From the NCBI GenBank assembly GCA_027491155.1, contig JAIXWR010000039.1, forward strand, positions 1 through 64,000: 64,000 bases of DNA. The letters are read 5' to 3'. Source of the stretch: Verrucomicrobiaceae bacterium. GTDB lineage: Bacteria; Verrucomicrobiota; Verrucomicrobiia; Verrucomicrobiales; Akkermansiaceae. The position numbers and the translations under genes are program-made. The notes below the pieces were generated by a model. That model did no database searches and was not told the DNA's origin. It worked only from the letters and a program-made list of their open reading frames with translations. Below, piece after piece: positions 1-64,000 of the stretch. The number at the start of each line of letters is the position of its first letter. Position 1 is the first letter of the stretch.

Positions 1-9
1 AACGGCGAG

Positions 10-73
10 CGGAAAGCCGGTCAGGAAAGGTTGTTTGGTCACACTCTCTAACCGTACCCGGGCCGGCTTTCCG
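10..73. repeat. inverted repeat with 11-bp arms at the left edge
   Basis: The 11-base arms CGGAAAGCCGG (10-20) and CCGGCTTTCCG (63-73) are perfect reverse complements around a 42-base loop. It may close an upstream gene lying outside the window or belong to a repeat; there is no T-run to make it a clear terminator. Confidence 0.35.
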
Positions 74-107
74 TCTGCTGATTTCCAACGAAATCCAGCT
101 TAATCCC

Positions 108-356
108 GTGCCATTCCTGACTGTAAGTGTGACTGGGCAGGAGGCGTCGTCGAAGATCAACGAAGTTCTGAATTGGATCGAATTGCCCACCGCCGGTGCG
201 ACGTCAGCGATCGAAGCGGAGGTTGTGACCCCGGGTCGGAGTTTATGGGAACACCTTGGGATGGGACTGGTTTTCGCAGCGGTGGCATACGCCGTGATCA
301 ACGCGAAGTCCCGCAAGAACAAGAAGGAGAACAAGTCGCAGACCCCAACCGCCTGA
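108..356 (+). CDS. small single-pass membrane protein, unknown
   Basis: An 82-residue reading frame opening with GTG. I do not recognise a family. A hydrophobic stretch at about residues 48-65 (HLGMGLVFAAVAYAVINA) looks like one membrane segment. It is followed by a very basic tail rich in Lys and Asn, which would place the C-terminus in the cytoplasm. It stands alone, convergent to the methyltransferase downstream, with 127 bp between them in which I see nothing. A second frame overlaps the same stretch, so it could be chance, but the segment-plus-basic-tail layout is that of a real small protein. Confidence 0.45.
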   Translation: MPFLTVSVTGQEASSKINEVLNWIELPTAGATSAIEAEVVTPGRSLWEHLGMGLVFAAVAYAVINAKSRKNKKENKSQTPTA

Positions 357-483
357 CCCGCTCCGAGTCGGATTTTCACCGTGATTGCGACCCTTCATCC
401 ACAGTCAACGCGCGGGCGCCGTCAGGCGGTTGAGGTGCTATGACGTTGCGACACCAGATCCACCCCAGCCTGCAAGCCCCCCC

Positions 484-1659
484 CTACTTCAACCTCGCCG
501 CATAAAACCCGTCCCACCCCGTGGCCGCCGGCGACACCTTCAGCTCCGCATCGATCACCTTCGGTGATCCCCGCTCCAACAACGCCCGCACCTGCCCGCC
601 GTTCTCCGAGGGCAGCACCGAGCAAGTCGCGTAAACCATCACCCCGCCCGGCTTGAGCAGGTGGTGATAGCGGTCGAGCAAGCTCGCCTGCAGTTCCAGC
701 GTCTTGCGCAGGCTCCCCGCGGTCAGCCGCCACTTCAGATCCGGCTGCCGCTTCAAAGTCCCCAAACCCGAACACGGCGCATCGACCAGCACCCGGTCCG
801 CCCAACCGCTGCGCTGGCGCAGGGTGTTGGATTGCCACGGCTCGATCCGCACGTTCCGCGCCCCGGAACGGCCGACGCGCTTCTTCAGTTCGACCAGCTT
901 CCGCTCCGCGGTGTCCAGCGCGAGGATCTCCCCGCTGTTCCGCATCGCCCCGGCAAGCTGCAAGGTCTTGCCCCCCGCTCCCGCACAGGTGTCGACCACC
1001 CGCATGCCCGGCTCGACTTCCAGCAAAGGCACGATCTGCTGCGATCCCGCGTCCTGGATCTCCACCCGGCCGTCAAGAGCCAGCGGCTTGGGCAAAGTCT
1101 TCCCCTCCGGCAGCACCAGCGCGTCCGGCGCACCCTCCACCCGCTCCACCGAAACCCCTTCCGCGCCCAGCCACGCGATCGCCTCGTCCACCGTCGCCAT
1201 CAGCGGGTTCACCCGCAGGAAAACCCGCGCCCGGCGGTTCAGCGCGGCCAGTTCGGCATCCCACGCCGCCCCCAGTTCCTGCTCGCAAAGCGCGTCCAAC
1301 CAGTCCGGCACCGACTCGCGGATCGCCCGCGGCTGGTTGGCCAGCTCCGCCTCGCGCGACGCCATTTCCGCCACGCCGCAACCGTCCCAGGTCCACCACT
1401 CCGGCACCTCCAGCCCGCCCCGACGCCATTGCGCCGCGCACAGGGCCGCCACCGATTTCCCTCCGGCGACAAAGGCCAGCGCCCGCCGCCAGCGGGTCAC
1501 TTCGAACACCGTCTCCGCGATGAACCCGCGGTCGCGCTTGCCCCACTTCGGGTTCGCGCGGAAGGCCTCGTCCAGCGCCCGGTCCAGCACCCGCCCGTCC
1601 TCGAAAACCTCTTTCAAGATCCCCGCGCATCCCTCCGCCAGCAACCGGTGCACTTTCAT
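484..1659 (-). CDS. RsmB/NOP2-family rRNA cytosine-C5 methyltransferase
   Basis: Predicted SAM-dependent 5-methylcytosine methyltransferase of the RsmB/NSUN type, acting on rRNA in the cytoplasm; 391 residues. The N-terminus (about 1-130) resembles the NusB-like RNA-binding domain of this family. The SAM loop VVDTCAGAGGKT is at about 221-232. Motif IV DAPCSGLGT carries Cys296 and motif VI ATCSVLP carries Cys346; these are the release cysteine and the catalytic nucleophile in characterised family members. I chose the ATG at 1659 (MKVHRLLAEG) because family homology begins there. The frame is open for 30 more codons upstream, but that part is GC-rich and featureless. It is divergent from lpxA. 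The exact rRNA site cannot be told from sequence. Confidence 0.88.
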   Translation of the reverse strand: MKVHRLLAEGCAGILKEVFEDGRVLDRALDEAFRANPKWGKRDRGFIAETVFEVTRWRRALAFVAGGKSVAALCAAQWRRGGLEVPEWWTWDGCGVAEMASREAELANQPRAIRESVPDWLDALCEQELGAAWDAELAALNRRARVFLRVNPLMATVDEAIAWLGAEGVSVERVEGAPDALVLPEGKTLPKPLALDGRVEIQDAGSQQIVPLLEVEPGMRVVDTCAGAGGKTLQLAGAMRNSGEILALDTAERKLVELKKRVGRSGARNVRIEPWQSNTLRQRSGWADRVLVDAPCSGLGTLKRQPDLKWRLTAGSLRKTLELQASLLDRYHHLLKPGGVMVYATCSVLPSENGGQVRALLERGSPKVIDAELKVSPAATGWDGFYAARLK

Positions 1660-1774
1660 GGCCGCGACCCTTGCCCGGTCCCGCTCCGCGAAGCAATGGC
1701 TTTTCCCCAAAGGCGGAGCCCCACCCGGCACCCCCGGACTTGCCGCCACCTTGCCCGGTACCTAGAACCACCCC

Positions 1775-2551
1775 GTGCCCACGATCCACCCGACCGCCCT
1801 GGTTTCACCCGACGCCGAAATCGCCGACGACGTGAGCATCGGCCCCTTCACCGTGATCGAGGGCCCGGTCCGAATCGCCGCCGGCGCGAAGATCGGCGGC
1901 CATGCCTGGATTTCCGGCCGCACCGTGATCGGCGAAGGCTGCGAAGTCGGCTGGGGCTCCATCCTCGGGGCCGACCCGCAGGACCTTTCCTTCGACCCCG
2001 CGGTCGACTCCGGCGTGATCCTCGGCCCCCGCAACACGCTGCGCGAATACGTCACCATCCACCGCGGATCGAAGGAAGGCGGCCAGACCGTCCTCGGCGA
2101 AGGCAACCTGCTCATGACCGGCGTCCACCTCGCCCACGACGTCCGCCTGGGCGACGGCAACATCCTCGCCAACAACGTCCTCCTCGCCGGCCATGTCACC
2201 GTCGGCAACAAGGCCTTCCTCGGCGGCGCGGCGGGCTTCCACCAGTTCATCCGCATCGGCGACCTCGCCATGGTACAGGGCCTCACCGCCGTCAGCCAGG
2301 ACGTTCCGCCCTTCTGCACCGCCTACGGCATCAACCAGATCGCCGGGCTCAACACCATCGGCCTCCGCCGTGCCGGCTTCAGCGCCGACGACCGCGCCGC
2401 CGTGAAGCGCGCCTTCAAGCTCGTCTATCTCTCCGGCAAAGCCCGCGAGGAAGCCCTCGCCGCCGCCGCCAGCCAGGATTGGCCGGAGCCCGCCCGCCGC
2501 TTCCTCGACGCGATCGCCTCGCCGTCGAAGAAAGGCGTCATGAGCCCGTGA
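1775..2551 (+). CDS. lpxA: acyl-ACP--UDP-N-acetylglucosamine O-acyltransferase
   Basis: First step of lipid A synthesis: transfer of a 3-hydroxyacyl chain from ACP to UDP-GlcNAc, in the cytoplasm. The 258-residue length matches the family. The N-terminal two thirds show the hexapeptide repeats of a left-handed beta-helix (IHPTALVSPDAEI and onward). The VHLAHD motif holds His118 and His121, the latter aligning with the catalytic His125 of E. coli LpxA. GTG is the start; the family N-terminus MPTIHPTA follows directly. Unlike many Gram-negatives it is not beside lpxD or fabZ. Its 3' end overlaps the convergent pssA by 14 bp. Confidence 0.95.
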   Translation: MPTIHPTALVSPDAEIADDVSIGPFTVIEGPVRIAAGAKIGGHAWISGRTVIGEGCEVGWGSILGADPQDLSFDPAVDSGVILGPRNTLREYVTIHRGSKEGGQTVLGEGNLLMTGVHLAHDVRLGDGNILANNVLLAGHVTVGNKAFLGGAAGFHQFIRIGDLAMVQGLTAVSQDVPPFCTAYGINQIAGLNTIGLRRAGFSADDRAAVKRAFKLVYLSGKAREEALAAAASQDWPEPARRFLDAIASPSKKGVMSP

Positions 2552-3410
2552 CCCCGCCGTTCTCCTCGTCCGTGTCGTCCTCGGCCTCGATCCCCCGCTG
2601 GACTTTGGGCGGCAGGAACGGTCGCACCACCAGCCCGTAAAGCAGATACGCGGTGAAGAGCACCGCGGGCATCACGTAGTGGAAGCGCACGGTGGCGATC
2701 AGCACCACCGCCGCCACCACGATGATCAGCGGCGTCCCGCGGGTCCGCCAGCCGACCTTCTTGAAGCTGGGATACCGCACGCTGCTGACCATCAGCCAGG
2801 ACAGCCCGAGCATCGCCCCCGCCAGGACGTACTTCCAGGCCCCGAGGTTGCGGTCGGTGTCGTTGATGTAGATCACCAGGTAGGTCAGCGAGGAAATGAA
2901 GCCGGCGGCCATCGGGATCGGCAAACCGCGGAAGTCGGTGCTCGCGTTCGGCCGCTTCGGCGCCGCGGCCAGGCAGTTGAAACGCGCCAGCCGCACCGCG
3001 CCGCAGAGGACGTAGATGCAGGCCAGGCCCCAGCCGAAGCCCTCGAACTTCAAGTCCTCGTCGAGCGGCAGCAGCACCGCCTTGGCCATCAGCATCGACG
3101 GCGCCATGCCGAAGGAGATCACGTCCGCCAGCGAGTCGAACTCCCGGCCGAAGGGCGATTCCTGCCCGCCGAAGCGCGCGAGGCGGCCGTCCAGCAGGTC
3201 GAAGATGCACGACGCGAAAATCAGCAGGATCGCCTGCTTGTAGTAAGGCTGCGCCGACTCGAAATCATAGACGCCCTCGGGACTGGTCGCGACCATGATG
3301 CCCTTGAAAATCGTCAGCACCGCGAAGAAGCCGCAGGCCAGGTTGCCGGCGGTCATCAGGTTCGGCAGCAGGTAGATCCGCGGCTCGTCGGGGTCGTTCA
3401 GGCGGGACAT
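2538..3410 (-). CDS. pssA: CDP-diacylglycerol--serine O-phosphatidyltransferase
   Basis: Makes phosphatidylserine, precursor of phosphatidylethanolamine, in the inner membrane. The CDP-alcohol phosphatidyltransferase signature is complete: DLLDG at 71-75, AR at 78-79, G88, D92 and D96 (spacing D-x2-DG-x2-AR-x8-G-x3-D-x3-D). About seven hydrophobic segments are present in 290 residues. ATG at 3410 (MSRLNDPDEP) is chosen because the first membrane segment follows at the usual distance; the 65 upstream codons are low complexity. The acidic C-terminal tail (EAEDDTDEEN) is cytoplasmic. The stop lies inside the end of lpxA. It is divergent from the rhodanese-like gene. Confidence 0.93.
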   Translation of the reverse strand: MSRLNDPDEPRIYLLPNLMTAGNLACGFFAVLTIFKGIMVATSPEGVYDFESAQPYYKQAILLIFASCIFDLLDGRLARFGGQESPFGREFDSLADVISFGMAPSMLMAKAVLLPLDEDLKFEGFGWGLACIYVLCGAVRLARFNCLAAAPKRPNASTDFRGLPIPMAAGFISSLTYLVIYINDTDRNLGAWKYVLAGAMLGLSWLMVSSVRYPSFKKVGWRTRGTPLIIVVAAVVLIATVRFHYVMPAVLFTAYLLYGLVVRPFLPPKVQRGIEAEDDTDEENGGVTGS

Positions 3411-3558
3411 GCGGCAGGACGATGCCCCAGAACAAGCGCCGGAGACAGCGGAAAATCCGGTCTGGCAAACCGGTCGCCGGACAAGTTCTTCTTCCGTTCG
3501 TTTCGTCCTTTTCGTTGTTTCTCCCCCGCCCGGGCCGGCACCGTCCCGCTTTCCCGCC

Positions 3559-4107
3559 ATGAATCCCGCGACGATCACTCCCGACACCCCGATGGGCGAA
3601 ATCATGCAGGCCCTGCCCGGCGCCCGGCGCGCGCTCTTTTCCGCCTACCACCTCGGCGGCTGCCAGAGCTGCGGCTTCGCCGATACCGAAACGCTCGCCC
3701 AACTCTGCGCCCGCGCCGGGGAGCTCGACGTCGCCGAAGTGCTCGCCCATCTCCTCGCCAGCCACGCCCACGACGAGTCGATGCTGCTCTCCCCCGCCGA
3801 ACTGAAGGCCGGGCTCGATTCCGCCGGGCCGCCACTTCTGTTAGACTGCCGCACCCGCGAGGAGCACGAGGCCGTCCGCATCCCCGGTTCCGTCTTCCTC
3901 GACCAGGAGCTCCAGCAGCAGCTCTTCGCCGGCGACCCGCAGCGCCGCATCGTCCTCCACGACCACTCCGGCAAGCACGTCCTCGACACCTGCGCCTGGT
4001 TCCAAGGCCACGGCCTGAAAAACACCCGCGCCCTCCGCGGCGGCATCGACGCCTGGAGCCGCGAGATCGACCCCTCGCTGCCGAGATACCGGATTGAGAT
4101 CGACTGA
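3559..4107 (+). CDS. rhodanese-like protein with Cys-pair N-domain, active-site Cys absent
   Basis: 182 residues from the ATG at 3559. The N-terminal 70 residues resemble the short DUF1858/ScdA-N type helical domain, with Cys35 and Cys38 in HLGGCQSCGF, a pattern linked to metal or di-iron chemistry. Residues about 90-175 form a rhodanese fold (LLLDCRTREEHEAVRIPG ... ALRGGIDAW). The active-site loop reads IVLHDHSGKH: Asp135 stands where the sulfur-carrying cysteine should be, so sulfurtransferase activity is not expected by the normal mechanism. The stop is directly followed by the stop of the convergent sixA. A redox sensor or regulatory role is possible but unproven. Confidence 0.75.
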   Translation: MNPATITPDTPMGEIMQALPGARRALFSAYHLGGCQSCGFADTETLAQLCARAGELDVAEVLAHLLASHAHDESMLLSPAELKAGLDSAGPPLLLDCRTREEHEAVRIPGSVFLDQELQQQLFAGDPQRRIVLHDHSGKHVLDTCAWFQGHGLKNTRALRGGIDAWSREIDPSLPRYRIEID

Positions 4108-4584
4108 CTACTCCCCCACCATCCCCGGCGGGATATGGAACAAGAGCCGCGCGTGCCAGGCCGGCGGGTGGACCTGCAGGCCGGTGATGCTCGCCTTCTT
4201 CACCTCCACCGAACTCCCGCTGCAACCGAGAAGCCATTCGATCAGCGCGGAAAGATCCGGCTCGTGACCGACAATCGCCACCCGCTCGAAATCGCTGAAC
4301 GCCACCAGTTCGCGGATCGCCGTTTCCGGGTCCATGCCGCAGGCCAGCCAGCCCTGCAACACCGGCCCGGGCATCTCCGCCGCCTCGCACAAGGTCTCCG
4401 CCGTCTGCCGCGCCCGCACCAGCGGGCTGGTCAGCACGATGTCCGGCCGGCGCTCCACCTTCTTCAAGAGCCGGCCGATCCGGGCCGACTGCTCGAAGCC
4501 CTTCGCCACCAGCGCCCGCGCGGCATCGCCCTGCGGATGACCGTGGGCTTCGGCTTTCGCGTGGCGGATGACGAGGAGTTCCAC
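4108..4584 (-). CDS. sixA: phosphohistidine phosphatase SixA
   Basis: Histidine-phosphatase superfamily member of 158 residues, the size of SixA. The RHA motif supplies Arg7 and His8 (the phosphoryl acceptor), SPLVRARQTAE is the second arginine motif, and VGHEPDL contains His107. SixA removes phosphate from histidine on HPt/PTS-type domains in the cytoplasm. GTG at 4584 gives the expected MELLVIRHAK start. It may be co-transcribed behind fabG, with 61 bp between them containing a heptad-word repeat. No PTS genes are in the window, so the substrate is unknown. Confidence 0.85.
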   Translation of the reverse strand: MELLVIRHAKAEAHGHPQGDAARALVAKGFEQSARIGRLLKKVERRPDIVLTSPLVRARQTAETLCEAAEMPGPVLQGWLACGMDPETAIRELVAFSDFERVAIVGHEPDLSALIEWLLGCSGSSVEVKKASITGLQVHPPAWHARLLFHIPPGMVGE

Positions 4585-4586
4585 TG

Positions 4587-4629
4587 GGATGAAGATGGTA
4601 GATAATAGATGGCAGATGGTGGATTGGGG
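4587..4629. repeat. heptad-word repeat, GATGG type, single arm
   Basis: Between fabG and sixA the sequence runs in 7-bp words: GATGGTA, GATAATA, GATGGCA, GATGGTG, GATTGGG. It is AT-rich against its surroundings. It matches the left arm of the palindrome at 18766-18883 but has no inverted partner here. Confidence 0.7.
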
Positions 4630-4645
4630 TGGCCCTTCAGCCGCC

Positions 4646-5392
4646 TCACATCGTCATCCCGCCGTCCACCGCCAGCACCTGGCCGGTGATGTAGCGGGCT
4701 TCCTTGCCGGCGAGGAAAAGCACCGCCGCGGCGATGTCTTCCACCGTGCCGAAGCTGCCGAGCGGGATCTTGCCGAGCACTTCCTCGCGGACCTTCTCCG
4801 GCAGATCGCCGGTCATGTCGGTGGTGATGAAGCCGGGTGCCACCGCGTTGCAGGTCACCTGGCGGCCGGACAGCTCGCGGGCGACCGATTTGGTGAAGCC
4901 GATCAGCCCCGCCTTCGACGCCGCGTAGTTCGCCTGGCCGGCGTTGCCGATGAGGCCGATGACCGACGCGATGTTGATGATGCGCGGGTCCTCCGCCTTC
5001 ATCAGGACGCGCATGAAGGCCTTCACGGTGTTGAAGGCCCCTTTGAGATTGGTGTCGAGCACCGTCGTCCAGTCTTCCTCCTTCATCCGCATCAGCAGGC
5101 CGTCGCGGGTCACGCCGGCGTTGTTGACCAGGATGTTGATGGTGCCGAAGTCGGCGATGATCTGCTTGCCGAGTTCCTGCACCGCCTCATGGTCGGCCAC
5201 GTCCACGGCATAGGCCCGGGCGCTGCCGGGAAAGGCAAGGTTGATCTCGCCGGCGGTCTTGCCGCAGCTCGATTCATTCCGGCTGACCACCGCCACCTTC
5301 GCCCCTTCGGCGGCGAAGGCCATCGCGATCGATCCACCGATCCCGCGGCCACCGCCGGTGACCACGACCGTCTTTCCTGCAAAGCGCTGCAT
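4646..5392 (-). CDS. fabG: 3-oxoacyl-[acyl-carrier-protein] reductase
   Basis: NADPH-dependent reduction of 3-oxoacyl-ACP in fatty acid elongation. 248 residues, a normal FabG length. The Rossmann motif TGGGRGIG is at 12-19, NNAG at 90-93 and the catalytic set is Asn115, Ser143, Tyr156 and Lys160 (YAASK). The C-terminal YITGQVLAVDGG is typical of FabG. The ATG at 5392 (MQRFAGKTVVVTGG) fits the family; an open extension of 12 codons upstream is not supported. It sits alone among housekeeping genes rather than with acpP or fabD. A second SDR at 54479 is more divergent and lies in a sugar region. Confidence 0.92.
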   Translation of the reverse strand: MQRFAGKTVVVTGGGRGIGGSIAMAFAAEGAKVAVVSRNESSCGKTAGEINLAFPGSARAYAVDVADHEAVQELGKQIIADFGTINILVNNAGVTRDGLLMRMKEEDWTTVLDTNLKGAFNTVKAFMRVLMKAEDPRIINIASVIGLIGNAGQANYAASKAGLIGFTKSVARELSGRQVTCNAVAPGFITTDMTGDLPEKVREEVLGKIPLGSFGTVEDIAAAVLFLAGKEARYITGQVLAVDGGMTM

Positions 5393-5505
5393 GGGGAAAG
5401 CCTGCGACGCCGCGGGCGGTCTTGCCAACTTGGAAAATCCCGCCGGAGCCGCGCGGCGGCGCTTTGCTCTTCCGCTGGAGCGGGATCCTCCGTTAGACCG
5501 GTGCC

Positions 5506-6093
5506 ATGCGCTGCCCGTATTGCCGGACGCGATTGACCGAACACGTGCTGGAGTGCCCGGCGTGCCGGCTGACGCTGGATCGCGCCACCGCCCTGCTCGG
5601 CCCGGTGCCGCGGCTCGGCCAGGGCGTCGCCGACCTCGCCGGCGTGCTGCCGAAAGGCGATGCCGCCAAGATCTCCAAGGCCGCCGGCCGCCTGATGTGG
5701 ACCTTTCCCCAGATCAGCCTCCACGTGCTGCTGCACGTCTTCCCCGAAGAGCACCCGTTCGACCTCCACGTCTTCTGGCTCTTCAACAGCGGCGGCTTCT
5801 CCACCGAGGCCCAGAAGGCCGGCGAGAACCGCAGCATCCTGCTCGCCCTCGACCCCGCCCTCGGCCGCTCCGCCCTCACCGTCGGCTACGGGCTGGAACC
5901 CTTCCTCGGCGACGAGGCGCTCGACCACCTGCTCGAACTCGCCGAGCCCGCCTGGCGGAACGGCGAATGGACCCGCGGCATCCTCGAGGTGATCGCCGGA
6001 CTCGACCGCTTGCTGGAAAGCGCCGCGCTCGAGGTCGCCGCGGGCTTCGGCTTGTCCGCCCTGGCTGCGAACAAACGCGGCGGCGAGTTCTGA
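5506..6093 (+). CDS. TPM-domain protein with N-terminal zinc ribbon
   Basis: 195 residues. The first 21 residues hold CPYC and CPAC, a four-cysteine zinc ribbon. The rest (about 45-180) is a TPM (TLP18.3/Psb32/MOLO-1) fold: GDAAKISKAAGRL, then the strand-rich LHVFWLFNSGG, NRSILLALDP and LTVGYGLEPFLGDEAL, which are characteristic of the family. TPM proteins usually carry a signal peptide and a membrane anchor; neither is visible here, so this version is probably cytoplasmic. The family is linked to photosystem repair in plants and to membrane quality control or acid phosphatase activity; no function can be assigned here. Convergent to holB with a 4-bp gap. Confidence 0.75.
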   Translation: MRCPYCRTRLTEHVLECPACRLTLDRATALLGPVPRLGQGVADLAGVLPKGDAAKISKAAGRLMWTFPQISLHVLLHVFPEEHPFDLHVFWLFNSGGFSTEAQKAGENRSILLALDPALGRSALTVGYGLEPFLGDEALDHLLELAEPAWRNGEWTRGILEVIAGLDRLLESAALEVAAGFGLSALAANKRGGEF

Positions 6094-6097
6094 GCGA

Positions 6098-7108
6098 TCA
6101 GGCGAAGGCCTTCAAGAACCCGACCTCCAGCGCGAGCTGCTCCTGGGCATTCGTGTCCAGGTTCGAACGCATCTCCCCCACCGCCTCCATCCGGCGGACC
6201 AGACGACCGAGATCCTCGGCACCCGCCAGCAAGGCGACCGCTTCCCGGGACGCCGGGAAATCCAGCCCTCCCGCCCCGGTCTTGCAGCGCAGGACATCGG
6301 CCATCCACGATTGCAGGACCTCGAACAAGCGCGCCCGTTGCTCGATATACTCCGATTCCGCCGCCGCCTTCAGCGCCTCTTCCCGCCGCTTGAGCCAGTC
6401 GCCCTCGAAGCCCTTGTTCAGCGCTTTCTCCTCCTCCTTCAGCAGCGCCTCCGCCGCTTCCACGGCCTCGGACTTGCTGGTTTCGAGGATCGAGGAAAAA
6501 ACCGACTTCAAGGTCAGCGCCACACCCGGCGAACCGAAACCCGCCCGCGCCGCCTGCTCCAGGGCCGCCAGCAGGTCGGCACCTCCACCCTCGGTCAAAT
6601 CCGGCTCCCCCGTCAGCGGCAGCCGCACGCAGCGCGACAAGACCGTCGGCAAAAGCCCGCCGGTGTTCGACGTCAACAGCAGCAGCAAGGTCCGCGGCGG
6701 AGGCTCCTCCAGGGTCTTCAAGAACGCGTTCTCCGCCGCCGCCGCCATCCGGTCGGCATCGCAAATCACCCCGACTTTCCAGGTCTTCGGCCCCGAGGAC
6801 ACGTAAAGCCCTTTCTCCAGCTCGCGGATCGCATCCACCACGATCCGCCGCGATTTCGACTGCGGCCGGACGATCCTCACCCACTCCCCCGCCAGCTCGT
6901 CCAGCGGCGGGACCTCCTCCACCACCGGCTCCCCGAAAAGATCGAAGCCTCCGCCGCCGCCCCCGCCGTCCAGCATCTTCACGATCCGCGCCGCCAGCCG
7001 CTCCTTGCCACAGCCGCGCGGACCGCTGATCAGGAACGCATGCGCCAGCCGGCCCCGCTCGTGGGCCGCTTTCACCAGTTGGAAGGCTTGTTCAGGCGGA
7101 AAGGCCAT
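6098..7108 (-). CDS. holB: DNA polymerase III subunit delta' (clamp-loader ATPase family)
   Basis: 336 residues of AAA+ clamp-loader type. QLVKAAHERGRLAHAFLISG leads into a Walker-A-like GPRGCGKE at 29-36. A sensor region (VICDADRMAAAAENAFLKTL, EEPP) and the arginine-finger motif SRC at about 157-159 follow, as in delta'/gamma subunits. Glycine-rich loop residues lie near 47-55. No zinc-binding cysteine cluster is seen. It would help load the beta clamp at the replication fork. Genes for other holoenzyme subunits are not in the window. The gene-symbol assignment rests on family and length only. Confidence 0.85.
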   Translation of the reverse strand: MAFPPEQAFQLVKAAHERGRLAHAFLISGPRGCGKERLAARIVKMLDGGGGGGGFDLFGEPVVEEVPPLDELAGEWVRIVRPQSKSRRIVVDAIRELEKGLYVSSGPKTWKVGVICDADRMAAAAENAFLKTLEEPPPRTLLLLLTSNTGGLLPTVLSRCVRLPLTGEPDLTEGGGADLLAALEQAARAGFGSPGVALTLKSVFSSILETSKSEAVEAAEALLKEEEKALNKGFEGDWLKRREEALKAAAESEYIEQRARLFEVLQSWMADVLRCKTGAGGLDFPASREAVALLAGAEDLGRLVRRMEAVGEMRSNLDTNAQEQLALEVGFLKAFA

Positions 7109-7199
7109 CGCGCCACGATCCTGCCCGGCTGCCCCGCCGACTCCAGTTTCGAATTCGGGAAAACTCGGCCGCCAGCCCCACCCGGAACCACGGTCCCCG

Positions 7200-7250
7200 A
7201 CGCGGAATAAAATATTTGCCCTGATTTTTAAAATATGTTAACCAATTGGC
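7200..7250 (+). promoter_or_regulatory. AT-rich segment upstream of the sensor kinase
   Basis: A distinctly AT-rich stretch (ATAAAATATTT, then TTTTTAAAATATGTTAACC) sits 20-65 bp upstream of the kinase start, in otherwise very GC-rich DNA. It is the likely promoter region for the two-component operon, but no clean -35/-10 pair with 17-bp spacing can be fixed by eye. Confidence 0.4.
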
Positions 7251-7268
7251 CGCTGTCACCCCAACCAC

Positions 7269-9299
7269 ATGAAAAAACAACTCAAGAGGTTGCCCCACCT
7301 CTGCGTTGCTCTGATCTCTCTCGCTCCCCTGCTCCCCGAACCCCTCGCTGCCGCCACCGTCGCCCAAACCAACCCGATTGGGCGGGTTGCCCGGCTGTTC
7401 AACCGCCAGCTGGTTCGGGACGAAGATCAGATCAACTGGCTCAAAATCCGCCTGTCCTACCTGGCCGTCTTCGCCGAGAAGCCGCTCAAGGAACAGGTCG
7501 GCTGGCGTTGCGGCATCACCGACCCCGCCGCCGGCCCTCCCTGGATCGCCCTCGACCTCGGCCGCGAATACCCGCTCGGCGAGATTTTCCTCGTGCCCGC
7601 CCAGCGCCAGGCCGGCGATCCCAACGACCTCTTCCCCCGCCGCTTCACCATCGAGGCCGCCAACCAGGCCGACTTTTCCGACGCCCGCACGATCTACCGC
7701 ACCGGCAAACGCCCCCAGCCCTCTCCGGACGGCTATCCGGTCCAGTTCGACGGCGACCAACTCCCCGCCCGCCACGTCCGGATCATTTTTGAAGAAGGCC
7801 ACCAGCGCGGCCTGAAAGGTGTCTGCGCCCTGTCCGAAATCTTCGTCTTCTCGGATCGCCTCCCGGTTTCGCTCGGCGCCGCCATCACCACCGGCCAGTC
7901 GGTGGACATCCCCGGCGCCTGGGAACCCGGCTACGTCGTCGACGGCCGCACGCCCCTCGGCCTCTGGGAAGGCGGTACCTCCACCCTCACCGAATCCCGC
8001 GGCCACTGCCTCGAGGTCCCGGTCGACCGCCAGAACGTCGAATGGATCATCGACCTCGGCGAAGCCCCGCGGATCGACCGCGTCGTGCTCTTCCCCTACG
8101 CCCTGCCGGAACTCTCCGGCCCCGGCGTGGTGCCGCCCAGGCTCAAGGTCGAGGTCGCCGACAATCCGGACTTCACCGGCGCGACCAGCATCGCCTGCAG
8201 CGGAGCCGAAGACCTGCCCATCGACCTGACCACTCCCGTCATCTTCCCCGCCGGCCCCGCGAAAGGCCGCCACCTCCGCATCCTCTCCGACCAGGCCTGG
8301 CAACTCGGCCACCGCCACCTCCAGTCGCTGGGCGAAATCGAAGTCTGGGCCGAAGGCCGCAACATCGCCGCCGGACGCCCCGTCACCGTCCGCCACGCCG
8401 GCCTCGATTTCCCGATCCAGGAGCTCACCGACGGCTTCGGCAGCGGCAAACTGATCCTCCCCATCCACTCCTGGCTCAGCCAGCTGGCCGAACGGTCCAA
8501 GCTCGAAAGGGAGGTCACCGCCCTGACCTCCAGCGCCAGCAAGATGGCCGCCGAAAGCGAGCTCAACACCACCTGGGGCGCCGCGATCGCACTCGGTCTC
8601 ACGTTCCTCATCCCGGTCGCCATCGTCGAACGCCGCCGACTCGTCTCCCGCACCCACCTCGACAAGCTCCGCAAGCGCATCGCCTCCGACCTCCACGACG
8701 ACATCGGCAGCAACCTCGGCAGCATCTCGCTGATCGCCCGCTCCGCGAAGCGCGACCTCGAACGCCTCCACGGCCCCGTCGAAATCGCCAGCGACCTCGG
8801 CGAGATGGAAACCATCGCCCGCGAAAGCTCGCTCGCCATGCGCGACATCGTCTGGCTGCTCGAACGCCGCCAGGACACCATCGGCGACCTCGTCCAGCGG
8901 ATGCGCGATTGCGCCGCGCGACTGCTGCGCGAGACCGAATACTCGCTGGTCTGCCGTTCTTCCAAGACCACCGCGAAGCTCACGCTCGATGCCAAGCGCC
9001 ACCTCTTCCTCTTTTACAAGGAAGCGCTCCACAACATCGTGAAGCACTCGAAGGCCACCACCGTCACCGTGAAGCTCTACGACTCGCGCGAGCTGCTGGT
9101 CCTCGAGGTCGCCGACAACGGCGTCGGCCTCCCCCGCGGCGAAGGCGACCAGATGGCCGCCGTGAAAAAGCTCAGCGACCGCGCGCGCGTCCTCGAAGGC
9201 AACCTCCATGTCGATTCCACCCCCGGCGCAGGGACCACCTTGCGTCTCACCGTGAAACGGACCAACCTGATGGCCACCAAAAAAACATCCCATGAGTGA
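7269..9299 (+). CDS. NarL-type sensor histidine kinase with discoidin-like periplasmic sensor
   Basis: 676 residues. A signal peptide or N-terminal anchor (ALISLAPLLPEPLAAA) precedes a large periplasmic part. Two segments (about 75-185 and 215-365) read as discoidin/F5-8-type beta-sandwich domains, for example WIALDLGREYPLGEIFLVP and EWIIDLGEAPRIDRVVLFP. A transmembrane helix lies at about 435-453 (IALGLTFLIPVAIV). The HisKA_3 dimerisation helix carries the phospho-acceptor in DLHDDIGSN (His476). The HATPase domain shows EALHNIVKHSKA, DNGVGLP and STPGAGTTL. It overlaps its response regulator by 8 bp (ATGAGTGA), so the two are co-translated. Discoidin domains commonly bind sugars, so a glycan ligand is a reasonable guess. 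Confidence 0.9.
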   Translation: MKKQLKRLPHLCVALISLAPLLPEPLAAATVAQTNPIGRVARLFNRQLVRDEDQINWLKIRLSYLAVFAEKPLKEQVGWRCGITDPAAGPPWIALDLGREYPLGEIFLVPAQRQAGDPNDLFPRRFTIEAANQADFSDARTIYRTGKRPQPSPDGYPVQFDGDQLPARHVRIIFEEGHQRGLKGVCALSEIFVFSDRLPVSLGAAITTGQSVDIPGAWEPGYVVDGRTPLGLWEGGTSTLTESRGHCLEVPVDRQNVEWIIDLGEAPRIDRVVLFPYALPELSGPGVVPPRLKVEVADNPDFTGATSIACSGAEDLPIDLTTPVIFPAGPAKGRHLRILSDQAWQLGHRHLQSLGEIEVWAEGRNIAAGRPVTVRHAGLDFPIQELTDGFGSGKLILPIHSWLSQLAERSKLEREVTALTSSASKMAAESELNTTWGAAIALGLTFLIPVAIVERRRLVSRTHLDKLRKRIASDLHDDIGSNLGSISLIARSAKRDLERLHGPVEIASDLGEMETIARESSLAMRDIVWLLERRQDTIGDLVQRMRDCAARLLRETEYSLVCRSSKTTAKLTLDAKRHLFLFYKEALHNIVKHSKATTVTVKLYDSRELLVLEVADNGVGLPRGEGDQMAAVKKLSDRARVLEGNLHVDSTPGAGTTLRLTVKRTNLMATKKTSHE

Positions 9300-9945
9300 T
9301 TCCAACAAACCGATCCGCATCTGGATCTGCGAAGACCACGCGAACTTCGCCAAACAGATCTCCCGTCTCATCGCCGGCGAGGACGACCTCGTCTGCGAGA
9401 AAGCCTTCAACCACCCCGACGACCTGATGGCCGAGTTCGGCTACTGCGCCGCCCCGCCGGATCTCCTGATGCTCGACCTCGGCCTGCCCGGCAAGGACGG
9501 CCTCCAGGTGCTGCGCGAAGTGAAGGCGAAGTTCCCCGACCAGCGCATCGTCATCCTCACTTCCTTCGACGACCGCGAGCGCGTCTATCGCGCCATCTGC
9601 AACGGCGCCTCCGGCTACCTGCTCAAGACGGCCGACCCCGACGACATCCTGACCGGCATCCGCGACGTGATGAACGGCTCCGCCGCGCTCAGCAGCCCGA
9701 TCGCCAACATGATCCTCGAAGGCTTCTCCAAGCACGGCCCGGTCGAGGAAACCGAACCGCTCACCGGCCGCGAGGAGGAAGTCCTCCGCCTGCTGGTGAA
9801 GGGCTTCATCAAGAAGGAGATCGCCGACCAACTCGACATCTCCCAGCACACCGTCGACATGCACTTGCGCTCGGTTTACCGGAAGCTCCACGTCCGCACC
9901 CAGACCGAAGCCGTCTCCAAAGCCCTCCGCAAAGGACTCGTCTGA
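9292..9945 (+). CDS. NarL/FixJ-family response regulator
   Basis: 217 residues. The receiver domain (about 8-125) has the acidic pair in ICEDHANF, the phospho-acceptor Asp62 in LMLDLGLPGKDG, Thr/Ser in ILTSFDD and Lys in YLLKTADPDD. The C-terminal LuxR-type helix-turn-helix (about 153-212) reads LTGREEEVLRLLVKGF and STVDMHLRSVYRKL-like (HTVDMHLRSVYRKLHVR). It is the partner of the overlapping kinase. Target genes are unknown; the secreted haem/DUF1080 fusion downstream is on the other strand and beyond a repeat block. Confidence 0.93.
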   Translation: MSDSNKPIRIWICEDHANFAKQISRLIAGEDDLVCEKAFNHPDDLMAEFGYCAAPPDLLMLDLGLPGKDGLQVLREVKAKFPDQRIVILTSFDDRERVYRAICNGASGYLLKTADPDDILTGIRDVMNGSAALSSPIANMILEGFSKHGPVEETEPLTGREEEVLRLLVKGFIKKEIADQLDISQHTVDMHLRSVYRKLHVRTQTEAVSKALRKGLV

Positions 9946-9964
9946 ACCAACGCGGGCATTTACC

Positions 9965-10155
9965 GGGACCGCGGACTTCAGTCCGCAGAACGGTCCCTAA
10001 CCGCCCGCTACCCATTCAAGTCCGCACCGCCAGAACGCCCACCGGGACCGCGGACTTCAGTCCGCAGAGCAGTCCCCAGCGGCCCGCCACCCCTTCAAGT
10101 CTGCACCGCCAGAACGCCCACCGGGACCGCGGACTTCAGTCCGCAGAGCAGTCCC
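9965..10155. repeat. 79-bp tandem repeat, each copy with a nested palindrome
   Basis: Three hairpins, at 9965-9997, 10044-10076 and 10123-10155, are spaced exactly 79 bp apart. Each holds the perfect arms GCGGACT and AGTCCGC around TC, nested within GGGAC and GTCCC. The linkers between them (CACCGCCAGAACGCCCACC) are also nearly identical between copies 2 and 3. There is no coding potential. This looks like a tandemly amplified REP-type element. Confidence 0.85.
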
Positions 10156-10188
10156 CGGCGGCCCGCCACCGCCTTCAAAACCGCCCCC

Positions 10189-10217
10189 AAAAAACCACCC
10201 CCCGTGCTTCTGCGGGG
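10189..10217 (-). terminator. possible intrinsic terminator after the ThuA/DUF1080/haem fusion
   Basis: Reading the minus strand downstream of the stop at 10249, a CCCCG/CGGGG stem with an 8-base loop is followed by GGTGG and a run of six T. The stem is short, so this is tentative. Confidence 0.4.
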
Positions 10218-10248
10218 CAGAGCCTCCGCGCACCCGGTGGAGGGCCCC

Positions 10249-13200
10249 CTACTTCAACGTCATCAGATACGCGAACAAGTCGGCCACCTGCTTCTCCGAA
10301 AACCCGTCGATCAGCCCCTCCGGCATCAGCGAGCGCTTCGACACGAGGTGCTCCTTCACCTGATCCTTCGGGATGGCCCGCTCGTCCGCCCCGATCTGCT
10401 TCAGCACCAGCGTGCCGCCCTTGTCCGATGCCAGAAAGCCGCTCGCCAGCGTGCCGTCCTTCAAGGTGATGTCGTGCCGGTAGTAACCGCTCTCGAGCTG
10501 CGCGTTCGGAGTGAGAATGTTCCTTAGCAGGCTTTCCACCCCCATCGCCCCCGCCCCGCCGAGCTCGGGGCCGATCGCGATGCCCTCGCCGCGGACCTGG
10601 TGGCAGATCATGCAGCTCGCCTGGAACAAGGCCTTGCCTGCCGCCGCATCGCCCGGATTCGTCGCCATCGCCCGGAACTTCCCGAACTTCTCCGCCAGCG
10701 CTTTCGCCTCCGCCGGCGTGACCAGTTCCGGGAAATCCGAAGTCCACTCGATGGCCGCGCCGCCCTGGAGCTTCAAGCCCGGCGAATCGCCGCTGAACGA
10801 ATGCACCAGCCCGGGCCGCGGCTCGCCGGCCGGAAAGCTCGTCCGGAAGTCCGCGCGGATGTCGTCCGCAGCCCGCGCCACGCTCCAGACCCGGTATTCG
10901 AGGAAGCTCGCCGCCGTGCCGCCGTTCTGATGACTGCGGCCGGGATCGAGCGGCTTCATCGGCCCCGTGAACACCCCGCCCGACACCCCCGCCGCCTCTC
11001 CATCAAGGTAAAGCGCCAGCTTGCCCGCCGGATCCCGCGTCACCGCGCAATGCGTCCACTTGCCCGCTTCCACCGGCCGGTCGGCAATCACGACGTCGCC
11101 CTGGCCGTTCCACAAACGGAGTCGTCCATCGTAGAAATTGATGTCCGGCCCGCCGCCGCGCGTCCCTAACAGACCGTCGTTGTTGTCGATCCCCGCGTCG
11201 AGCTTGATCCAGGTCTCCACCGTGAAAGGCCCCTCCAGCGAGAAGCCAGCGTCCAACACGACGTCGCGCTTGCCGGGCAGCCGGATCACGCGGACCAGCA
11301 GGCCGTCGACCTTCTCCAGCACTTCGCGGAACGCCGGATCATCCGCCCCCAGCACCGCGGAAAGCCTTTCCACCACCGCGGCATCGAAGCCCGCGAAGCC
11401 GCCTCCCGCCGCCGTCTTCGCGAAAGCAGTCGCGGACTCCTTGTTCGACAGCATCCCGTTCACCGCGAACTGCCGCATCGCGCCCGGCAACTTCGCCCAG
11501 CGTCCCGCGATCTCGGCGACCGCCGCAGGACCGCCCGCCGTGGCAAAGCCGGTCAAGGCCTCGCGCGCCACCGCCTCGTCGGCATGATCCAGCAGCGCCT
11601 TCGCCAGCCCCGCATCCGCGGCGCCGATCTCGTTCAAGGTCCTCAGCAAGGTCGCCAGTTCCACGGCATCGGCCGGAGCTTTCGCCCTCTCTAACAAAAC
11701 GGATGCCAGCTCCTTCAGCCGGAACCGGCGCGCCAGGTCCAGCACCAGCGGCAGCGACTTCGGATCCTCCTTCACCATCGCCGCCGTCGCCGTGCCCACC
11801 GCCCCGCGCAAGGCCGGATCGGCCGCCGCGGCGGGATCGAGCTGGAGCAGCGCCTTCAACAGTTCACCGCGCCGGGTGCGATCCGCCAGCAAGGTGCCGA
11901 AAGTCTTCGCCACCGCCGGATTGGCAAGCTGCGAGCCCAGCAAGGCCGCCTCATCGCCGGTCAAGCGGCGCGCCATTCCGGCCATCGACTCCAACAAAAG
12001 CGTCACGCCCTTCTCCGGCGACAAGGCCTGCGCCGCCAACAGGCGCCCCTCGCTTGGCAGCTCCGGATACTTCTCCAGGATGAATGCCGTGGTCGCGGGA
12101 TGCGACTCCATCGCCCAGCGGATCACGTAGCGCAGGAAGGCGCTTTCATAAGCCGCCCGGTCCCCGCCCTCGCGCGGTGCCGGCACCGCCCAGGCCAGCG
12201 CCGACAACATCGGCGGAGCCACCTCGCGGCGCGTCCGGACCGAACTCGCCCACGCCGCCAGCGTCGCGAAGTCCTGCTCGTCGCTGACAATCTTCGCCAG
12301 GCCCGGGCTCTTCGCCGGCACCCCGGATGACATCGCACCCCAGGCCTCCGCAGCCTCGCGCCGGACATCCGCATTGGGATCCGCCGCCAGCTTCTCGACC
12401 AGGGCATCGTCGGTCACCCCGGCCTCCAGCAGGGACCACAAGGCCCCCAGCCGCTTCGCCGCCGGCTGCGCCGCGTCCGCCGCCAGCTTCTTCAGATCGT
12501 CCGTCACCGCCGGGTCCTTGCGATCCCCCAGCTCCGCCCACGCCATCCGCGAAACCCGCGCGTTGCCCGCTCCGAGTTGCTCTAACAGCTCCTTCGATCC
12601 CATCTTCGCCAGGTCCGGCGGCCTCACCGGCGCCACGCCCTTCGGCTTGATCCGCCAGATCCGCCCGCGGGTCTTGTCGCGATCCGGATGCGTCCGCGGC
12701 ACCTCGTTGTGCGAGATGATCTTGTTGCACCAGTCGGCGATGTAGAGGCAGCCGTCGGGCCCGAACTGGATCGAGACCGGCCGGAACCAGGAGTCCTTCG
12801 AAACCAGGAAATCCTCCTGCTTCTGATAGACCCCGTCCTTCAGCGTGACGATCTGCAGCCGGTTGGTGATCGGATTCGCCAGGTAGAACACCTTCGCCCC
12901 CGGCCACTTCGCCGCGAAGGCGCTGCCTTCGTCGTCCGCCAGCACCAGGCCGCTCAAGCCGGTGCCGCCCATCGGCTGACCGGGCGTGGAAGCCGGCAAC
13001 TGCGGCGCGTAGGGCCGCAGCTTCTCCCGCGATCCGGTCGGATAATGCGTGCCCGTGATGTATTCCGACACCGGATGCCCGATGTCGTTCGCCTCCTGCA
13101 GGAACTCGCGGCCGTCCTTGCCGGTCGTGAATCCCCAGATGTTGTTCGGCCCCGCGGTCAGCAGTTCGAAGTCCGAGCCGTCGAGCTTCGCCCGGCCCAG

Positions 13201-15375
13201 CTTGCACTGGTTGAACGCGATCTCCTTCGGCCCGCTGGCGAAGGCCGAGCCGTCCGGCCGAACCACCTTCGAGTAGTTGAAAAGCCCCTGCGCCAGATAG
13301 AACCAGCCGCCCGGCGTGCGCTCGAACTGGTGCGGGAACAAGTGCGAGTCCTGGATCCCGAAGCCTCCTAACAGCACCTCGTGCCCGTCCGCCTTGCCGT
13401 CCTTGTTACGGTCCGCGTAGTAGCGGATCTCGTGGCCGTACTGGACCAGCGCTCCGTCCTTGTAAGGCAGGAGTCCCAGCGGGATAGCCAGCCCCTCGGC
13501 AAACACCCGCGGCACCTGCGGCCCGGGCTTCCACGGTTCGTCGAAGACCAGCACCCGGTCCTTGCCGCCGCGGGCATACATCGCCTCGGCCTGCGCCGCG
13601 TTCTCGTTGGCATCCACCGGATACTCCAGCGCGGTCATCGTCCACATCCGCCCGGCATGATCCCACGCCATGGTGATCGGCTTGCCCACGCCTTCCTTTT
13701 CGGAAGCCACCACCTCAATTTCGAATCCCTCCGGCAGCGTCATCGCCGCCATCTCCCGCTCCGGCGTCCGCACCGCGGCCTCCTCCCACACCGGCGCGCC
13801 CGGAGTCGGCGGCAGCTCCTGGATCGTGATCTCCTTGAACTGCGCCAGCATCTTGCCGCCGCCGTGCGCCTGCATCCCGATCAGCCCCTCCAGCGGGATC
13901 GTCCGATCGGCCTCGGTGTAATCCAGCGCCGGCACCCCGTTGATCCACGAGCGGATCCGCCGGCCCTCGCACAGGATGCGGTAGTCGTTCCAGTCCCAGT
14001 CCTTCGCCGTGGCCTTGATCGCCGCCGGATCGACCGGCTCGCCGACCACCTTGTTCCTACGGGATTCATCGTACAATTTCCCCCACCAGCCGGTCCCGGC
14101 GTCGACCTGGTAGCCGGACATCTCGTGGTTGTCCTTCACCCGGATGCTGCGGACCTGCACCCCGGAGTTCATGAAGCCGCTGCCCTTGACCAGCCGCACC
14201 TTGAAGCGCAGGTCGAAGTTCGCGTAGCGCTTCTTGCTCGCGAGGAAGGTGTTGTGCGCCACATCTTCCTCGAGCGAGCCGCCGGTGATCATCCCGTCCT
14301 GCACCTTCCACCATTTCTCCTCGCCCGGCCGGATCTCCCAGCCGTCGAGCGTTTTGCCGTCGAAGATCGAGACCGGCGGCGCGGGCAGCGGTTTGTCGCC
14401 GTATTCCAGCCAACGCACCGATTCCCCCGCAGCGGCCTTGTCCAGGGCATGCTGCAAGGCGGCCTCGGTCCAGCCGGGATTCTTGTCGGGCAGCCCGGCG
14501 AGCATCCGCTTGGCATCGGGCGTCTTCGATTCCAGCCCCTGCGCCGGCACCTCGCCGCCGGCGGTCCAAAGGATGCCGTTGAGCACCATCTTGCGCACCT
14601 CGTCCCGCGCCCAGCTCCAGTGGAAATGACCGCCGGTGAACCCGAAGGCCCGCCCGCCCTTCGGCCGCGGGAAGGCCCACGCGACATACTGCGGCTCCTT
14701 GCCCTCGGCCATCGTCTTGCGGGCGTGGTCGTTGCCGCGGTAGGGCGTCAGGCCGGGCTCGACCAGTTCCTTCGCCGGCTTCACCGGAAACAGCGGTTCC
14801 ACCTTGCCGTGGTCGCGGCCGCACTCGCGCAGGTGGAAGTAGCACTCGTCGTAAAGCGAGAAGGGCTTCACCCCTCTCAGGATTGGATGGTCCGACGGCT
14901 TGTCGAACTTCGCCTCCCAGAAAGTGCTGATCGAATAGTAAGCCTCGAAATCCGCGCCCATCAGCTCGCGCCATTTCGCCCGCTGCGGGTCGCCGCCCTG
15001 ATCCTTGCTGGCCGGATCCGCCGCCTGGATCCCGGTGGCCCAATGGATCGCCACAAGCCCTTTCCCGGCATTCATGAAGGCCTCCAGCTCCGCCAGCTTG
15101 TCGTTCGCCGGATGGGCCTGCCAGCCGTCGGCGTAGATCACCAGCGCGTCCGCCTTCGCCAGCGCCGCGGCATCGGGCCAGGCCGTGACCACCTCCGCCT
15201 CGATCCCCGGCGTCTCCTTGATCGATTCGCAAAGCAGGGTGCTCCCCGCCAGATGCTTGTGCTGCCCCCAGTTGTGGCTGTTGGTGCCGGCGAGGAACAG
15301 GATGCGCTTCGCTTCCGCCGCGGGCAGGCCGCAGATCAGGGACAAGGAAAGGAAGGCGAGGATCGGGTGTTTCAT
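10249..15375 (-). CDS. secreted ThuA-DUF1080-PVC haem-binding-LamG-cytochrome c fusion
   Basis: 1708 residues with a signal peptide (ILAFLSLSLICGLPAAEA). Domains in order: ThuA-like (about 22-285, RILFLAGTNSHNWGQHKH start); DUF1080/3-keto-disaccharide hydrolase-like beta-sandwich (about 335-520, VSIFDGKTLDGWE); PVC-type beta-propeller related to sorbosone dehydrogenase (about 541-912, LPEGFEIEVVASE, then WCNKIISHNE); alpha-helical HEAT-like repeats (about 912-1290); LamG/concanavalin-like domain (about 1361-1511, GPFTVETWIKLDAGID); C-terminal planctomycete-type haem domain with CMICH at 1588-1592. It is probably periplasmic and would couple sugar or keto-sugar chemistry to electron transfer. 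Each domain is known in PVC bacteria, often as separate proteins. Divergent from the DUF1549/DUF1553 gene, 286 bp apart. Confidence 0.88.
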   Translation of the reverse strand: MKHPILAFLSLSLICGLPAAEAKRILFLAGTNSHNWGQHKHLAGSTLLCESIKETPGIEAEVVTAWPDAAALAKADALVIYADGWQAHPANDKLAELEAFMNAGKGLVAIHWATGIQAADPASKDQGGDPQRAKWRELMGADFEAYYSISTFWEAKFDKPSDHPILRGVKPFSLYDECYFHLRECGRDHGKVEPLFPVKPAKELVEPGLTPYRGNDHARKTMAEGKEPQYVAWAFPRPKGGRAFGFTGGHFHWSWARDEVRKMVLNGILWTAGGEVPAQGLESKTPDAKRMLAGLPDKNPGWTEAALQHALDKAAAGESVRWLEYGDKPLPAPPVSIFDGKTLDGWEIRPGEEKWWKVQDGMITGGSLEEDVAHNTFLASKKRYANFDLRFKVRLVKGSGFMNSGVQVRSIRVKDNHEMSGYQVDAGTGWWGKLYDESRRNKVVGEPVDPAAIKATAKDWDWNDYRILCEGRRIRSWINGVPALDYTEADRTIPLEGLIGMQAHGGGKMLAQFKEITIQELPPTPGAPVWEEAAVRTPEREMAAMTLPEGFEIEVVASEKEGVGKPITMAWDHAGRMWTMTALEYPVDANENAAQAEAMYARGGKDRVLVFDEPWKPGPQVPRVFAEGLAIPLGLLPYKDGALVQYGHEIRYYADRNKDGKADGHEVLLGGFGIQDSHLFPHQFERTPGGWFYLAQGLFNYSKVVRPDGSAFASGPKEIAFNQCKLGRAKLDGSDFELLTAGPNNIWGFTTGKDGREFLQEANDIGHPVSEYITGTHYPTGSREKLRPYAPQLPASTPGQPMGGTGLSGLVLADDEGSAFAAKWPGAKVFYLANPITNRLQIVTLKDGVYQKQEDFLVSKDSWFRPVSIQFGPDGCLYIADWCNKIISHNEVPRTHPDRDKTRGRIWRIKPKGVAPVRPPDLAKMGSKELLEQLGAGNARVSRMAWAELGDRKDPAVTDDLKKLAADAAQPAAKRLGALWSLLEAGVTDDALVEKLAADPNADVRREAAEAWGAMSSGVPAKSPGLAKIVSDEQDFATLAAWASSVRTRREVAPPMLSALAWAVPAPREGGDRAAYESAFLRYVIRWAMESHPATTAFILEKYPELPSEGRLLAAQALSPEKGVTLLLESMAGMARRLTGDEAALLGSQLANPAVAKTFGTLLADRTRRGELLKALLQLDPAAAADPALRGAVGTATAAMVKEDPKSLPLVLDLARRFRLKELASVLLERAKAPADAVELATLLRTLNEIGAADAGLAKALLDHADEAVAREALTGFATAGGPAAVAEIAGRWAKLPGAMRQFAVNGMLSNKESATAFAKTAAGGGFAGFDAAVVERLSAVLGADDPAFREVLEKVDGLLVRVIRLPGKRDVVLDAGFSLEGPFTVETWIKLDAGIDNNDGLLGTRGGGPDINFYDGRLRLWNGQGDVVIADRPVEAGKWTHCAVTRDPAGKLALYLDGEAAGVSGGVFTGPMKPLDPGRSHQNGGTAASFLEYRVWSVARAADDIRADFRTSFPAGEPRPGLVHSFSGDSPGLKLQGGAAIEWTSDFPELVTPAEAKALAEKFGKFRAMATNPGDAAAGKALFQASCMICHQVRGEGIAIGPELGGAGAMGVESLLRNILTPNAQLESGYYRHDITLKDGTLASGFLASDKGGTLVLKQIGADERAIPKDQVKEHLVSKRSLMPEGLIDGFSEKQVADLFAYLMTLK

Positions 15376-15661
15376 GGGAAAGTTCGGATCGGATCAAACG
15401 GGACTCCTGAGCGGCTTGTTGCCGGAAATGAACGGGCAACGGAAGAAAGCAAATCACCGCCCCGGGCCAGCGGCCGCCTTTCTACGGCTCCGGCCGCGGC
15501 ATTGCATCCTCCTCCGCTTATTCCCGATCCACCTCGCGACGCCGATCCGGGCCCGGCATGGACGATCTTGAACTTTCCTTGCCAGCTCCGCTTTTCTCGG
15601 CACTTTCCCGCAAGCTTTTGCCTTCCGAGCCGTAACAGGAACCGTTTCATTACCCATCACC

Positions 15662-18600
15662 GTGCGTCACATCATCACAGGATTCCTCTGTCTGACCGCC
15701 GCCTCGACCGCCGGCACGATCGGTTTCAATCGCGACGTGCGGCCGATCCTCTCCAAGAATTGTTTTCCCTGCCACGGCCCGGACGCCCACCACGGCCGCA
15801 AAGGCGAGCTCCGGCTCGATCTCCGGGAGGAGGCCCTCAAGGGCGGCGAGTCCGGCAAACCCGCCATCGTCCCCGGCAAGCCCGACGAATCGTCGCTGAT
15901 GGGACGGATCCACAGCCAGGACCCCGACGTCCTGATGCCGCCGCCCGAGTCGCACCTCGAACTCCGCGATTCCGACCGCGCCGTTCTCCGGAAGTGGATC
16001 GAGGAGGGTGCCGAATACGAAGGCCACTGGGCCTTCCAGCCGCCGAAGAAAGCCCCGCTGCCCGAAATCCCGGACGCCGGCGAAAATCCCATCGACCGCT
16101 TCATCGCCGCCCGCCTCGCCGCCGAAAAGCTCTCGTTCTCCCCCGAGGCCGACCCGCTCGTCCTGATCCGCCGCGTGACCTTCGACCTCACCGGCCTGCC
16201 GCCCTCGCCGGAGGAAATCGCCGCCTTCCAGCAAGCCCTCGCCGAACGACCGGCCACCGCTTACTCGGAACTCGTCGACCGCCTCCTCGCCTCGCCCCGC
16301 TACGGCGAGCACATGGCCGTCCGCTGGCTCGATGCCTCCCGCTATGCCGACACCAACGGCTACTCGATCGACGGCGGCCGCCACCAGTGGCTGTGGCGAG
16401 ACTGGGTGATCAAGGCCTACAACGACAACAAGCCCTACCACACCTTCATCACCGAGCAGCTCGCCGGCGACCTCATCCCGGGCGCCACCGAGCAGCAGAT
16501 CGTCGCCACCGGCTTCAACCGCAACCACGCGATCACCCACGAAGGCGGCACCATCCCCGAGGAGAACCTGGTCAACTACGCGGCCGACCGCGTCAAGACC
16601 ACCTCCGAGGCCATCCTCGGCCTGACCATGGCCTGCGCCCAGTGCCACGATCACAAGTACGACCCGATCTCCCAGCGCGACTACTTCCGCTTCTTCGCCT
16701 TCTTCAACACCCTCGGCGATGCCGGTCTCGACGGCAACGGCGGCAACAACGCCGCACCCGCGATCAACGCGATGTCCTGCTTCGCCGACCCCGCCGAAGC
16801 CGCCGCGATCCAGGAGCAAATCGCCCGCCTGCGCCAGGAGCTCGAGGTCCCGATGCCCGAAGCCCAGGCCCGCCACGAAGCCGCCTGGCGCGCCGACCTC
16901 GCCACCCGCGGCCGCGATTTCAAGACCTACCCGCTCGAAGTCCTCGCCGCCACCTCGCCGAACGGCAACCCCGACCGCATCCGCATCGAAGCCGACCAGT
17001 CGGTCTCCATCCGCGGCGGCGACTACGCCGCTTACAACGTCCTCTGCCGCCTGCCCACCGCCCAAGGCCCGTTGCGCGGCTTGCGCGTCGTCTTCCACCC
17101 GACCGATGTCGCCCAGGGCAAGCTCGGTTTCAGCAATGCCCGCGGACTGGAGGGGAACTTCGTGCTCAACACGCTGACCACCTCCACCAGCTCCTTCCCC
17201 GCCGGCAACGTCGACCTGAATGCCCAGCTCCCGATGGTCCGCTTCTCAGCCAGCAGCGCCCAGCCGGGCCACTGGCCGGAGGAAATCGCCGGCACCGCCA
17301 CCAACGGCGGCTGGGCCCCGCTCACCGGCTCGACCACCCCGCAGCACGTCACGGTCACCTTCGCGGAGCCCGTCGACCCCGCCGCGACGCCCTACCTCAC
17401 CACCGAGCTGATGTTCAATTTCGGCTCGAACGCCTCGCCCGCCCGCTTCCAGATCCAGGCCTTCACCGGCCATGACGACGGCTCGCCGCACCCCGACGAA
17501 GTCACCACGATCCTGGCTGCCGATCCCGCGACCCTCACGCCCGAGCAGCAGGCCCGCCTCAAGGCCCACTTCCAGGCCCACGCGCCGGAGAAAGCGCTCA
17601 TCCGTCACCAGATCGCCAACCTCGAGGAACGCCACGCCGTGCTCACCCGCAAGCACCCGGTGCTGGTGATGAACACCTCGCCGAAACCGCGCGTCACCCA
17701 CGTCCTCGACCGCGGCCTCTACTCCGCGCCGAAGGAAGCCGTCACCCCCGGCACGCCCGAGGCCCTGCCACCGCTTCCGGAGCCCGCCGACCGCCCGCTC
17801 AACCGCCTCGACCTCGCGAACTGGATGACCCGCCCGGACCATCCGCTGACCGCGCGCGTCGCCGTCAACACCCTGTGGGAATCCTTCTTCGGCAAGGGCA
17901 TCGCCGCCTCCTCCGCCGACTTCGGTTCGCAGGCCGAGTGGCCCAGCCACCCGGAGCTGCTCGACTGGCTCGCGGTCCACTTCGTCGAGACCGGCTGGGA
18001 CGTGAAACAGATGATCCGCGGCATCGTCACCTCCCGCACCTACCGCCAGTCGTCGAACACCTCCGCCGAACTCCTCGAGCGCGACCCCCGCAACGACCTC
18101 CTCGCCCGCGGCCCGCGGCTCCGCCTGTCCGCCGAGCAGATCCGCGACCAGGCGCTCGCCACCTCCGGCCTGCTCGTCGAGCGCCTCGGCGGACCCAGCG
18201 TCCGCATCTACCAGCCCGGCGACCTCTGGCGCCAGATCAGCCACTTCGGCTCCAGCCCCGCCACCTCGCAGACCTTCATCCAGGACCACGGCGAAAAGCT
18301 CTACCGCCGCTCGCTCTACACCTACTGGAAGCGCACGCTGCCCCCGGTCAACCTCGCCATCTTCGACGCCCCGAACCGCGAGGTCTGCGCCATCGGCCGC
18401 TCCGCCACCAACACCCCGCTGCAAGCCCTCGTCCTCCTCAACGACCCGCAGTTCGTCGAAGCCGCCCGCGCCTTCGCCCAGAAACTACTGCAGTCCCCCT
18501 ACCCCGACGATCCCGCCCGCCTCGCCGCCGCCTTCTCCCGCGCCACCGGCCGCCCGGCCACCAGCGCCGAGCTCGACACCCTGCAAAAGGCCCTCGCCCG

Positions 18601-18760
18601 CGAACGCCAGCGCTACCAGTCCGACTCCGCCGCCGCCGAGGCCCTCCTCGCCATCGGCGAATCCCCCCGCGACCCCGCCCTCCCCGCCCCCGAGCACGCC
18701 GCCTGGACCCAGGTCGCCAGCCTGGTTCTCAACCTCTCCGAAACCGTGACGAAGCACTGA
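15662..18760 (+). CDS. DUF1549/DUF1553 secreted cytochrome-type protein
   Basis: 1032 residues beginning with GTG and a signal peptide (HIITGFLCLTAASTAG). The N-terminal planctomycete cytochrome-c-like domain has the haem motif CFPCH at 34-38. DUF1549 follows at about 140-345 (PIDRFIAARLAAEKL, MAVRWLDASRYADTNGYSID, QCHDHKYDPISQRDYF) and DUF1553 at about 715-960 (RLDLANWMTRPDHPLTARVA, RGPRLRLSAEQIRDQAL, FDAPNREVC). A beta-rich insert sits between them. The family nearly always pairs with DUF1501, as here, and is predicted to act in periplasmic degradation of complex carbohydrates; no activity is established. A heptad-word palindrome separates the pair. Confidence 0.92.
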   Translation: MRHIITGFLCLTAASTAGTIGFNRDVRPILSKNCFPCHGPDAHHGRKGELRLDLREEALKGGESGKPAIVPGKPDESSLMGRIHSQDPDVLMPPPESHLELRDSDRAVLRKWIEEGAEYEGHWAFQPPKKAPLPEIPDAGENPIDRFIAARLAAEKLSFSPEADPLVLIRRVTFDLTGLPPSPEEIAAFQQALAERPATAYSELVDRLLASPRYGEHMAVRWLDASRYADTNGYSIDGGRHQWLWRDWVIKAYNDNKPYHTFITEQLAGDLIPGATEQQIVATGFNRNHAITHEGGTIPEENLVNYAADRVKTTSEAILGLTMACAQCHDHKYDPISQRDYFRFFAFFNTLGDAGLDGNGGNNAAPAINAMSCFADPAEAAAIQEQIARLRQELEVPMPEAQARHEAAWRADLATRGRDFKTYPLEVLAATSPNGNPDRIRIEADQSVSIRGGDYAAYNVLCRLPTAQGPLRGLRVVFHPTDVAQGKLGFSNARGLEGNFVLNTLTTSTSSFPAGNVDLNAQLPMVRFSASSAQPGHWPEEIAGTATNGGWAPLTGSTTPQHVTVTFAEPVDPAATPYLTTELMFNFGSNASPARFQIQAFTGHDDGSPHPDEVTTILAADPATLTPEQQARLKAHFQAHAPEKALIRHQIANLEERHAVLTRKHPVLVMNTSPKPRVTHVLDRGLYSAPKEAVTPGTPEALPPLPEPADRPLNRLDLANWMTRPDHPLTARVAVNTLWESFFGKGIAASSADFGSQAEWPSHPELLDWLAVHFVETGWDVKQMIRGIVTSRTYRQSSNTSAELLERDPRNDLLARGPRLRLSAEQIRDQALATSGLLVERLGGPSVRIYQPGDLWRQISHFGSSPATSQTFIQDHGEKLYRRSLYTYWKRTLPPVNLAIFDAPNREVCAIGRSATNTPLQALVLLNDPQFVEAARAFAQKLLQSPYPDDPARLAAAFSRATGRPATSAELDTLQKALARERQRYQSDSAAAEALLAIGESPRDPALPAPEHAAWTQVASLVLNLSETVTKH

Positions 18761-18765
18761 AGAAG

Positions 18766-18883
18766 CAAGATGGGAGATGGCAGATGGTGGATGGTAGATG
18801 CTTGAAAAAGACCCCGCCGCCGACGCCTGCCTTTCATCTTCCATCTACGATTTGCCATCTACCATCCACGATCTCCAATCTCC
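18766..18883. repeat. heptad-word palindrome, GATGG type
   Basis: The left arm (18769-18800) is built of 7-bp words GATGGGA, GATGGCA, GATGGTG, GATGGTA. The right arm (18831-18883) is their approximate reverse complement (CATCTTC, CATCTAC, CATCTAC, CATCCAC). About 30 unrelated bases form the loop. It lies immediately upstream of the DUF1501 start codon, so an mRNA crossing the junction could fold into a long hairpin next to the ribosome binding region. Confidence 0.8.
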
Positions 18884-18887
18884 TGCC

Positions 18888-20333
<1,446 letters not shown>

Positions 20334-20480
20334 GCAGCATCGCCGCATCCCGCTTCACCGCCCCGGGATTCCAAGCTGCCGGTTCCCCGTCGCTCCTCGC
20401 TACCGCCACCCAGCCGGTAGGGTGCCACCGGAAGATCGGGACGGGCGACTTCCTTGAGGGTCATGGTGCGAGGCTGAGCG

Positions 20481-20921
20481 TCACGGCGCAGGCGACGGCG
20501 AAGCCGTTGCCTGCCGACCCGTGTTCTGCGGGTCCTTTTCGTAGGGATCAGGCGCGAGGTATTCAGCACCCTTCGTGCACTCCAATACCGAGCCATTGAT
20601 GTGAATTTCCATGAGATCACGTCCATCCTTCTCGATCACAAATGCATCTCCAGCCGGGCTCTCTTTCCACTCTATCGCGAGATCCCTCCCAAAGGGAATG
20701 GATGTCTGCTGCTTCATTTCCGATTGATCATGCGAGACAAACAACCGCAGCATGCCATCCAGTGCGTGTGGACTCTGCCCTTTGAATCTCAGCCCTCTCA
20801 CATGCGAATCCCCAGACGGAGATGTAGATTCAAGCCTGAAGCGCACCGGAAGAACCAATACCGCCCCAATGACCACTGCGACTGCGAGGACTGGAGGAAT
20901 GATGAGCAGTGCTTTCTTCAT
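20481..20921 (-). CDS. unknown membrane-anchored protein in AT-richer islet
   Basis: 146 residues from the ATG at 20921 (MKKALLIIPPVLAVAVVIGA), one N-terminal transmembrane segment at about 4-26, then a soluble domain of mixed charge. No family recognised. Codon use is more AT-rich than in neighbouring genes (for example AAA, GAT, ATT, TCA), pointing to transfer. The low-complexity C-terminus (RQATASPSPAP) is encoded by a GCAGGC...GCCTGC hairpin at 20488-20514. It is the most downstream of three co-oriented small genes separated by related palindromes. Confidence 0.6.
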   Translation of the reverse strand: MKKALLIIPPVLAVAVVIGAVLVLPVRFRLESTSPSGDSHVRGLRFKGQSPHALDGMLRLFVSHDQSEMKQQTSIPFGRDLAIEWKESPAGDAFVIEKDGRDLMEIHINGSVLECTKGAEYLAPDPYEKDPQNTGRQATASPSPAP

Positions 20922-20926
20922 TTCTT

Positions 20927-21017
20927 GCAGAAGGTATTGCTCATCCACGGCGGGGATAGGAGGCCGAATTCAAACTTGAGGGCGTTAACCGCCGTCGGAT
21001 GGAGCGTCTGGTTCGCA
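20927..21017 (-). other. attC-like palindrome A between cassette-like genes
   Basis: Read on the minus strand it starts right after the stop of the 21590 gene with GCGAACCAGACGCTC, continues CATCCGACGGCGG, crosses a GAATTC centre and closes with CCGCCGTGGATGAGC before the next start codon. That order (outer motif, CGCTC box, palindromic core, TGAGC box, outer motif) is the layout of integron attC sites, but the conserved GTTRRRY cut box is degenerate (TTCTGC). Site B shares most of the core. Confidence 0.4.
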
Positions 21018-21590
21018 TTAGTTTTTCCAGTTGATCAGGTATTGCGTCAGCTCTGGGCCGTCGTGAAATGCGAATCCAACGCGTGTGGGTGAAGCGAGGT
21101 GCAAATCACGGAATGCATCCTCGGCCACGAGTTGCTCCAAGACTCTCCAAAACGTGTATCCTACCCGGCACTTCAAAAAATCCCTGTCGGAGTCCTCGGA
21201 CTGAGGATAATCATCGCTCTCGGCAAACTCCTGCCATTCCGGGAAGAGCACTTCCGCGAAGTCAGGAAAATCAAAATCACCAGAGTTCGTGCAGACCTGG
21301 CTTACCGAGTGAACACTAAGTTGGAATATCGCGCAATCGAGCCAAGTCTTTAGTTGTTCGGTAAAGAGTTTGCGGCGGTAGGCGACGTGATAATCATATT
21401 GTTCCTTTGCGAATCGGATCGCGGAGTCCTCGGAATTCAACGCGATCATCACATAGCCGTAGCGCGGCTCTGAATCGAACCAGAAGTCGGATACTGTCAC
21501 CTCGGGATGTTCAATGCGAAATCTCGCAATAGCCTCTCGCGACTCTTCAAGAAGGCGGCTATAAGCGGTATCCCAGTTTGGCTCTTTCAT
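21018..21590 (-). CDS. unknown 190-residue acidic protein
   Basis: 190 residues, ATG start (MKEPNWDTAYSRLLEES). No signal peptide, no membrane segment, and strongly acidic in the middle (ESDDYPQSEDSDRDF). Aromatic residues are frequent (YGYVMIAL, WFDSEPRYGY), and the pattern is that of a globular cytoplasmic protein. I do not recognise the family. Codon use is AT-richer than the surrounding chromosome. It is flanked on both sides by the related palindromes A and B, each within about 10 bp of its ends, an arrangement like a gene cassette. Confidence 0.65.
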   Translation of the reverse strand: MKEPNWDTAYSRLLEESREAIARFRIEHPEVTVSDFWFDSEPRYGYVMIALNSEDSAIRFAKEQYDYHVAYRRKLFTEQLKTWLDCAIFQLSVHSVSQVCTNSGDFDFPDFAEVLFPEWQEFAESDDYPQSEDSDRDFLKCRVGYTFWRVLEQLVAEDAFRDLHLASPTRVGFAFHDGPELTQYLINWKN

Positions 21591-21596
21591 TTTCTT

Positions 21597-21689
21597 AGTG
21601 AACGCCTAGCTCATCCGCGTCGGGGAGGAAAGCTTGAATTCAAAGAAGGACGTTGCCCGCCGTTGGATGTGCCGTCTTCGCCGGGTCGT
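21597..21689 (-). other. attC-like palindrome B between cassette-like genes
   Basis: Shares with site A, on the plus strand, GCTCATCC, CGGGGA, GGA, GAATTCAAA, CGTT, CCGCCGT and GGATG in the same order and spacing. On the minus strand it ends GGATGAGCTAGGCGTTCACT, where GCGTT resembles the end of an attC. The last codons of the upstream gene run through it, as often happens in integron cassettes. Confidence 0.4.
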
Positions 21690-22066
21690 TTCTTCGTTGT
21701 GGCGGCATACTCGCTGTTGGCTACTGGCTTCAGTTCCATATTACTCCGTGTCAGCCGGATTATCTGCATTGTTGTTCCTACGTCCGTATGAACAATAGAG
21801 GGCGATACTGCGAAACGCCTCACTGTCACTCCATCCCATTGGGGTTCAGTTCCCACGACAACCTCAGATCCGACGGACAGCAATCCATTGGCCGCAGCAA
21901 TCTTGAGATCCTCAGGCAACTCGACAACTTTCGATCCGTGGAGCACCTGCCGCGTTATGCGAAACACTCCTCCTATCAAGCTACTGCCAACCATGTAGAG
22001 ATTGACGCACTCTGCCAGGATGTAGATGACGAGGAAAATACCGAAAAATGTAATTAGCGGAGGCAT
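21611..22066 (-). CDS. unknown small membrane protein
   Basis: 151 residues with an N-terminal membrane segment (LITFFGIFLVIYILAECVNL) and a soluble domain of about 110 residues. It contains RITRQVLHGSKVVELPEDL and SVGSEVVVGTEPQW, which look beta-rich. No family recognised. The C-terminal 12 residues (PSLNSSFPPRRG) are encoded by palindrome B, so the native end may have been replaced when the unit was inserted. Base composition is AT-richer than the neighbours. Confidence 0.55.
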   Translation of the reverse strand: MPPLITFFGIFLVIYILAECVNLYMVGSSLIGGVFRITRQVLHGSKVVELPEDLKIAAANGLLSVGSEVVVGTEPQWDGVTVRRFAVSPSIVHTDVGTTMQIIRLTRSNMELKPVANSEYAATTKKRPGEDGTSNGGQRPSLNSSFPPRRG

Positions 22067-22075
22067 GGTATCTCT

Positions 22076-22138
22076 GGCGAACAGTGCTCTTATGCCGCGC
22101 GCCGCAATTGCGGTGCTTCTGCAGCGTGCTGCATAAGC
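22076..22138 (-). other. palindrome C upstream of the cassette-like genes
   Basis: On the minus strand: GCTTATGCAGCACGCTGCAG, then CACCGCAATTGCGGCG, then GCATAAGAGCACTGTTCGCC. It has nested arms CTTATGC/GCATAAG and CCGCAATTGCGG, and ends TGTTCGCC ten bases before the start codon. The CGCTGCA and GAGCACTGTT boxes are attC-like, but the match is weaker than for A and B. Confidence 0.3.
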
Positions 22139-22229
22139 CCTGCAAAAGCAGCGCGGGCCGGAGGGATTCCTTCACTTTTCATTCTCTTTCGAGAGCTATT
22201 CCGAAGCGTGCCGCCTTGCAAGGGGCAAG

Positions 22230-22601
22230 TCAGGGCTTGGGACAGGCGGGGAGTTCCCCTTCGCTCTCCTCCTCCAGATTCGCCATCAGAACATGAAACA
22301 GCTCCTCGACCAGCTCGGCCGATGACCCGACCTTCCTAGCGAAAGCCGGATCCGAAAGCAGCAGCGGGTGGAGGAAATCCGAGATGCGGGCCAGGAGCAG
22401 GTCCGGATTCCGGGAGCGCAAGAGCTCCGGATCGAGCTGCTCCACCAGCGAATCATGAAGCACGGCGGCGGTTCTCAGAAGGAACTTCGCTCGCTCCTCC
22501 CGCGTGGCGGATCGCATCTGGTAGGCGTCAAAGAGGTCCGAACATCCTTCCGGGAACGCTGCTCGCGAAAGAGGCAGATCGGGATCGGGGATACGTTTCA
22601 T
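22230..22601 (-). CDS. unknown helical protein, 123 residues
   Basis: ATG at 22601 (MKRIPDPDLPLSRAAFPEG). Mostly helical by composition, with no signal peptide or membrane segment. Leu- and Glu-rich heptad-like stretches occur (ELVEELFHVLMANLEEES). Composition is back to the GC-rich style of the chromosome, so it is probably outside the cassette-like islet. No family recognised. An open extension to 22631 lacks support. Unknown function. Confidence 0.55.
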   Translation of the reverse strand: MKRIPDPDLPLSRAAFPEGCSDLFDAYQMRSATREERAKFLLRTAAVLHDSLVEQLDPELLRSRNPDLLLARISDFLHPLLLSDPAFARKVGSSAELVEELFHVLMANLEEESEGELPACPKP

Positions 22602-22928
22602 TTCGAGTCGCGCTGGCTTCCTCCACCTCAACCAGGACGAAGCGTCGGCTGCGCCCGGCCCGGATTACGGAACCATGGCCAGAAGGCGTTTGAAATCCAC
22701 GGGATTCGCACGCTCGCCACGATGCCGAAGGCAATGCCATTCGCGGCTACGACTTTTCAGGGCCTCACGGCTGCCGTCGATCGCTCGCTTCGATTGGTTC
22801 TTCTTCGCGCCGGGCCGGCGGCTTTTGCACTTCACGGACGACTCCCCGTCACCGTCCCCTCGAGCACGTGCGGCCTGCTCGTTTGTGGTGGCACTTTCCC
22901 TGCTGAACTCCTAAGAAATCCGAATTCC
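22602..22928. other. intergenic region with no recognised gene
   Basis: 327 bp upstream of the large beta-helix protein. Several frames are open by GC bias but none has a convincing start, domain or composition. It probably holds the leader and promoter of the downstream gene. I see no strong hairpin. Confidence 0.5.
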
Positions 22929-25900
22929 ATGCGCTCAACCCGGCTTATCCGCACCATCCTTTTCGCCACGGCGATCCCCGCCGTCCTCGCCCTCCCGACG
23001 CAGGCGGCCACCCTCACGGTCAATACCACCGCGGACCAACTCGACAGCCCGGCGGGCGCGGAGCTTTCCCTGCGCGAGGCCGTGCGGGACGCGGCCGATG
23101 GCGATACGATCGTCTTCGCCCCCGCGCTGGCGGGGCAGACCCTCACACTCACCACCGGTGCCGAGATCGTGTTGTCCAAGGGCGTGACCATCGACGCCTC
23201 CAGCCTGGCGCCTGCCGGACTCACCATCGACGGCGGCTCCGGCGACAACCGGATCTTCCACGTCCAAGCCGACAAGACCGTCTCGCTCGCCGGACTCACC
23301 CTCTCCGGCGGGAACGCCAACGCCTCCTCATCCGGGGCCGGTTACGGCGGGGCGATCCATACTCAGGGCAATCTGACGCTGAGCACCTGCTCGTTCACCG
23401 GAAACGCGGCTTCCGTCCGCGGTGGAGCGATCTTCGCAAACGCTGGAACCGTCAAGGTGGAGCGCTGCACCTTTTGGGGAAACACCTCCAACGGCTGGGG
23501 TGGCGCGATCCATGCCGAGTTCTGCTCGCTCGATATCTCCCAGACCACGCTGACTGGAAACACCGCGACGGACGGCGGCGCCGTGTTTTTCATGTCCAAT
23601 CCCTCCACCACCCAGTCGATTCTCGTGTCACACTGCACCATCGCCAACAACACGGCGACGACGGGACTCGGCGGTGGCATTTACGGGACGAGTTCCTCTC
23701 AATTTGTTTCCAATTCAATTATCGCCGGAAATTCAGCTCCGTTTGGCAACCCGAACATCGCTGGAAACCTCGGCAACATCGCCTCGGTGATCGTGAGCGG
23801 TAACGCCCTTCTGGCTCCGCTCGGTCACTACGGCGGCCCGACGCAGACCATGCCGCCGCTCATCGGTTCACCCGCCATCAACGGGAATTATTATTACGGG
23901 TTCGGCACCCCGCCCACAACCGACCAGCGCGGCTATCCGGTGGATGGCATCCCGGATCTCGGCGCGGCGGAGGGCAAGGTGGTGGTCACCACCGCGGTGG
24001 ATGAGACGAATCCCGTCGCAACACAAGGCGCGGGCATCTCGATCCGCGAAGCGCTGCGCGACACCCCGTCCGGCGCGGCCGTCGGTTTCGCGCCCGCGCT
24101 TTCCGGCCAGACGATCACGCTCACCACCGGCACCGAACTCTCCTTCACCAGGGGCGTGACGGTCGATGCCACCACCCTTCCGGGCGGACTCACGGTCGAT
24201 GGCGGCCCGGGCAGCAACCGCCTATTCTACATCCCCCCCGGACGGACGGCGTCCCTGCTGGGAGTCACCCTGACCGGAGGGAACGGGGCCGGCCAGGGCA
24301 CCGCGCCGGATGGAGGAGCCGTTTACAACGAGGGCACGCTGAATTTGAATGGATGCATCTTCAATGCAAACACCGCGAGCAGCTTGCGCGGCGGTGCCGT
24401 TTTCAACAACGGGACGCTGGCGATCACCGGGGGCAGCTTCAGCGCCAACACGGCGGCACTCGGGGGCGCGGTCTTCAGCCTCTCCGCGACGCTGACGGCC
24501 AACGGTGCCACCTTCTCCGGAAACTCGGCCCAAACGGGCGGCGCGATTCATGGCTCCTCCGGCGCGATGACCATCGACGCGAGCACCTTCGCCGCCAACT
24601 CCGCCGGACAAGGCGGCGCGATTCATCATCCCGCGGGATCGCTCACCGTGACCGCGAGCACTTTCTCCAATAACACCGCCACCGGGGACGGCGGTGCGAT
24701 CCAAACGCCGGCCGCCGCGCTGACGATCAACCGGAGCCGTTTCACGGCGAACTCGGCGAATGCCGGCGGCGCGATCCATGGCGGCTCCGGCGCGGTGGGA
24801 ATCACCCAGACCGCCCTGACCGGCAACACCGCCGGGCAGGACGGCGGCGCGATCCGCTGCGGCTCCGGCGCGCTGACTCTCAGCCAGTCCACCCTCTCGG
24901 GAAACATGGCGAACCAGCGCGGTGGCGCGATCCACAGCCCGTCGGCAGGGGTATCGATCAACCGTTGCACGCTCACCCAGAATTCCGCGAGCGAAGGCGG
25001 TGCCATCCACGGCGGTTCCTCACCCAACTCGATCAACCGCTCCACCATCACCGGCAATTCCGCGACCGGCGGTGGCGGCGGTGTTCATATCGCGGGCGGT
25101 GGTTTCTCGCTCACCAATTCGATCCTCACCGGCAATACGGGTCCTGCAGGCGCGGAGAATTCCACCGGAACCCTCACACCCGCCGGCGCGAATCTCACCA
25201 GCGGCAGCCCGCAGTTGAACCCGCTCGGAGATTACGGCGGCCTCACGCAGACCATGCCCCCGCTGGCCGGCTCGCCCGCCATCAACGCCACCGTCGGTTC
25301 CACGTTTTCCACCGACCAGCGCGGCTTCCCGTCATCCGGAAAAGCGGACCTCGGCGCCGCGGAAGGTGCGACGGTGGTCACCACTCTCGCCGATCAATCG
25401 GACACCGACGCGGCTTCAGGAGGCGGCATCTCCCTGCGCGAAGCCATCCGCGACACCCCGGCCAATACGGGTATCACCTTCCTCCCAAGCCTCTCGGGGC
25501 AAACAATCACCCTGACCTCCGCCGCGGAAATCGTGATCACCCGGAACCTCGTGATCGACGCCAGCGCGCTCGCGGGCGGCCTGACCATCAATGGCGGCCC
25601 GGGCGACAACCGTATCTTCAGCGTGAATGCCGGCCAGAGCCTTTCCCTGACCGGACTGACCCTCACCGGCGGGGACGGCACCGGTTCGATCAGCTCCTTT
25701 AACGGAGGTGCCATTTACAGTGCGGGTTTCCTGACGCTCACCCGCTGCACCGTGTCCGGCAATACGGCCTCATCCGGTGCCATCTACGGCGCAGCCGGCA
25801 CGCTCACGCTGCTGGAATGCACGTTCTCCGGAAACAACGGGCAATTCGGCGGCGGGGTGTATTCCGCCGCGATTGCGACCACGATCACCCAGTGCACTTT

Positions 25901-28900
25901 TTCCGCCAACACCGCGCAGCGGGGATCCGCCATCTACGGCAACGGCGGCACGCTGACCGTGCAAAGCAGCGTCTTCTCGGGGAACTCGTCCAGCGACATG
26001 GGGGCACTGGCCCTCTTCTCGACCACCGCGACGATCGAAGGATCTGTCTTTTCAGGAAACTCGGCGTCCCGGGGCGGCGCGCTCTACCATGGCAGCGGGT
26101 CCAACACCACCCTCCTGCGGAGCACCTTCAACGGCAACACGGCTACCGGCGAAGGCGGCGCGATCGCGGGCAGCTCTCCCATCAGCATTCAACAATGCAC
26201 CCTTTCCGGGAATTCCGCACCGTCGGCCGGCGCGATCCAGGTCAACACTTCGACCACCACGCTCGTGCAAAGCACGGTTTCGAACAATTCGGCAACGTCC
26301 CAGGGAGGCGGTGTCCGGGTCTCCGCCGGCACCTTCACGTTGACGAACTCGATTCTCGCCGGAAACACCGCCGGGACCGCGGGAACGGAGAACTTTGCAG
26401 GCACCATCAATGCCAGCGGTTCCAATTTCACCAGCGGCGATCCGAAGCTCGCCCAACTCGGCAACTACGGCGGCCCGACTCAAACCATGCCGCCCTCGCC
26501 CGACTCACCGGTCGTCGATGCCGGCGCGACCACTGCCATCACCACCGACCAGCGCGGCCTGGCCCGTGTGCTCGGGGCCGCCGTGGACCTCGGCGCCGTG
26601 GAATCCGGCCATCCCATCACCCCGCTTCTGGTCACGACCACGGCGGATGAAAACGATGGCATCGGCACCGGCAACATCTCGCTCCGAGAGGCCGTCGCCT
26701 TCGCCCCGGCGGGCTCCACCATTGCCTTCGCCCCCGCGCTCTCCGGCCAGACGATCACCCTCACCAGCGGCGCGGAGATCGTTCTCACCCGCAACGTCAC
26801 CATCGACGCCACCGGCCTTCCCGGAGCCCTCATCCTCCATGGCGGCACGTCCAGCAACCGGCTGTTTTCCGTCAGCACCGGCCACACGGTCTCGCTGCTC
26901 GGCCTCACGCTCAGCGGTGGAAATGGCACGGGCGCGGACAGCTCCGGCGACGGTGCGGCCATCTTGAACCGCGGCACGCTCACGCTGACCCGCTGCACGC
27001 TCTCTGGAAACAGTTCGGGCAGCGATCGCGGCGGAGCGGTTTTCAACACCGGCACGCTCACCGTTCAGCAATGCACGCTCTCCGGCAACGCCGCTCCGGT
27101 GGGTGGTGCCATCGCCAGCACATCCGGGTCCGTCACGATCCTCCACAGCACCGTCTCCGCGAACACCGCGACGGACGACGGAGGCGGAATCGCCATCGCC
27201 GGCGGAACTTGCACGCTGACCCACTCGATCGTTGCCGGAAACCTCTCCAACAACGGCGCGACCTCCAACATCAGCGGCACGGTCACCTCGACCGGCGCCA
27301 ATCTAACAAGCGGCAGCCCGCAGCTCGCCGCCCTTGGCAACTACGGCGGCCCCATGCGAACCATGCCACCGCTGGCCGCATCCCCCGCCGTTGATGCGGC
27401 CACGGGCTCCGGCATCACCACCGACCAGCGCGGCCTCGCCGTCTTCAACACACCCGACATCGGCGCGACGGAAAGCGTCTCGGTGGTGACCACGCTTGCC
27501 GACGAACTCGATGCCGTGAGCACCGCCGGCACCGGGGTTTCCCTCCGGGAAGCCGTCCGCGACACCCCGGCCGGCTCCACCGTGGCTTTCGGCTCCGCAT
27601 TGTCCGGACAAGAGATTTCACTCACCCTCGGATCGGAAATCCTGTTGGCGAAAGACGTGACAATCGACGCTGGCAGTCTGCCCGACGGCATCAACCTCTC
27701 TTCGGGAGGCGGAACGAGCCGCATCTTCCGCATCGGTGGCGATCGAACCGTCTTCCTCACCCATCTTATCTTGATCGCCGGCTCGGGCATTGGTCCGGTT
27801 GGACCGGCAGGCGGTGGCGCCATCTACAACGAAGGCACCCTCAGCCTGACCCGCTGCCAGTTCTTCGGAAACAGCGTGCCGGAAGGCGCTGATGGCGGCG
27901 CGATCCACAGCTTCGGCACGCTCACCGCCCTCGGATGCAGCTTCAACAACAACAGCGCAAACCTCGGAGCAGCCATCTACGCCACCGGCATGGTCACGCT
28001 GGACCAATGCGAAGTCGCATGGAATTTTGCGACCTTGGACGGCGGTGGCATCCACAGCATCGGTCCGCTCACCATCAGGCGCTCCACGCTCTCCAGGAAC
28101 CAGGCAGGCAACGGCGGTGCGATCTATCACGGGCCCTCCACCATGAACATCGAGCGCTGCACCATCTCCGATAACAACGCGGACTTCTCCGGCGGTGGCG
28201 TCTACACCAGCTTTTCGAATTTCACCCTGCGTCACTCGATCATCGCCGGCAACACCGCCGGTGACCCGGGAATGGAGAATACCAGTGGTGCCTTCACCGC
28301 CACCGGGGCCAACGTGACGGGCGGCAATCCGCTACTCGGACCACTCGACTACTATGGCGGCCGTACCCGGACCATGGTCCTTCTCCCCGGCAGCCCGGCC
28401 CTCAACACCGCTGCCGGCAGCACCTTCACCAGCGACCAGCGCTCCCTCCCGATCATCGGAACGCCGGACATCGGCGCCCATGAGGCGGGCACCGTCGTGG
28501 ACTACGACGCCTGGGTCCTGGAAGCCACCGGTACGGCCATTCCCTTTTTCACCGACAGCGACGGCGACGGCATGGCTGCCGGTCTCGAATACGCCATCCG
28601 CGGCGATCTTTTCCAGAACGACCGGCCGCTCGCGCCCACGATCGCTCCGGTGAGCGGCGGCCACGCCTTCCGCTTCCGCTACCGGGCCTCCGCCCCGGAT
28701 GTTTTCTACATCGTGCAGCGCAGCCCGGATCTCGGCCAGACCAGCCGATGGCAAAGTGTTTATTCCTTCAGCGGCAGATCCGGGACCGGGGGTGGCATTT
28801 CAGGCGTGACCGCCGTGGTGGATCCCGTCACCGAAACCATCACCGTCACCGATTCAATCACCGGGCCGAAGCACTTCTGGCGTCTCTATCCCGTCCAGAA

Positions 28901-28904
28901 CTAA
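22929..28904 (+). CDS. giant secreted CSLREA/beta-helix repeat protein
   Basis: 1991 residues from the ATG at 22929 (MRSTRLIRTILFATAIPAVL signal peptide, cleavage near TQAA). Five modules begin near residues 28, 350, 814, 1233 and 1518. Each opens with a CSLREA-type segment (VTTLADQ..., ISLREAVRDT, IVFAPALSGQTITLT), continues as right-handed parallel beta-helix repeats rich in GGAI and FSGN/TLSGN motifs, and closes with a choice-of-anchor-Q-like segment (GNYGGPTQTMPPL, TTDQRGL, DLGAVE). The GGA[IV] plus FxxN signature is that of chlamydial polymorphic membrane proteins. The last 135 residues (DSDGDGMAAGLEYA ... FYIVQRSPDL) form a C-terminal domain common in verrucomicrobial secreted proteins; no autotransporter barrel is seen. 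Likely a surface or extracellular protein. Confidence 0.88.
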   Translation: MRSTRLIRTILFATAIPAVLALPTQAATLTVNTTADQLDSPAGAELSLREAVRDAADGDTIVFAPALAGQTLTLTTGAEIVLSKGVTIDASSLAPAGLTIDGGSGDNRIFHVQADKTVSLAGLTLSGGNANASSSGAGYGGAIHTQGNLTLSTCSFTGNAASVRGGAIFANAGTVKVERCTFWGNTSNGWGGAIHAEFCSLDISQTTLTGNTATDGGAVFFMSNPSTTQSILVSHCTIANNTATTGLGGGIYGTSSSQFVSNSIIAGNSAPFGNPNIAGNLGNIASVIVSGNALLAPLGHYGGPTQTMPPLIGSPAINGNYYYGFGTPPTTDQRGYPVDGIPDLGAAEGKVVVTTAVDETNPVATQGAGISIREALRDTPSGAAVGFAPALSGQTITLTTGTELSFTRGVTVDATTLPGGLTVDGGPGSNRLFYIPPGRTASLLGVTLTGGNGAGQGTAPDGGAVYNEGTLNLNGCIFNANTASSLRGGAVFNNGTLAITGGSFSANTAALGGAVFSLSATLTANGATFSGNSAQTGGAIHGSSGAMTIDASTFAANSAGQGGAIHHPAGSLTVTASTFSNNTATGDGGAIQTPAAALTINRSRFTANSANAGGAIHGGSGAVGITQTALTGNTAGQDGGAIRCGSGALTLSQSTLSGNMANQRGGAIHSPSAGVSINRCTLTQNSASEGGAIHGGSSPNSINRSTITGNSATGGGGGVHIAGGGFSLTNSILTGNTGPAGAENSTGTLTPAGANLTSGSPQLNPLGDYGGLTQTMPPLAGSPAINATVGSTFSTDQRGFPSSGKADLGAAEGATVVTTLADQSDTDAASGGGISLREAIRDTPANTGITFLPSLSGQTITLTSAAEIVITRNLVIDASALAGGLTINGGPGDNRIFSVNAGQSLSLTGLTLTGGDGTGSISSFNGGAIYSAGFLTLTRCTVSGNTASSGAIYGAAGTLTLLECTFSGNNGQFGGGVYSAAIATTITQCTFSANTAQRGSAIYGNGGTLTVQSSVFSGNSSSDMGALALFSTTATIEGSVFSGNSASRGGALYHGSGSNTTLLRSTFNGNTATGEGGAIAGSSPISIQQCTLSGNSAPSAGAIQVNTSTTTLVQSTVSNNSATSQGGGVRVSAGTFTLTNSILAGNTAGTAGTENFAGTINASGSNFTSGDPKLAQLGNYGGPTQTMPPSPDSPVVDAGATTAITTDQRGLARVLGAAVDLGAVESGHPITPLLVTTTADENDGIGTGNISLREAVAFAPAGSTIAFAPALSGQTITLTSGAEIVLTRNVTIDATGLPGALILHGGTSSNRLFSVSTGHTVSLLGLTLSGGNGTGADSSGDGAAILNRGTLTLTRCTLSGNSSGSDRGGAVFNTGTLTVQQCTLSGNAAPVGGAIASTSGSVTILHSTVSANTATDDGGGIAIAGGTCTLTHSIVAGNLSNNGATSNISGTVTSTGANLTSGSPQLAALGNYGGPMRTMPPLAASPAVDAATGSGITTDQRGLAVFNTPDIGATESVSVVTTLADELDAVSTAGTGVSLREAVRDTPAGSTVAFGSALSGQEISLTLGSEILLAKDVTIDAGSLPDGINLSSGGGTSRIFRIGGDRTVFLTHLILIAGSGIGPVGPAGGGAIYNEGTLSLTRCQFFGNSVPEGADGGAIHSFGTLTALGCSFNNNSANLGAAIYATGMVTLDQCEVAWNFATLDGGGIHSIGPLTIRRSTLSRNQAGNGGAIYHGPSTMNIERCTISDNNADFSGGGVYTSFSNFTLRHSIIAGNTAGDPGMENTSGAFTATGANVTGGNPLLGPLDYYGGRTRTMVLLPGSPALNTAAGSTFTSDQRSLPIIGTPDIGAHEAGTVVDYDAWVLEATGTAIPFFTDSDGDGMAAGLEYAIRGDLFQNDRPLAPTIAPVSGGHAFRFRYRASAPDVFYIVQRSPDLGQTSRWQSVYSFSGRSGTGGGISGVTAVVDPVTETITVTDSITGPKHFWRLYPVQN

Positions 28905-29073
28905 CCCTTACCCGGATCCCCGGCTCGCACCGTCGCCAGCCGGAGCATCCGGGCTCCCTGAACTCCGGGTCCCGATGCAGGGCGGGAGCCGCTCTCGACC
29001 GTCCTGCATCCTCCACCCTCCCCCACTCAAGGCTCGCCACGCCCCCGGCCCGCCCCCAAGCTCCCCGCCACCG

Positions 29074-29835
29074 ATGCCCGGAGAGCCCGTCAACATCATC
29101 TGCATGAAGTGGGGGACGCGATACCCGTCCCGCTACGTCAACATCCTGTTCCGCTCGATCGGCCGCCACCTGTCGCGGCCCTTCCGCTTCGTCTGCCTGA
29201 CCGATGACACCGCGGGGCTGGTCGAAGGCATCGAGACCCTGCCCTTCCCGGAAAACCCCGGCGTCACCCAGGCCCGCTGGCCGAATGTCTTCCTCAAGCT
29301 GGTGATGACCCGCGACGGCTTCGCGGACCTCTCCGGCCCGACCCTGTTCCTCGACCTCGATCTGGTGATCCTCGATTCCATCGACTGCTTCTTCGACTAC
29401 CAGCCGGGGGAAAACTGCATCATCCACAACTGGATCGAGCGCCGGAAGCAGATCCTCCGCCCGCGGCCCGACATCGGGAATTCGTCGATCTTCCGCTTCG
29501 AGGCCGGCAAGTCGCAGTACATCTACGACACCTTCATCCGCGAGCTCGACCGCGCCCAGGACCGCTCGATCTTCCAGACCGAGCAGGCCTTCCTCACCTA
29601 CGCCATGAAGGAGCGCTACTGGTGGCCGGAGGAATGGGTGCGCAGCTTCAAATACAACTGCCGCCCGCCTTTCCCGCTCAACCTCGTCGTCGCGCCGAAG
29701 AAACCCGCGGGGGCGAAGTTCCTGGTCTTCCACGGCCAGCCCGATCCGCCGGACGCGATCTCCGGATTCCCCGGCAAGCGCCTCCACCACCGCGCCCTGC
29801 CCGCGCCCTGGGTTGCCGATTACTGGAAGGAGTGA
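29074..29835 (+). CDS. glycosyltransferase, GT-A fold with DxD motif
   Basis: 253 residues from the ATG at 29074 (MPGEPVNIICMKWGTRYPS). The N-terminus is a nucleotide-sugar-binding strand; FRFVCLTDDT and LFLDLDLVILDSID carry the DxD-type metal site of GT-A enzymes; IHNWIERR and NSSIFRFEAG follow, as in bacterial glycosyltransferases that modify LPS or surface polysaccharide. No signal or membrane segment, so cytoplasmic. Substrate unknown. It is followed by a 224-bp palindromic element rather than by further glycan genes. The upstream open codons (proline-rich) are not credible coding. Confidence 0.75.
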   Translation: MPGEPVNIICMKWGTRYPSRYVNILFRSIGRHLSRPFRFVCLTDDTAGLVEGIETLPFPENPGVTQARWPNVFLKLVMTRDGFADLSGPTLFLDLDLVILDSIDCFFDYQPGENCIIHNWIERRKQILRPRPDIGNSSIFRFEAGKSQYIYDTFIRELDRAQDRSIFQTEQAFLTYAMKERYWWPEEWVRSFKYNCRPPFPLNLVVAPKKPAGAKFLVFHGQPDPPDAISGFPGKRLHHRALPAPWVADYWKE

Positions 29836-29931
29836 CCACCCCGGCCCTTTGGACTGCCGAAGCCAGTTCTACCCGGTTCCCGCAAGTCTCCCGCCTTCCA
29901 CCCGCGACAGTCCCCGATGAGAATCCGCCCT

Positions 29932-30155
29932 TGTCCCAACGGGACTTCGGAACAAAGCCCCGGGTTGCGAGGAACGAGCTACCCGGGGAAGCCCGGGGCA
30001 ATGAATCCCTACCTCGAAGAGGTTGCGCAAGGGGGCGGCCTAAAAGGAGGTGCGGAAGCCGATTCTACTCAACGCCGTTGGCGTAGCCGATTTGTCGCTT
30101 AGCACCCGGGGTAGCTTCGCAACCCCGGGCTTTGGTCCGAAGTCCCCTCGGGACA
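29932..30155. repeat. 224-bp element with about 55-bp imperfect terminal inverted repeats
   Basis: The left arm begins TGTCCCAACGGGACTTCGGA and the right arm, read inward on the minus strand, begins TGTCCCGAGGGGACTTCGGA. Both continue through CAAAGCCC, GGGTTGCGA and AGCTACCC. The interior contains smaller palindromes (ACCTCGAAGAGGT; GCCGTTGGCGT). No coding potential in the interior. This fills most of the 343-bp gap between two genes; the remainder shows nothing notable. Confidence 0.8.
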
Positions 30156-30178
30156 TAAGATGCAGCGGTGACCCGCGA

Positions 30179-31957
30179 CTAATCGTCCACCAGCGACGCG
30201 ATCCGTCCGCGCTTCTCCAAGCGGCGCTTCCAAATCATCGCGGGACCGCGGAGCAGCTTCAGGCGCGACGGCTTCATCCGGGTGATCGCGCGGATCATCT
30301 TCGCCGGATTCTCCACCGCCACCTTCGGCCCGCGGGAACGGCGGCGCCGCTTGCGCTTCTTTTTCTTCGCGGACTTCGCGGCCGGCTTCGCGCTTGCGGC
30401 CGCTTCCTTCGGGGCTCCCTGCGGGGCACGTCGGCGCGGCAGGACGAGCGAATCGTCGGCAAACAGCAGCACGTGCCCTTGGGTCAGCAGCCAGAACAGG
30501 TCGGCCAGCCATTCGTTGCCCGGCTCGGTCTGCCCCTCCGGCAGCAGGCCCTTCCAAAGGTCGGCGAGCTTCTTGTTCGGGTTCGCCTCAAGCCAGGTGA
30601 CGATCGCCGCCGGACGCTCCGCGAGCACCGCGTCGGTCATCAGCGGATGCGGCCGTGCCGGACCCGTGAAGAGCTTGCCCTCGCGCTTGAAGACGGAGAG
30701 ATGCTCGGTCTCCAACAGCCGGCAGATCGTCGGGATGAGGATCGCCGGGTGCTTGCGGGCGTGCGATCCGGCGATCCGGACACAGGCCAGCAGGCCGCTC
30801 GAAAGATTGCGCGCGGGAATGGCACCCGACACCTCGGCCGTGCGCACTTCCTCGAAGATCTCCTGGAAATGGCGGGTCGCGAAATCGCGCTCAAGCTCCG
30901 ACCGGTCGAAGGTCCAGCCGGTATCGTCGGCCGGTGCTTCCGCGGCAGGTTCCTCCGCCGCCTCGGCGACCTCTTCACCCGCGGCCTCGGGAGCTTCGGC
31001 GGTCTCGGCCGCTTCGATTTCCGCGGCTTCCGGAGCCTCCACGGCTTCAGCTTCCACGGCTTCGGGCTCCGCCGATGCTTGCGGTGCGGGTTCCGGAACG
31101 ACCGTTGCTTCGGCCGCCCGGCGGAGGCGCCAGCGGACGCGCTTGCGCATCGTGTCGAGCCACGCGTTCACCGCTTCCTCGCCGCGCTCGGTGCGGACGC
31201 GGGAGGCATAGACTTCGAAAGGCATGTGCGAGAACTGCTCGCGGTGGATCCGCCGCAGGTTCGTCTGATAGGCGTGGAAGTTCGGCGGCCCCAGCCACTC
31301 GCCGCTCATGCCGCAGCGGGCCACGACCTGGAAATTGCCGGCAGGCGGGTCGGTCTCGACCTCCTGCGACTCGTACATCTCCCCCGCCACCGGCGAGTTC
31401 CAGAAGTGCGCGATCGCTTCCTCCTTCGTCAGCCACAGCGACGCGTCCTTGCGGCTCTTTAAAATCGGCCGCGCCTTGTCGGAAAGCTCGAAGCGCAGGT
31501 GATAGCGCTCCCTTCCGGCGAGCAGGATCTGCGCGACATCGTAGAGCGAATAGACCCGCGCCAGGTGATGGATCTCGCGGACCACCAGATGCACGGCTTC
31601 CGCCGCGGGCACGATGGTCACGCGCACGCCTTCCGCCGGCTGCGGCAACTCGCGCGGTCCCGAATCACGATCGCGGTCGCGGCCACCGCCGCCGAACCTG
31701 CGGTCGCCACCGCCGCCGCGCTGCCCCCGGAAATCCCCGCGTCCACCACCGCCACCACCACGCTGATCGCGACGGTCGTCGCGGCGGCCGCGGTCGTCAC
31801 GACGCCCCCGTTCATCGCGATCCCGACGCTCGCGCGGAGCCTCGTCGTCACGGGTTTGCGGAAGTTTCTTTGCCGGTGCATCGCTCCGGGCCCAGGAAGG
31901 GCCGAGTTCGAATGCGGACAGCAGGCGCTTGGCCAGCTCTTCGGAGGGTTCGCTCAC
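30179..31957 (-). CDS. RGG/RD-rich protein of unknown function, possible RNA-binding
   Basis: 592 residues, ATG start (MSEPSEELAKRLLSAFELGP). Residues about 35-100 are a disordered Arg/Asp/Gly tract with RGG-type boxes (RRDDRRDQRGGGGGG, RGDFRGQRGGGG). A globular part at about 105-270 has no family I recognise (TIVPAAEAVHLVVREIHHLA, FQVVARCGMSGEWLGPPNFH, YQTNLRRIHREQF). An Ala/Glu-rich spacer lies at about 285-345. A second globular part at about 350-515 contains SRARKHPAILIPTICRLL-like sequence (SHARKHPAILIPTICRLL). The tail is a Lys/Arg block (KKKKRKRRRRSRG). The mixture resembles ribosome- or RNA-associated proteins. Monocistronic, divergent from the YHYH gene. Confidence 0.72.
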   Translation of the reverse strand: MSEPSEELAKRLLSAFELGPSWARSDAPAKKLPQTRDDEAPRERRDRDERGRRDDRGRRDDRRDQRGGGGGGRGDFRGQRGGGGDRRFGGGGRDRDRDSGPRELPQPAEGVRVTIVPAAEAVHLVVREIHHLARVYSLYDVAQILLAGRERYHLRFELSDKARPILKSRKDASLWLTKEEAIAHFWNSPVAGEMYESQEVETDPPAGNFQVVARCGMSGEWLGPPNFHAYQTNLRRIHREQFSHMPFEVYASRVRTERGEEAVNAWLDTMRKRVRWRLRRAAEATVVPEPAPQASAEPEAVEAEAVEAPEAAEIEAAETAEAPEAAGEEVAEAAEEPAAEAPADDTGWTFDRSELERDFATRHFQEIFEEVRTAEVSGAIPARNLSSGLLACVRIAGSHARKHPAILIPTICRLLETEHLSVFKREGKLFTGPARPHPLMTDAVLAERPAAIVTWLEANPNKKLADLWKGLLPEGQTEPGNEWLADLFWLLTQGHVLLFADDSLVLPRRRAPQGAPKEAAASAKPAAKSAKKKKRKRRRRSRGPKVAVENPAKMIRAITRMKPSRLKLLRGPAMIWKRRLEKRGRIASLVDD

Positions 31958-32120
31958 AGGCCGAGACTAGCGGTCGATCCGGAAATGACAACCCGGCTTC
32001 CGACATTTTGCGACACGACCTGCAGGACCTTCACGCGCTCCCTGACCCGCCATTTTTGTAAGCGGAATGTAAAAGCGCGCGCCATCGGCGGACGCATGAC
32101 GTTTGACTCGCCAACGCACC

Positions 32121-33293
32121 ATGAATGCCTCCCGGAAGCTTCCCCGCCTCGATCTTGCGATCCTCCTCGCCGTCACCGTTGGTGCCGGAGCCCATCCCGA
32201 TCACGGGGATCCCGCGGCGTCGCTGCTGCCAATCGCCGCACCGGTTCCCGGCAAGGCGGAACGAAAGCCGGCGAACTCGGTGAAGATCACGATCGAAGGC
32301 GACTTCCGGCTCATCGAGTCGAACGGCTGGCCCGACCACGAGCCGGGAGAATTCCCGCGGCGCGGGAATCCGAACACGCCGGTGCCGCAGAAGCATTCGT
32401 TCCGCGTGCCTTTGAAACCGGTGGCCGCGGAGTCGCCCCAACGCCGCGGCGGCTGGTGGTGGGGCGTCGCGATCAACGGCGTGCCCTTCGAACCCGGCAC
32501 CGGCGAGACCTGGAACAACGACCCGCGCTCCGGCTGGCGCTACGAGGCCGCCACCGGCTTTCTCAATCTCGGGCTCGACGAGCACAACGCCCACGTCCAG
32601 CCGAACGGCTCGTATCACTACCACGCCTTGCCGACCGGGCTGGTCGAGGGACTCGGCGGCGATGGCAAGAAGATGCTCCTCATCGGCTGGGCGGCCGACG
32701 GCTTCCCCGTTTACACCGGCATGGCCCACGACGATGCCAAAGACCCGAAGAGCGCGCTGCGCAAGATGAAGTCCAGCTACCGGCTCAAGCAAGGCCCGCG
32801 TCCGGAACAGGCGGACGGCCCCGGCGGCAATCACGACGGACGCTTCAGCCAGGACTTCGAATACGTGAAGGACCTCGGCGACCTCGACGAATGCAACGGC
32901 CGCAGCGGAGTGACCCCGGAATTCCCTGAGGGCACTTATTACTACTGCGTCGGTGCCGAGTTCCCCTTCGTCGGACGCATGTGGCATGGCACCCCGGATG
33001 AAAGCTTCAACAAGGGGGATCGTCCGCCCGGTGGACAGGGCCGCCCCGCTCCCCTGGGCGGTGCCCCGCGCGGCAGCCTTGAGGACGGTCCCGGCGCTGG
33101 CCCGGGACCAGGTCGCGGCCCGATGCCGGTGATCGACGCGCTCGATTTGAACAAGGACCGTGTGATCGACGCGGCCGAACTCGCCAAGGCCGCCGAGAGC
33201 CTCAGGAAGCTCGACAAGAACGGTGACGGCCAACTCAGCGCCGAGGAGTTCCGACCCGCGCCCGGACGGGGCATGGGGCCGCCGCCCGAGTAG
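32121..33293 (+). CDS. secreted YHYH-domain protein with C-terminal EF-hands
   Basis: 390 residues from the ATG at 32121; signal peptide LAILLAVTVGAGA. The body matches the YHYH-protein family: WWWGVAINGVPFEPGTG, LGLDEHNAHVQPNGSYHYHA (YHYH at 165-168), IGWAADGFPVYTG and CNGRSGVTPEFPEGTYYYC. A proline/glycine linker leads to two EF-hand calcium loops (DLNKDRVIDAAE and DKNGDGQLSAEE) at about 345-385. Periplasmic or extracellular, probably metal-binding. The family's activity is not established. A 163-bp gap separates it from the divergent RGG protein. Confidence 0.85.
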   Translation: MNASRKLPRLDLAILLAVTVGAGAHPDHGDPAASLLPIAAPVPGKAERKPANSVKITIEGDFRLIESNGWPDHEPGEFPRRGNPNTPVPQKHSFRVPLKPVAAESPQRRGGWWWGVAINGVPFEPGTGETWNNDPRSGWRYEAATGFLNLGLDEHNAHVQPNGSYHYHALPTGLVEGLGGDGKKMLLIGWAADGFPVYTGMAHDDAKDPKSALRKMKSSYRLKQGPRPEQADGPGGNHDGRFSQDFEYVKDLGDLDECNGRSGVTPEFPEGTYYYCVGAEFPFVGRMWHGTPDESFNKGDRPPGGQGRPAPLGGAPRGSLEDGPGAGPGPGRGPMPVIDALDLNKDRVIDAAELAKAAESLRKLDKNGDGQLSAEEFRPAPGRGMGPPPE

Positions 33294-33305
33294 ACCGGTC
33301 CGGCG

Positions 33306-34580
33306 TTAGCCCGCGCCTAACAGATCCAGGATCCGCGCCGTCGCGCCGTCGTGCTGCTGAAGCACCGCGGCGGCAGCGTCGCAAGCCGACTCACGACGTC
33401 CGGGATCACCTAGCAAGTCACGCAAGCCGCGCAAAAGCCTGGCTTCATCTTCAAATCGGACCGCTCCCCCTCGTGCCACCAGCGAACCCGCGAGCGGCTC
33501 GAAGTTCTCCATGTGCTTCCCGAACAAGAGCGGCCGCCGCGCGAGGATCGCCTCGGCCGGATTCTGGCCGCCGGTCCCGAGGATGGTCTTGCCGATGACC
33601 ACCAGCGTCGCATGCGCGGTCCAGTCGCGGAGTTCGCCGGTGCTGTCGATCACCAGGCAGGCCTTCGCCGGATCGGCCGGAGGATGAAAGGCCGAACGTA
33701 GCACCACCTCGAAGCCTTCCTTCTCCAGGTCCGCCTTCACCTCCGCGCGCCGTTCGGCATGACGTGGCACCACCGCGAACAAGGCGCCGCTTTCCCGCAC
33801 CACCTTGCCGATCCAAGCTTCCTCGCCGGCGTGGGTACTCGCCGCCAGCACCACCGCACGATCCGCTCCGAAGCCATCCAACATCACGCCGAACTCCGCG
33901 CGCTTCGACGGCATCACCGCCGCACCGGGATCGAACTTCGAACTGCCGGTGACCGTGATCTTTTCCTTCGCGACGCCCATCGCCTCCCAGCGCGCGAGGT
34001 CCGCGGGTTCCTGCGCCGCGACGTCATCGAGCATCCCGAACACAGGCCGGATCACCGCGGCGAGCTTGCGGTAGCGTCGCTCGGATCGCGGCGAAAGGCG
34101 GGCGTTCACCAGCCGCACCGGCACCCCGCGCTTGCGGCAGGCGAGCAGCAGGTGCGGCCAGGCCTCGCCCTCGACCAGCACGATCTGCGACGGCTCGAAG
34201 CGGCCGAGGTAGCGGTTCACGCAGAGTTTGAAATCGACCGGCGCGTAGGTCACCCGCACCCCGGGCAGCGCGGCTTCCACGCCGACCGCGTGGCCGGTCG
34301 CCGTGCCGGTGGCGAGCACGAATCGCTTGCCGGGCTCGCGCAACTGCCAGGCGCGGATCAGCTTCACCGCGATCATCGTCTCGCCCACGCTCACCGCGTG
34401 CAGGTGGACCGCGCCGCAGGGCTCTTCCTCCAGGTCCGGCCGGTAGATCGAAAAGCGCTCCCGCAGCCCGCTGCCGAAACCGCCGCGCTGCCCCATCCGC
34501 ACCAGCCAGCCCGGCAGGGAAAGCAGCAGGAAGAGCGGGAGCAACACCCGGTAAAGCCCGAGGACCAGCGGAAAAAGCAT
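33306..34580 (-). CDS. waaA: 3-deoxy-D-manno-octulosonic acid transferase
   Basis: Adds Kdo to lipid A at the cytoplasmic face of the inner membrane. 424 residues with an N-terminal anchor (LGLYRVLLPLFLLLSLPGWLV). The acceptor-site motif HAVSVGE, TGTATGHAVG, LVEGEAWPHLL, LVNARLSPRSERRY and STHAGEE match GT30. The C-terminal GGQNPAEAILARRPLLFGKHMENFEP is the family's nucleotide-sugar site. ATG at 34580 preferred to an upstream TTG. It lies 10 bp downstream of rsmD on the same strand, probably one operon. Confidence 0.92.
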   Translation of the reverse strand: MLFPLVLGLYRVLLPLFLLLSLPGWLVRMGQRGGFGSGLRERFSIYRPDLEEEPCGAVHLHAVSVGETMIAVKLIRAWQLREPGKRFVLATGTATGHAVGVEAALPGVRVTYAPVDFKLCVNRYLGRFEPSQIVLVEGEAWPHLLLACRKRGVPVRLVNARLSPRSERRYRKLAAVIRPVFGMLDDVAAQEPADLARWEAMGVAKEKITVTGSSKFDPGAAVMPSKRAEFGVMLDGFGADRAVVLAASTHAGEEAWIGKVVRESGALFAVVPRHAERRAEVKADLEKEGFEVVLRSAFHPPADPAKACLVIDSTGELRDWTAHATLVVIGKTILGTGGQNPAEAILARRPLLFGKHMENFEPLAGSLVARGGAVRFEDEARLLRGLRDLLGDPGRRESACDAAAAVLQQHDGATARILDLLGAG

Positions 34581-34590
34581 CGCGCGCAAA

Positions 34591-35148
34591 CTAGGAAGCC
34601 TCCCCCGCAGCGTAAAGCAGGATGGCGCTGCTGCCGTATTCGCGCCGGTCCGCCAGGCGCCAGCCCGCGGCTTCGGGACTGCGCGACGACGACGCGCACT
34701 CGGCGATCAGGAACCCATCCTCCGCCAGCAAGCCGGCCAGGTGGGGCTTGGCCATGAGGTCCTTCAGGTGATCCCGGTCGCCGGGGTATTTCGCATAGGG
34801 CGGATCGGCGAAGATCAGGTCGTAGCGCCCCGTGTCGCGGGCGACCCAGGCATGGACATCGGCCCGCACCACACGACCGCCCTCCAGCCGCGACTTGGCC
34901 AGGTTCTCGCGGATCGCCGCCTCGGCGTTGCGGTGTTCGTCGACGAATACGCACGATGCCGCGCCGCGGCTCAGCGCCTCCAGCCCGATCGCGCCGGAAC
35001 CGGCGAAAAGATCCAGCACCGCCGCCTCCGCCACCCGCCCGCCGAGAATCGAGAACATCGCCTGCCGCACGAAGTCCGTCGTCGGCCTCGTCACGGCCTT
35101 GGGCACCTTGATCGCCAGTCGTCCTGCGGTTCCCGCGATGATGCGCAT
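34591..35148 (-). CDS. rsmD: 16S rRNA (guanine(966)-N2)-methyltransferase
   Basis: 185 residues. MRIIAGTAGR at the start and RPTTDFVRQAMFSIL are characteristic RsmD motifs. The SAM-binding loop LDLFAGSGAIGLEALSRGA is at 45-63 and the catalytic DPPY at 115-118. Acts on small-subunit rRNA in the cytoplasm. Precedes waaA with a 10-bp gap. The upstream 207 bp are filled with repeats. Confidence 0.93.
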   Translation of the reverse strand: MRIIAGTAGRLAIKVPKAVTRPTTDFVRQAMFSILGGRVAEAAVLDLFAGSGAIGLEALSRGAASCVFVDEHRNAEAAIRENLAKSRLEGGRVVRADVHAWVARDTGRYDLIFADPPYAKYPGDRDHLKDLMAKPHLAGLLAEDGFLIAECASSSRSPEAAGWRLADRREYGSSAILLYAAGEAS

Positions 35149-35191
35149 GGCGGTTTCTATCCGCTCCGGAGGCCGGCCGGCAATCCTTCCC

Positions 35192-35351
35192 TGTAGCGGC
35201 GGGTCTGCCTGTCCTTCGTAGCCTTGGCGGAGAAGGATGACCGCCGCACTCTGTAAATGAAGCCGCCCCCGCCGCCCGCTTCCGCTTTAATGGAGATGCC
35301 GCTTTCCCGTGGCTACATTTACAACCACCGGCGGTCGCAGACCGCCGCTAC
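35192..35351. repeat. cluster of GTAGCGG-type hairpin repeats and a CCTTCGTAGC repeat
   Basis: At 35329-35351 (minus strand) GTAGCGGCGGTCTGCGACC is followed by GCCG, a stem CGGCGGTC/GACCGCCG with loop TGC. At 35192 (plus) GTAGCGGCGGGTCTGCC is a broken copy of the same element. At 35213-35236 CCTTCGTAGCCTTGGCGG and AGAAGG form another hairpin, also found near 54428. The 207-bp gap between rsmD and the AsmA-like gene consists mainly of these. Confidence 0.65.
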
Positions 35352-35355
35352 ATTT

Positions 35356-36783
35356 CTAGTTCGCTTCCGGCGACACCAGCCGCCCGATTTCCCCCACGGG
35401 AACCACCGGCCCGCCTTCGCCGAGTTCGACTCCTTGCCCGCCGGAGTACGAGATCCATCGTAGATCGAGGAACACCCGCTCGGGCGTCCCCAGCGGCCGG
35501 AAGACCGGACCTGCCGCGCCTCCGGGCACCGCGAAACGCCGGGATATCGCCGCGGCATCGTCGGGGGGAACGACCATCCGCAGCACCGCGCTCCCCTGCC
35601 CCCCGCCGCCGATCCGCCCGTTGCCCAGCAGCGAAAGCCGCTCGCCGGTTAGCCTGACATCGGGACAATGCAGCACGCCGCCTTGCAGCACGGCCAGCGC
35701 CCGCGCCTCGTCGAAGCGCCGCATTTCGCCGGCCGTCGCCAGCACCGGACGGCGCGCGACGGCCTGCGCCATCCCTTGCCACGACGAGGGGACGCGCAGC
35801 AGTCCGATCCCCTGCACCCGGGCTTCCACCTGCTCCGCGACCGGGCGGAGCTGAGGGAAGAACGGCGACCCGTCGAAGGCCTGCGGCGGCACCGTGAGCT
35901 CCACCGCGAAGGGCGCGCCCGGCATCCGTCCCGCCACGGCGGCGAGCTTCACCTGCAAGCCGGCAACGCGCAGGTCGCAGGGACCGAGCCGGAGCTCCGG
36001 CGCCTTCCAGGCCAAAGGAAGGGAAAGCCCGGACGCGAGGTTGCGGCCGAGGATATCGATCCTCCCCAGCGTCACCGAGGACGTCGCCGCCCTGCCAGCC
36101 ACGGGAATCCTCGCATCCATCCCCGAGACCTCGCCGAGGCTCCCCTTCATCGACGCGCTGCGGAATTGCAGGCCGGCATCCTCGATCACGACCCACGCGG
36201 TCTCCGGCTCCTCCGTTTCACCGGCAACCACCACCGTCGGTGCCGGCACGGCCGCGGGAGCGGGCGGCGGGACGGGCAAAGGGGCCGCCGCGCTTTCCCC
36301 GCCGCCGGACGGGGCGGGCACGGGCACTGCAAGCGCCACCGGGGGACTCGCCGCGGCCGGTTCCGCGGCCACGCGGGACGCCATGCTGGCCAGCATCTCC
36401 ACCGCCACGACCGCGCGCGGTTGCTCGATCCGGATCTCGGAAAACTCCAGCTTTCCCTTCAAGAGCGGCCGCCAGCGCGGCACGACCTCGATCCGCCGGA
36501 CCTCCAGCACGGGATCTTCGACCGCATCCTGCAGCCCGGGCGGCTGCCGCAGCCTCAGGTCGCGCACCACGAAGCCGCCCCATGGAGTGCAGGAAAGCCG
36601 GCCGACCACGGCTTCCACACCGGTCCTTGCCGAAATCATCCGCGCCACCTTTCCCCGCGCCCACGGGGTCGCAAGCAGCAGGTTGCCGAGCAAAAGCAGG
36701 GCGGGCGGCACCGCGACGAGCAGCACCGGGATCCACCGGATCCGGCGCTTCCACCGGGGGGACCTCGGCGGCCCTGCGGACAT
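35356..36783 (-). CDS. AsmA-like inner-membrane-anchored protein
   Basis: 475 residues from the ATG at 36783. The N-terminal transmembrane helix (IPVLLVAVPPALLLLGNLLLA) is followed by ISARTGVEAVVGRLSCTPWG and LEFSEIRIEQPRAVVAVEML, the pattern of AsmA/DUF748-type proteins that span the periplasm and influence outer-membrane assembly or lipid transport. A Pro/Ala-rich linker at about 150-200 divides it. Its start overlaps the stop of the upstream gene by one base (TGATG), so the two are translationally coupled. Family assignment is by overall pattern, not by a specific motif. Confidence 0.65.
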   Translation of the reverse strand: MSAGPPRSPRWKRRIRWIPVLLVAVPPALLLLGNLLLATPWARGKVARMISARTGVEAVVGRLSCTPWGGFVVRDLRLRQPPGLQDAVEDPVLEVRRIEVVPRWRPLLKGKLEFSEIRIEQPRAVVAVEMLASMASRVAAEPAAASPPVALAVPVPAPSGGGESAAAPLPVPPPAPAAVPAPTVVVAGETEEPETAWVVIEDAGLQFRSASMKGSLGEVSGMDARIPVAGRAATSSVTLGRIDILGRNLASGLSLPLAWKAPELRLGPCDLRVAGLQVKLAAVAGRMPGAPFAVELTVPPQAFDGSPFFPQLRPVAEQVEARVQGIGLLRVPSSWQGMAQAVARRPVLATAGEMRRFDEARALAVLQGGVLHCPDVRLTGERLSLLGNGRIGGGGQGSAVLRMVVPPDDAAAISRRFAVPGGAAGPVFRPLGTPERVFLDLRWISYSGGQGVELGEGGPVVPVGEIGRLVSPEAN

Positions 36784-37517
36784 CACTTCTTCTTGGGTGC
36801 CGGTGCCGCGGGCGGCTTGACGATGCCGGCGGCGCCGAGCGGGAAGCGCACCACGACGCCGCGGTCGATCAGGCGCGTCCCCTGCTCGGAAATCTCCTGC
36901 AAGCGGTAGACCACGAGGCCGAACTTCTTGTCGCCGGTCTTGCCGACGGCGATGTTCTCCTTGGTCGTGCCGAGGCCGGTCTTTTCCTCGAACTTCCATT
37001 CGTGGCCGGTCCACGCACCGAGCGTGCTATTGGCATCCGCGGACACGTCCTCGATCCGCTTCAGCTCGCCGTTCGGGGAGCGGAAGTTGTCGGTCTTGGG
37101 GTCGTAGCTCAAGGTCGAGACCGCCTGCGCGGCCCCGCCGATGTTGATCTTCCATCGTCCGTCGCTGCCGCTCGTCAGGCGGATCGGCACGGCTTCGATG
37201 CCCTTGAACTCGCGCTTGCCCCAGAACTTGAGGTATTCGTCGTATTCTTCCTTGGTCAGCCCGAGCCGCTCGTCGAAGGGCAGCGGGACGCCGGGCTTGC
37301 CCGCCTTGGCGTGCTCGCGGAACCACTCGGGGTTCTTGCGGGCGGCCTCCTCCACCTTGGCGATGTATTTGTCGAGCTCCGGCGGCGGCACCACCACGAC
37401 GATCTCGCCCTTGATCACGACGTTCGGGGTCAGGTAGTCGCCGATGACTTTCGGCACGTCGGCCGCGAAGGCGCTGGCGGTGAGGGCGGCGAACAGGATG
37501 CAGGAAATTCGTTTCAT
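36783..37517 (-). CDS. secreted protein of unknown function
   Basis: 244 residues from the ATG at 37517 with a clear signal peptide (KRISCILFAALTASAFAA). The mature part contains YLTPNVVIKGEIVVVVPPPEL, a Lys/Glu-rich helical stretch and a beta-rich domain with AVPIRLTSGSDGRWKINIGG and GAWTGHEWKFEEK. The C-terminus is Pro/Ala/Lys (PPAAPAPKKK). No family recognised. Coupled to the AsmA-like gene downstream, so it may work at the cell envelope with it. Confidence 0.7.
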   Translation of the reverse strand: MKRISCILFAALTASAFAADVPKVIGDYLTPNVVIKGEIVVVVPPPELDKYIAKVEEAARKNPEWFREHAKAGKPGVPLPFDERLGLTKEEYDEYLKFWGKREFKGIEAVPIRLTSGSDGRWKINIGGAAQAVSTLSYDPKTDNFRSPNGELKRIEDVSADANSTLGAWTGHEWKFEEKTGLGTTKENIAVGKTGDKKFGLVVYRLQEISEQGTRLIDRGVVVRFPLGAAGIVKPPAAPAPKKK

Positions 37518-37595
37518 GGGGAACGGGGCTCGAACGGCGAGCGCCCGAAGCATTTCCGCCCGCGGCGGAAACTCAAGCGGCAATCCGGGGCACCT

Positions 37596-39803
37596 TCAGG
37601 GCTCGCCGTCCGGAAAAATCCCGCGGACCGGGGTCTCCTTCCCCTCGTCGATCCACAAATCCAGCGCCCGCTTCATCGGCGCAAGCACCTCCGGACGGGA
37701 AGCCGCCAGGTCGCGCCGGCAGTCCGGATCGCTGGCAAGGTGGAACAACCCGTGGTGACGCCCGCCGTCCTTGCGCGGCGTCGCCACCACCTTCCAGTGC
37801 CTCGTCCGCAGGCAGCGCTGTTTGGCGGACACCACAGGCCCCTCGAGCTCCTCCTTGAGCACGATCTGGTGCTGGTCCTCGGAAGCGATCCGCGTGAGCT
37901 GCGTCATCGGCGGCAGTTTCGGCCGTTCGACGCCCTCCACCTTCAGCAGGATGAAGGGAAAGCTGGTCTCGCCGTAGAACGGCCGGTCCTCCCGCTCCGC
38001 CTCGCCGCCGATCCACGGGGCGACGCTTTGACCCGTCCATTGCGCCGGCTTTTCGACGCCCGCCAGATCGAGCAAGGTCGGGGCGATGTCGATGCTCCGC
38101 ACCTGCTCCGCGAACGAACCGGCGGCGATCCCCGGCCCGGTGATCGCGAGGGGCATGTGGGAACAATGGTCCGCCCCGTTGAAGCCGAGCCCGTGGGTGA
38201 GCGTCACGCCCGGCTCGTAGAGGTCGTCGCCATGGTCGGAGGTCATCACGATGATCGTGTTCTCCTCCAGCCCGTGGCGGCGCAGGGCGTCGAGGATGCG
38301 GCCGAAGCAGTCGTCGAACTGCCGCGTGCACCCGTCGTAGAGCCCGCGGATCTGGCGGATGTCCGCTTCCGGCAGCGCCTTCATCTTGTCCTCGAGCCCG
38401 GTGCCGCTGACGAACTCGTTGATGTCGAAGTCCACCTTGTTCCGGTTCTTCCCCGAATAGGCGGGATCCGTGAACATCCGGCAATAGGGCTCGCCGCTGG
38501 CATAGGGCAGGTGGTTGCAGGAATAGAACACGTGCCAGAAAAACGGCCTCCCGCTGGCCGCCTGGTCCGCCAGCTTCTCCTCCACCCGCCGCGTGACCAC
38601 CTCAGGATTCACGAAGCCCGCCAGCGACTGGATCTGCGGGAAAACCCGGTGCCCGGCCGGATGATCGAAATACAGCGGCACCACGAAATGCGCCATCACC
38701 ACCGCCTGGTCGATGTAGTTGCGGAAGTTCTCGAAGCTCGACACCGAGACCTCCTCGAAGCCCAGCGGCATCATCTGGTAGAATCCGGCACACCAGTCGC
38801 CGATCGCCGCCGTGTCGTAGCCCTGCTCGGACAGCACGCTGGCGATCGGGCGGATCGATTTCTCGGCCCCCTCCACCTGGTCCCGCCGCGGATACATGTG
38901 GCGGATCCCGTGCTCGTGGGGGTAGCTCGACGACATGACGCTGATGCAGGACTCGAGCGTCGAGGCGATGGGCGTGTAGCAGCGCTCGAAGCGCGCCGCA
39001 TTGACCGACCACGCATCGATCCGCGGCGATACCCCGGCCGCCGCAGGGCCGTCCCGCCGCTCCGGCCGGTAGCCGCTGTAGCCGACCCGGTCGCCGCGCA
39101 GCGAGTCGGAGGCGATCACCAGGATGTTCGGCCTTTTCCGGTCAGGGCCTGCCGACTTTCCGGCGGGTCCCCCGGTGCGCGAGGCGAGCAAGGTCCCGCT
39201 CAATGCAAGCAGCGCGGTTGCCAGAACCCCGACCCGCCAGCGGGCGCTCATCCGCCTCAACCACCAGAAAGCGATCGCCGGCAGCACGATCAGCGGCAGC
39301 ACGGTGAACAAGGCCGTGTGCAACGGCTGCTGCCAAGACTCCGGAGGCAGCCGCAGGATCTGGTAATACCAATGACCGAAGTTCTCCGGCCCCAGGAAAT
39401 AGGGCCGGTCCTGCAGGAGCCTGAGCAGGAAATAGCCATGCACGCATCCGGCGAACAGGAACGCGGGAATCGCCACCGATCCCCGGCCGCGGTACTTGCA
39501 GCGGCGGCACCAGACGCTCACCGCCGGTGTCAGCAGCAGCACCGCCAGCACCCACAGGACGACGTAGGCGGAAAGCATCAGCAGGTTCTGCCCGATCACG
39601 TAAGACAGGTAATCTTCCCGGGCCAGGCGGCTGAACTCGTTGTCCATCGCCCCGGTGCTGCGGGTCAGCTTCACCAGCGCGAGCACGAACTGCAGCCCCA
39701 GGAAAGCCCCGGTTCCCGCGATCGTGCCCCGCAGGACCTCCCGCACCGTGCTGCCCTTGTCTGTCGATTCCGTCACGCGCGCGGAAGCTCGCAGCAGATC
39801 CAC
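37596..39803 (-). CDS. membrane-bound sulfatase/phosphoethanolamine-transferase-like enzyme
   Basis: 735 residues. Four or five transmembrane helices occupy the first 210 residues (FLGLQFVLALVKL, LLMLSAYVVLWVLAVLLL, FLFAGCVHGYFLLRLL, VLPLIVLPAIAFWWL). The alkaline-phosphatase/sulfatase-fold domain starts at about 226 with RPNILVIASDSLRGDR. The nucleophile region CYTPIASTLESCISVMSS has Thr in the LtaS-like position and no CxPxR sulfatase signature, so formylglycine sulfatase chemistry is unlikely; a phospho-group transferase such as LtaS or EptA types is the alternative. SSYPHEHGIR and MTSDHGDDL supply metal ligands. GTG at 39803 starts 6 bp after the upstream gene, an operon. Confidence 0.75.
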   Translation of the reverse strand: MDLLRASARVTESTDKGSTVREVLRGTIAGTGAFLGLQFVLALVKLTRSTGAMDNEFSRLAREDYLSYVIGQNLLMLSAYVVLWVLAVLLLTPAVSVWCRRCKYRGRGSVAIPAFLFAGCVHGYFLLRLLQDRPYFLGPENFGHWYYQILRLPPESWQQPLHTALFTVLPLIVLPAIAFWWLRRMSARWRVGVLATALLALSGTLLASRTGGPAGKSAGPDRKRPNILVIASDSLRGDRVGYSGYRPERRDGPAAAGVSPRIDAWSVNAARFERCYTPIASTLESCISVMSSSYPHEHGIRHMYPRRDQVEGAEKSIRPIASVLSEQGYDTAAIGDWCAGFYQMMPLGFEEVSVSSFENFRNYIDQAVVMAHFVVPLYFDHPAGHRVFPQIQSLAGFVNPEVVTRRVEEKLADQAASGRPFFWHVFYSCNHLPYASGEPYCRMFTDPAYSGKNRNKVDFDINEFVSGTGLEDKMKALPEADIRQIRGLYDGCTRQFDDCFGRILDALRRHGLEENTIIVMTSDHGDDLYEPGVTLTHGLGFNGADHCSHMPLAITGPGIAAGSFAEQVRSIDIAPTLLDLAGVEKPAQWTGQSVAPWIGGEAEREDRPFYGETSFPFILLKVEGVERPKLPPMTQLTRIASEDQHQIVLKEELEGPVVSAKQRCLRTRHWKVVATPRKDGGRHHGLFHLASDPDCRRDLAASRPEVLAPMKRALDLWIDEGKETPVRGIFPDGEP

Positions 39804-39809
39804 CCCGGA

Positions 39810-40907
39810 TCAAGGCGAGTCCTTCGCCTTCTCTTCCACCAAGATCCAGCGCGGTGCCACCACTTCCTCGATCACCACGCCGCGCGGCGAGGCGCTCCCC
39901 GGCGGCCGCCGCAAGCGCAGGATCACCGTGGCCTTTCTTCCCGGGGAAATCCGGCTCAATTCCCCCAGCCGGGCCGCCACTTCGCTCTCCGCCTGCACGT
40001 AGCCGAAAAGATACCCGTCCGAATCCTTGGCGGTCAGCCGGTAGCAAACCCAGCGCCCCTCGCCGGAAAACTCGTGGCTGAACAATGAGTCGGGCTCCGC
40101 CCAAAGCCGGAAATCCAGGGCTTCCGACGCCGGCAGTTCCGAAACGAAGCGATCCCAGGCCATCGGCTGATAACAAACATGGGTTTCCCAGTCGACCTTC
40201 ACCCCGGTCTCCCCCGTCTGTTCCACCAGCAGGCTCTGCGCCTCGCCTTCCTCCACCTCCACGCGCAACATCCAGAACGGCCGGTCGGAAAGAACCGCCG
40301 GTTCGAAAAGCGACATCCGCACAAACTTCATCGGCCGGCGGGGTTCGGCCGCCCAGGTAGCCTCGATCATGGGACGCACCCGCTCGGAATCCCTCACCAG
40401 CGGCAGCAACTCCTCCACCGACTCCGCCCTCAGGTAAGCCGCGATCACCCGCTCCACCTCTTCCACCAGCACGGTGGCCGCCCGGACCTCTTCCCGGTCC
40501 TCCGCGACCTTCTGCTTCACCACCCCGTGGTCGATCTCCAGTTGAAGCTCCCCTTCCCGCATCTCCAGGACCGACCAGACGCCGCCGGCGACCAGCGCCA
40601 GCGCGATCAGCACGAACCACCCGTATGGCACCCCGGCCAGCCGGCCGTCCCCGATTCCCCACGGCTGCTCGATATTCGCCACGACCTCCTTCGTCTCGAG
40701 AATCGCCTCCACCCCGGGCTCGAGGCTCCGGCCTTCGAAGTTCTCGCGCACCTCGCCTTCGATCCGTGCCGGCGCCTCGTCCGCCTTCCGCCCGGGCAGG
40801 CGCTCCACCTTTTCGACCGAGACACCCTCGGCACCCAGCCGCACCACTTCGGAGGGCTCTTCGGTCACCTCGTCGATGACTCGCAGTTTCGGTTCGGGCT
40901 CGGCCAT
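39810..40907 (-). CDS. single-pass membrane protein, partner of the sulfatase-like enzyme
   Basis: 365 residues from the ATG at 40907. An acidic cytoplasmic N-terminus (about 95 residues) precedes one transmembrane helix at about 96-114 (WFVLIALALVAGGVWSVL) and a periplasmic domain of about 250 residues. The first periplasmic part is a helical Glu/Val-rich stretch; then a ketosteroid-isomerase or SH3-like beta domain (FWMLRVEVEEGEAQSLLVEQ, GRWVCYRLTAKDSDGYLFGYV) is possible. No family recognised. The 6-bp spacing to the sulfatase-like gene suggests joint function. Confidence 0.68.
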   Translation of the reverse strand: MAEPEPKLRVIDEVTEEPSEVVRLGAEGVSVEKVERLPGRKADEAPARIEGEVRENFEGRSLEPGVEAILETKEVVANIEQPWGIGDGRLAGVPYGWFVLIALALVAGGVWSVLEMREGELQLEIDHGVVKQKVAEDREEVRAATVLVEEVERVIAAYLRAESVEELLPLVRDSERVRPMIEATWAAEPRRPMKFVRMSLFEPAVLSDRPFWMLRVEVEEGEAQSLLVEQTGETGVKVDWETHVCYQPMAWDRFVSELPASEALDFRLWAEPDSLFSHEFSGEGRWVCYRLTAKDSDGYLFGYVQAESEVAARLGELSRISPGRKATVILRLRRPPGSASPRGVVIEEVVAPRWILVEEKAKDSP

Positions 40908-40995
40908 CGGATTTCGGGACGCGGAAGACGAAAGCCGCAAATCCCGTTCGACGCAATGCCCTGCTTTATCCTATGCACTGCCGCGAAGCCCGCCG

Positions 40996-42105
40996 ATGCC
41001 TGCCCGGATCCTCATTTGCACCGCCGCCTTCGGCGAAGGCCACAACAGCGCCGCCCGCAACCTCGCCCTCGCGCTGGAGGAAGCCGGGGCCGAAGTCCGT
41101 GTCTGCGACCCCTGCCTGCTCGGAGCCCCGGTCAGCACCCGCTGGATCTGCAAGGGCTACCGCCTCGTCACCACCCGCGCCCCGCGGCTCTGGCATTTCG
41201 TCTATCTGCGGACCGGCGATGTCGATTTCTCCAAGCAACGCATGCCCCTGATGCGCAAGCCGGAGCGCAAGCTCGGCGAACTCGTCGACACCTGGCACCC
41301 CGACGCCGTCGTCGCCACCTACCCGCTCTACCCCTACTTCCTCGAACGCCTGCTCGCCGGAAATCCCTCCCCGCCGAAGGTCTTCACCGTCGTCACCGAT
41401 TCCATCGAGATCAACGCCGCCTGGCTCAAGGCCCCGACCGCCGAGTGGATCGTCTCCGACCCCTTCACCCGCGACTCGATGGTCCGCGGCGGTCTCCCGG
41501 CCGAACGCGTGATCGATACCGGCTTCCCGGTCCACCCTGCCTTTTCGCGGATGACCCCGGTCGCCGCCGACGACCGCTGCGATCCCTTCCGCGTCCTCTT
41601 CTTCACCACCTCCCGCCGCCTCCAGGTCCGCCGCTTCGCCAAGGCCGTCCTCCAGGCCTCGCCGAAGACGCAGATCACCATCGTCCTCGGCAAGAACGTC
41701 CGCCACCTGTGGCCCCGGGCGAAGGAAATCCGCGACGCCTTCCCCGGCCGCGTGAAAATCAAGGGCTGGACCCGCAAGGTACCGCAACTCCTCAACTCCC
41801 ACCACCTCGTCGTCGGCAAGGCCGGCGGTGCGACCGTGCACGAGGCGATCGCCGCCCGCTGCCCGATGCTCGTCCACCACCTCGTCCCCGGCCAGGAGGA
41901 GGGCAATCTGCGCCTGCTCGAAGCGATCGGTGCCGGCAAACTCGCCGAAAGCCCGGAAGCCATCCGCAGCGCCGTCGCCGACCTCCTCGCCGACGACGCC
42001 GCCCTCTGGCGCTCCATGAAACGCAAGCTCGCCCTCCACGGCCGCAACGCCGGAGCCATCGCCGCCGCCCGGCACATCCTGGAGCGCTGCGGAAGTGCCA
42101 AGTGA
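40996..42105 (+). CDS. MGDG-synthase/MurG-like glycosyltransferase
   Basis: 369 residues from the ATG at 40996. The N-terminal MPARILICTAAFGEGHNSAA matches the MGDG-synthase N-domain (acceptor side), and the C-terminal half is GT28: LFFTTSRRLQVRRF, VVGKAGGATVHEAIAARCP and LVPGQEEGN. Such enzymes add galactose or glucose to diacylglycerol at the inner membrane, so a glycolipid synthase is likely. The final residues (RCGSAK) and the stop codon come from a heptad-word repeat, so the natural C-terminus may have been altered. The divergent neighbour starts 88 bp upstream. Confidence 0.82.
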   Translation: MPARILICTAAFGEGHNSAARNLALALEEAGAEVRVCDPCLLGAPVSTRWICKGYRLVTTRAPRLWHFVYLRTGDVDFSKQRMPLMRKPERKLGELVDTWHPDAVVATYPLYPYFLERLLAGNPSPPKVFTVVTDSIEINAAWLKAPTAEWIVSDPFTRDSMVRGGLPAERVIDTGFPVHPAFSRMTPVAADDRCDPFRVLFFTTSRRLQVRRFAKAVLQASPKTQITIVLGKNVRHLWPRAKEIRDAFPGRVKIKGWTRKVPQLLNSHHLVVGKAGGATVHEAIAARCPMLVHHLVPGQEEGNLRLLEAIGAGKLAESPEAIRSAVADLLADDAALWRSMKRKLALHGRNAGAIAAARHILERCGSAK

Positions 42106-42201
42106 GGAAGTGCCAAGTGCCAAGCGAAGACCGGCCGGCACGTCCCACTTGATCTGCCTTGGCATTTCTTTGGCACTTGGAACTTCGAACTTGGAACTTC
42201 A
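42088..42201. repeat. heptad-word palindrome, AAGTGCC/AAGTTCC type
   Basis: The left arm (42094-42129) is made of words AAGTGCC, AAGTGAGG, AAGTGCC, AAGTGCC. The right arm (42145-42200), read on the minus strand, gives GAAGTTC, CAAGTTC, GAAGTTC, CAAGTGC and further variants. The arms are imperfect complements. The first word supplies the last codons and TGA stop of the glycosyltransferase, and the right arm ends 17 bases before the HAD gene. Confidence 0.8.
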
Positions 42202-42217
42202 GGCTCCCGCGCGCCCC

Positions 42218-42817
42218 ATGACTTTCCTCTTCGACATCGGCAAGGTCCTCCTCGACTTCCACTTCGAGCCATCCCTCGCGAAACTCCTCCCGCCCGAAAC
42301 GCCCGACGCCCTCCAGCGTCTCTCCGTCTTGTTAGAGAAGAAGGACGACTTCGAAGCCGGCCGCATCGCGGTCGAGGAATACGTCCCCTGGGCCATCGAA
42401 CGCCTCGGTAGCGAGGTCGCGCACGAGGACTTCCTCCACGCCTGGCGGAACATCTTCACGCCCGTCGATCCGATGTGGCGGGTCGTCGAATCCCTCGCCG
42501 CCGGCGGCCACCGGCTGATCCTGTTCTCCAACACCAACGGCATCCACTGCCCGTGGATCTTCGAGAACTACGAGATCTTCCGCCACTTTCCGGAAGCCGT
42601 GCTTTCCTTCGAAGCCGGATCGATCAAGCCCGAGCCGGAGATCTACCACCACGCCATCCAGGTCCACGGCCTCAAGCCCGCCGAAACCCGCTACATCGAC
42701 GATCTCCCTGCCAACATCGAGACCGGCAAGCAACTCGGCTTCCGCACTTGGCAATACGACCTCAACGACCATCCCGCCTTCGAACGCTGGCTCTCCACCG
42801 AACTGATGGCCGGTTAG
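42218..42817 (+). CDS. HAD-family phosphatase, YihX-like
   Basis: 199 residues from the ATG at 42218. Motif I reads FDIGKVLLDF: the nucleophile Asp is present but the second Asp is replaced by Gly, as in the YihX-type alpha-glucose-1-phosphatases (FDLGNV). Motif II is LILFSNTNG, motif III KPEPEIY, and motif IV RYIDDLPANIETG. Cytoplasmic small-molecule phosphatase; a sugar phosphate substrate is likely from the subfamily but not shown. It is cut off from the upstream glycosyltransferase by a word palindrome and followed by another. Confidence 0.82.
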   Translation: MTFLFDIGKVLLDFHFEPSLAKLLPPETPDALQRLSVLLEKKDDFEAGRIAVEEYVPWAIERLGSEVAHEDFLHAWRNIFTPVDPMWRVVESLAAGGHRLILFSNTNGIHCPWIFENYEIFRHFPEAVLSFEAGSIKPEPEIYHHAIQVHGLKPAETRYIDDLPANIETGKQLGFRTWQYDLNDHPAFERWLSTELMAG

Positions 42818-42818
42818 C

Positions 42819-42868
42819 CGGTGTTTCGGTGGACCGGTGGACCGACCTACCGATTCACCGAAAAACCG
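42819..42868. repeat. octad-word palindrome, CGGTGGAC type
   Basis: Eight-base words on the plus strand: CGGTGTTT, CGGTGGAC, CGGTGGAC, CGAC. On the minus strand: CGGTTTTT, CGGTGAAT, CGGTAGGT, CGGTCCAC, CGGTCCAC, CGAAACAC. It is compact, with the arms meeting near 42843. It lies between the convergent ends of the HAD gene and the next gene and could act as a two-way terminator. Confidence 0.7.
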
Positions 42869-42872
42869 CTCC

Positions 42873-43949
42873 TCACTTCTCCTGCAAGACCGCCGCCGCC
42901 GTCAGCTCCACGAAGGACCCCATCGGTCCGAAATAGTGGATCTTGCGATTGCCATCGAGCACGTAGGCCAGCGGCCAGGAACTCACCCGATAGGCCGCCG
43001 TGAGCTTCCCGTCGGGATCTGAAAAATTCGGCCACGCGACTTCTCCGGTGGCCTGCAACTGCCGCAACGCGAGCTGGGGATCGCGGTTCACGCCCACGAT
43101 CTCGAACGGCTTGCCCGCGAAGCGCTCCCGCATCCGCCGGGCCAGCTCGGTCAGTTGCTCGGTGCCGCCTTCCTCGGATCGCCAGAAGAGAAGCACCACC
43201 ACCTTGCCCTGGTAGTCGGAAAGCTTCATCGGCTGACCGCCCGATCCCGTCCCCACCAGATCCGGTGCCTCGCGGCCCTTGCTGAGATACTGGATGATGT
43301 AGAGCTCGTCCTCCGCCAGCTTGGCCACCGTCACGCCGTTGATCTCGATCTCGCTGCTCTCGATGATCGCCTTGCGCAGCAAGGTCAGCCGCCGGCGCAT
43401 CACCTCCGGCTCGTCGCTCAGGTCCTTCAGCAGCATCGCGATCGCCAGCGCCGCCACGCCCTGCACCTTCTTGTCGGGGTTGTCCTTCTCGATCTTCTCC
43501 AGCAGCGAAAGGGTGCCCGGATCGTTGACCGTCACGAAGGCCAGGCAAAGCGGGGCCAGATCCTTGCTGGCCAGGTGATGCTTCGTCACCGCCTCGCGGA
43601 TCGCCTGCGCCGCATCCCCCATCAGCGGCTTCGCGCTGCCGGAATCATCCTGCGTCACCAGGCCTGCCGAGATCCGCAGCAGCCACGCGGCCGGCTCCAC
43701 CGTCCAGCCCTCGGCCAGATTCGGCTGGATCACCGCCCACATCCGCTTCGCCGCCTCCGCCGTGTCCGGCCGCTCCGCCGCGATCTTCTGGCGCTCCTCC
43801 GGGGTCGTCGCCACCTGCAAGCGCAGCACCCACTGCTTGAAATCCGCCTCGTACAAACGACGCACCCCGTCCGCCTGCTGCGGCGTCCCCGCCCGGGCGG
43901 CAATCAAGGTCCCGGCCAGCACCGACAGCAGCAAAACTGAAAGCTTCAT
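42873..43949 (-). CDS. secreted TlpA-like thioredoxin-fold protein lacking the CxxC
   Basis: 358 residues with a signal peptide (LSVLLLSVLAGTLIAARA). The first 220 residues are alpha-helical (VATTPEERQKIAAERPDTAEAA, LEKIEKDNPDKKVQGVAALA), possibly HEAT-like. The C-terminal 130 residues are an AhpC/TSA-thioredoxin fold: GREAPDLVGTGSGGQPMKLS, KVVVLLFWRSEEGGTEQLTE, SSWPLAYVLDGNRKIHYFG. Where TlpA-type proteins have WCxPC there is RSEEGG, so there is no redox cysteine pair. A structural or binding role is more likely than disulfide exchange. This helical-plus-thioredoxin architecture occurs widely in PVC bacteria. Confidence 0.78.
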   Translation of the reverse strand: MKLSVLLLSVLAGTLIAARAGTPQQADGVRRLYEADFKQWVLRLQVATTPEERQKIAAERPDTAEAAKRMWAVIQPNLAEGWTVEPAAWLLRISAGLVTQDDSGSAKPLMGDAAQAIREAVTKHHLASKDLAPLCLAFVTVNDPGTLSLLEKIEKDNPDKKVQGVAALAIAMLLKDLSDEPEVMRRRLTLLRKAIIESSEIEINGVTVAKLAEDELYIIQYLSKGREAPDLVGTGSGGQPMKLSDYQGKVVVLLFWRSEEGGTEQLTELARRMRERFAGKPFEIVGVNRDPQLALRQLQATGEVAWPNFSDPDGKLTAAYRVSSWPLAYVLDGNRKIHYFGPMGSFVELTAAAVLQEK

Positions 43950-44004
43950 CCCGCAAGGCTAGCCGCCCCGCCCCGGCTGACAAGCCCCGGGGGAGTTCTC
44001 CCGT

Positions 44005-45156
44005 TCACCCCACCGCCGGCACGTCGACCCAGGCGCCGGTCTCGTGGGACTTCCAGCTCAGCTCGGCGAGCTGAACGCCCTTGGCGCCTTCGCGCAGGGT
44101 CCAGCGGAAGGGCTCGTCGTTGACGACGTGCTTGAGGAAGAGCTCCCACTGGATCTTGAATGCGTTGTCGAAGGCCAGCTGGTCCGGCACTTCGGTCCAG
44201 CGGTCGTAGTAGTTGATCGGGCTGTCGATGTCCGGATTCCACACCGGGCGCGGGGTGACGCTCTGGTGCTGCGCCCAGCACTTGCGCAGGCCGACGATCG
44301 CCGAGCCCTCGGTGCCGTCGACCTGCATCGTCAGCAGGTCGTCGCGGCGGACGCGGACGTTCCACGACGAGTTGAACTGGCAGGTGATGCCGGTGTCGGT
44401 CTCGAACAGAGCGTAGGCGGAGTCGTCGGCGGTGCATTTGAAAGGCTTGCCGCTCTCGTCGAATCGCTGCTCGATGTGCGTGGCCGCCTTGCAGAAGACG
44501 CGGGTGACGTTGCCGAAGAGGTTGTCGATCACGTAGCGCCAGTGGCAGTGCATGTCGACGATCATGCCGCCGCCGTCCTCTTCGCGATAGTTCCAGCTCG
44601 GGCGCTGGATCGGCTGGCCCTGATGCTCGCCGGTGAAGACCCAGTAGCCGAACTCGCCGCGCACGCTGAGGATCTTGCCGAAGAATCCCTGTTCCTTGAG
44701 GAGTTGGAATTTCCGCAAGCCGGGCAACCACAGCTTGTCCTGCACCGCGCCGTTCTTCACGCCCGCCTTCTCGGCCACCTCGGCAATCCGCAGCGCCTCG
44801 TCGAAGGACACCGCGGTGGGCTTCTCGCAATAGACATGCTTGCCCGCGGCGATGGCTTTCTCGAGGAAGCCGATGCGATACGGCGTGCCGGAGGCGTCGA
44901 AGAAGATCTCGTTGTGCGGATCCGCCAGCGCGGCATCGAGGTCGGTGGTGAAGCGCTCCACCCCGTGCTTCGCCGCCAGCGCGCGGATCTTGTCTTCGTT
45001 GCGGCCGGTCAGGATCGGATCGGGAATGACCAGCGTGTCGCCGCATACCAGGCCGCCCTGATCGCGGATCGCGAGGATCGAGCGGACGAGGTGCTGGTTG
45101 GTGCCCATGCGTCCGGTGACGCCGTTGAGGATGATACCGAGTTTCTTGGTCTTCAT
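44005..45156 (-). CDS. Gfo/Idh/MocA-family oxidoreductase
   Basis: 383 residues from the ATG at 45156. The NAD(P)-binding fold starts LGIILNGVTGRMGTNQH; FDASGTPYRIGFLEKAIAAG leads to the hallmark CEKPTA with Lys. The second half has GEFGYWVFTGEHQ, the GGGMIVDMHCHWRYVIDNL metal/substrate segment and TCQFNSSWNVRVRRDD. Cytoplasmic oxidation of a sugar or sugar-acid hydroxyl is expected. It lies 13 bp behind the isomerase-like gene on the same strand, an operon divergent from the XRE-cupin regulator. The target carbohydrate is unknown. Confidence 0.9.
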   Translation of the reverse strand: MKTKKLGIILNGVTGRMGTNQHLVRSILAIRDQGGLVCGDTLVIPDPILTGRNEDKIRALAAKHGVERFTTDLDAALADPHNEIFFDASGTPYRIGFLEKAIAAGKHVYCEKPTAVSFDEALRIAEVAEKAGVKNGAVQDKLWLPGLRKFQLLKEQGFFGKILSVRGEFGYWVFTGEHQGQPIQRPSWNYREEDGGGMIVDMHCHWRYVIDNLFGNVTRVFCKAATHIEQRFDESGKPFKCTADDSAYALFETDTGITCQFNSSWNVRVRRDDLLTMQVDGTEGSAIVGLRKCWAQHQSVTPRPVWNPDIDSPINYYDRWTEVPDQLAFDNAFKIQWELFLKHVVNDEPFRWTLREGAKGVQLAELSWKSHETGAWVDVPAVG

Positions 45157-45169
45157 GACGTTGGATTTG

Positions 45170-45982
45170 TTAGAGGCTCGCGCAGCTCGCGATGATCTTT
45201 TCAAGGAAGTCGTGCTGGTTCTCCGACCAGTATTTTCGGGAGAAAATCTCGACCTCGGTGAGGCCCGCGAAGCCGCTGGCCTTCACCATCTTCGCGATGC
45301 GGGCGGAGGCGTTCACCCCCTCGCCGGGCAGACCGCGGTCGAGCAGGACGTGGTCGAAGTCGGGCTTGAACTCGCAAACGTGGAAGGCGAACAGGCGGTT
45401 TGCGGCGGCGCAGCGTTGGATCTGCGCTTCGAGCCCGCTTTCCCACCAGACGTGGAAAACATCGAGCGCCACGCCGACCAGCGGGTGGCTCAGGGATTCC
45501 GCCAGCTCGTTCGCATCGCGCATCGAGGCCACCGCGGACCGATCGCCCGCATACATCGGGTGCAGCGGCTCGATCGCCAACCGGATCCCGGAGCTCTCGG
45601 CCTGCGGCAGCAGCGCGGCAATGCCGTCGCGGATCTGGTCGAGATTCTCCTCCGGCGTCTGGCCGATCGTCGCGCCGCAGACCAGCACGATCATCGGTAA
45701 TCCAAGCGCTTCCGCCTCGCGCAGAGCAGCCCTGTTCGATTCGATGGCAGCTTCGCGGGTAACGGCATCCTTGCCGGTGAAAAACCCGCCGCGCACCAGG
45801 CTGACCGGCTTGAGCCCGCTGTCATCGAGGTGCTTTTTCACCTTCCCGAGGTCTTGCCCTGCCACGGTTTCGCGCCAAATTGAGACACCTCCGATGCCGC
45901 GCCGCGCGTAGTTCTCCAGACACTCGTGGATCGACCACGGCTTGTTCGTGAAGGTGTGGATCGCGAGTTGGTCGGGGCTCAT
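45170..45982 (-). CDS. xylose-isomerase-like TIM-barrel (sugar isomerase/epimerase/eliminase family)
   Basis: 270 residues from the ATG at 45982. TIM barrel of the AP-endonuclease-2 superfamily. The metal ligands appear in order: Glu in LAIEPLHPM, Asp in ALDVFHVWWE, His in FHVCEFKPDFDHVL and Glu in TEVEIFSRKYW. Family members isomerise or epimerise sugars, or split 3-keto-glycosides. Paired with the downstream Gfo/Idh/MocA gene, so the two probably act in sequence. Transcription starts in a 73-bp region shared with the divergent XRE-cupin regulator. Confidence 0.87.
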   Translation of the reverse strand: MSPDQLAIHTFTNKPWSIHECLENYARRGIGGVSIWRETVAGQDLGKVKKHLDDSGLKPVSLVRGGFFTGKDAVTREAAIESNRAALREAEALGLPMIVLVCGATIGQTPEENLDQIRDGIAALLPQAESSGIRLAIEPLHPMYAGDRSAVASMRDANELAESLSHPLVGVALDVFHVWWESGLEAQIQRCAAANRLFAFHVCEFKPDFDHVLLDRGLPGEGVNASARIAKMVKASGFAGLTEVEIFSRKYWSENQHDFLEKIIASCASL

Positions 45983-46009
45983 TTCCGCTGGCCAAGGAAG
46001 CACCCCTCA

Positions 46010-46030
46010 TTTTTCTTGCAAGGGAAAATT
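46010..46030. promoter_or_regulatory. candidate operator in the divergent promoter region
   Basis: TTTTTCTTGCAAGGGAAAAT contains the palindrome CTTGCAAG flanked by T- and A-runs. It is the only clear dyad in the 73 bp between the isomerase-like gene and the XRE-cupin gene, so it is a reasonable binding site for the regulator and would control both directions. Confidence 0.4.
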
Positions 46031-46055
46031 CATCCGCTTTCTTCCCCCTCAAGAA

Positions 46056-46595
46056 ATGCAGCCCGCCCTGCTCGACAGCCTCGATTTCTCCGTGGTCCGC
46101 GACCTCCGCAAGCGCGAGGGCCTGACCCTGGACGCGCTGTCGGCCCGCTGCGGGATCTCGATCTCCGTTCTCTCAAAACTGGAGCGGAACCAGAATCCCG
46201 TCGAGCTGGAAACCCTTTACCGGATCGCCCGCGCCTTCGGACTGTCCGCCTCCGACCTGCTCTCGCTGGCCGAATCCGTCGCCGCCCATCGCAAGTCCGC
46301 CACCCGCTACCGTTCCGGGCCCTTCGACTTCGAGAAGCTCTCGTTCCAAGGCATCGACTGCTTCCACGCCACCGCCAAGGCCGGCGGCTCGCTGACTCAT
46401 CCGGAAGCCCACGGCGACGACCATGAGATCTGCTGGGTCCTCCGCGGCCGCATCGCCATCACCCTCCCCCGCGAACGCCACGAACTCGCCGCCGGCGAAG
46501 CACTGAAGTTCGACGCCATGCTGGAGCACACCTACGAGATCCTCGAAGACGCCGAACTCACCATCGTCCACCTCACCAAGCAGCACCGCTTTTAG
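46056..46595 (+). CDS. XRE-family regulator with C-terminal cupin
   Basis: 179 residues from the ATG at 46056. The helix-turn-helix is at about 14-70 (VVRDLRKREGLTLDALSARC, SISVLSKLERNQNPVELETL). A cupin domain fills about 95-178 (DDHEICWVLRGRIAITL, LAAGEALKFDAMLEHTYEIL) and probably senses a small molecule such as a sugar. It is divergent from the isomerase and Gfo/Idh/MocA operon and precedes the GH88 gene, both likely targets. XRE-cupin proteins usually autoregulate. Confidence 0.88.
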   Translation: MQPALLDSLDFSVVRDLRKREGLTLDALSARCGISISVLSKLERNQNPVELETLYRIARAFGLSASDLLSLAESVAAHRKSATRYRSGPFDFEKLSFQGIDCFHATAKAGGSLTHPEAHGDDHEICWVLRGRIAITLPRERHELAAGEALKFDAMLEHTYEILEDAELTIVHLTKQHRF

Positions 46596-46608
46596 AGCCG
46601 AAAACCGA

Positions 46609-46747
46609 GTTGAGAGTCTATGGTTGATTGTTGATGGTTCTGAATGCGGGATTGATGCCGCACGCGGGGCTCGCCCCGCACCACGTTGCGATTTCGAAGC
46701 AAACTGATCTGGATCTACCATCAACCATCCACTCTCCACCATCAACT
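46609..46747. repeat. heptad-word palindrome, GTTGATG type, with inner hairpin
   Basis: The left arm (46609-46639) is in 7-bp words GTTGAGA, GTCTATG, GTTGATT, GTTGATG, GTT. The right arm (46717-46747), on the minus strand, reads GTTGATG, GTGGAGA, GTGGATG, GTTGATG. In the loop a separate perfect hairpin GCGGGGCTCGCCCCGC (46664-46679) occurs. The arms end 19 bases before the GH88 start codon. Confidence 0.8.
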
Positions 46748-46766
46748 TTCCCACCAAGCAGAACCC

Positions 46767-48140
46767 ATGATCCACCTCGACTCCGCTCCCGCCCTCGCCG
46801 ACCTCAAGCCCGCCCTTGACCGCTTCTTCTCGCTGGCCAAGGACAAGATCGAAGCCATCGACCGCGAATACGACGAGTCGAAAGGCTCGCCGGTCTTCAC
46901 CGTCGGCGGCAAATACACCACCCGCGGCTGGACCGAGTGGACCGAAGGCTTCCGCTACGGCATCGCCATCCTCCATTTCGACGCCACCGGCGACCTCGCC
47001 AGCCTCGCCAGCGGCCGCGAGCGGACCGTCCGCAAGATGGCCTCGCACGTCTCGCACATCGGAGTCCACGACCATGGCTTCAACAACCTCTCCACCTACG
47101 GCAACCTCCGCCGCCTGATGCTCGAAGGCCGCCTTCCGGCCGACGAGTGGGAGAAGAACTTCTACGAGCTCGCCATCAAGGTCTCCGGTGCCGTCCAGGC
47201 CGCCCGCTGGACCGTCCGCCAGGGGGGCGGCTTCATCCATTCCTTCAACGGGCCGCACTCGCTGTTCGTCGATACCATCCGCTCCTGCCGCATCCTTATG
47301 GAGGCCCACCGCCTCGGCCACGTGCTGATGAGCGAAGGCGACAAGGCGGTCTCCCTGCTCGACCGCGCCCTCCAGCACATCGAGTCCACCGCGCTCTACT
47401 CCGTCTTCTACGGCGAAGGCCGCGACAGCTACGACGTCCGCGGCCGGACCGCCCACGAGTGCGTCTTCAACACCAAGGACGGCGCCTACCGCTGCCCGAA
47501 CTCGCAGCAGGGCTACACCGGCTTCAGCACCTGGACCCGCGGCCAGGCCTGGGCGACGCTCGGCTTCGCGGAGGAGCTTGAGTTGTTAGACACGATGGAC
47601 GCCGCCGAGTTCGAGCCCTACGGCGGCAAGGCGAAATGGGAAGCCCTGATGCGCAAGGCCGCCACCGCCACCGCCGACAACTTCCTCGCGAACACCCCGG
47701 TGGACGGCATTTCTTACTGGGACCAGGGCGCGCCGAACCTCCACAAGCTCGGCGACTACCTCGACCGCCCGGCCGATCCCTTCAACGCCCACGAACCGGT
47801 CGACAGCACCGCCTCGGCCATCACCGCCCAAGGCCTGTTCCGCCTCGCCCGCTACCTCGAAGCGAAGGGCGACTCCGCCAACGCCGCGCGCTACGAAAAG
47901 GCCGGCCTGGTCACCGCCAAGTCGCTTTTCAGCGAGCCCTATCTCTCCACCGACCCCGCCCACCACGGCCTGCTGCTCCACTCGATCTACCACCAGCCCA
48001 ACGGCTGGGACCACCGTCCCGACCCCGCGAAAGCGGCCTACGGCGAGTCCAGCATGTGGGGCGACTACCACGCGATGGAGCTGGCCGTCTACCTCCAGCG
48101 CCGGATCGACCAGAAGCCCTACCTGACCTTCTGGACCTGA
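46767..48140 (+). CDS. GH88/GH105-type unsaturated glucuronyl hydrolase
   Basis: 457 residues from the ATG at 46767. An (alpha/alpha)6 barrel enzyme: SPVFTVGGKYTTRGWTEWTE, GIAILHFDATGD, HDHGFNN (first catalytic Asp region), NGPHSLFVDTIRSCRIL (second catalytic Asp region), FSTWTRGQAWATLGF, PVDSTASAITAQGLFRLAR and SSMWGDYHAMELAVYL are family motifs. It removes unsaturated uronic acids from oligosaccharides made by polysaccharide lyases (glycosaminoglycan, ulvan, rhamnogalacturonan or similar). No signal peptide from this start, so cytoplasmic. Likely regulated by the XRE-cupin protein. Confidence 0.88.
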   Translation: MIHLDSAPALADLKPALDRFFSLAKDKIEAIDREYDESKGSPVFTVGGKYTTRGWTEWTEGFRYGIAILHFDATGDLASLASGRERTVRKMASHVSHIGVHDHGFNNLSTYGNLRRLMLEGRLPADEWEKNFYELAIKVSGAVQAARWTVRQGGGFIHSFNGPHSLFVDTIRSCRILMEAHRLGHVLMSEGDKAVSLLDRALQHIESTALYSVFYGEGRDSYDVRGRTAHECVFNTKDGAYRCPNSQQGYTGFSTWTRGQAWATLGFAEELELLDTMDAAEFEPYGGKAKWEALMRKAATATADNFLANTPVDGISYWDQGAPNLHKLGDYLDRPADPFNAHEPVDSTASAITAQGLFRLARYLEAKGDSANAARYEKAGLVTAKSLFSEPYLSTDPAHHGLLLHSIYHQPNGWDHRPDPAKAAYGESSMWGDYHAMELAVYLQRRIDQKPYLTFWT

Positions 48141-48282
48141 GTTCCGGGAGCCGCAGGGAGAACCCGATGCTCGCCGGGCGGCGGGAATCGACAGCAGGAG
48201 TGTCGCATTTACGCGTCTAGAAGTCGCAAGTTCGTCACTTCCGGCGAAAGATCGCCGTTTCCGGGCGATTACCCATCGCTTG

Positions 48283-49365
48283 ATGAACCCCAAGATCCCC
48301 TTCCTTTCCGCGCTCTGCGGCTTCACCGCCCTCGCCGCCTCGGCCCTCCGGGCCGCCGACCTGCCGGACCCGGACGGCAAGCCGGCCGACATGACCAAAC
48401 CCGTCAAGGTGTTCATCCTGATGGGCCAGTCCAACATGGTGGGCATGGGCAGGATCACCGGCGCGGACAAGCCCGGCTCGCTGGAGCACTCGTGCAAGAC
48501 CGAGAAGCTCTACCCTTTCCTGGTCGATGACTCCGGCGCCTGGACCGAGCGGAAGGATGTTCGCAACGTGCGGGTCATGGTCGGCCGCGGCGGTGGCATG
48601 CAGCTTTTCAACAACGAATGGCTTTCCGTGAAGGGCAAGACCATCGGCCCGGAGATCGGCATCGGCCACCAGCTGGGCCAAGCCATGGACGAGCCGGTCC
48701 TCATCCTCAAGAGCTGCATCGGCAACCGCAGCCTCGGCTGGGACCTGCTGCCCCCGGGCAGCAAGGGATTCGAGCATGTCGCCACGGACAAAAAGACCGG
48801 CAAGGAGACGACCTGGGTCTACGCGGGCTACAAGGAGTCGCCGAACCGCTGGGAGAAGGGCACCGAGCCGAAACCCATCGGCTGGTATGCCGGCAAGCAG
48901 TACGACGACGACGTCGCCAACGCCAAGAAGGTGCTGTCCGAGCTCAACACCTACTATCCCGACGCCAAGAGCTACGAGGTTGCCGGCTTCTTCTGGTGGC
49001 AGGGCGAAAAGGACTGCGGTGATCCGGCGCTGGCGGCCCGCTACGAACAGAACTTCATCAACCTGATCGCCGCCCTGCGCAAGGACTTCGAGGCCCCCAA
49101 GGCCAAGTTCGTGCTCGCCACCCTCGGCGAAGCCGTCAAGGGCCAGACCACCGGTGCCGCGGGCGATGTCATGAACGCCCAGCTCGCCGTGGACGGCGCG
49201 AGCGGCAAGCATCCCGAACTCAAGGGCAGCGTGGCCACCGTTTACTCCAACCCCCTTTCCCAGGGCGGCAGCGGCAACGGGCACTACGGCGGCAACTCGC
49301 GGACCTACATGGACGTCGGCCTCGCGATGGGCGAGGCGATGGTCAAGCTGCTCAAAGGCGAGTGA
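48283..49365 (+). CDS. secreted sialate-O-acetylesterase-like carbohydrate esterase
   Basis: 360 residues from the ATG at 48283 (an upstream TTG is adjacent but weaker). Signal peptide FLSALCGFTALAASALRA. The SGNH-type Ser block is VFILMGQSNMVGMGR. FFWWQGEKDCGDP is the SASA-domain block, and GHYGGNSRTYMDVG lies near the C-terminal catalytic His region. Would remove acetyl groups from glycans in the periplasm. Followed after 26 bp by the transglutaminase-like gene, likely one transcript. Confidence 0.85.
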   Translation: MNPKIPFLSALCGFTALAASALRAADLPDPDGKPADMTKPVKVFILMGQSNMVGMGRITGADKPGSLEHSCKTEKLYPFLVDDSGAWTERKDVRNVRVMVGRGGGMQLFNNEWLSVKGKTIGPEIGIGHQLGQAMDEPVLILKSCIGNRSLGWDLLPPGSKGFEHVATDKKTGKETTWVYAGYKESPNRWEKGTEPKPIGWYAGKQYDDDVANAKKVLSELNTYYPDAKSYEVAGFFWWQGEKDCGDPALAARYEQNFINLIAALRKDFEAPKAKFVLATLGEAVKGQTTGAAGDVMNAQLAVDGASGKHPELKGSVATVYSNPLSQGGSGNGHYGGNSRTYMDVGLAMGEAMVKLLKGE

Positions 49366-49391
49366 TCCTTCCACCCAACCTGCAACCGCTC

Positions 49392-51527
49392 ATGCAATCC
49401 AGATCAAGCGCGGCCCTCCTGGCCTTGGCCGCCCTCCTCGCGGCCGGGATTCCCAACGCCCTTGCCAAGCCCGCAAAGGCCCCTGCTCCGCCGGAATTGT
49501 CGGACGCCGGCAAGCGCCTCGAAGCGGCCTACACCGCCGAGCTCGAGTCGCTTCGTGCAAAGATCGCCGCCGCGTTGCCCGACCTCGACGCCCGCGCGAA
49601 GTCCGCCTACCTCGACGCCTGCAAGTCCGAGAAGACGGCCGAAGCGGCGATCGAGGACGCCCAGTCGAGGCTCGACAAGATCAACGGGGCCAAAGGCCTG
49701 GTCGCCCACGCCAAAGGCAAGTGGATCGGCGGCGCCGACAAGGGGATCGCCGAGGCGAAAGCCAAGCTGGCCAAGGCGGCCAACGCCGCTGAACGGAAGG
49801 CAGCCCAGGACGAACTGGCGAAATGGGAGAAGAACCGCGAGGACGGCCTGGCCGCCCTGAAGGAGCGCACCGCCGCCATGGAGCAGGCCGAACGGGACCG
49901 CCCCGCGGTGGAGAAGCAACTCGCCCAAGCCAAGGAGGCGCTCGCCAAGTCCAAGGCGGGATCCACCGCCGCCATCAAGCAGCTCGGTCTCGCCGATATC
50001 CTCTCCAGCGACAAGCTCGACGCCTTGCTCGCCAAGCACTCGGTGATCACCGAAGCCACGCCCGCCGGCCTGGCACGCTTCGCCCAGCAAGACTCCGGGA
50101 ACGAGAAGCTCGTCGGACAGCTGCTGGCGGACGGAAAGCTGATGCTCCAGATGCTGGTGGCCGACGGTGCCGACGGCGGCCAATACGGCGAGGCGATGAA
50201 GATCTACACCGACATCCGCAAGCTCAGCGGCAAGTCGGGCGAAGGCGTCCTGCAACGGCTTGCCCTTGCCGTGGCCCTCGACCACGCGGTGCCCAATCCC
50301 CAGCGCAACCGCGACTCCGAGACCAACGGCCCCGCCCACGTCAACCCGTTGAACCGCTACCTCCACTTCGAGAAGGCCTTCCTCGCCGGGGAACTCGACC
50401 CCTGTTTCAAGGACCTCACCGTCTGGGATCTCCGCATGGTCGTCGATGGCGAGGAGCCCGACGACATCCTGACCTGGGGCCGCCAGATGCTCCGCAACTA
50501 CCGGCCGGACCACGTCACCACGCCCGACATGGGCTGGCGCTACGTGGCCCTCGTGCGGACCGATATCCCCTACGGTTCACAAGATAACATTTACGACGAG
50601 AAGGAGCTCCACTTCTTCCAGAACATCCTCAAGAACGGCGGCATCTGCGGACGCCGCGCCTTCATCGGCCGCTTCATGCTCCGCGCCTTCGGGGTGCCGA
50701 CCACCGCCCGCCCGCAGAAGGCTCACGCGGCGCTCGCCCATTGGACACCCGACGGCTGGGTCGTCTGTCTCGGCGGCGGTTGGGGCGTCGGCTGGACCAA
50801 GACGCCCTACGACCGCGACCTCGACTTCCTCGCCACCACCCAGGCCCGCGCGCTGGGCGACCATTTCCTCGCGGTAAAGCGCGCCCAGTGGATCGGCGAC
50901 GCCATGGGCGAGGCCCGCAGCTACGGACTGATCACGAAGAAGGAGCCCGCGTTCTGGAACGGCGTGTCCCTCTACACCCAGCGTGCCTTGATCGAGGCGT
51001 CCAAGGCGAGGACCCTCGCCGCCGTCGGCGAGGACATCGCCGAAGCCACCGAGTCGAAGGTGAAAGAGAAGATCGTCGAGGTGAAGATGACCGAGGAGGA
51101 TCGCCGGGCCGTCGTCGATGCGAAGGGCGTGATCACCCTTCCCGCCGCCGCCACCAGCAATCCGACCAAGAGCAGCGGCAGGATCATCTTCCAGAACAGC
51201 TTTCTGGGAGGCAAGCAGTTGCACTACAGCCGCGGCAACGGCATCCAGCCTTTCGAATACAAGTTCGACGCCCCCACCGCCGGCAAATACCGGCTTAGCG
51301 CCCGGGTCTCGACGCCGAGCTGGAAGCAAGGGCTGAAGCTCGTGGTGAACGGCTCCGGCAAGCCGGTCGAGATCGCCCTGCCCTACACGGTCGGCATGTG
51401 GGAGAACTCCGAGCCGGTCGAGATCGAGCTGGCCAAAGGCTCCAACGTCCTGAGCTTCACCCGCGAAGGCAACGTGAAGGGAGTCAGCATCCGCGACTTC
51501 ACGCTGACCCCGGTCCAGGCACCCTGA
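49392..51527 (+). CDS. secreted coiled-coil protein with transglutaminase-like core and C-terminal sugar-binding-like domain
   Basis: 711 residues from the ATG at 49392; signal peptide LLALAALLAAGIPNALA. Residues about 45-215 are Ala/Lys/Glu-rich coiled coil (AKAKLAKAANAAERKAAQDE). The central region has a transglutaminase/peptidase pattern with Cys419 in NGGICGRRAFIGRFMLRAFG, His445 or His450 in AHAALAHWTPDGW and a following Asp. The C-terminal 130 residues (GRIIFQNSFLGGKQLHYSRG, YRLSARVSTPSWKQGLKLVV) resemble a beta-sandwich carbohydrate-binding module. Substrate unknown. Lies between an esterase and a PVC haem gene. A terminator hairpin follows. Confidence 0.7.
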   Translation: MQSRSSAALLALAALLAAGIPNALAKPAKAPAPPELSDAGKRLEAAYTAELESLRAKIAAALPDLDARAKSAYLDACKSEKTAEAAIEDAQSRLDKINGAKGLVAHAKGKWIGGADKGIAEAKAKLAKAANAAERKAAQDELAKWEKNREDGLAALKERTAAMEQAERDRPAVEKQLAQAKEALAKSKAGSTAAIKQLGLADILSSDKLDALLAKHSVITEATPAGLARFAQQDSGNEKLVGQLLADGKLMLQMLVADGADGGQYGEAMKIYTDIRKLSGKSGEGVLQRLALAVALDHAVPNPQRNRDSETNGPAHVNPLNRYLHFEKAFLAGELDPCFKDLTVWDLRMVVDGEEPDDILTWGRQMLRNYRPDHVTTPDMGWRYVALVRTDIPYGSQDNIYDEKELHFFQNILKNGGICGRRAFIGRFMLRAFGVPTTARPQKAHAALAHWTPDGWVVCLGGGWGVGWTKTPYDRDLDFLATTQARALGDHFLAVKRAQWIGDAMGEARSYGLITKKEPAFWNGVSLYTQRALIEASKARTLAAVGEDIAEATESKVKEKIVEVKMTEEDRRAVVDAKGVITLPAAATSNPTKSSGRIIFQNSFLGGKQLHYSRGNGIQPFEYKFDAPTAGKYRLSARVSTPSWKQGLKLVVNGSGKPVEIALPYTVGMWENSEPVEIELAKGSNVLSFTREGNVKGVSIRDFTLTPVQAP

Positions 51528-51552
51528 GCCACGCGTGCACCTTTTCCCCTCC

Positions 51553-51589
51553 CGATCCCTCCGGTCCACCCCCATGGCCGGAGGGATCG
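51553..51589 (+). terminator. intrinsic terminator-like hairpin
   Basis: The 12-base arms CGATCCCTCCGG (51553-51564) and CCGGAGGGATCG (51578-51589) are perfect complements around a 13-base loop, followed by TTGTTT. It separates the esterase/transglutaminase-like pair from the next gene. Confidence 0.65.
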
Positions 51590-51656
51590 TTGTTTCCGCA
51601 CCCGGACCGCCGGCATGGCGATTGACCGGAAATCCCCGCCGTCCACCTTGCTTCCC

Positions 51657-54239
51657 ATGCGCCCCTTCCCGCTTCTCGTTTCCCTGATCGCCCTTCCTTT
51701 CTCGGGATCGGCCGCCACGACCGGTGACGGCCGCATCACCGATCCCGACACCGGCATCACCTTGCCGGCGGACTTCGACGCCGAGGTCCTCTACGAAGTG
51801 CCCGAATCCCAGGGCTCCTGGGTCGCCATGGCCTTCGACCCCAAGGGCCGGCTCATCGTGTCCGACCAGGACGACAAGGGCGTCTTCCGCGTGACCCTTC
51901 CCACGGAAGGCTCCGCGATCCGGGTCGAAAGCCTGCCCGGCTTTCCCTACGAGCCGATCGACTGGGGCAAGCGCAAGGTCGGCGGCGCGCTGGGATTCCT
52001 CCACGCCTTCGACAGCCTCTACATGTCGACGATGAAAGGACTCTACCGCATCCGCGACACCGACGGCGACGACAGCTACGACGAGTTCAAGCTGCTCAAG
52101 CGCCTCAACTACGGCTACGAGCACTCCGCGCACTCGATCATCCAGACCGCCGACGGCAAAGGACTCTACCTGATCAGCGGCAACTACACCCGGACACCGC
52201 AAGGAACCGGATCACTGCAGCCGCCGGTTTGGAAGGAGGACTCGCTGCTACCCTTCATTCCCGACCCCACCGGCCATGCCGTCGGCATCAAGGCTCCCGG
52301 CGGCTGGATCTGCCGGATCTCGCCCGACGGCGAGGACTGGAAAATGATCGCGTCCGGATTCCGCAATGCCGTCGACCTCGCCCTCAACCGGGAAGGCGAA
52401 CTCTTCACCTACGATTCGGACATGGAGTTCGACATCGGCTGCCCTTGGTACCGCCCGACCCGCATCAACCACGTCACCTCCGCCTCCGAATTCGGCTGGC
52501 GCTCGGGCTCGGACAACTGGCCCGAGTATTTCGCCGACAGCCTCGGCTCCGTCCTCGATGTCGGCCCGGGCTCGCCGACCGGCATCAGCTTCGGCCACCA
52601 TTCGAACTTCCCCGCCGTCTATCAGGACAAGCTCTTCATCTGCGACTGGACCTTCGGCACGATCTACACCGTGGAGCTCGAGGAGAGCGGATCGAGTTAT
52701 ACCGGCACCAAGAAAGAGTTCCTCCACGGCAGCCCGCTGAACATCGCCGCCATGCGCTTCGGCCCGGACGGCGCGATGTATTTCGTCACCGGCGGGCGCA
52801 CCACCGCCTCGCGGCTCTATCGCATCCGCCACACCGGGGAAAAAGGCACGGGCACCGCGAGAACCCTGCTCGCCAACCGCGAACCGCGGGCGCTCCGGCA
52901 TTCGCTCGAACGTTACCACGACGGCGGCAAGGGCGGCAGCGAGGCGGTGGAGAAGGCCTGGCCCCACCTCGGTCACGACGACCGTGCGATCCGCTACGCC
53001 GCCCGCCTCGCGATCGAGAACCAGCCCCTGGACCTCTGGCGGGAAAGGGCCTTCGCCGAGAAGAACCCGCGCGCCGCGACCCACGCCGCCATCGCCCTCT
53101 GCCGACATGCCGACGCATCCCTCTCCGGCCGCGTGCTCGACCATCTCGGCGCGATCCCCTTCGACACTCTAACAAGCGACGATCGCCTCGCCCTGCTGCG
53201 CGCCTACTCGCTCTGTTTCATGCGCCTCGGCAAGCCGGCCGGGGAACCGCTCGCGGCCGTGATCGCGAAACTCGATCCGCACTTCCCGGCGAAGGACGAC
53301 ACCCTGAACGCGGAACTCTGCCGCGTCCTCGCCTACCTCGACGCCCCTTCCGTGGTCGGGAAAACCATCGCCCTGATGAAGACCACCCGCGCCGAGACGG
53401 TGGAATACGACAAGGAAATGCTCGGGCGCCACGAGTATGGCGATGACATCCTGAAGATGATGGCCAGCACGCCGAACACCCGGAACATCCACTACGCCTA
53501 TTGCCTGCGGCGGGTCCGGCAGGGCTGGACGCTGGAGCACCGGAAGGACTACTTCGGCTGGCTGAACGACTCGCTGGAGAACAGCGGCGGCAGAAGCTTC
53601 ACCGGCTACATCCGTGCCATCCGCGAGGACGCCATCGAGCACCTCGCCCCGGAGGACGCCGCCGCGGTGGCCGGACTGCTCAAGGAGATCGGCACGATCG
53701 ATCTCTCCAAGCTCCCGACACCCGTCGGGCCGCCGGTAGCCTGGACGGTGGACTCGGCGATGAAGCTTTTCGAAGGCGACCTGCGCGGCCGGAACTTCGA
53801 GAACGGGAAGAAGATGTTCTCCGGCGGCCTTTGCATTGCCTGCCACCGCTTCGGTGGATCCGGCGGCACCTCCGGGCCGGACCTCGGCTCGGTCGGCATG
53901 CGCTTCTCGATCCGCGACATCATCGTCTCGATCTGCGAGCCCAGCCAGTCGATCTCCGAGCAGTATCTGGCGAGCATCGTCTCGCTGAAGGACGGCAGCA
54001 CGCTCCACGGCCGGCTGATCTACAAGAACGACAAGGAAGTCGCCGTCGCGCCGAATCCCTTCAACAACGCCGAGTTCAAGAAGGCACCGGCCGACCAGGT
54101 GACGAAGATCGAATACTCCCAGACCTCGATGATGCCGCCCGGCATGATCGCCGCGATGAATGCCGACGAACTCAAGGACCTGATCGCCTACGTGGTCTCC
54201 GGCGGGAATCCGAAGCACGAGGCCTTCCAGGCGGAATGA
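51657..54239 (+). CDS. secreted PVC-type haem-binding protein
   Basis: 860 residues from the ATG at 51657; signal peptide PFPLLVSLIALPFSGSAA. The N-terminal beta-propeller begins LPADFDAEVLYEVPESQGSW and continues with KGLYRIRDTDGDDSYDEFKL, SPDGEDWKMIASGFRN and SEFGWRSGSDNW, the sorbosone-dehydrogenase-like module of PVC proteins. Alpha-helical HEAT-like repeats follow. The C-terminal haem domain has CIACH at 726-730, then GPDLGSVGMRFSIRDIIVSI and MMPPGMIAAMNADELKDLIA. Probably a periplasmic dehydrogenase or electron carrier. It resembles the central and C-terminal parts of the fusion at 10249-15375, without ThuA, DUF1080 or LamG. Confidence 0.9.
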   Translation: MRPFPLLVSLIALPFSGSAATTGDGRITDPDTGITLPADFDAEVLYEVPESQGSWVAMAFDPKGRLIVSDQDDKGVFRVTLPTEGSAIRVESLPGFPYEPIDWGKRKVGGALGFLHAFDSLYMSTMKGLYRIRDTDGDDSYDEFKLLKRLNYGYEHSAHSIIQTADGKGLYLISGNYTRTPQGTGSLQPPVWKEDSLLPFIPDPTGHAVGIKAPGGWICRISPDGEDWKMIASGFRNAVDLALNREGELFTYDSDMEFDIGCPWYRPTRINHVTSASEFGWRSGSDNWPEYFADSLGSVLDVGPGSPTGISFGHHSNFPAVYQDKLFICDWTFGTIYTVELEESGSSYTGTKKEFLHGSPLNIAAMRFGPDGAMYFVTGGRTTASRLYRIRHTGEKGTGTARTLLANREPRALRHSLERYHDGGKGGSEAVEKAWPHLGHDDRAIRYAARLAIENQPLDLWRERAFAEKNPRAATHAAIALCRHADASLSGRVLDHLGAIPFDTLTSDDRLALLRAYSLCFMRLGKPAGEPLAAVIAKLDPHFPAKDDTLNAELCRVLAYLDAPSVVGKTIALMKTTRAETVEYDKEMLGRHEYGDDILKMMASTPNTRNIHYAYCLRRVRQGWTLEHRKDYFGWLNDSLENSGGRSFTGYIRAIREDAIEHLAPEDAAAVAGLLKEIGTIDLSKLPTPVGPPVAWTVDSAMKLFEGDLRGRNFENGKKMFSGGLCIACHRFGGSGGTSGPDLGSVGMRFSIRDIIVSICEPSQSISEQYLASIVSLKDGSTLHGRLIYKNDKEVAVAPNPFNNAEFKKAPADQVTKIEYSQTSMMPPGMIAAMNADELKDLIAYVVSGGNPKHEAFQAE

Positions 54240-54427
54240 GAGCACGCCTCGCCGCGATCGTCCTCGGCCCCCGACTTCGAACCGCTGCATGATGTCGACA
54301 AGGATCCCGACCCACAGGTCCAACCCGCCACCTTGTCACGACGGACGATTCAGGATTGCGGGCCGGCCCTTGCTTTGATCCTGTCCCCGGCTCCGCTTCC
54401 AATTCCCACCGCAGACTTCGCGTCCTG

Positions 54428-54453
54428 CCCTTCGTAGCTTGAGCGAAGAAGGG
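54428..54453. repeat. CCTTCGTAGC-type short hairpin repeat
   Basis: CCCTTCGTAGCTTGAGCGAA followed by GAAGGG, matching the element at 35213-35236. The 239 bp between the haem gene and the SDR contain this and nothing else recognised. Confidence 0.6.
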
Positions 54454-54478
54454 TTCGTTTGCCCTCTCCAATCACTCC

Positions 54479-55249
54479 ATGAAAACCGCACTCATCACCG
54501 GCGGCTCCCGCGGCATTGGCCTCGGCTGCGCCAAAGCCCTTGCCGCATCCGGCCATGCCATCGCCATCAACGGAATCCGCGCCGAAAGCGAGGTCGCCGA
54601 GGTCCTCGCCGAACTCCGCGCCGCCGGTGCGCCCGAGGTGATCTACTGCCAGGGTGATGTCGGCACTTCCGAAGGCCGCGCCGCGATCCTCGCCACCCTG
54701 CGTTCGAAATTCCCATGCCTCAACGTGCTGGTCAACAATGCCGGGGTCGCCCCCGCCGAGCGCAGGGACGTGCTGGAAACGACCGAGGAATCCTTCCAGC
54801 GCCTGATGCGGATCAACCTCGAAGGCCCCTACTTCCTGACCCAGGCCGCCGCGAATTGGATGATCGAAAGCCGCCAGACCGACGCCGCCTTCGACGGCTG
54901 CATCATCAACGTCAACTCGATCTCCGCGACCGTGGTCTCGGTCAACCGCGGCGAATACTGCGTTTCGAAAGCCGGCCTCGGCATGGTCACCCAGCTCTTC
55001 GCCGCCCGCCTCGGCGAGTTCGGCATCCCCGTCTATGAAGTCCGCCCCGGCGTGACCAAGACCGACATGACCTCCGGTGTGACCGACAAATACGACAAGC
55101 TCATCGCCGGCGGCCTCTGCGTCACCCCGCGCTGGGGCTTCCCCGAGGACGTAGGCAAAGCCGTCGCCAGCCTCGCCACCGGCAACTTCCCCTACTCCAC
55201 CGGCCAGGTCGTCATGATCGACGGCGGCCTGACGATCCCGCGGCTTTGA
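54479..55249 (+). CDS. SDR-family oxidoreductase (FabG-like)
   Basis: 256 residues. [10 protein letters not shown] at 8-17 is the cofactor site, VNNAG the central strand, and NVNSISA, YCVSKAG provide Ser, Tyr and Lys. The ending [11 protein letters not shown] is FabG-like. Compared with the fabG at 4646 it has an insertion after strand 4 ([19 protein letters not shown]). Its position upstream of an isomerase-like gene, an MFS transporter and Gfo/Idh/MocA genes points to sugar or polyol oxidation rather than fatty acid synthesis. NAD or NADP preference cannot be told. Confidence 0.87.
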
Positions 55250-55394
55250 AACAAGGAGCGGCGGATTGCCTCCGGCTATCTCCGCTTCGCTTCGGTTCCG
55301 GTCCGCCAGCGCCTGGTCGTGGATGCGGGGGGGATCGGAACCCGCCCCTCCTTGGGTTACTTGCGACCCGCCGGAATCCTGCTTTCCTCCCGCC

Positions 55395-56207
55395 ATGCGC
55401 TACGCCATCTGCAACGAAACCTTCGGCTCCATCCCTCTCCCCGAAGCCGCCGCCCTTGCCGCGAAAATCGGCTACACCGGTCTCGAGGTCGCGCCCTTCA
55501 CGCTGGCCGACGACGTGGCGACCGTCACCGCCGCCGACGCGGAGATCCTCGGCCGCCAGGTCCGCGAACAGGGGGTGGAAGTCATCGGCCTCCACTGGCT
55601 GCTGGCCAAGACCACCGGCTTCCACCTGACCACGCCGGATGATGCGGTTAGAAAAGCCACCACCGCGCGAGCGAAGCACCTCGCCGACCTCTGCCACGCG
55701 ATGGGCGGCTCGATCATGGTGTGGGGCAGCCCGATGCAGCGCTCTCTGGAGCCCGGCTGGAATTACGACGACGCCTTCGCCCGCGCCACCGATCTCCTCC
55801 GCGCCGCCGCCGAGCACTGCGGGCCGCTCGGCGTGACGATCGCGATGGAGCCGCTCGGCCCCGGCGAGACGAATTTCCTCACCTCCGCCGCCGAAACGAT
55901 CCGCCTCTGCCAAGCCGTCGATCACCCGTCCTGCAAGCTCCACCTCGACGTGAAGGCGATGAGCTACGAGGACAAGCCGATCGGCCAGGTGATCCGGGAG
56001 AGCAAGGAGTGGACCGTCCACTTTCATGCCAACGACCCGAACCTCCGCGGTCCGGGCATGGGCGAGGTTGAATACGGCCCGATCGTCGAGGCACTGCGCG
56101 AGACCGGCTACGAGGGCTGGGTCTCGGTGGAAGTCTTCGACTACACCCCGAGCCCGGAAGCCATCGCGACGGAGAGTCTCGCGAATCTCCGCCGCTTCTT
56201 CGCCTGA
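55395..56207 (+). CDS. xylose-isomerase-like TIM-barrel protein
   Basis: 270 residues from the ATG at 55395 ([20 protein letters not shown]). Metal ligands: Glu in [12 protein letters not shown], Asp in LHLDVKAM, His in VHFHANDPN and Glu in [10 protein letters not shown]. Sugar isomerase/epimerase superfamily, cytoplasmic. The stop directly abuts the stop of the convergent MFS gene. The 145 bp upstream of it show no gene. Part of a set with the SDR, transporter and the Gfo/Idh/MocA and TIM-barrel pair downstream. Confidence 0.87.
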
Positions 56208-57668
56208 TCAGTCCTCCGGCAGCGGCTGGCCCTTGGTCTCCGGCAGGAAGGGCAGCACGATGATGCCGAGCAGGAAGATCAGGCACATCCAGGACGCCGC
56301 GTCGCGGAAGGCGTCGATCTTCGCGACGGTCTTCAGCGCCGCCAGCGCGCTCTCACTGATGCCCGCCGGTGCATTGTCTTGGGCGGCCTTCTGCGCCGTC
56401 ACGCCGAATCCCGCGGCCAGCGCGCCGAGCGTGAAGGGACCGAGTGCAGCAAGGTAGCGGCCCACGTTGTAGCAGAACGAAACGCCCGTCGCCCGCAGGC
56501 GGGTCGGGAACAGCTCGGGCAGGTAGATCGAGAAACCGGCGAACACCGAGAGGTGGAAGAAGCCCATCAGCGGCGCCATCCAGAGAATGTCCCAGCGGCC
56601 GTTGATCTTGCCGATCATCTGGAACACGAAAACCGTCACCAGCAGCGAACCCGCGAAGAAGATCCCGAAGGCCTTCTTGCGGCCCAGATTCACGGCGAAG
56701 CGGGTGAAGACCAGCATCCCGACGAAGGCGCCGACGTTGAAGGCGAGAAGGTTGAGCGACATCCAGAGCTGCTTGCCCTTGTTCACCTGGTCGGGAGTCG
56801 CGCCCGCTTCCGCGAAATTATGAGAGACGATGTCGCCGACCAGGTCGGACGAAAACACGCCGATTCCCCAAAGGCCGATGACGCCCGCACAGGACAGCAC
56901 CATGCCGAGCAGGGCATGCTTGCGCCACGTCTTGTGGCCGAAGAGGTCGCCGTAGGATCCGGATTTCTTGCCCTCCGCGATCGCCTTGTCCCGGGATTGG
57001 ATCCACGACTCGGGCTCCTTCATCCGGAGCTGGATCGTTGCCACGAGGAAGGCCGGCAGAGCGCCGATCACGAACAGCCACTTCCAGTAGTTCTCATTGC
57101 TGCCGATCGCGGTCAGCGCGATGGACACGCCGATCAGCCCGGCGGCGCAGTTCCCGACCGCCGAGAACGATTGCAGGACCCCGAGTGCCCGCGGCCGGAT
57201 GTGGCCCGGCACGGTGTCCGCGACCAATGCCACGGCGAGACCGAAGACGCCGCCCACCCCGAGGCCCGTGATGAAGCGGTAAACCGCGAAGTCCGTGAAA
57301 CTCTGCGAAAGCGCCGAAAGCCCGGTGGCGATCGAGTAGAGCAGCACGGTGACCGACAGCATCTTCGCCCGCCCGTAGCGGTCGCCCAAGGAGCCGAAGA
57401 TCATGCCGCCGGTCGCCCACCCCAGCACGAAGATCGAGGTCGAGAGCGCCCCGGCCTGGATCGGGAACTTGCCGAAAAGCATCAGCTCCTGGTTCGCCCC
57501 CAGCAGCGACTTCATGGCGGGGCTGCGCGCCAGGTTGAAAAGCTGCTGGTCCAGGCAGTCGAACAACCAGGCCAAGGTCGCCACCACGAACACGAGGCGC
57601 TGGTAGGGCTTGAGCTGGGACCACCAGCCGTCGGCGGAAGGTTGGGATTTGTCGGACAAGTTGCTCAT
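56208..57668 (-). CDS. MFS transporter (sugar/metabolite:H+ symporter type)
   Basis: 486 residues from the ATG at 57668, about twelve transmembrane helices. The signature GDRYGRAKMLSVTVLLYSIA lies between helices 2 and 3 and RFITGLGVGGVFGLA is the helix 4 motif. PLLFPTRLRATGVSF-like sequence (ELFPTRLRATGVSF) matches the repeat in the second half, typical of the sugar/aromatic-acid MFS group. Substrate unknown; surrounding genes suggest a sugar or sugar acid. Divergent from the Gfo/Idh/MocA gene, 193 bp apart. Confidence 0.9.
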   Translation of the reverse strand: MSNLSDKSQPSADGWWSQLKPYQRLVFVVATLAWLFDCLDQQLFNLARSPAMKSLLGANQELMLFGKFPIQAGALSTSIFVLGWATGGMIFGSLGDRYGRAKMLSVTVLLYSIATGLSALSQSFTDFAVYRFITGLGVGGVFGLAVALVADTVPGHIRPRALGVLQSFSAVGNCAAGLIGVSIALTAIGSNENYWKWLFVIGALPAFLVATIQLRMKEPESWIQSRDKAIAEGKKSGSYGDLFGHKTWRKHALLGMVLSCAGVIGLWGIGVFSSDLVGDIVSHNFAEAGATPDQVNKGKQLWMSLNLLAFNVGAFVGMLVFTRFAVNLGRKKAFGIFFAGSLLVTVFVFQMIGKINGRWDILWMAPLMGFFHLSVFAGFSIYLPELFPTRLRATGVSFCYNVGRYLAALGPFTLGALAAGFGVTAQKAAQDNAPAGISESALAALKTVAKIDAFRDAASWMCLIFLLGIIVLPFLPETKGQPLPED

Positions 57669-57861
57669 GGAAGTCTTGGGGCGAGTTTCCCGGACTCCAA
57701 AGCCCCGGAGACGATCCGGCAAGCCTGAAAGCTCTCCGGGGGAAAGCCCGTTCTCGACAAGTCCCGCCGCGCCGGGTTTTCTCGCCGCCACGGACTCCGC
57801 GGGCATCTTGTCATACAACCCGCACCCTGACCGCAAACCCTCGATCTTTCATCCAAAGACC

Positions 57862-58905
57862 ATGAAATTCGGAATCATCGGCGCCGGCATGATCGGCCAC
57901 TTCCACGCCAAGGCGATCACCGCGATGAGCGGTGGCTCGCTCCACTCGGTTTTCGACCTCCGCGCGGAAGCCGCGGAGAAACTCGCCGCGGAATACGGCG
58001 CGAAGGCCTACTCCGACATGGACTCCTTCCTGGCGGATCCCGAGCTGGAAATCGTTACCGTCGGCACCCCGTCCGGCGCCCATCTCGAGCCCTCCCTCGC
58101 CGCGCTCAACGCCGGCAAACACGTGATCTGCGAGAAGCCGCTGGAGATCACCGTCGAGCGCATCGACACCCTGATGGCCGCCGCCAAGGCCAACGGCAAG
58201 ACCCTCGCCGCCGTGCTCAACCGCCGCTTCCACCCCGGCATGGAGGCCTTCAAGAAGGCTTCCGACGAGGGCCGCTTCGGCAAGCTGACCTCCGCATCCT
58301 GCTATGTGAAGTGGTACCGCGACCAGGCCTACTACGACTCCGCCGGCTGGCGCGGCACCTGGGCGCTCGACGGCGGCGGCGCGCTGATGAACCAGTCGAT
58401 CCACACCATCGACGCCCTCATTTACCTCGCCGGTCCGGTGAAAGCGGTGCAGGCGAGCATGGCCTGCCTCGCCCACGAGCGCATCGAAGTCGAGGACATC
58501 GCGGTGGCCATCGTCGAGTTCGAAAGCGGCGCGCGCGGCGTGATCGAAGGCTCCACCTGCACCTGGTCCAAGGACGGCCACCCGGCCCGGGTCCAGCTCT
58601 GCGGCACGGAAGGTTCGGTTTTCCTCGCCGACGAGGCCTTCGAGGTCTGGGACTTCATGCACGAGAAGCCGGAGGACGCGACCATCCGCTCCACCCTGAT
58701 GAAAGGCCAGGCGGCCGGACTTGGCGCGAACGATCCGAAGGCGATCAACTTCTACCAGCACCAGCGGAACTTCGAGGAAGTCGTCAACGCCATCCGCGAA
58801 GGCCGCGAGACCACCGTCTCCGCCGCCGAGGCCCGCAAGCCCGTGGCCGTCATCCGCGCGATCTACGAAAGCGCCCAGAACGGCGGCAAGCGGGTCGAAC
58901 TCTAA
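57862..58905 (+). CDS. Gfo/Idh/MocA-family oxidoreductase
   Basis: 347 residues from the ATG at 57862 (MKFGIIGAGMIGHFHAKAI, Rossmann GxGxxG). The hallmark CEKPLEIT gives the catalytic Lys; GALMNQSIHTIDALIYLAG is the conserved active-site helix. Other family features are ALDGGGAL and WSKDGHPARVQLCGTEGS. Cytoplasmic NAD(P)-dependent oxidation of a cyclic polyol or sugar. Followed after 20 bp by a TIM-barrel gene, so an operon. It is more canonical in length and motifs than the gene at 44005. Confidence 0.92.
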   Translation: MKFGIIGAGMIGHFHAKAITAMSGGSLHSVFDLRAEAAEKLAAEYGAKAYSDMDSFLADPELEIVTVGTPSGAHLEPSLAALNAGKHVICEKPLEITVERIDTLMAAAKANGKTLAAVLNRRFHPGMEAFKKASDEGRFGKLTSASCYVKWYRDQAYYDSAGWRGTWALDGGGALMNQSIHTIDALIYLAGPVKAVQASMACLAHERIEVEDIAVAIVEFESGARGVIEGSTCTWSKDGHPARVQLCGTEGSVFLADEAFEVWDFMHEKPEDATIRSTLMKGQAAGLGANDPKAINFYQHQRNFEEVVNAIREGRETTVSAAEARKPVAVIRAIYESAQNGGKRVEL

Positions 58906-58925
58906 CATCCATTCCATTCTCCCCG

Positions 58926-59792
58926 ATGAAACTCACCGGATTCGCCGACGAGGCCGCACGCGACCTCGAAACCCAGATCAAGGCCACCCTCGAACTGGGA
59001 TGGTCCGCCATTTCCGCCCGCGGCGTGAACGGCTCCAACCTCCACGAACTGCCGCAGGACGAGTTCGACCGCGTGGCCGACCGCCTCGACGAGGCCGGCA
59101 TCCACATCCCGGAATTCGGCTCGCTGATCGGGAACTGGGGAAAAAAGATCAGCACCGACTTCGAGATCACGCTCGCCGAAATCGGCCGCGCCATCCCCCG
59201 CATGCAGCGCCTCGGCACCCCGCTCATCCGCGTGATGTCCTACGCCCAGGAACCCTGGGGCCAGGACCAGCACGAGCAGGAACGCTTCCGCCGCCTGCGC
59301 GAAATCGTGCAGCGCTTCGCCGATGCCGGCCTGCAGGCCGTCCACGAGAACTGCATGAACTGGGGCGGCTTCTCGGCGGAACACACGCTGCGCCTGATCG
59401 AGGAGATCCCAGGACTCAAGCTGGTCTTCGACACCGGCAACCCGCTCTTCCAGCGCGACCGCTCCAAGGCCGAGCCGCATCCCTGGCAGGACCCCTGGGA
59501 GTTCTGGACCAAGGTGCGCGACCACGTCGTCCACATCCACGTCAAGGACTGCATCAGCCCGACGGTCGAAGGCGTCGAGCCGGTTTACACCATGCCCGGC
59601 GAAGGCGACGCGAAGATCCCCGAGATCCTCGCCGACGCGAAATCGCGCGGCTACGACGGCTGGGTCGCGATCGAGCCCCACGTCGCCACCGTCTTCCACG
59701 TGAAGGACCAGTCGCAGGTCGACTGGCAGCAGTGCTACGACAGCTACGTGGAATACGGCAAGCGGATGGAGAAGATCGTCGCCGCCCTCTGA
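58926..59792 (+). CDS. xylose-isomerase-like TIM-barrel protein
   Basis: 288 residues from the ATG at 58926 (MKLTGFADEAARDLETQIKA). Metal ligands: Glu in AVHENCMNWGG, Asp in VFDTGNPLF, His in HIHVKDC, Glu in AIEPHVATVFH. Sugar isomerase/epimerase superfamily. The 20-bp gap to the upstream oxidoreductase indicates co-transcription. The Gfo/Idh/MocA plus TIM-barrel pairing recurs at 44-46 kb in the window, although the two pairs are not close copies. Confidence 0.88.
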   Translation: MKLTGFADEAARDLETQIKATLELGWSAISARGVNGSNLHELPQDEFDRVADRLDEAGIHIPEFGSLIGNWGKKISTDFEITLAEIGRAIPRMQRLGTPLIRVMSYAQEPWGQDQHEQERFRRLREIVQRFADAGLQAVHENCMNWGGFSAEHTLRLIEEIPGLKLVFDTGNPLFQRDRSKAEPHPWQDPWEFWTKVRDHVVHIHVKDCISPTVEGVEPVYTMPGEGDAKIPEILADAKSRGYDGWVAIEPHVATVFHVKDQSQVDWQQCYDSYVEYGKRMEKIVAAL

Positions 59793-59820
59793 GCCCAGGG
59801 GCTTCCCGGCAGCAACCGAA

Positions 59821-60531
59821 TCATTTCGCGCCCGGCAGCGGGCCCCAGATCTCGCGCATCAGTTCGTGGATCCCGGGCTCCGCCTGCTTGAGGTCGCCGG
59901 TCACGAAGGGGTAGAAGTCGTTCGAGCCGAAGTAGCTCTCGGTCATCTCGGCGAAGAACTCCTTGCAGTCCGTCAAGCCGTAGTGCTCGCGCATCCCGCC
60001 GGTGCTGGTGAGCACCGACTTGTATTTGCCGCTGCTCCGGAACTTCTCCCACGCCGCGACGATCCGCGGCTCTTCGAAGCCGAGGAACTGGTCGTGGTAG
60101 GCATGCGCCAGCTCGTGGAGCACGACCCATGGCATCCGGTGGTTTTCTGCGGGCGATAGGAAATCCTCGACGTCGGGAATGTGGACGCACTTCGCCAGAT
60201 TCGCGTTGTAGCCGTTCTCCGTCAGCCAGCCGGCATCGGGATGATACTGCATCGCCTCGAGGTCCGAGTAGTCGCGGTCGAGTTGGATCGTCACCTTTCG
60301 CAGCTTGGCCAGTTCCTTTTCCGGCACCACCACGGTGATCGCCACCAGCCGGGCCTCCAGCAATTTCAAGGCCCGGTCGCCGGTCGGCTTGTCCGTCCCC
60401 TCGATCAGCCGCCGGTCGATCCGAACCGGCCAGCCCTCGAGTTCCCGGGTTTCGTGAGCAGTCGGGATTGCAGGCTTCGCGGCGGCGAGGCTGCAGGATG
60501 CGGCGAAAAGAAGCGAGACCAACGATTTCAT
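59821..60531 (-). CDS. secreted zinc metallopeptidase-like protein (HExxH)
   Basis: 236 residues from the ATG at 60531, signal peptide SLVSLLFAASCSLAAA. The zinc site is VVLHELAHAYHDQFLG, with His139, Glu140 and His143. A third ligand is likely in EFFAEMTESYFG (about 194-205), the gluzincin arrangement also seen in anthrax-lethal-factor-like peptidases. The N-terminal EGWPVRIDRRLIEG region is typical of this bacterial group. Probably periplasmic. Convergent to the TIM-barrel gene. No inhibitor or substrate gene is adjacent. Confidence 0.8.
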   Translation of the reverse strand: MKSLVSLLFAASCSLAAAKPAIPTAHETRELEGWPVRIDRRLIEGTDKPTGDRALKLLEARLVAITVVVPEKELAKLRKVTIQLDRDYSDLEAMQYHPDAGWLTENGYNANLAKCVHIPDVEDFLSPAENHRMPWVVLHELAHAYHDQFLGFEEPRIVAAWEKFRSSGKYKSVLTSTGGMREHYGLTDCKEFFAEMTESYFGSNDFYPFVTGDLKQAEPGIHELMREIWGPLPGAK

Positions 60532-60609
60532 CACGGGAATCCATACCGCGGGGAGACCACCGGGCGATCAAGAACTTCCCGCCGTCGCAATCCGTGCGAT
60601 GCTTCCCGC

Positions 60610-61356
60610 ATGCAAGCACCGACCCTCGGCCAACGCCTCGCCTGCCGTGAGAAGCCTCCCGGCTTTCCCGTCATGCGCCAGCGCTGGTCGCGGATTCTCT
60701 TCCTCCACTGGCAGGCCGATCCCGACCTGCTGCGCGCCTCGCTTCCGCCCGGTCTCCACCTCGACCTCCACGAAGGAGCCGCCTGGCTGGGCATCGTGCC
60801 CTTCTTCATGGAGCGCGTGCGGCCTTCCTTCCTGCCCGTGGTGCCCGGGCTTTCGTGGTTCCTCGAACTCAACGTCCGCACTTACGTCCACGACGACAAC
60901 GGGGTCCCCGGCGTGTGGTTCCATTCGCTCGACTGCAACCAGCCGATCGCCGTCGAACTGGCGCGAAACCTCTTCCACCTGCCCTATCAGCACGCCCGGA
61001 TGAGTTGCCGGACTTCCGGCCGCGAAACCGAATACACCTGCCGGCGCAAGGGCTCACCGGGGGAGGCCCGCTTCCGCTACGGTCCCTCAGGCCCGGCGAA
61101 GCCCGCCGAGCCCGGCTCGCTGGAGTTCTTCCTCGCCGAGCGCTACCTGCTCTATTCCGCGGATCCAAGCGGCCGCCTGTTCGAAGGCCGGGTTCACCAT
61201 GCGCCCTACGAACTCGCGCCGGCCGCGGTGGAAGAATGGTCCGCCCTCCCCGCCGCCTGGGACGGTCTTCCCGCACCCTCCTTCCCGCCTCCCTCCGCCC
61301 TCTGGGTCGATCACGTCGATGTCGGTGTTTATCCGCTGCGACGCCTCACGACGTAG
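60610..61356 (+). CDS. DUF2071/YqjF-family protein
   Basis: 248 residues from the ATG at 60610. Family features: RQRWSRILFLHWQADPDLLR, SLPPGLHLDLHEGAAWLGIV, FMERVRPSFLPVVPGLSWFL, ELNVRTYV, GVWFHSLDC, LPYQHARMS and EFFLAERYLLYS. DUF2071 proteins have an acetoacetate-decarboxylase-like fold and no established function. The TAG stop lies in a repeat beginning at the last codon. A second member is at 63627. Confidence 0.85.
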   Translation: MQAPTLGQRLACREKPPGFPVMRQRWSRILFLHWQADPDLLRASLPPGLHLDLHEGAAWLGIVPFFMERVRPSFLPVVPGLSWFLELNVRTYVHDDNGVPGVWFHSLDCNQPIAVELARNLFHLPYQHARMSCRTSGRETEYTCRRKGSPGEARFRYGPSGPAKPAEPGSLEFFLAERYLLYSADPSGRLFEGRVHHAPYELAPAAVEEWSALPAAWDGLPAPSFPPPSALWVDHVDVGVYPLRRLTT

Positions 61357-61452
61357 CGGAAGGCCTGCGACCTTCCGACAGGCCGCGGGAACTTCCAGAC
61401 TCCGCTCCTCCTGCAAACTTCCCCCAACGGAACGGCGCAGCCGTCCCGCTAC
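61353..61452. repeat. pair of GTAGCGG-type covarying hairpins
   Basis: At 61353-61377 (plus) GTAGCGGAAGGCCTGCGACC continues TTCCG, a stem CGGAAGG/CCTTCCG. At 61428-61452 (minus) GTAGCGGGACGGCTGCGCCG continues TTCCG, a stem CGGGACGG/CCGTTCCG. They face each other between convergent genes. Constant parts: GTAGCGG, CTGCG and CCG; variable stem bases change in pairs. Confidence 0.7.
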
Positions 61453-61464
61453 CGTCCGAGCTTC

Positions 61465-61998
61465 TCACTGCGCCTCCGCCTTCAGCACGCCGACATACGG
61501 CAGATTCCGGTAGCGACCCTGGTAATCCAGCCCGTAGCCGACCACGAATTCATCCGCGATCAGGAAGCCCACGTAATCCGCTTCCACCTCCGCCGCGCGC
61601 GGCTTGTCCTTTGCCAGCAGGACCCCGGTCTTCACCTCGGTCGCCCCCTCTTCCAACAAGCGGTCCACCACCGCCCTCAGCGTCCGGCCGGTGTCGAGGA
61701 TGTCGTCGAGCAGGAGCACCTTGCGCCCCTTCACGTCGGGCAGCTTGTGATCGAGGAAATCGACGGTGCCGCTGCTCTCGGTGCCGCCGTGGTAGCTGGC
61801 CACGTTCAGGCACTCGATCTCCAGCATCCGCGGAAGTCGCCGCAAGAGGTCCGCGGCAAAAACCAGCGCACCCTTCAGCAGCACGATCACCACCAGCACC
61901 TCGCCGGGAAAGTCCTTGCGGACCTCCTTCGCCATCACGTCGAGCCGCTTGTGGATCACCTGCTCGTCCACCAGCACGCGTTCGATGTCGTCTTCCAT
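61465..61998 (-). CDS. hpt: hypoxanthine phosphoribosyltransferase
   Basis: 177 residues, normal for Hpt. The PRPP-binding loop VLLLDDILDTGRTL is at 94-107, IVLLKGALVFAADLLRRL is the N-terminal loop and ASYHGGTESSGTV the flexible flap. EFVVGYGLDYQGRYRNLPYVG is the purine site. Converts hypoxanthine or guanine with PRPP to IMP or GMP in purine salvage. Downstream of the ftsB-like gene with a 43-bp gap. Confidence 0.93.
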   Translation of the reverse strand: MEDDIERVLVDEQVIHKRLDVMAKEVRKDFPGEVLVVIVLLKGALVFAADLLRRLPRMLEIECLNVASYHGGTESSGTVDFLDHKLPDVKGRKVLLLDDILDTGRTLRAVVDRLLEEGATEVKTGVLLAKDKPRAAEVEADYVGFLIADEFVVGYGLDYQGRYRNLPYVGVLKAEAQ

Positions 61999-62041
61999 GC
62001 CCCGACGATCCGCAATTCTCCCTCAGCCGGCAAGCCCCGGC

Positions 62042-62392
62042 CTAATCCGCGGCCCGCTGGATCCGGTAAACCTTGTCACCCTTGCGGTGCAGGTTCAGCC
62101 GGTCCATCGCTTTGAGCTCCAGGAATTCCGGGTCCTCCTTGAGGGCCAGATACTCGGTCTCGCGGTATTCCTTCTCCGCGAGCACCTTCTGCTCCGCCGC
62201 CAGCACCCGGGCCAACTCGAACTCGAGGTCTTGCAAGCGGCGCTTCTGCGGAAAAGCCGAAGCGACCACCGCCAACCCGAGCACCAGCCCGAGCAGGCCG
62301 AACACCATGCGGTTCACGGTACGGATCACCTGCGTCTGGGCTTCCAAACGCTTCAGCTTCACCTCCCCCGTTTTTTTTCGCCGCGCGGCCAT
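62042..62392 (-). CDS. FtsB/DivIC-like septum formation protein
   Basis: 116 residues from the ATG at 62392, small bitopic protein: basic N-terminus (ARRKKTGEVKLKRL), transmembrane helix at about 30-48 (MVFGLLGLVLGLAVVASAF), then a coiled coil of about 40 residues (LQDLEFELARVLAAEQKVLA). This is the DivIC/FtsB layout, placing it in the divisome at the inner membrane. A run of eight A in the coding strand (in ARRKK) is a possible slippage site. It precedes hpt. Family assignment is from topology only. Confidence 0.6.
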   Translation of the reverse strand: MAARRKKTGEVKLKRLEAQTQVIRTVNRMVFGLLGLVLGLAVVASAFPQKRRLQDLEFELARVLAAEQKVLAEKEYRETEYLALKEDPEFLELKAMDRLNLHRKGDKVYRIQRAAD

Positions 62393-62562
62393 TCGTCGTG
62401 AGTTGGTTAGCATTCGTTAACCATCGCGGACAGTAAAAAATGCGGGGATTCCGCCCGCGCACCACCTGCGAACTTCCGCGCATCCTCCATCCCGCCGCCG
62501 TCCACGATTGACCGTCCGCGGTGTCGCGGCTTACTTCGCCCCGCAGCACTCGCTTTCTCCAC

Positions 62563-63555
<993 letters not shown>

Positions 63556-63580
63556 GACCACGGCGGTCCACCACTCCAAA

Positions 63581-63608
63581 GAAAGCCGCGGGACAACCCG
63601 CGGCTTTC
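63581..63608 (+). terminator. intrinsic terminator of mdh
   Basis: The 12-base arms GAAAGCCGCGGG and CCCGCGGCTTTC are perfect complements around ACAA, followed by a T-rich TGCTTTATT. Located 26 bp after the mdh stop. Confidence 0.8.
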
Positions 63609-63626
63609 TGCTTTATTGCCCGCCAA

Positions 63627-64000
63627 ATGCTCAAGCTCCCCGTCATCACCGGCCTGATCCGCCGCCGCCTGCTGGTGAACTACCGGGTCGATCCCGCCGC
63701 GCTTGAAAGCATCCTGCCGTCCCGCTTCCGCCCGAAGCTCCACGACGGCCACGCCATCGCCGGCATCTGCCTGATCCGCCTCGAAGGCATCCGCCCGCGC
63801 CTTTTTCCAGCATGGGCCGGCATCACCAGCGAGAACGCCGCCCACCGCATCGCCGTGCGCTGGACCGATGCCGATGGCTCCGAGAAAGAAGGCGTCTTCA
63901 TCCCCCGCCGCGACACCGGCTCGCTCCCGAACCACCTCGCCGGCGGCCGCATCTTCCCGGGCGAGCATCACCTCGCCGACTTCGACATCTGCGACCAGGA
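63627..64000 (+). CDS. DUF2071/YqjF-family protein, cut by the window end
   Basis: 124 residues visible from the ATG at 63627; the gene continues beyond the window. LIRRRLLVNYRVDPAALESI, LPSRFRPKLHDGHAIAGICL and IRLEGIRPRLFPAWAGITSE are the family's N-terminal pattern; RRDTGSLPNHLAGGRIFPGE follows. Related to but divergent from the protein at 60610. Probably independently transcribed, since a terminator lies between it and mdh. Function unknown. Confidence 0.78.
   Translation, partial: MLKLPVITGLIRRRLLVNYRVDPAALESILPSRFRPKLHDGHAIAGICLIRLEGIRPRLFPAWAGITSENAAHRIAVRWTDADGSEKEGVFIPRRDTGSLPNHLAGGRIFPGEHHLADFDICDQ

Follow-up and report, generated by a model that had tools for sequence, protein, structure and literature searches.

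The stretch of DNA analysed here (the window, 64,000 nucleotides) belongs to a draft genome of 46 contigs and 5.73 Mb, and the islet under study lies 20 kb inside a contig of 244 kb. The initial annotation had described an AT-richer islet of three small genes on one strand, and both features hold. The G+C content is 0.52-0.54 over positions 20501-22000 compared with about 0.65-0.70 in the surroundings, and three open reading frames (20481-20921, 21018-21590 and 21611-22066) all lie on the minus strand. They are carried by three cassettes of an integrase-less array that extends over 20473-22081, also on the minus strand. Cassette 3, the first in the array (21603-22081), holds gene 21611-22066 and encodes a protein of 151 amino acids with an N-terminal hydrophobic stretch; a copy of this cassette is present at C23:220690-221113 with 86% identity, and its gene shows a dN/dS of 0.34, that is, purifying selection. 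Cassette 2 (20933-21602) holds gene 21018-21590, which encodes 190 amino acids of no known family, and cassette 1, the last in the array (20473-20932), holds gene 20481-20921, which encodes 146 amino acids with an N-terminal hydrophobic stretch and likewise of no known family. Searches of the cassette proteins against Pfam, NCBIfam and PADLOC gave no significant match, the cassette 2 protein had no confirmed relatives within the genome collection, and an Rfam scan of the whole window gave no match. Elsewhere in the window, an open reading frame of about 2000 codons (22932-28904, plus strand) contains repeated motifs that, by eye, are typical of secreted or surface polymorphic-outer-membrane-like proteins.

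The cassettes are separated by sites of the attC type. A first covariance model, built from four attC candidates of genome G123 and one of contig C17 with the window excluded, matched junction 1 (20927-21017, minus strand; 63.6 bits, E 1.3e-18) and junction 2 (21597-21682, minus strand; 56.1 bits, E 4.4e-16) from end to end, and these were its only two matches over the 64-kb window. The two full-length matches are spaced 580 bp apart and share a 54-nt block with 70% identity. With a widened model of 43 sites, from which the window sites were again excluded, a weak and degenerate third attC-like site was detected at the array end (20473-20529, minus strand; 20.6 bits, E 0.0014). The 43-site model also matched a further attC at 326-451 on the plus strand, behind a partial open reading frame at the very start of the contig (32.8 bits, E 2.9e-7). 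Covariation over the 43 sites comprises double changes in 20 of 23 pairs, and 210 double-change cells were counted vs 70 +/- 6 in shuffles, a result somewhat favoured by an alignment that was fitted to the structure; the signal was lost when the pairing partners were slid by one to three columns. In the predicted bottom-strand folds, the better-kept sites show bulged bases and pairing in both the outer and the inner boxes, as in attC, and the outer part of junction 2 is without that predicted fold.

The textbook outer box of attC is GTTRRRY, and the outer boxes in this clade read GGCGAAC...GTTCGCC rather than that consensus. At junction 1 the cut triplet is CTT instead of GTT. At junction 2 the left outer box is GGCGAAG in place of GGCGAAC, and the right box is GTTCACT with its GTT intact. 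Neither junction therefore combines an intact GTT in the R' box with an AAC in the R'' box. As outer-box lesions affect both main attC sites, the present mobility of the islet cassettes is doubtful, and the islet copy, judged by its boxes, may now be immobile or hard to mobilise. Such lesions bear on present mobility and not on descent, and intact boxes are not required for calling a CALIN, the name given to a cluster of attC sites lacking an integron integrase (PMC9024848). The initial annotation had read the junctions, placed at 20927-21017 and 21597-21689, as degenerate attC sites of a possible CALIN that share an ordered series of boxes and keep the cut box poorly. Its boundaries agree with those of our model within a few bases, the shared boxes are confirmed, as is the common 54-nt block, and the damage to the cut box is the CTT and GGCGAAG just described. 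The reading as a whole is supported by a model of our own (not that of IntegronFinder) that is independent of the window and finds both junctions at full length, by the covariation, by the presence of the same attC family behind the C17 integrase and in the long array of G123, and by a cassette copy whose breakpoint falls at the cassette start.

The description as a cassette array without integrase also stands, but the array is longer than stated, with the weak third site at 20473-20529 at one end and a separate recombination site, cut between 22082 and 22081, at its start. This start had been overlooked: an attI-like leader precedes the cassettes, so the islet is not a bare attC cluster. The leader, which we assign to family P, covers 22077-22261 on the minus strand (185 bp) and is 91% identical to C5:1993-2176, where it precedes other cassettes than those of the window. 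Its palindromic core is found again ahead of the first cassette-like gene on contigs C45 and C3 and in genomes G119, G120 and G056. Several parts can be recognised within it, all on the minus strand. A promoter-like sequence, TTGCAA-N17-TAGCTC, is found at 22193-22221 with its -35 box 140 nt before the cut. A short leader open reading frame of 30 amino acids (MKSEGIPPARAAFAGLMQHAAEAPQLRRAA), whose coding status is uncertain, occupies 22090-22182 and its stop ends 8 nt before the cut. The inverted repeat CTTATGC...GCATAAG (22089-22137) lies directly before the cut. The crossover itself, GCACTG^TTCGCC between 22082 and 22081, was deduced from the cassette 3 copy on C23, which begins matching at ACTG^TT behind a different leader; in the window the leader likewise ends, and the cassette homology begins, at CTG^TT before the first cassette. 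The leader probably transcribes the first cassette from a putatively active promoter.

Leaders of this kind recur throughout the genome. By scanning for RVRCTGTT upstream of the first attC (background, 0.23 matches per 1700 nt), we found that about 14 arrays start behind one of four recurrent leader families, I, P, Q and R, that end in CTG^TT, and about 9 of the 24 arrays of the genome are without a recognisable leader. Family I is the attI region of the integrase on C17; it is found beside that integrase and on C11, C26 and C5 (C5b), with about 253-271 nt of homology up to the cut, and tblastn gave no trace of an integrase at the copies on C11, C26 and C5b. Family P includes the leaders of the window, C5a, C45 and C3a. 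Family Q includes those of C23, C24 and C10, and is also found beside an integrase in G076, a genome of a second genus. Family R includes C9, C26b and perhaps C34a. Of the 260 genomes of the taxonomic family that were searched, four contain family P, all of them from the genus and with 13 copies between them; when the positions of these copies were compared with the integrase matches, none of the 13 adjoined an integrase. Because no P copy lies beside any integrase, the term attI is applied to family P by analogy.

Families P and Q resemble each other in layout. A promoter-like TTG-N17-TA is placed at -139 to -142 from the cut in 4 of 9 P leaders and 10 of 13 Q leaders, and at most one copy has it in any other 9-nt interval. 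P and Q leaders often contain a short open reading frame that stops 5-9 nt before the cut. All eight full-length copies of family Q have their ATG 105 nt from the cut, but three carry premature stops, which weaken the idea that the leader open reading frame encodes a conserved peptide. Families I, P and Q each have an inverted repeat whose end lies about 8-14 nt ahead of the cut, and its sequence is unrelated from one family to the next. Among the leader copies, none was seen that clearly lacks a cassette-like gene; several leaders in G119 and G120 without a detected attC keep a small same-strand open reading frame after the cut, and therefore none can be called empty.

The initial annotation had seen no integrase in the window, which is consistent with the genome-wide search for intI: the only integron integrase above the family cut-off is on the 3.7-kb contig C17 (328 bits; cut-off, 265), although a further one could lie in an assembly gap of the 46-contig draft. 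Directly behind the C17 integrase are attC sites of the same family as those of the window. In total, about 40 attC sites are distributed over more than 20 places of the genome, in arrays of one to five, and many are singletons or pairs well inside long contigs. Among genomes of the same genus, the number of attC sites ranges from none to more than 40, and G056 and G006 have attC sites with no integrase match in either genome. A long attC array was also observed in another family of the order (G123:C1 38000-76000; L104, L063 and L105), and no integron integrase was found in that genome, which is 99% complete. In addition, several cassette-bearing contigs end in a repeat of about 120 bp with 97-99% identity, seen at 1-119 of the window and on C17, C6 and C41; its edge, GAATGGCACGGGATTAAGC, resembles the end of an insertion sequence, and the repeat probably broke the assembly.

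At its far end, the array of the window stops at the truncated 5' end of a gene (20338-20467, minus strand) that is longer at C5:~100-460, and this flank too is common to C5. A segment with the leader, the array position and the gene start thus seems to have been copied. In G119 and G120, the neighbouring DUF1501-like gene is present at 93% identity and the islet is absent, but the sequence beyond the gene is wholly different or rearranged, so that no clean empty site was obtained. The flanks of the array on C24 gave paralogous matches and no clean empty site either; at about position 8039 of L089 (C24), the flank right after the attC aligns within a gene that is uninterrupted in G119:C36, and the C24 array therefore seems to end inside a broken gene.

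How did the cassettes come to lie behind these leaders? One set of observations concerns the cut. Between ACTG^TT and the left outer attC box, cassette 3 matches its copy on C23 at 86% identity; the two stand behind leader P in the window and behind leader Q on C23, and both start exactly at the cut. Beyond that box they differ, so that the same gene carries two unrelated attC cores (window 21603-22081; L061:1691-2114), as if attC sites had been exchanged. In sister genomes, four equivalent chromosomal sites with upstream flanks 86-93% identical carry different first cassettes, which argues that cassettes were exchanged at platforms that lack their own integrase gene. At one equivalent pair, G119:C152 (L139) and G120:C69 (L183), the flank is 86% identical and the leaders belong to families Q and P, respectively. 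Such exchange of cassettes does not prove that the C17 integrase acted; an integrase once next to the array and since lost may have done so.

We consider it probable that the islet is an integrase-less integron platform, in which an attI-like leader and three minus-strand cassettes were joined by an integrase encoded elsewhere. Its leader of about 185 bp carries promoter-like sequence, a short open reading frame and a hairpin, up to the end CTG^TT. Cassettes would be joined at G^TT by an integron integrase from elsewhere, most simply the C17 enzyme or a former relative, and transcription of the first cassette would probably be driven by the leader. Platforms of this kind, with leaders of four families, are spread through this genome and the sister species. 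The attI of the C17 integrase in one family, an integrase beside another and the recurrence of the leaders together point to integrase-less attI-like platforms dispersed in the genome and probably served in trans. From these patterns we infer both an action in trans of the C17 integrase on family P and the manner in which the leaders spread.

The alternative that survives best is decay of ordinary integrons, in which each array was once a full intI-attI-array unit that was copied or transferred and then lost intI by deletion, leaving leaders that are old attI sites with nothing acting in trans. Loss of intI is one of the proposed origins of CALINs, along with off-target insertion and rearrangement (PMC8618304). 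It would leave what is seen in family I, which is homologous to the whole stretch between the start of the C17 intI and the cut, and in family Q with its neighbouring intI in G076, and the lesions in the islet's attC sites suit a decaying array. Against decay, tblastn revealed no intI remnant at any examined array of the genome, and family P stands beside intI in none of its 13 copies in four genomes. The differing cassettes at equivalent integrase-less sites of sister genomes would moreover require that cassettes were exchanged ahead of every loss, or that losses occurred repeatedly in parallel. We therefore regard decay as unlikely, though it deserves serious weight.

Rather less likely is that the cassettes were inserted off-target at ordinary chromosomal sites (attG-type) and that the leaders recur as chromosomal repeats which by chance suit the integrase. 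Insertion of this kind belongs to the proposed CALIN origins named above and would fit arrays that are dispersed, short and distant from the integrase, some of them without a recognisable leader; for these leader-less arrays it may hold. It fits poorly with about 14 arrays behind four recurrent families, one being the attI of the genome's own integrase and one adjoining an integrase in another genus, with the promoter-like box that P and Q have at a common distance from the cut, and with the failure to find a leader copy that clearly lacks a cassette-like gene. Finally, although the proteins are all orphans and the R boxes imperfect, it is highly improbable that the islet has nothing to do with integrons and consists of orphan genes separated by terminators, by palindromes that arose by chance or by some other repeat, a reading we reject on the independent-model E-values, the covariation over 43 sites, the attC family common to the C17 integron and the single cassette copied alone to C23.

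Beyond the platform reading of the islet itself, a broader arrangement is a real but tentative possibility: a distributed integron, in which promoter-bearing, attI-like leader repeats of several families, spread along one chromosome, would be integrase-free docking and expression sites for one to a few cassettes each. They would be served in trans by a single integrase elsewhere, or currently by none, as in G056, and leader P would be maintained as a receptor whether or not an integrase lies next to it. Genome surveys find attC clusters without integrase in numbers similar to those of complete integrons, and attI sites outside class 1 are poorly known and not searched by the standard tool (PMC9024848). 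If many CALINs sit behind promoter-bearing attI-like leaders, they are not only debris, and one integrase could write cassettes into many chromosomal places, with expression starting at each. The leaders also offer a searchable signature for attI sites that the standard tool misses outside class 1. A literature search, with subscription papers mostly outside its reach, returned no account of dispersed promoter-bearing attI-like leaders without an integrase and no paper linking this genus-level group with integron integrases.

Compared with known systems, the islet shares features with several. The attI1 site of class 1 integrons has a leader open reading frame, ORF-11. Similarly, the short open reading frame of the window stops just before the cut and could aid translation of the first cassette, but the leader sequence is unrelated, a strong hairpin precedes the cut and the reading frame is only putatively coding. 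Insertion of cassettes into genomes at attG sites outside integrons has been reported (Loot et al. 2024, as cited in PMC12901181). The likeness lies in chromosomal cassettes outside an integron, presumably placed by an integrase in trans, and the difference in the receptor, which is a recurrent leader family here and varied, unrelated genomic sequences there. A sedentary chromosomal integron is resembled in that leader family I is the attI of the complete C17 integron, the attC family is the same and the cassettes are oriented away from the leader; unlike such an integron, or any complete one, neither the array of the window nor about 13 other leader-bearing arrays have intI beside them. The closest match is the CALIN. 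The islet has at least two tandem attC sites, same-strand cassette genes and no intI nearby, and the genome has many such clusters, whereas a recurrent attI-like leader with promoter-like boxes lies outside the CALIN definition and is not sought by the standard tool. The islet itself is thus an ordinary object, a small CALIN, set apart by its leader and by the way such leaders are repeated across the genome.

Follow-up and report, generated by a model that had tools for sequence, protein, structure and literature searches.

The window, which is the whole stretch of 64,000 nucleotides that was analysed, carries on its forward strand an MGDG-synthase-like glycosyltransferase gene at 40996-42105 and a gene for a HAD-like hydrolase at 42218-42817, and the gap between the two holds a block of short repeated words. 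The glycosyltransferase gene runs from an ATG at 40996 to a TGA at 42103-42105 and encodes a protein of 369 aa, which matches the Pfam family MGDG_synth (PF06925, E 1e-10) and terminates in HILERC-GSAK. The downstream HAD-like gene starts with the ATG at 42218 and is the neighbour in many, not all, relatives. The left, stop-side half-unit of the block (42092-42133, reverse strand) has its outward end at the 3' end of the glycosyltransferase gene, while the right, start-side half-unit (42166-42200, forward strand) ends 17 nt before the ATG of the HAD-like gene; the arms are separated by a loop (42134-42165), and loops as a class were poorly conserved. A model of the half-unit, referred to as model R1, gave 45.4 bits (E 1.1e-12) for the left arm and 42.2 bits (E 1.1e-11) for the right arm, both of which were among the 35 copies used to build it. 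The original prediction, made from the letters of the window, had placed the repeat at 42088-42201, with one arm approaching the next start codon; the repeat and the position of this arm were confirmed, and the repeat proper was narrowed to 42092-42200.

The end of the glycosyltransferase gene lies inside the left arm. From 42088 the codons read TGC, GGA, AGT, GCC and AAG, followed by TGA at 42103-42105, and the outer word AAGTGCCAAGTGA (42093-42105) contains all of AGT-GCC-AAG-TGA, in agreement with the prediction that the last codons and the TGA are located within an AAGTGCC word block. The further claim that the repeat supplied GSAK (42091-42105 on the forward strand, stop included) held for S, A and K, which are wholly repeat-encoded as is the stop, but not for G, whose codon has only one base in common with the word. 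The HAD reading frame remains open across the entire repeat, up to a GTG inside the left arm (42095-42817). The N-terminal extension that would run through the repeat is probably unused, as the relatives start at the methionine of MTFLFDIGK.

Sites matching AAGTGCCAAG with at most one mismatch were found eight times in the window against 2.12 expected, a number reached by 0 of 100 shuffles, and seven of the eight fall in the block at 42092-42200. Genome-wide, AAGTGCCAAGTGCCAAG (at most two mismatches) occurred at 107 sites, compared to one for the reversed control. An Rfam search of the window returned 0 matches at gathering scores. The repeat word is AAGTKCC/GGMACTT with a word step of 7 nt, and the half-unit of approximately 31 nt consists of TTGGCACTTGGMACTTC, then 2 or 3 nt, then ACTTGGAACTTC. 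This consensus was derived from 35 three-word arms, namely all those in 1.6 Mb of the source genome (G000) that fitted one search pattern. The variable base depended on its position, being C in 33/35 inner words and A in 29/35 outer words, which points to a defined unit rather than free slippage.

To describe the distribution of the unit, model R1, which uses sequence only, was applied to the genomes of the genus with at most 150 candidates scored per genome; it identified 112 half-units in G000 (including the copies from which it was built), 95 in G010, 85 in G017, 58 in G006 and 0-22 in each of the other 14 genomes. Matches were obtained in 15 of the 18 genus genomes, leaving three without a match. 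The word itself was present in all 14 sampled genomes of the genus, at 1-114 sites each. Among the other genera of the family, it was seen in 9 of 103 genomes (10 sites), and the reversed control in 6 genomes (8 sites), so that in the other genera sampled the word stands at background level. Luteolibacter marinus and Haloferula sp. BvORR071 are among the named relatives at the locus, and the genus is probably Luteolibacter as GTDB defines it. Five forms of the repeat word were searched in the open-licence texts of PubMed Central and no publication was found; within that literature we found no description of this word family, while stop-supplying repeats themselves are already known.

The placement of the repeat relative to genes was analysed in 1.6 Mb of G000, where genes were called by a simple in-house caller and start sites are uncertain by some codons. 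A total of 39 clusters with at least two words were located, 36 of them between called genes (28 in tandem gaps, seven in divergent gaps and one in a convergent gap) and three inside one ORF. Some of the intergenic clusters overlapped a gene end by up to 13 bases, and the suggestion that such repeats are tolerated at gene edges was therefore borne out. Both arms were present in 9/36 intergenic clusters and a single arm in 27/36. When the outward ends of the 45 arms were considered, 28 pointed toward starts (22 within 30 nt) and 17 toward stops; for the one-armed copies alone, the numbers were 19 and 8. The distance to the start codon was exactly 12 nt in 6/23 cases in G000 and in 9/22 in G010, the loci being partly the same. 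Motifs resembling the Shine-Dalgarno (SD) site preceded only 76/914 genes (8.3%), compared to 15.8% of coding control pieces, which suggests that a ribosome-binding site would not necessarily be lost where an arm adjoins a start. Inverted 8-mer repeats were found in 27.9% of gaps against 12.9% of coding pieces (11.5% of shuffles). Direct 8-mer repeats occurred in 22.6% of 627 gaps and 21.9% of coding pieces (9.7% of shuffles), and given these similar rates, direct repeats alone do not distinguish gaps from coding DNA.

The three intragenic clusters lie outside the window in G000 (C23:115505-121271), where three half-units are read in frame inside a 1922-aa fused ORF, named UvrA-like by eye, and yield peptides of the EVPSEKCQVPKK type. 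A locus in G004 (L245) resembles this context by eye, and at least one in-frame half-unit may be common to both.

Gene ends were scanned for a word located between 30 nt before and 11 nt after the stop. In the 1.6 Mb of G000, 17 gene ends adjoined the word, and two placements recurred: counted back from the end of the stop codon, the word began 13 nt upstream in 6/17 (offset -13) and 1 nt upstream in 5/17 (offset -1). The six offset -13 genes read S-A/S-K-stop at the same place in the word, with the C-termini GSAK, RSAK, RSAK, KSSK, VSSK and ESSK, and their fully supplied stops, TGA in five cases and TAG in one, lie inside the outer word; in the five offset -1 genes the A of TGA is in common with the word. 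Ends of the S[AS]K-stop type were found in 7 of the 1088 called genes, and six of these seven arise through the word. The two genes that converge at C27:143872-143948 both take their stop from the word in this way. The same placements were observed in 0.70 Mb of G010 (offset -13 twice and offset -1 three times, among 13 gene ends), where gene ends less than 200 bases from the end of a sequence piece were dropped, thereby excluding the G010 copy of the glycosyltransferase gene.

The glycosyltransferase gene was compared with its orthologues to observe which ends occur with and without the repeat. Three of the 30 gene copies, own included, end in GSAK, namely those of G000, G010 and G006. Both arms are present in G000 and G010, whereas G006 holds a remnant of the left arm that retains GGAAGTGCCAAGTGAGG and is followed by other DNA, and the start of its HAD gene was not found within 3 kb past this remnant. 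In the nearer relatives the protein is similar through HILER-C and variable after it, with ends such as CKGSAQG, CETGK, TRLAR and ASLPTTK as well as long tails. The end in G008, KGSAQG, bears a partial likeness to GSAK and contains no word. The start-side arm in G012 (L. marinus) is decayed, matching at 23/29 positions, a match that 0 of 5000 single-base shuffles reached and that model R1 misses even at E 10; no stop-side arm was seen there, and the tail differs from GSAK. These results agree with the proposal that the repeat gave the gene its short end, as the orthologues without the word do not end in GSAK and no repeat-free copy sharing the C-terminus was encountered among the 30. It had also been expected that ends without the repeat would be different and longer; they were different, and they were longer in G012 and G009 but similar or shorter in G004 and G011.

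A tree of the gene, in which 3/16 inner branches were well supported, placed G006 outside a group that contains G000 and G010 together with three species devoid of the repeat at this locus (L035-L037, no model R1 match). Given this topology and the weak support, the tree does not order gain and loss, and loss is as possible as gain. Among the close relatives there was no empty site with otherwise matching flanks at this locus, and the two nearest share the stop-side word. The change of tail was probably neutral.

A second gene, at C3:353272, is more informative on the order of events. In G000 its protein ends in AAEKSSK and its TAG is taken from a stop-side arm, while the ends in G006 and G010, translated by eye from the alignments, are AAERGT and AAERDAQ, with only start-side words present. 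The stop-side arm is found in G000 alone among the three species compared and, as read from these alignments, represents either a gain in the G000 lineage or two losses. We infer that the arm arrived after the gene, which is better seen at C3:353272 than at the glycosyltransferase locus.

The prediction that word repeats are expanding or mobile can be divided in two. Expansion is supported, since half-unit numbers differ among close relatives and the stop-side arm at C3:353272 is peculiar to one of three species. The cluster at C5:127404 has 3+3 words in G000 and 3+6 in G010, the one at C3:197129 has 3+8 and 6+5, respectively, and a G010 copy (L220:2528) is absent from G000. Mobility, if taken to mean active transposition, was not demonstrated: most copies that could be compared also occur in the closest relative, and no enzyme that would mobilise them could be linked. 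Of the 39 G000 clusters, 18 could be placed in G010 by both flanks, and all 18 have words at the G010 site; the other 21, lacking a two-sided match, were excluded from the conservation counts. In the opposite direction, 14/16 G010 clusters mapped back hold words in G000, and one exception (L203:11186) was a mapping fault. Given the fact that the G010 and G006 pieces were mostly chosen for holding the word, these presence counts are biased upward, and the sharing of clusters between G000 and G010 does not speak for frequent movement. No target duplication could be read, because none of the complete two-armed copies yielded a clean empty site.

Drawing on the anatomy of the unit, its dispersal within one genus, its favoured locations, the recurrent use of one internal stop, the arm differences between close species and the conservation of the words described below, we consider it likely that a genus-specific short interspersed repeat is present here as a two-armed copy, that its outward ends lie on gene boundaries and that its internal stop is adopted by neighbouring genes. 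A half-unit of approximately 31 nt would settle between two adjacent genes so that its outward end meets a gene boundary. Where it abuts a 3' gene end in a suitable frame, the outer word A-AGT-KCC-AAG-TGA would be read as Ser-Ala/Ser-Lys-stop, and the arm would take the place of the old stop and of a few weakly conserved terminal residues. The second half-unit would come to lie just upstream of the next start at low cost, since the genes are mostly without Shine-Dalgarno sites. The half-units would have been copied by duplication and inverted duplication, and some long-range copying process would have spread them.

The conservation of the repeat was assessed at the 18 loci comparable between G000 and G010, in alignments anchored on the words. 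The words were identical at 525/540 positions (variable base 63/72), compared to 973/1055 in the coding flank, 407/508 in the other noncoding flank, 129/163 in the spacers and 205/274 in the loops, the least conserved class. The 27 outer words that the selection pattern for the G010 pieces did not cover gave 208/216 (variable base 21/27). On these alignments the words are better conserved than the adjoining coding DNA, in contrast to the loops and spacers. Such sameness of the words could result from selection on them or from gene conversion among copies.

It is possible, albeit doubtful, that a protein or the ribosome binds the start-side words as a functional element of the 5' leader, and that this function is the reason for the spread or persistence of the copies, with the stop-side arms as by-products. 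The conservation of the words relative to coding DNA, which extends to the outer words not used for piece selection, would fit this reading, as would the excess of one-armed copies facing starts, the recurrent distance of exactly 12 nt and the rarity of SD-like motifs. Gene conversion could equally keep the words alike, however, and the alignments were anchored on the words; moreover, 17/45 arms face stops, and three genomes of the genus have no model R1 match. Only tentatively do we extend the leader reading to a genus-specific element, recognised by a protein or the ribosome and copied before dozens of genes, whose inverted copies may have rewritten upstream gene ends, related species having done likewise with unrelated words at the same junction. 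If functional, the start-side words would offer a handle on translation start in a group in which Shine-Dalgarno sites are rare.

That the repeat is a REP or MITE mobilised by a genome-encoded tyrosine (Y1) transposase appears unlikely. Y1_Tnp matches do occur in 18/18 genus genomes, with 13 in G000, 28 in G006 and 19 in G010, but the consensus of the 35 half-units has no GTAG or CGTC tag at the repeat end, and no multi-word cluster was located near the three Y1 genes checked in G000. Near the Y1 gene on C3 there are two single words, at a distance of about 1 kb or less. The Y1 enzymes may instead act on a GTAG-containing palindrome that is distinct from the word repeat.

A further explanation, to which we give little credence, is an intercistronic RNA hairpin kept for its structure as a terminator, attenuator or mRNA-end protector, with the overlap of the stop resulting from compactness. 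The arms of the block at 42092-42200 fold well (z -4.87, 0/200 shuffles) and nine of the 36 intergenic clusters are two-armed, yet the remaining 27 are one-armed, one cluster in 36 lies between convergent genes against a background of 103/741 gaps, the loops are the least conserved class, and by eye the right arm is followed by AGGCTCCCG without a T-run. The variable base also differs without its partner; the left arm at C27:149968 of G006 is one example. As most copies are one-armed and the variable base changes without its partner, selection is probably not acting on the hairpin. Two specific candidates were rejected by eye: an intrinsic terminator, in which a T-run would have to follow a GC-rich hairpin and does not do so after the right arm, and a sigma-54-like promoter (TGGCAC), which has no second box, most start-facing arms lying 1-30 nt from the start codon. 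Purely local heptamer slippage at each site without dispersal, with which the 7-nt word steps and the half-unit numbers varying between relatives would agree, is very improbable, since one 31-nt consensus with position-specific bases recurs at dozens of unrelated gaps and slippage alone would not create the same word everywhere.

Other word repeats were identified at gene junctions. In G005, an Akkermansiaceae MAG (L066) with 73% identity in the glycosyltransferase protein, the gene ends GLKT-stop, and the L, K and T codons together with the TG of TGA lie inside an unrelated 13-nt word, GACTCAAGACTTG, a perfect inverse of which is found 7 nt before the HAD start. With at most one mismatch, GACTCAAGACTTG occurred at 27 sites in G006 and 26 in G008, against 2 and 0 for the controls, and was near the control level in some other genus genomes. 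Gene junctions may thus have been filled repeatedly by unrelated word repeats, and an unrelated word pair reaching into the stop at the same junction in another lineage would point to gaps as recurrent landing places.

Several further repeats were seen alongside. One gap beside a start codon carries three different vocabularies with inverted arms, at L120:557-722 in G006, L203:10263-10423 in G010 and C3:354167-354264 in G000. In the gap between the same two genes as in the window, L044 and L046 (G013 and G017) have ATTCGTC-type words before the HAD start codon. Within the window, the HAD stop abuts another inverted word repeat, with CGGTGTTTCGGTGG, at 42815-42868, and the G010 gap after the HAD gene contains a long CACCGAA heptamer array. 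The 167-base gap at 46595-46761 holds GTTGATGGT-type words and inverted arms and is absent from the orthologous gap in G010, where the flanks join directly. The GTAG-containing palindrome, with TCCCCCGTAGCCTTGGCG, is nested in two word repeats, at C5:36042 and C5:46462, and is absent from G010 at the first; a likeness to it with one mismatch lies in the window at 35212.

The repeat can be compared with several known systems. Rickettsia palindromic elements are ~150 bp long and nearly half of them lie inside ORFs, according to the part of a review consulted (PMC10969869). The in-frame reading of an element as an extra peptide has its counterpart in the three half-units of the UvrA-like ORF, but only 3/39 clusters here are inside an ORF, all in one gene. 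The STRR heptamers of cyanobacteria resemble the present repeat as tandem heptamers dispersed between genes, with another sequence and another host. The portion of PMC4210602 considered, on tandem repeats in a Verrucomicrobium, contained nothing resembling this word repeat.

The TAACTGA heptamers of Beggiatoaceae face start codons, and 14 sets overlap the upstream ORF, as given in the part of PMC4679880 used. Both repeats are mostly intergenic (36/39 here) and occur where SD sites are rare (76/914 here). The TAACTGA sets are mostly oriented to the nearby start; of the 45 arms here, 28 face a start and 17 a stop. The present repeat differs in its word (AAGTKCC/GGMACTT), in the division of the half-unit into an inner and an outer word, and in the second, inverted arm that it often carries. 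The string 'Verrucomicro' occurs 0 times in the text of PMC4679880.

The closest resemblance in stop supply is to the GTAG/CGTC-tagged REPs. The sections of PMC3733652 that we draw on describe short, dispersed repeats of dyad symmetry located at the edges of genes, as here, state that the ends of GTAG REPs often provide a stop codon to flanking ORFs, and report that Opitutus terrae, a member of the Verrucomicrobia, is rich in them. Several differences were nevertheless evident. A REP has a stem of 5-13 bp and a loop of 2-20 bases (PMC3733652, Table 1), while the word-array arms here are ~32 nt apart and 27/36 copies are one-armed; the unit is a 31-nt word array with the supplied stop inside its outer word; and the half-unit consensus ends in ACTTGGAACTTC without a terminal GTAG or CGTC tag. 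REPs also flank a transposase (RAYT) gene; of the 13 Y1_Tnp matches in the genome, the three checked had no multi-word cluster nearby, and one of them had the two single words on C3. Lacking both the REP tag and the TAACTGA word, the repeat is filed under neither REPs nor TAACTGA heptamers. It is a word-built variant of the stop-supplying repeats of the GTAG-REP kind, in which the supply of a stop is itself not new, and it offers a clear example, open to counting, of a dispersed repeat that determines how proteins end, with six genes in 1.6 Mb sharing the same borrowed S-A/S-K-stop.
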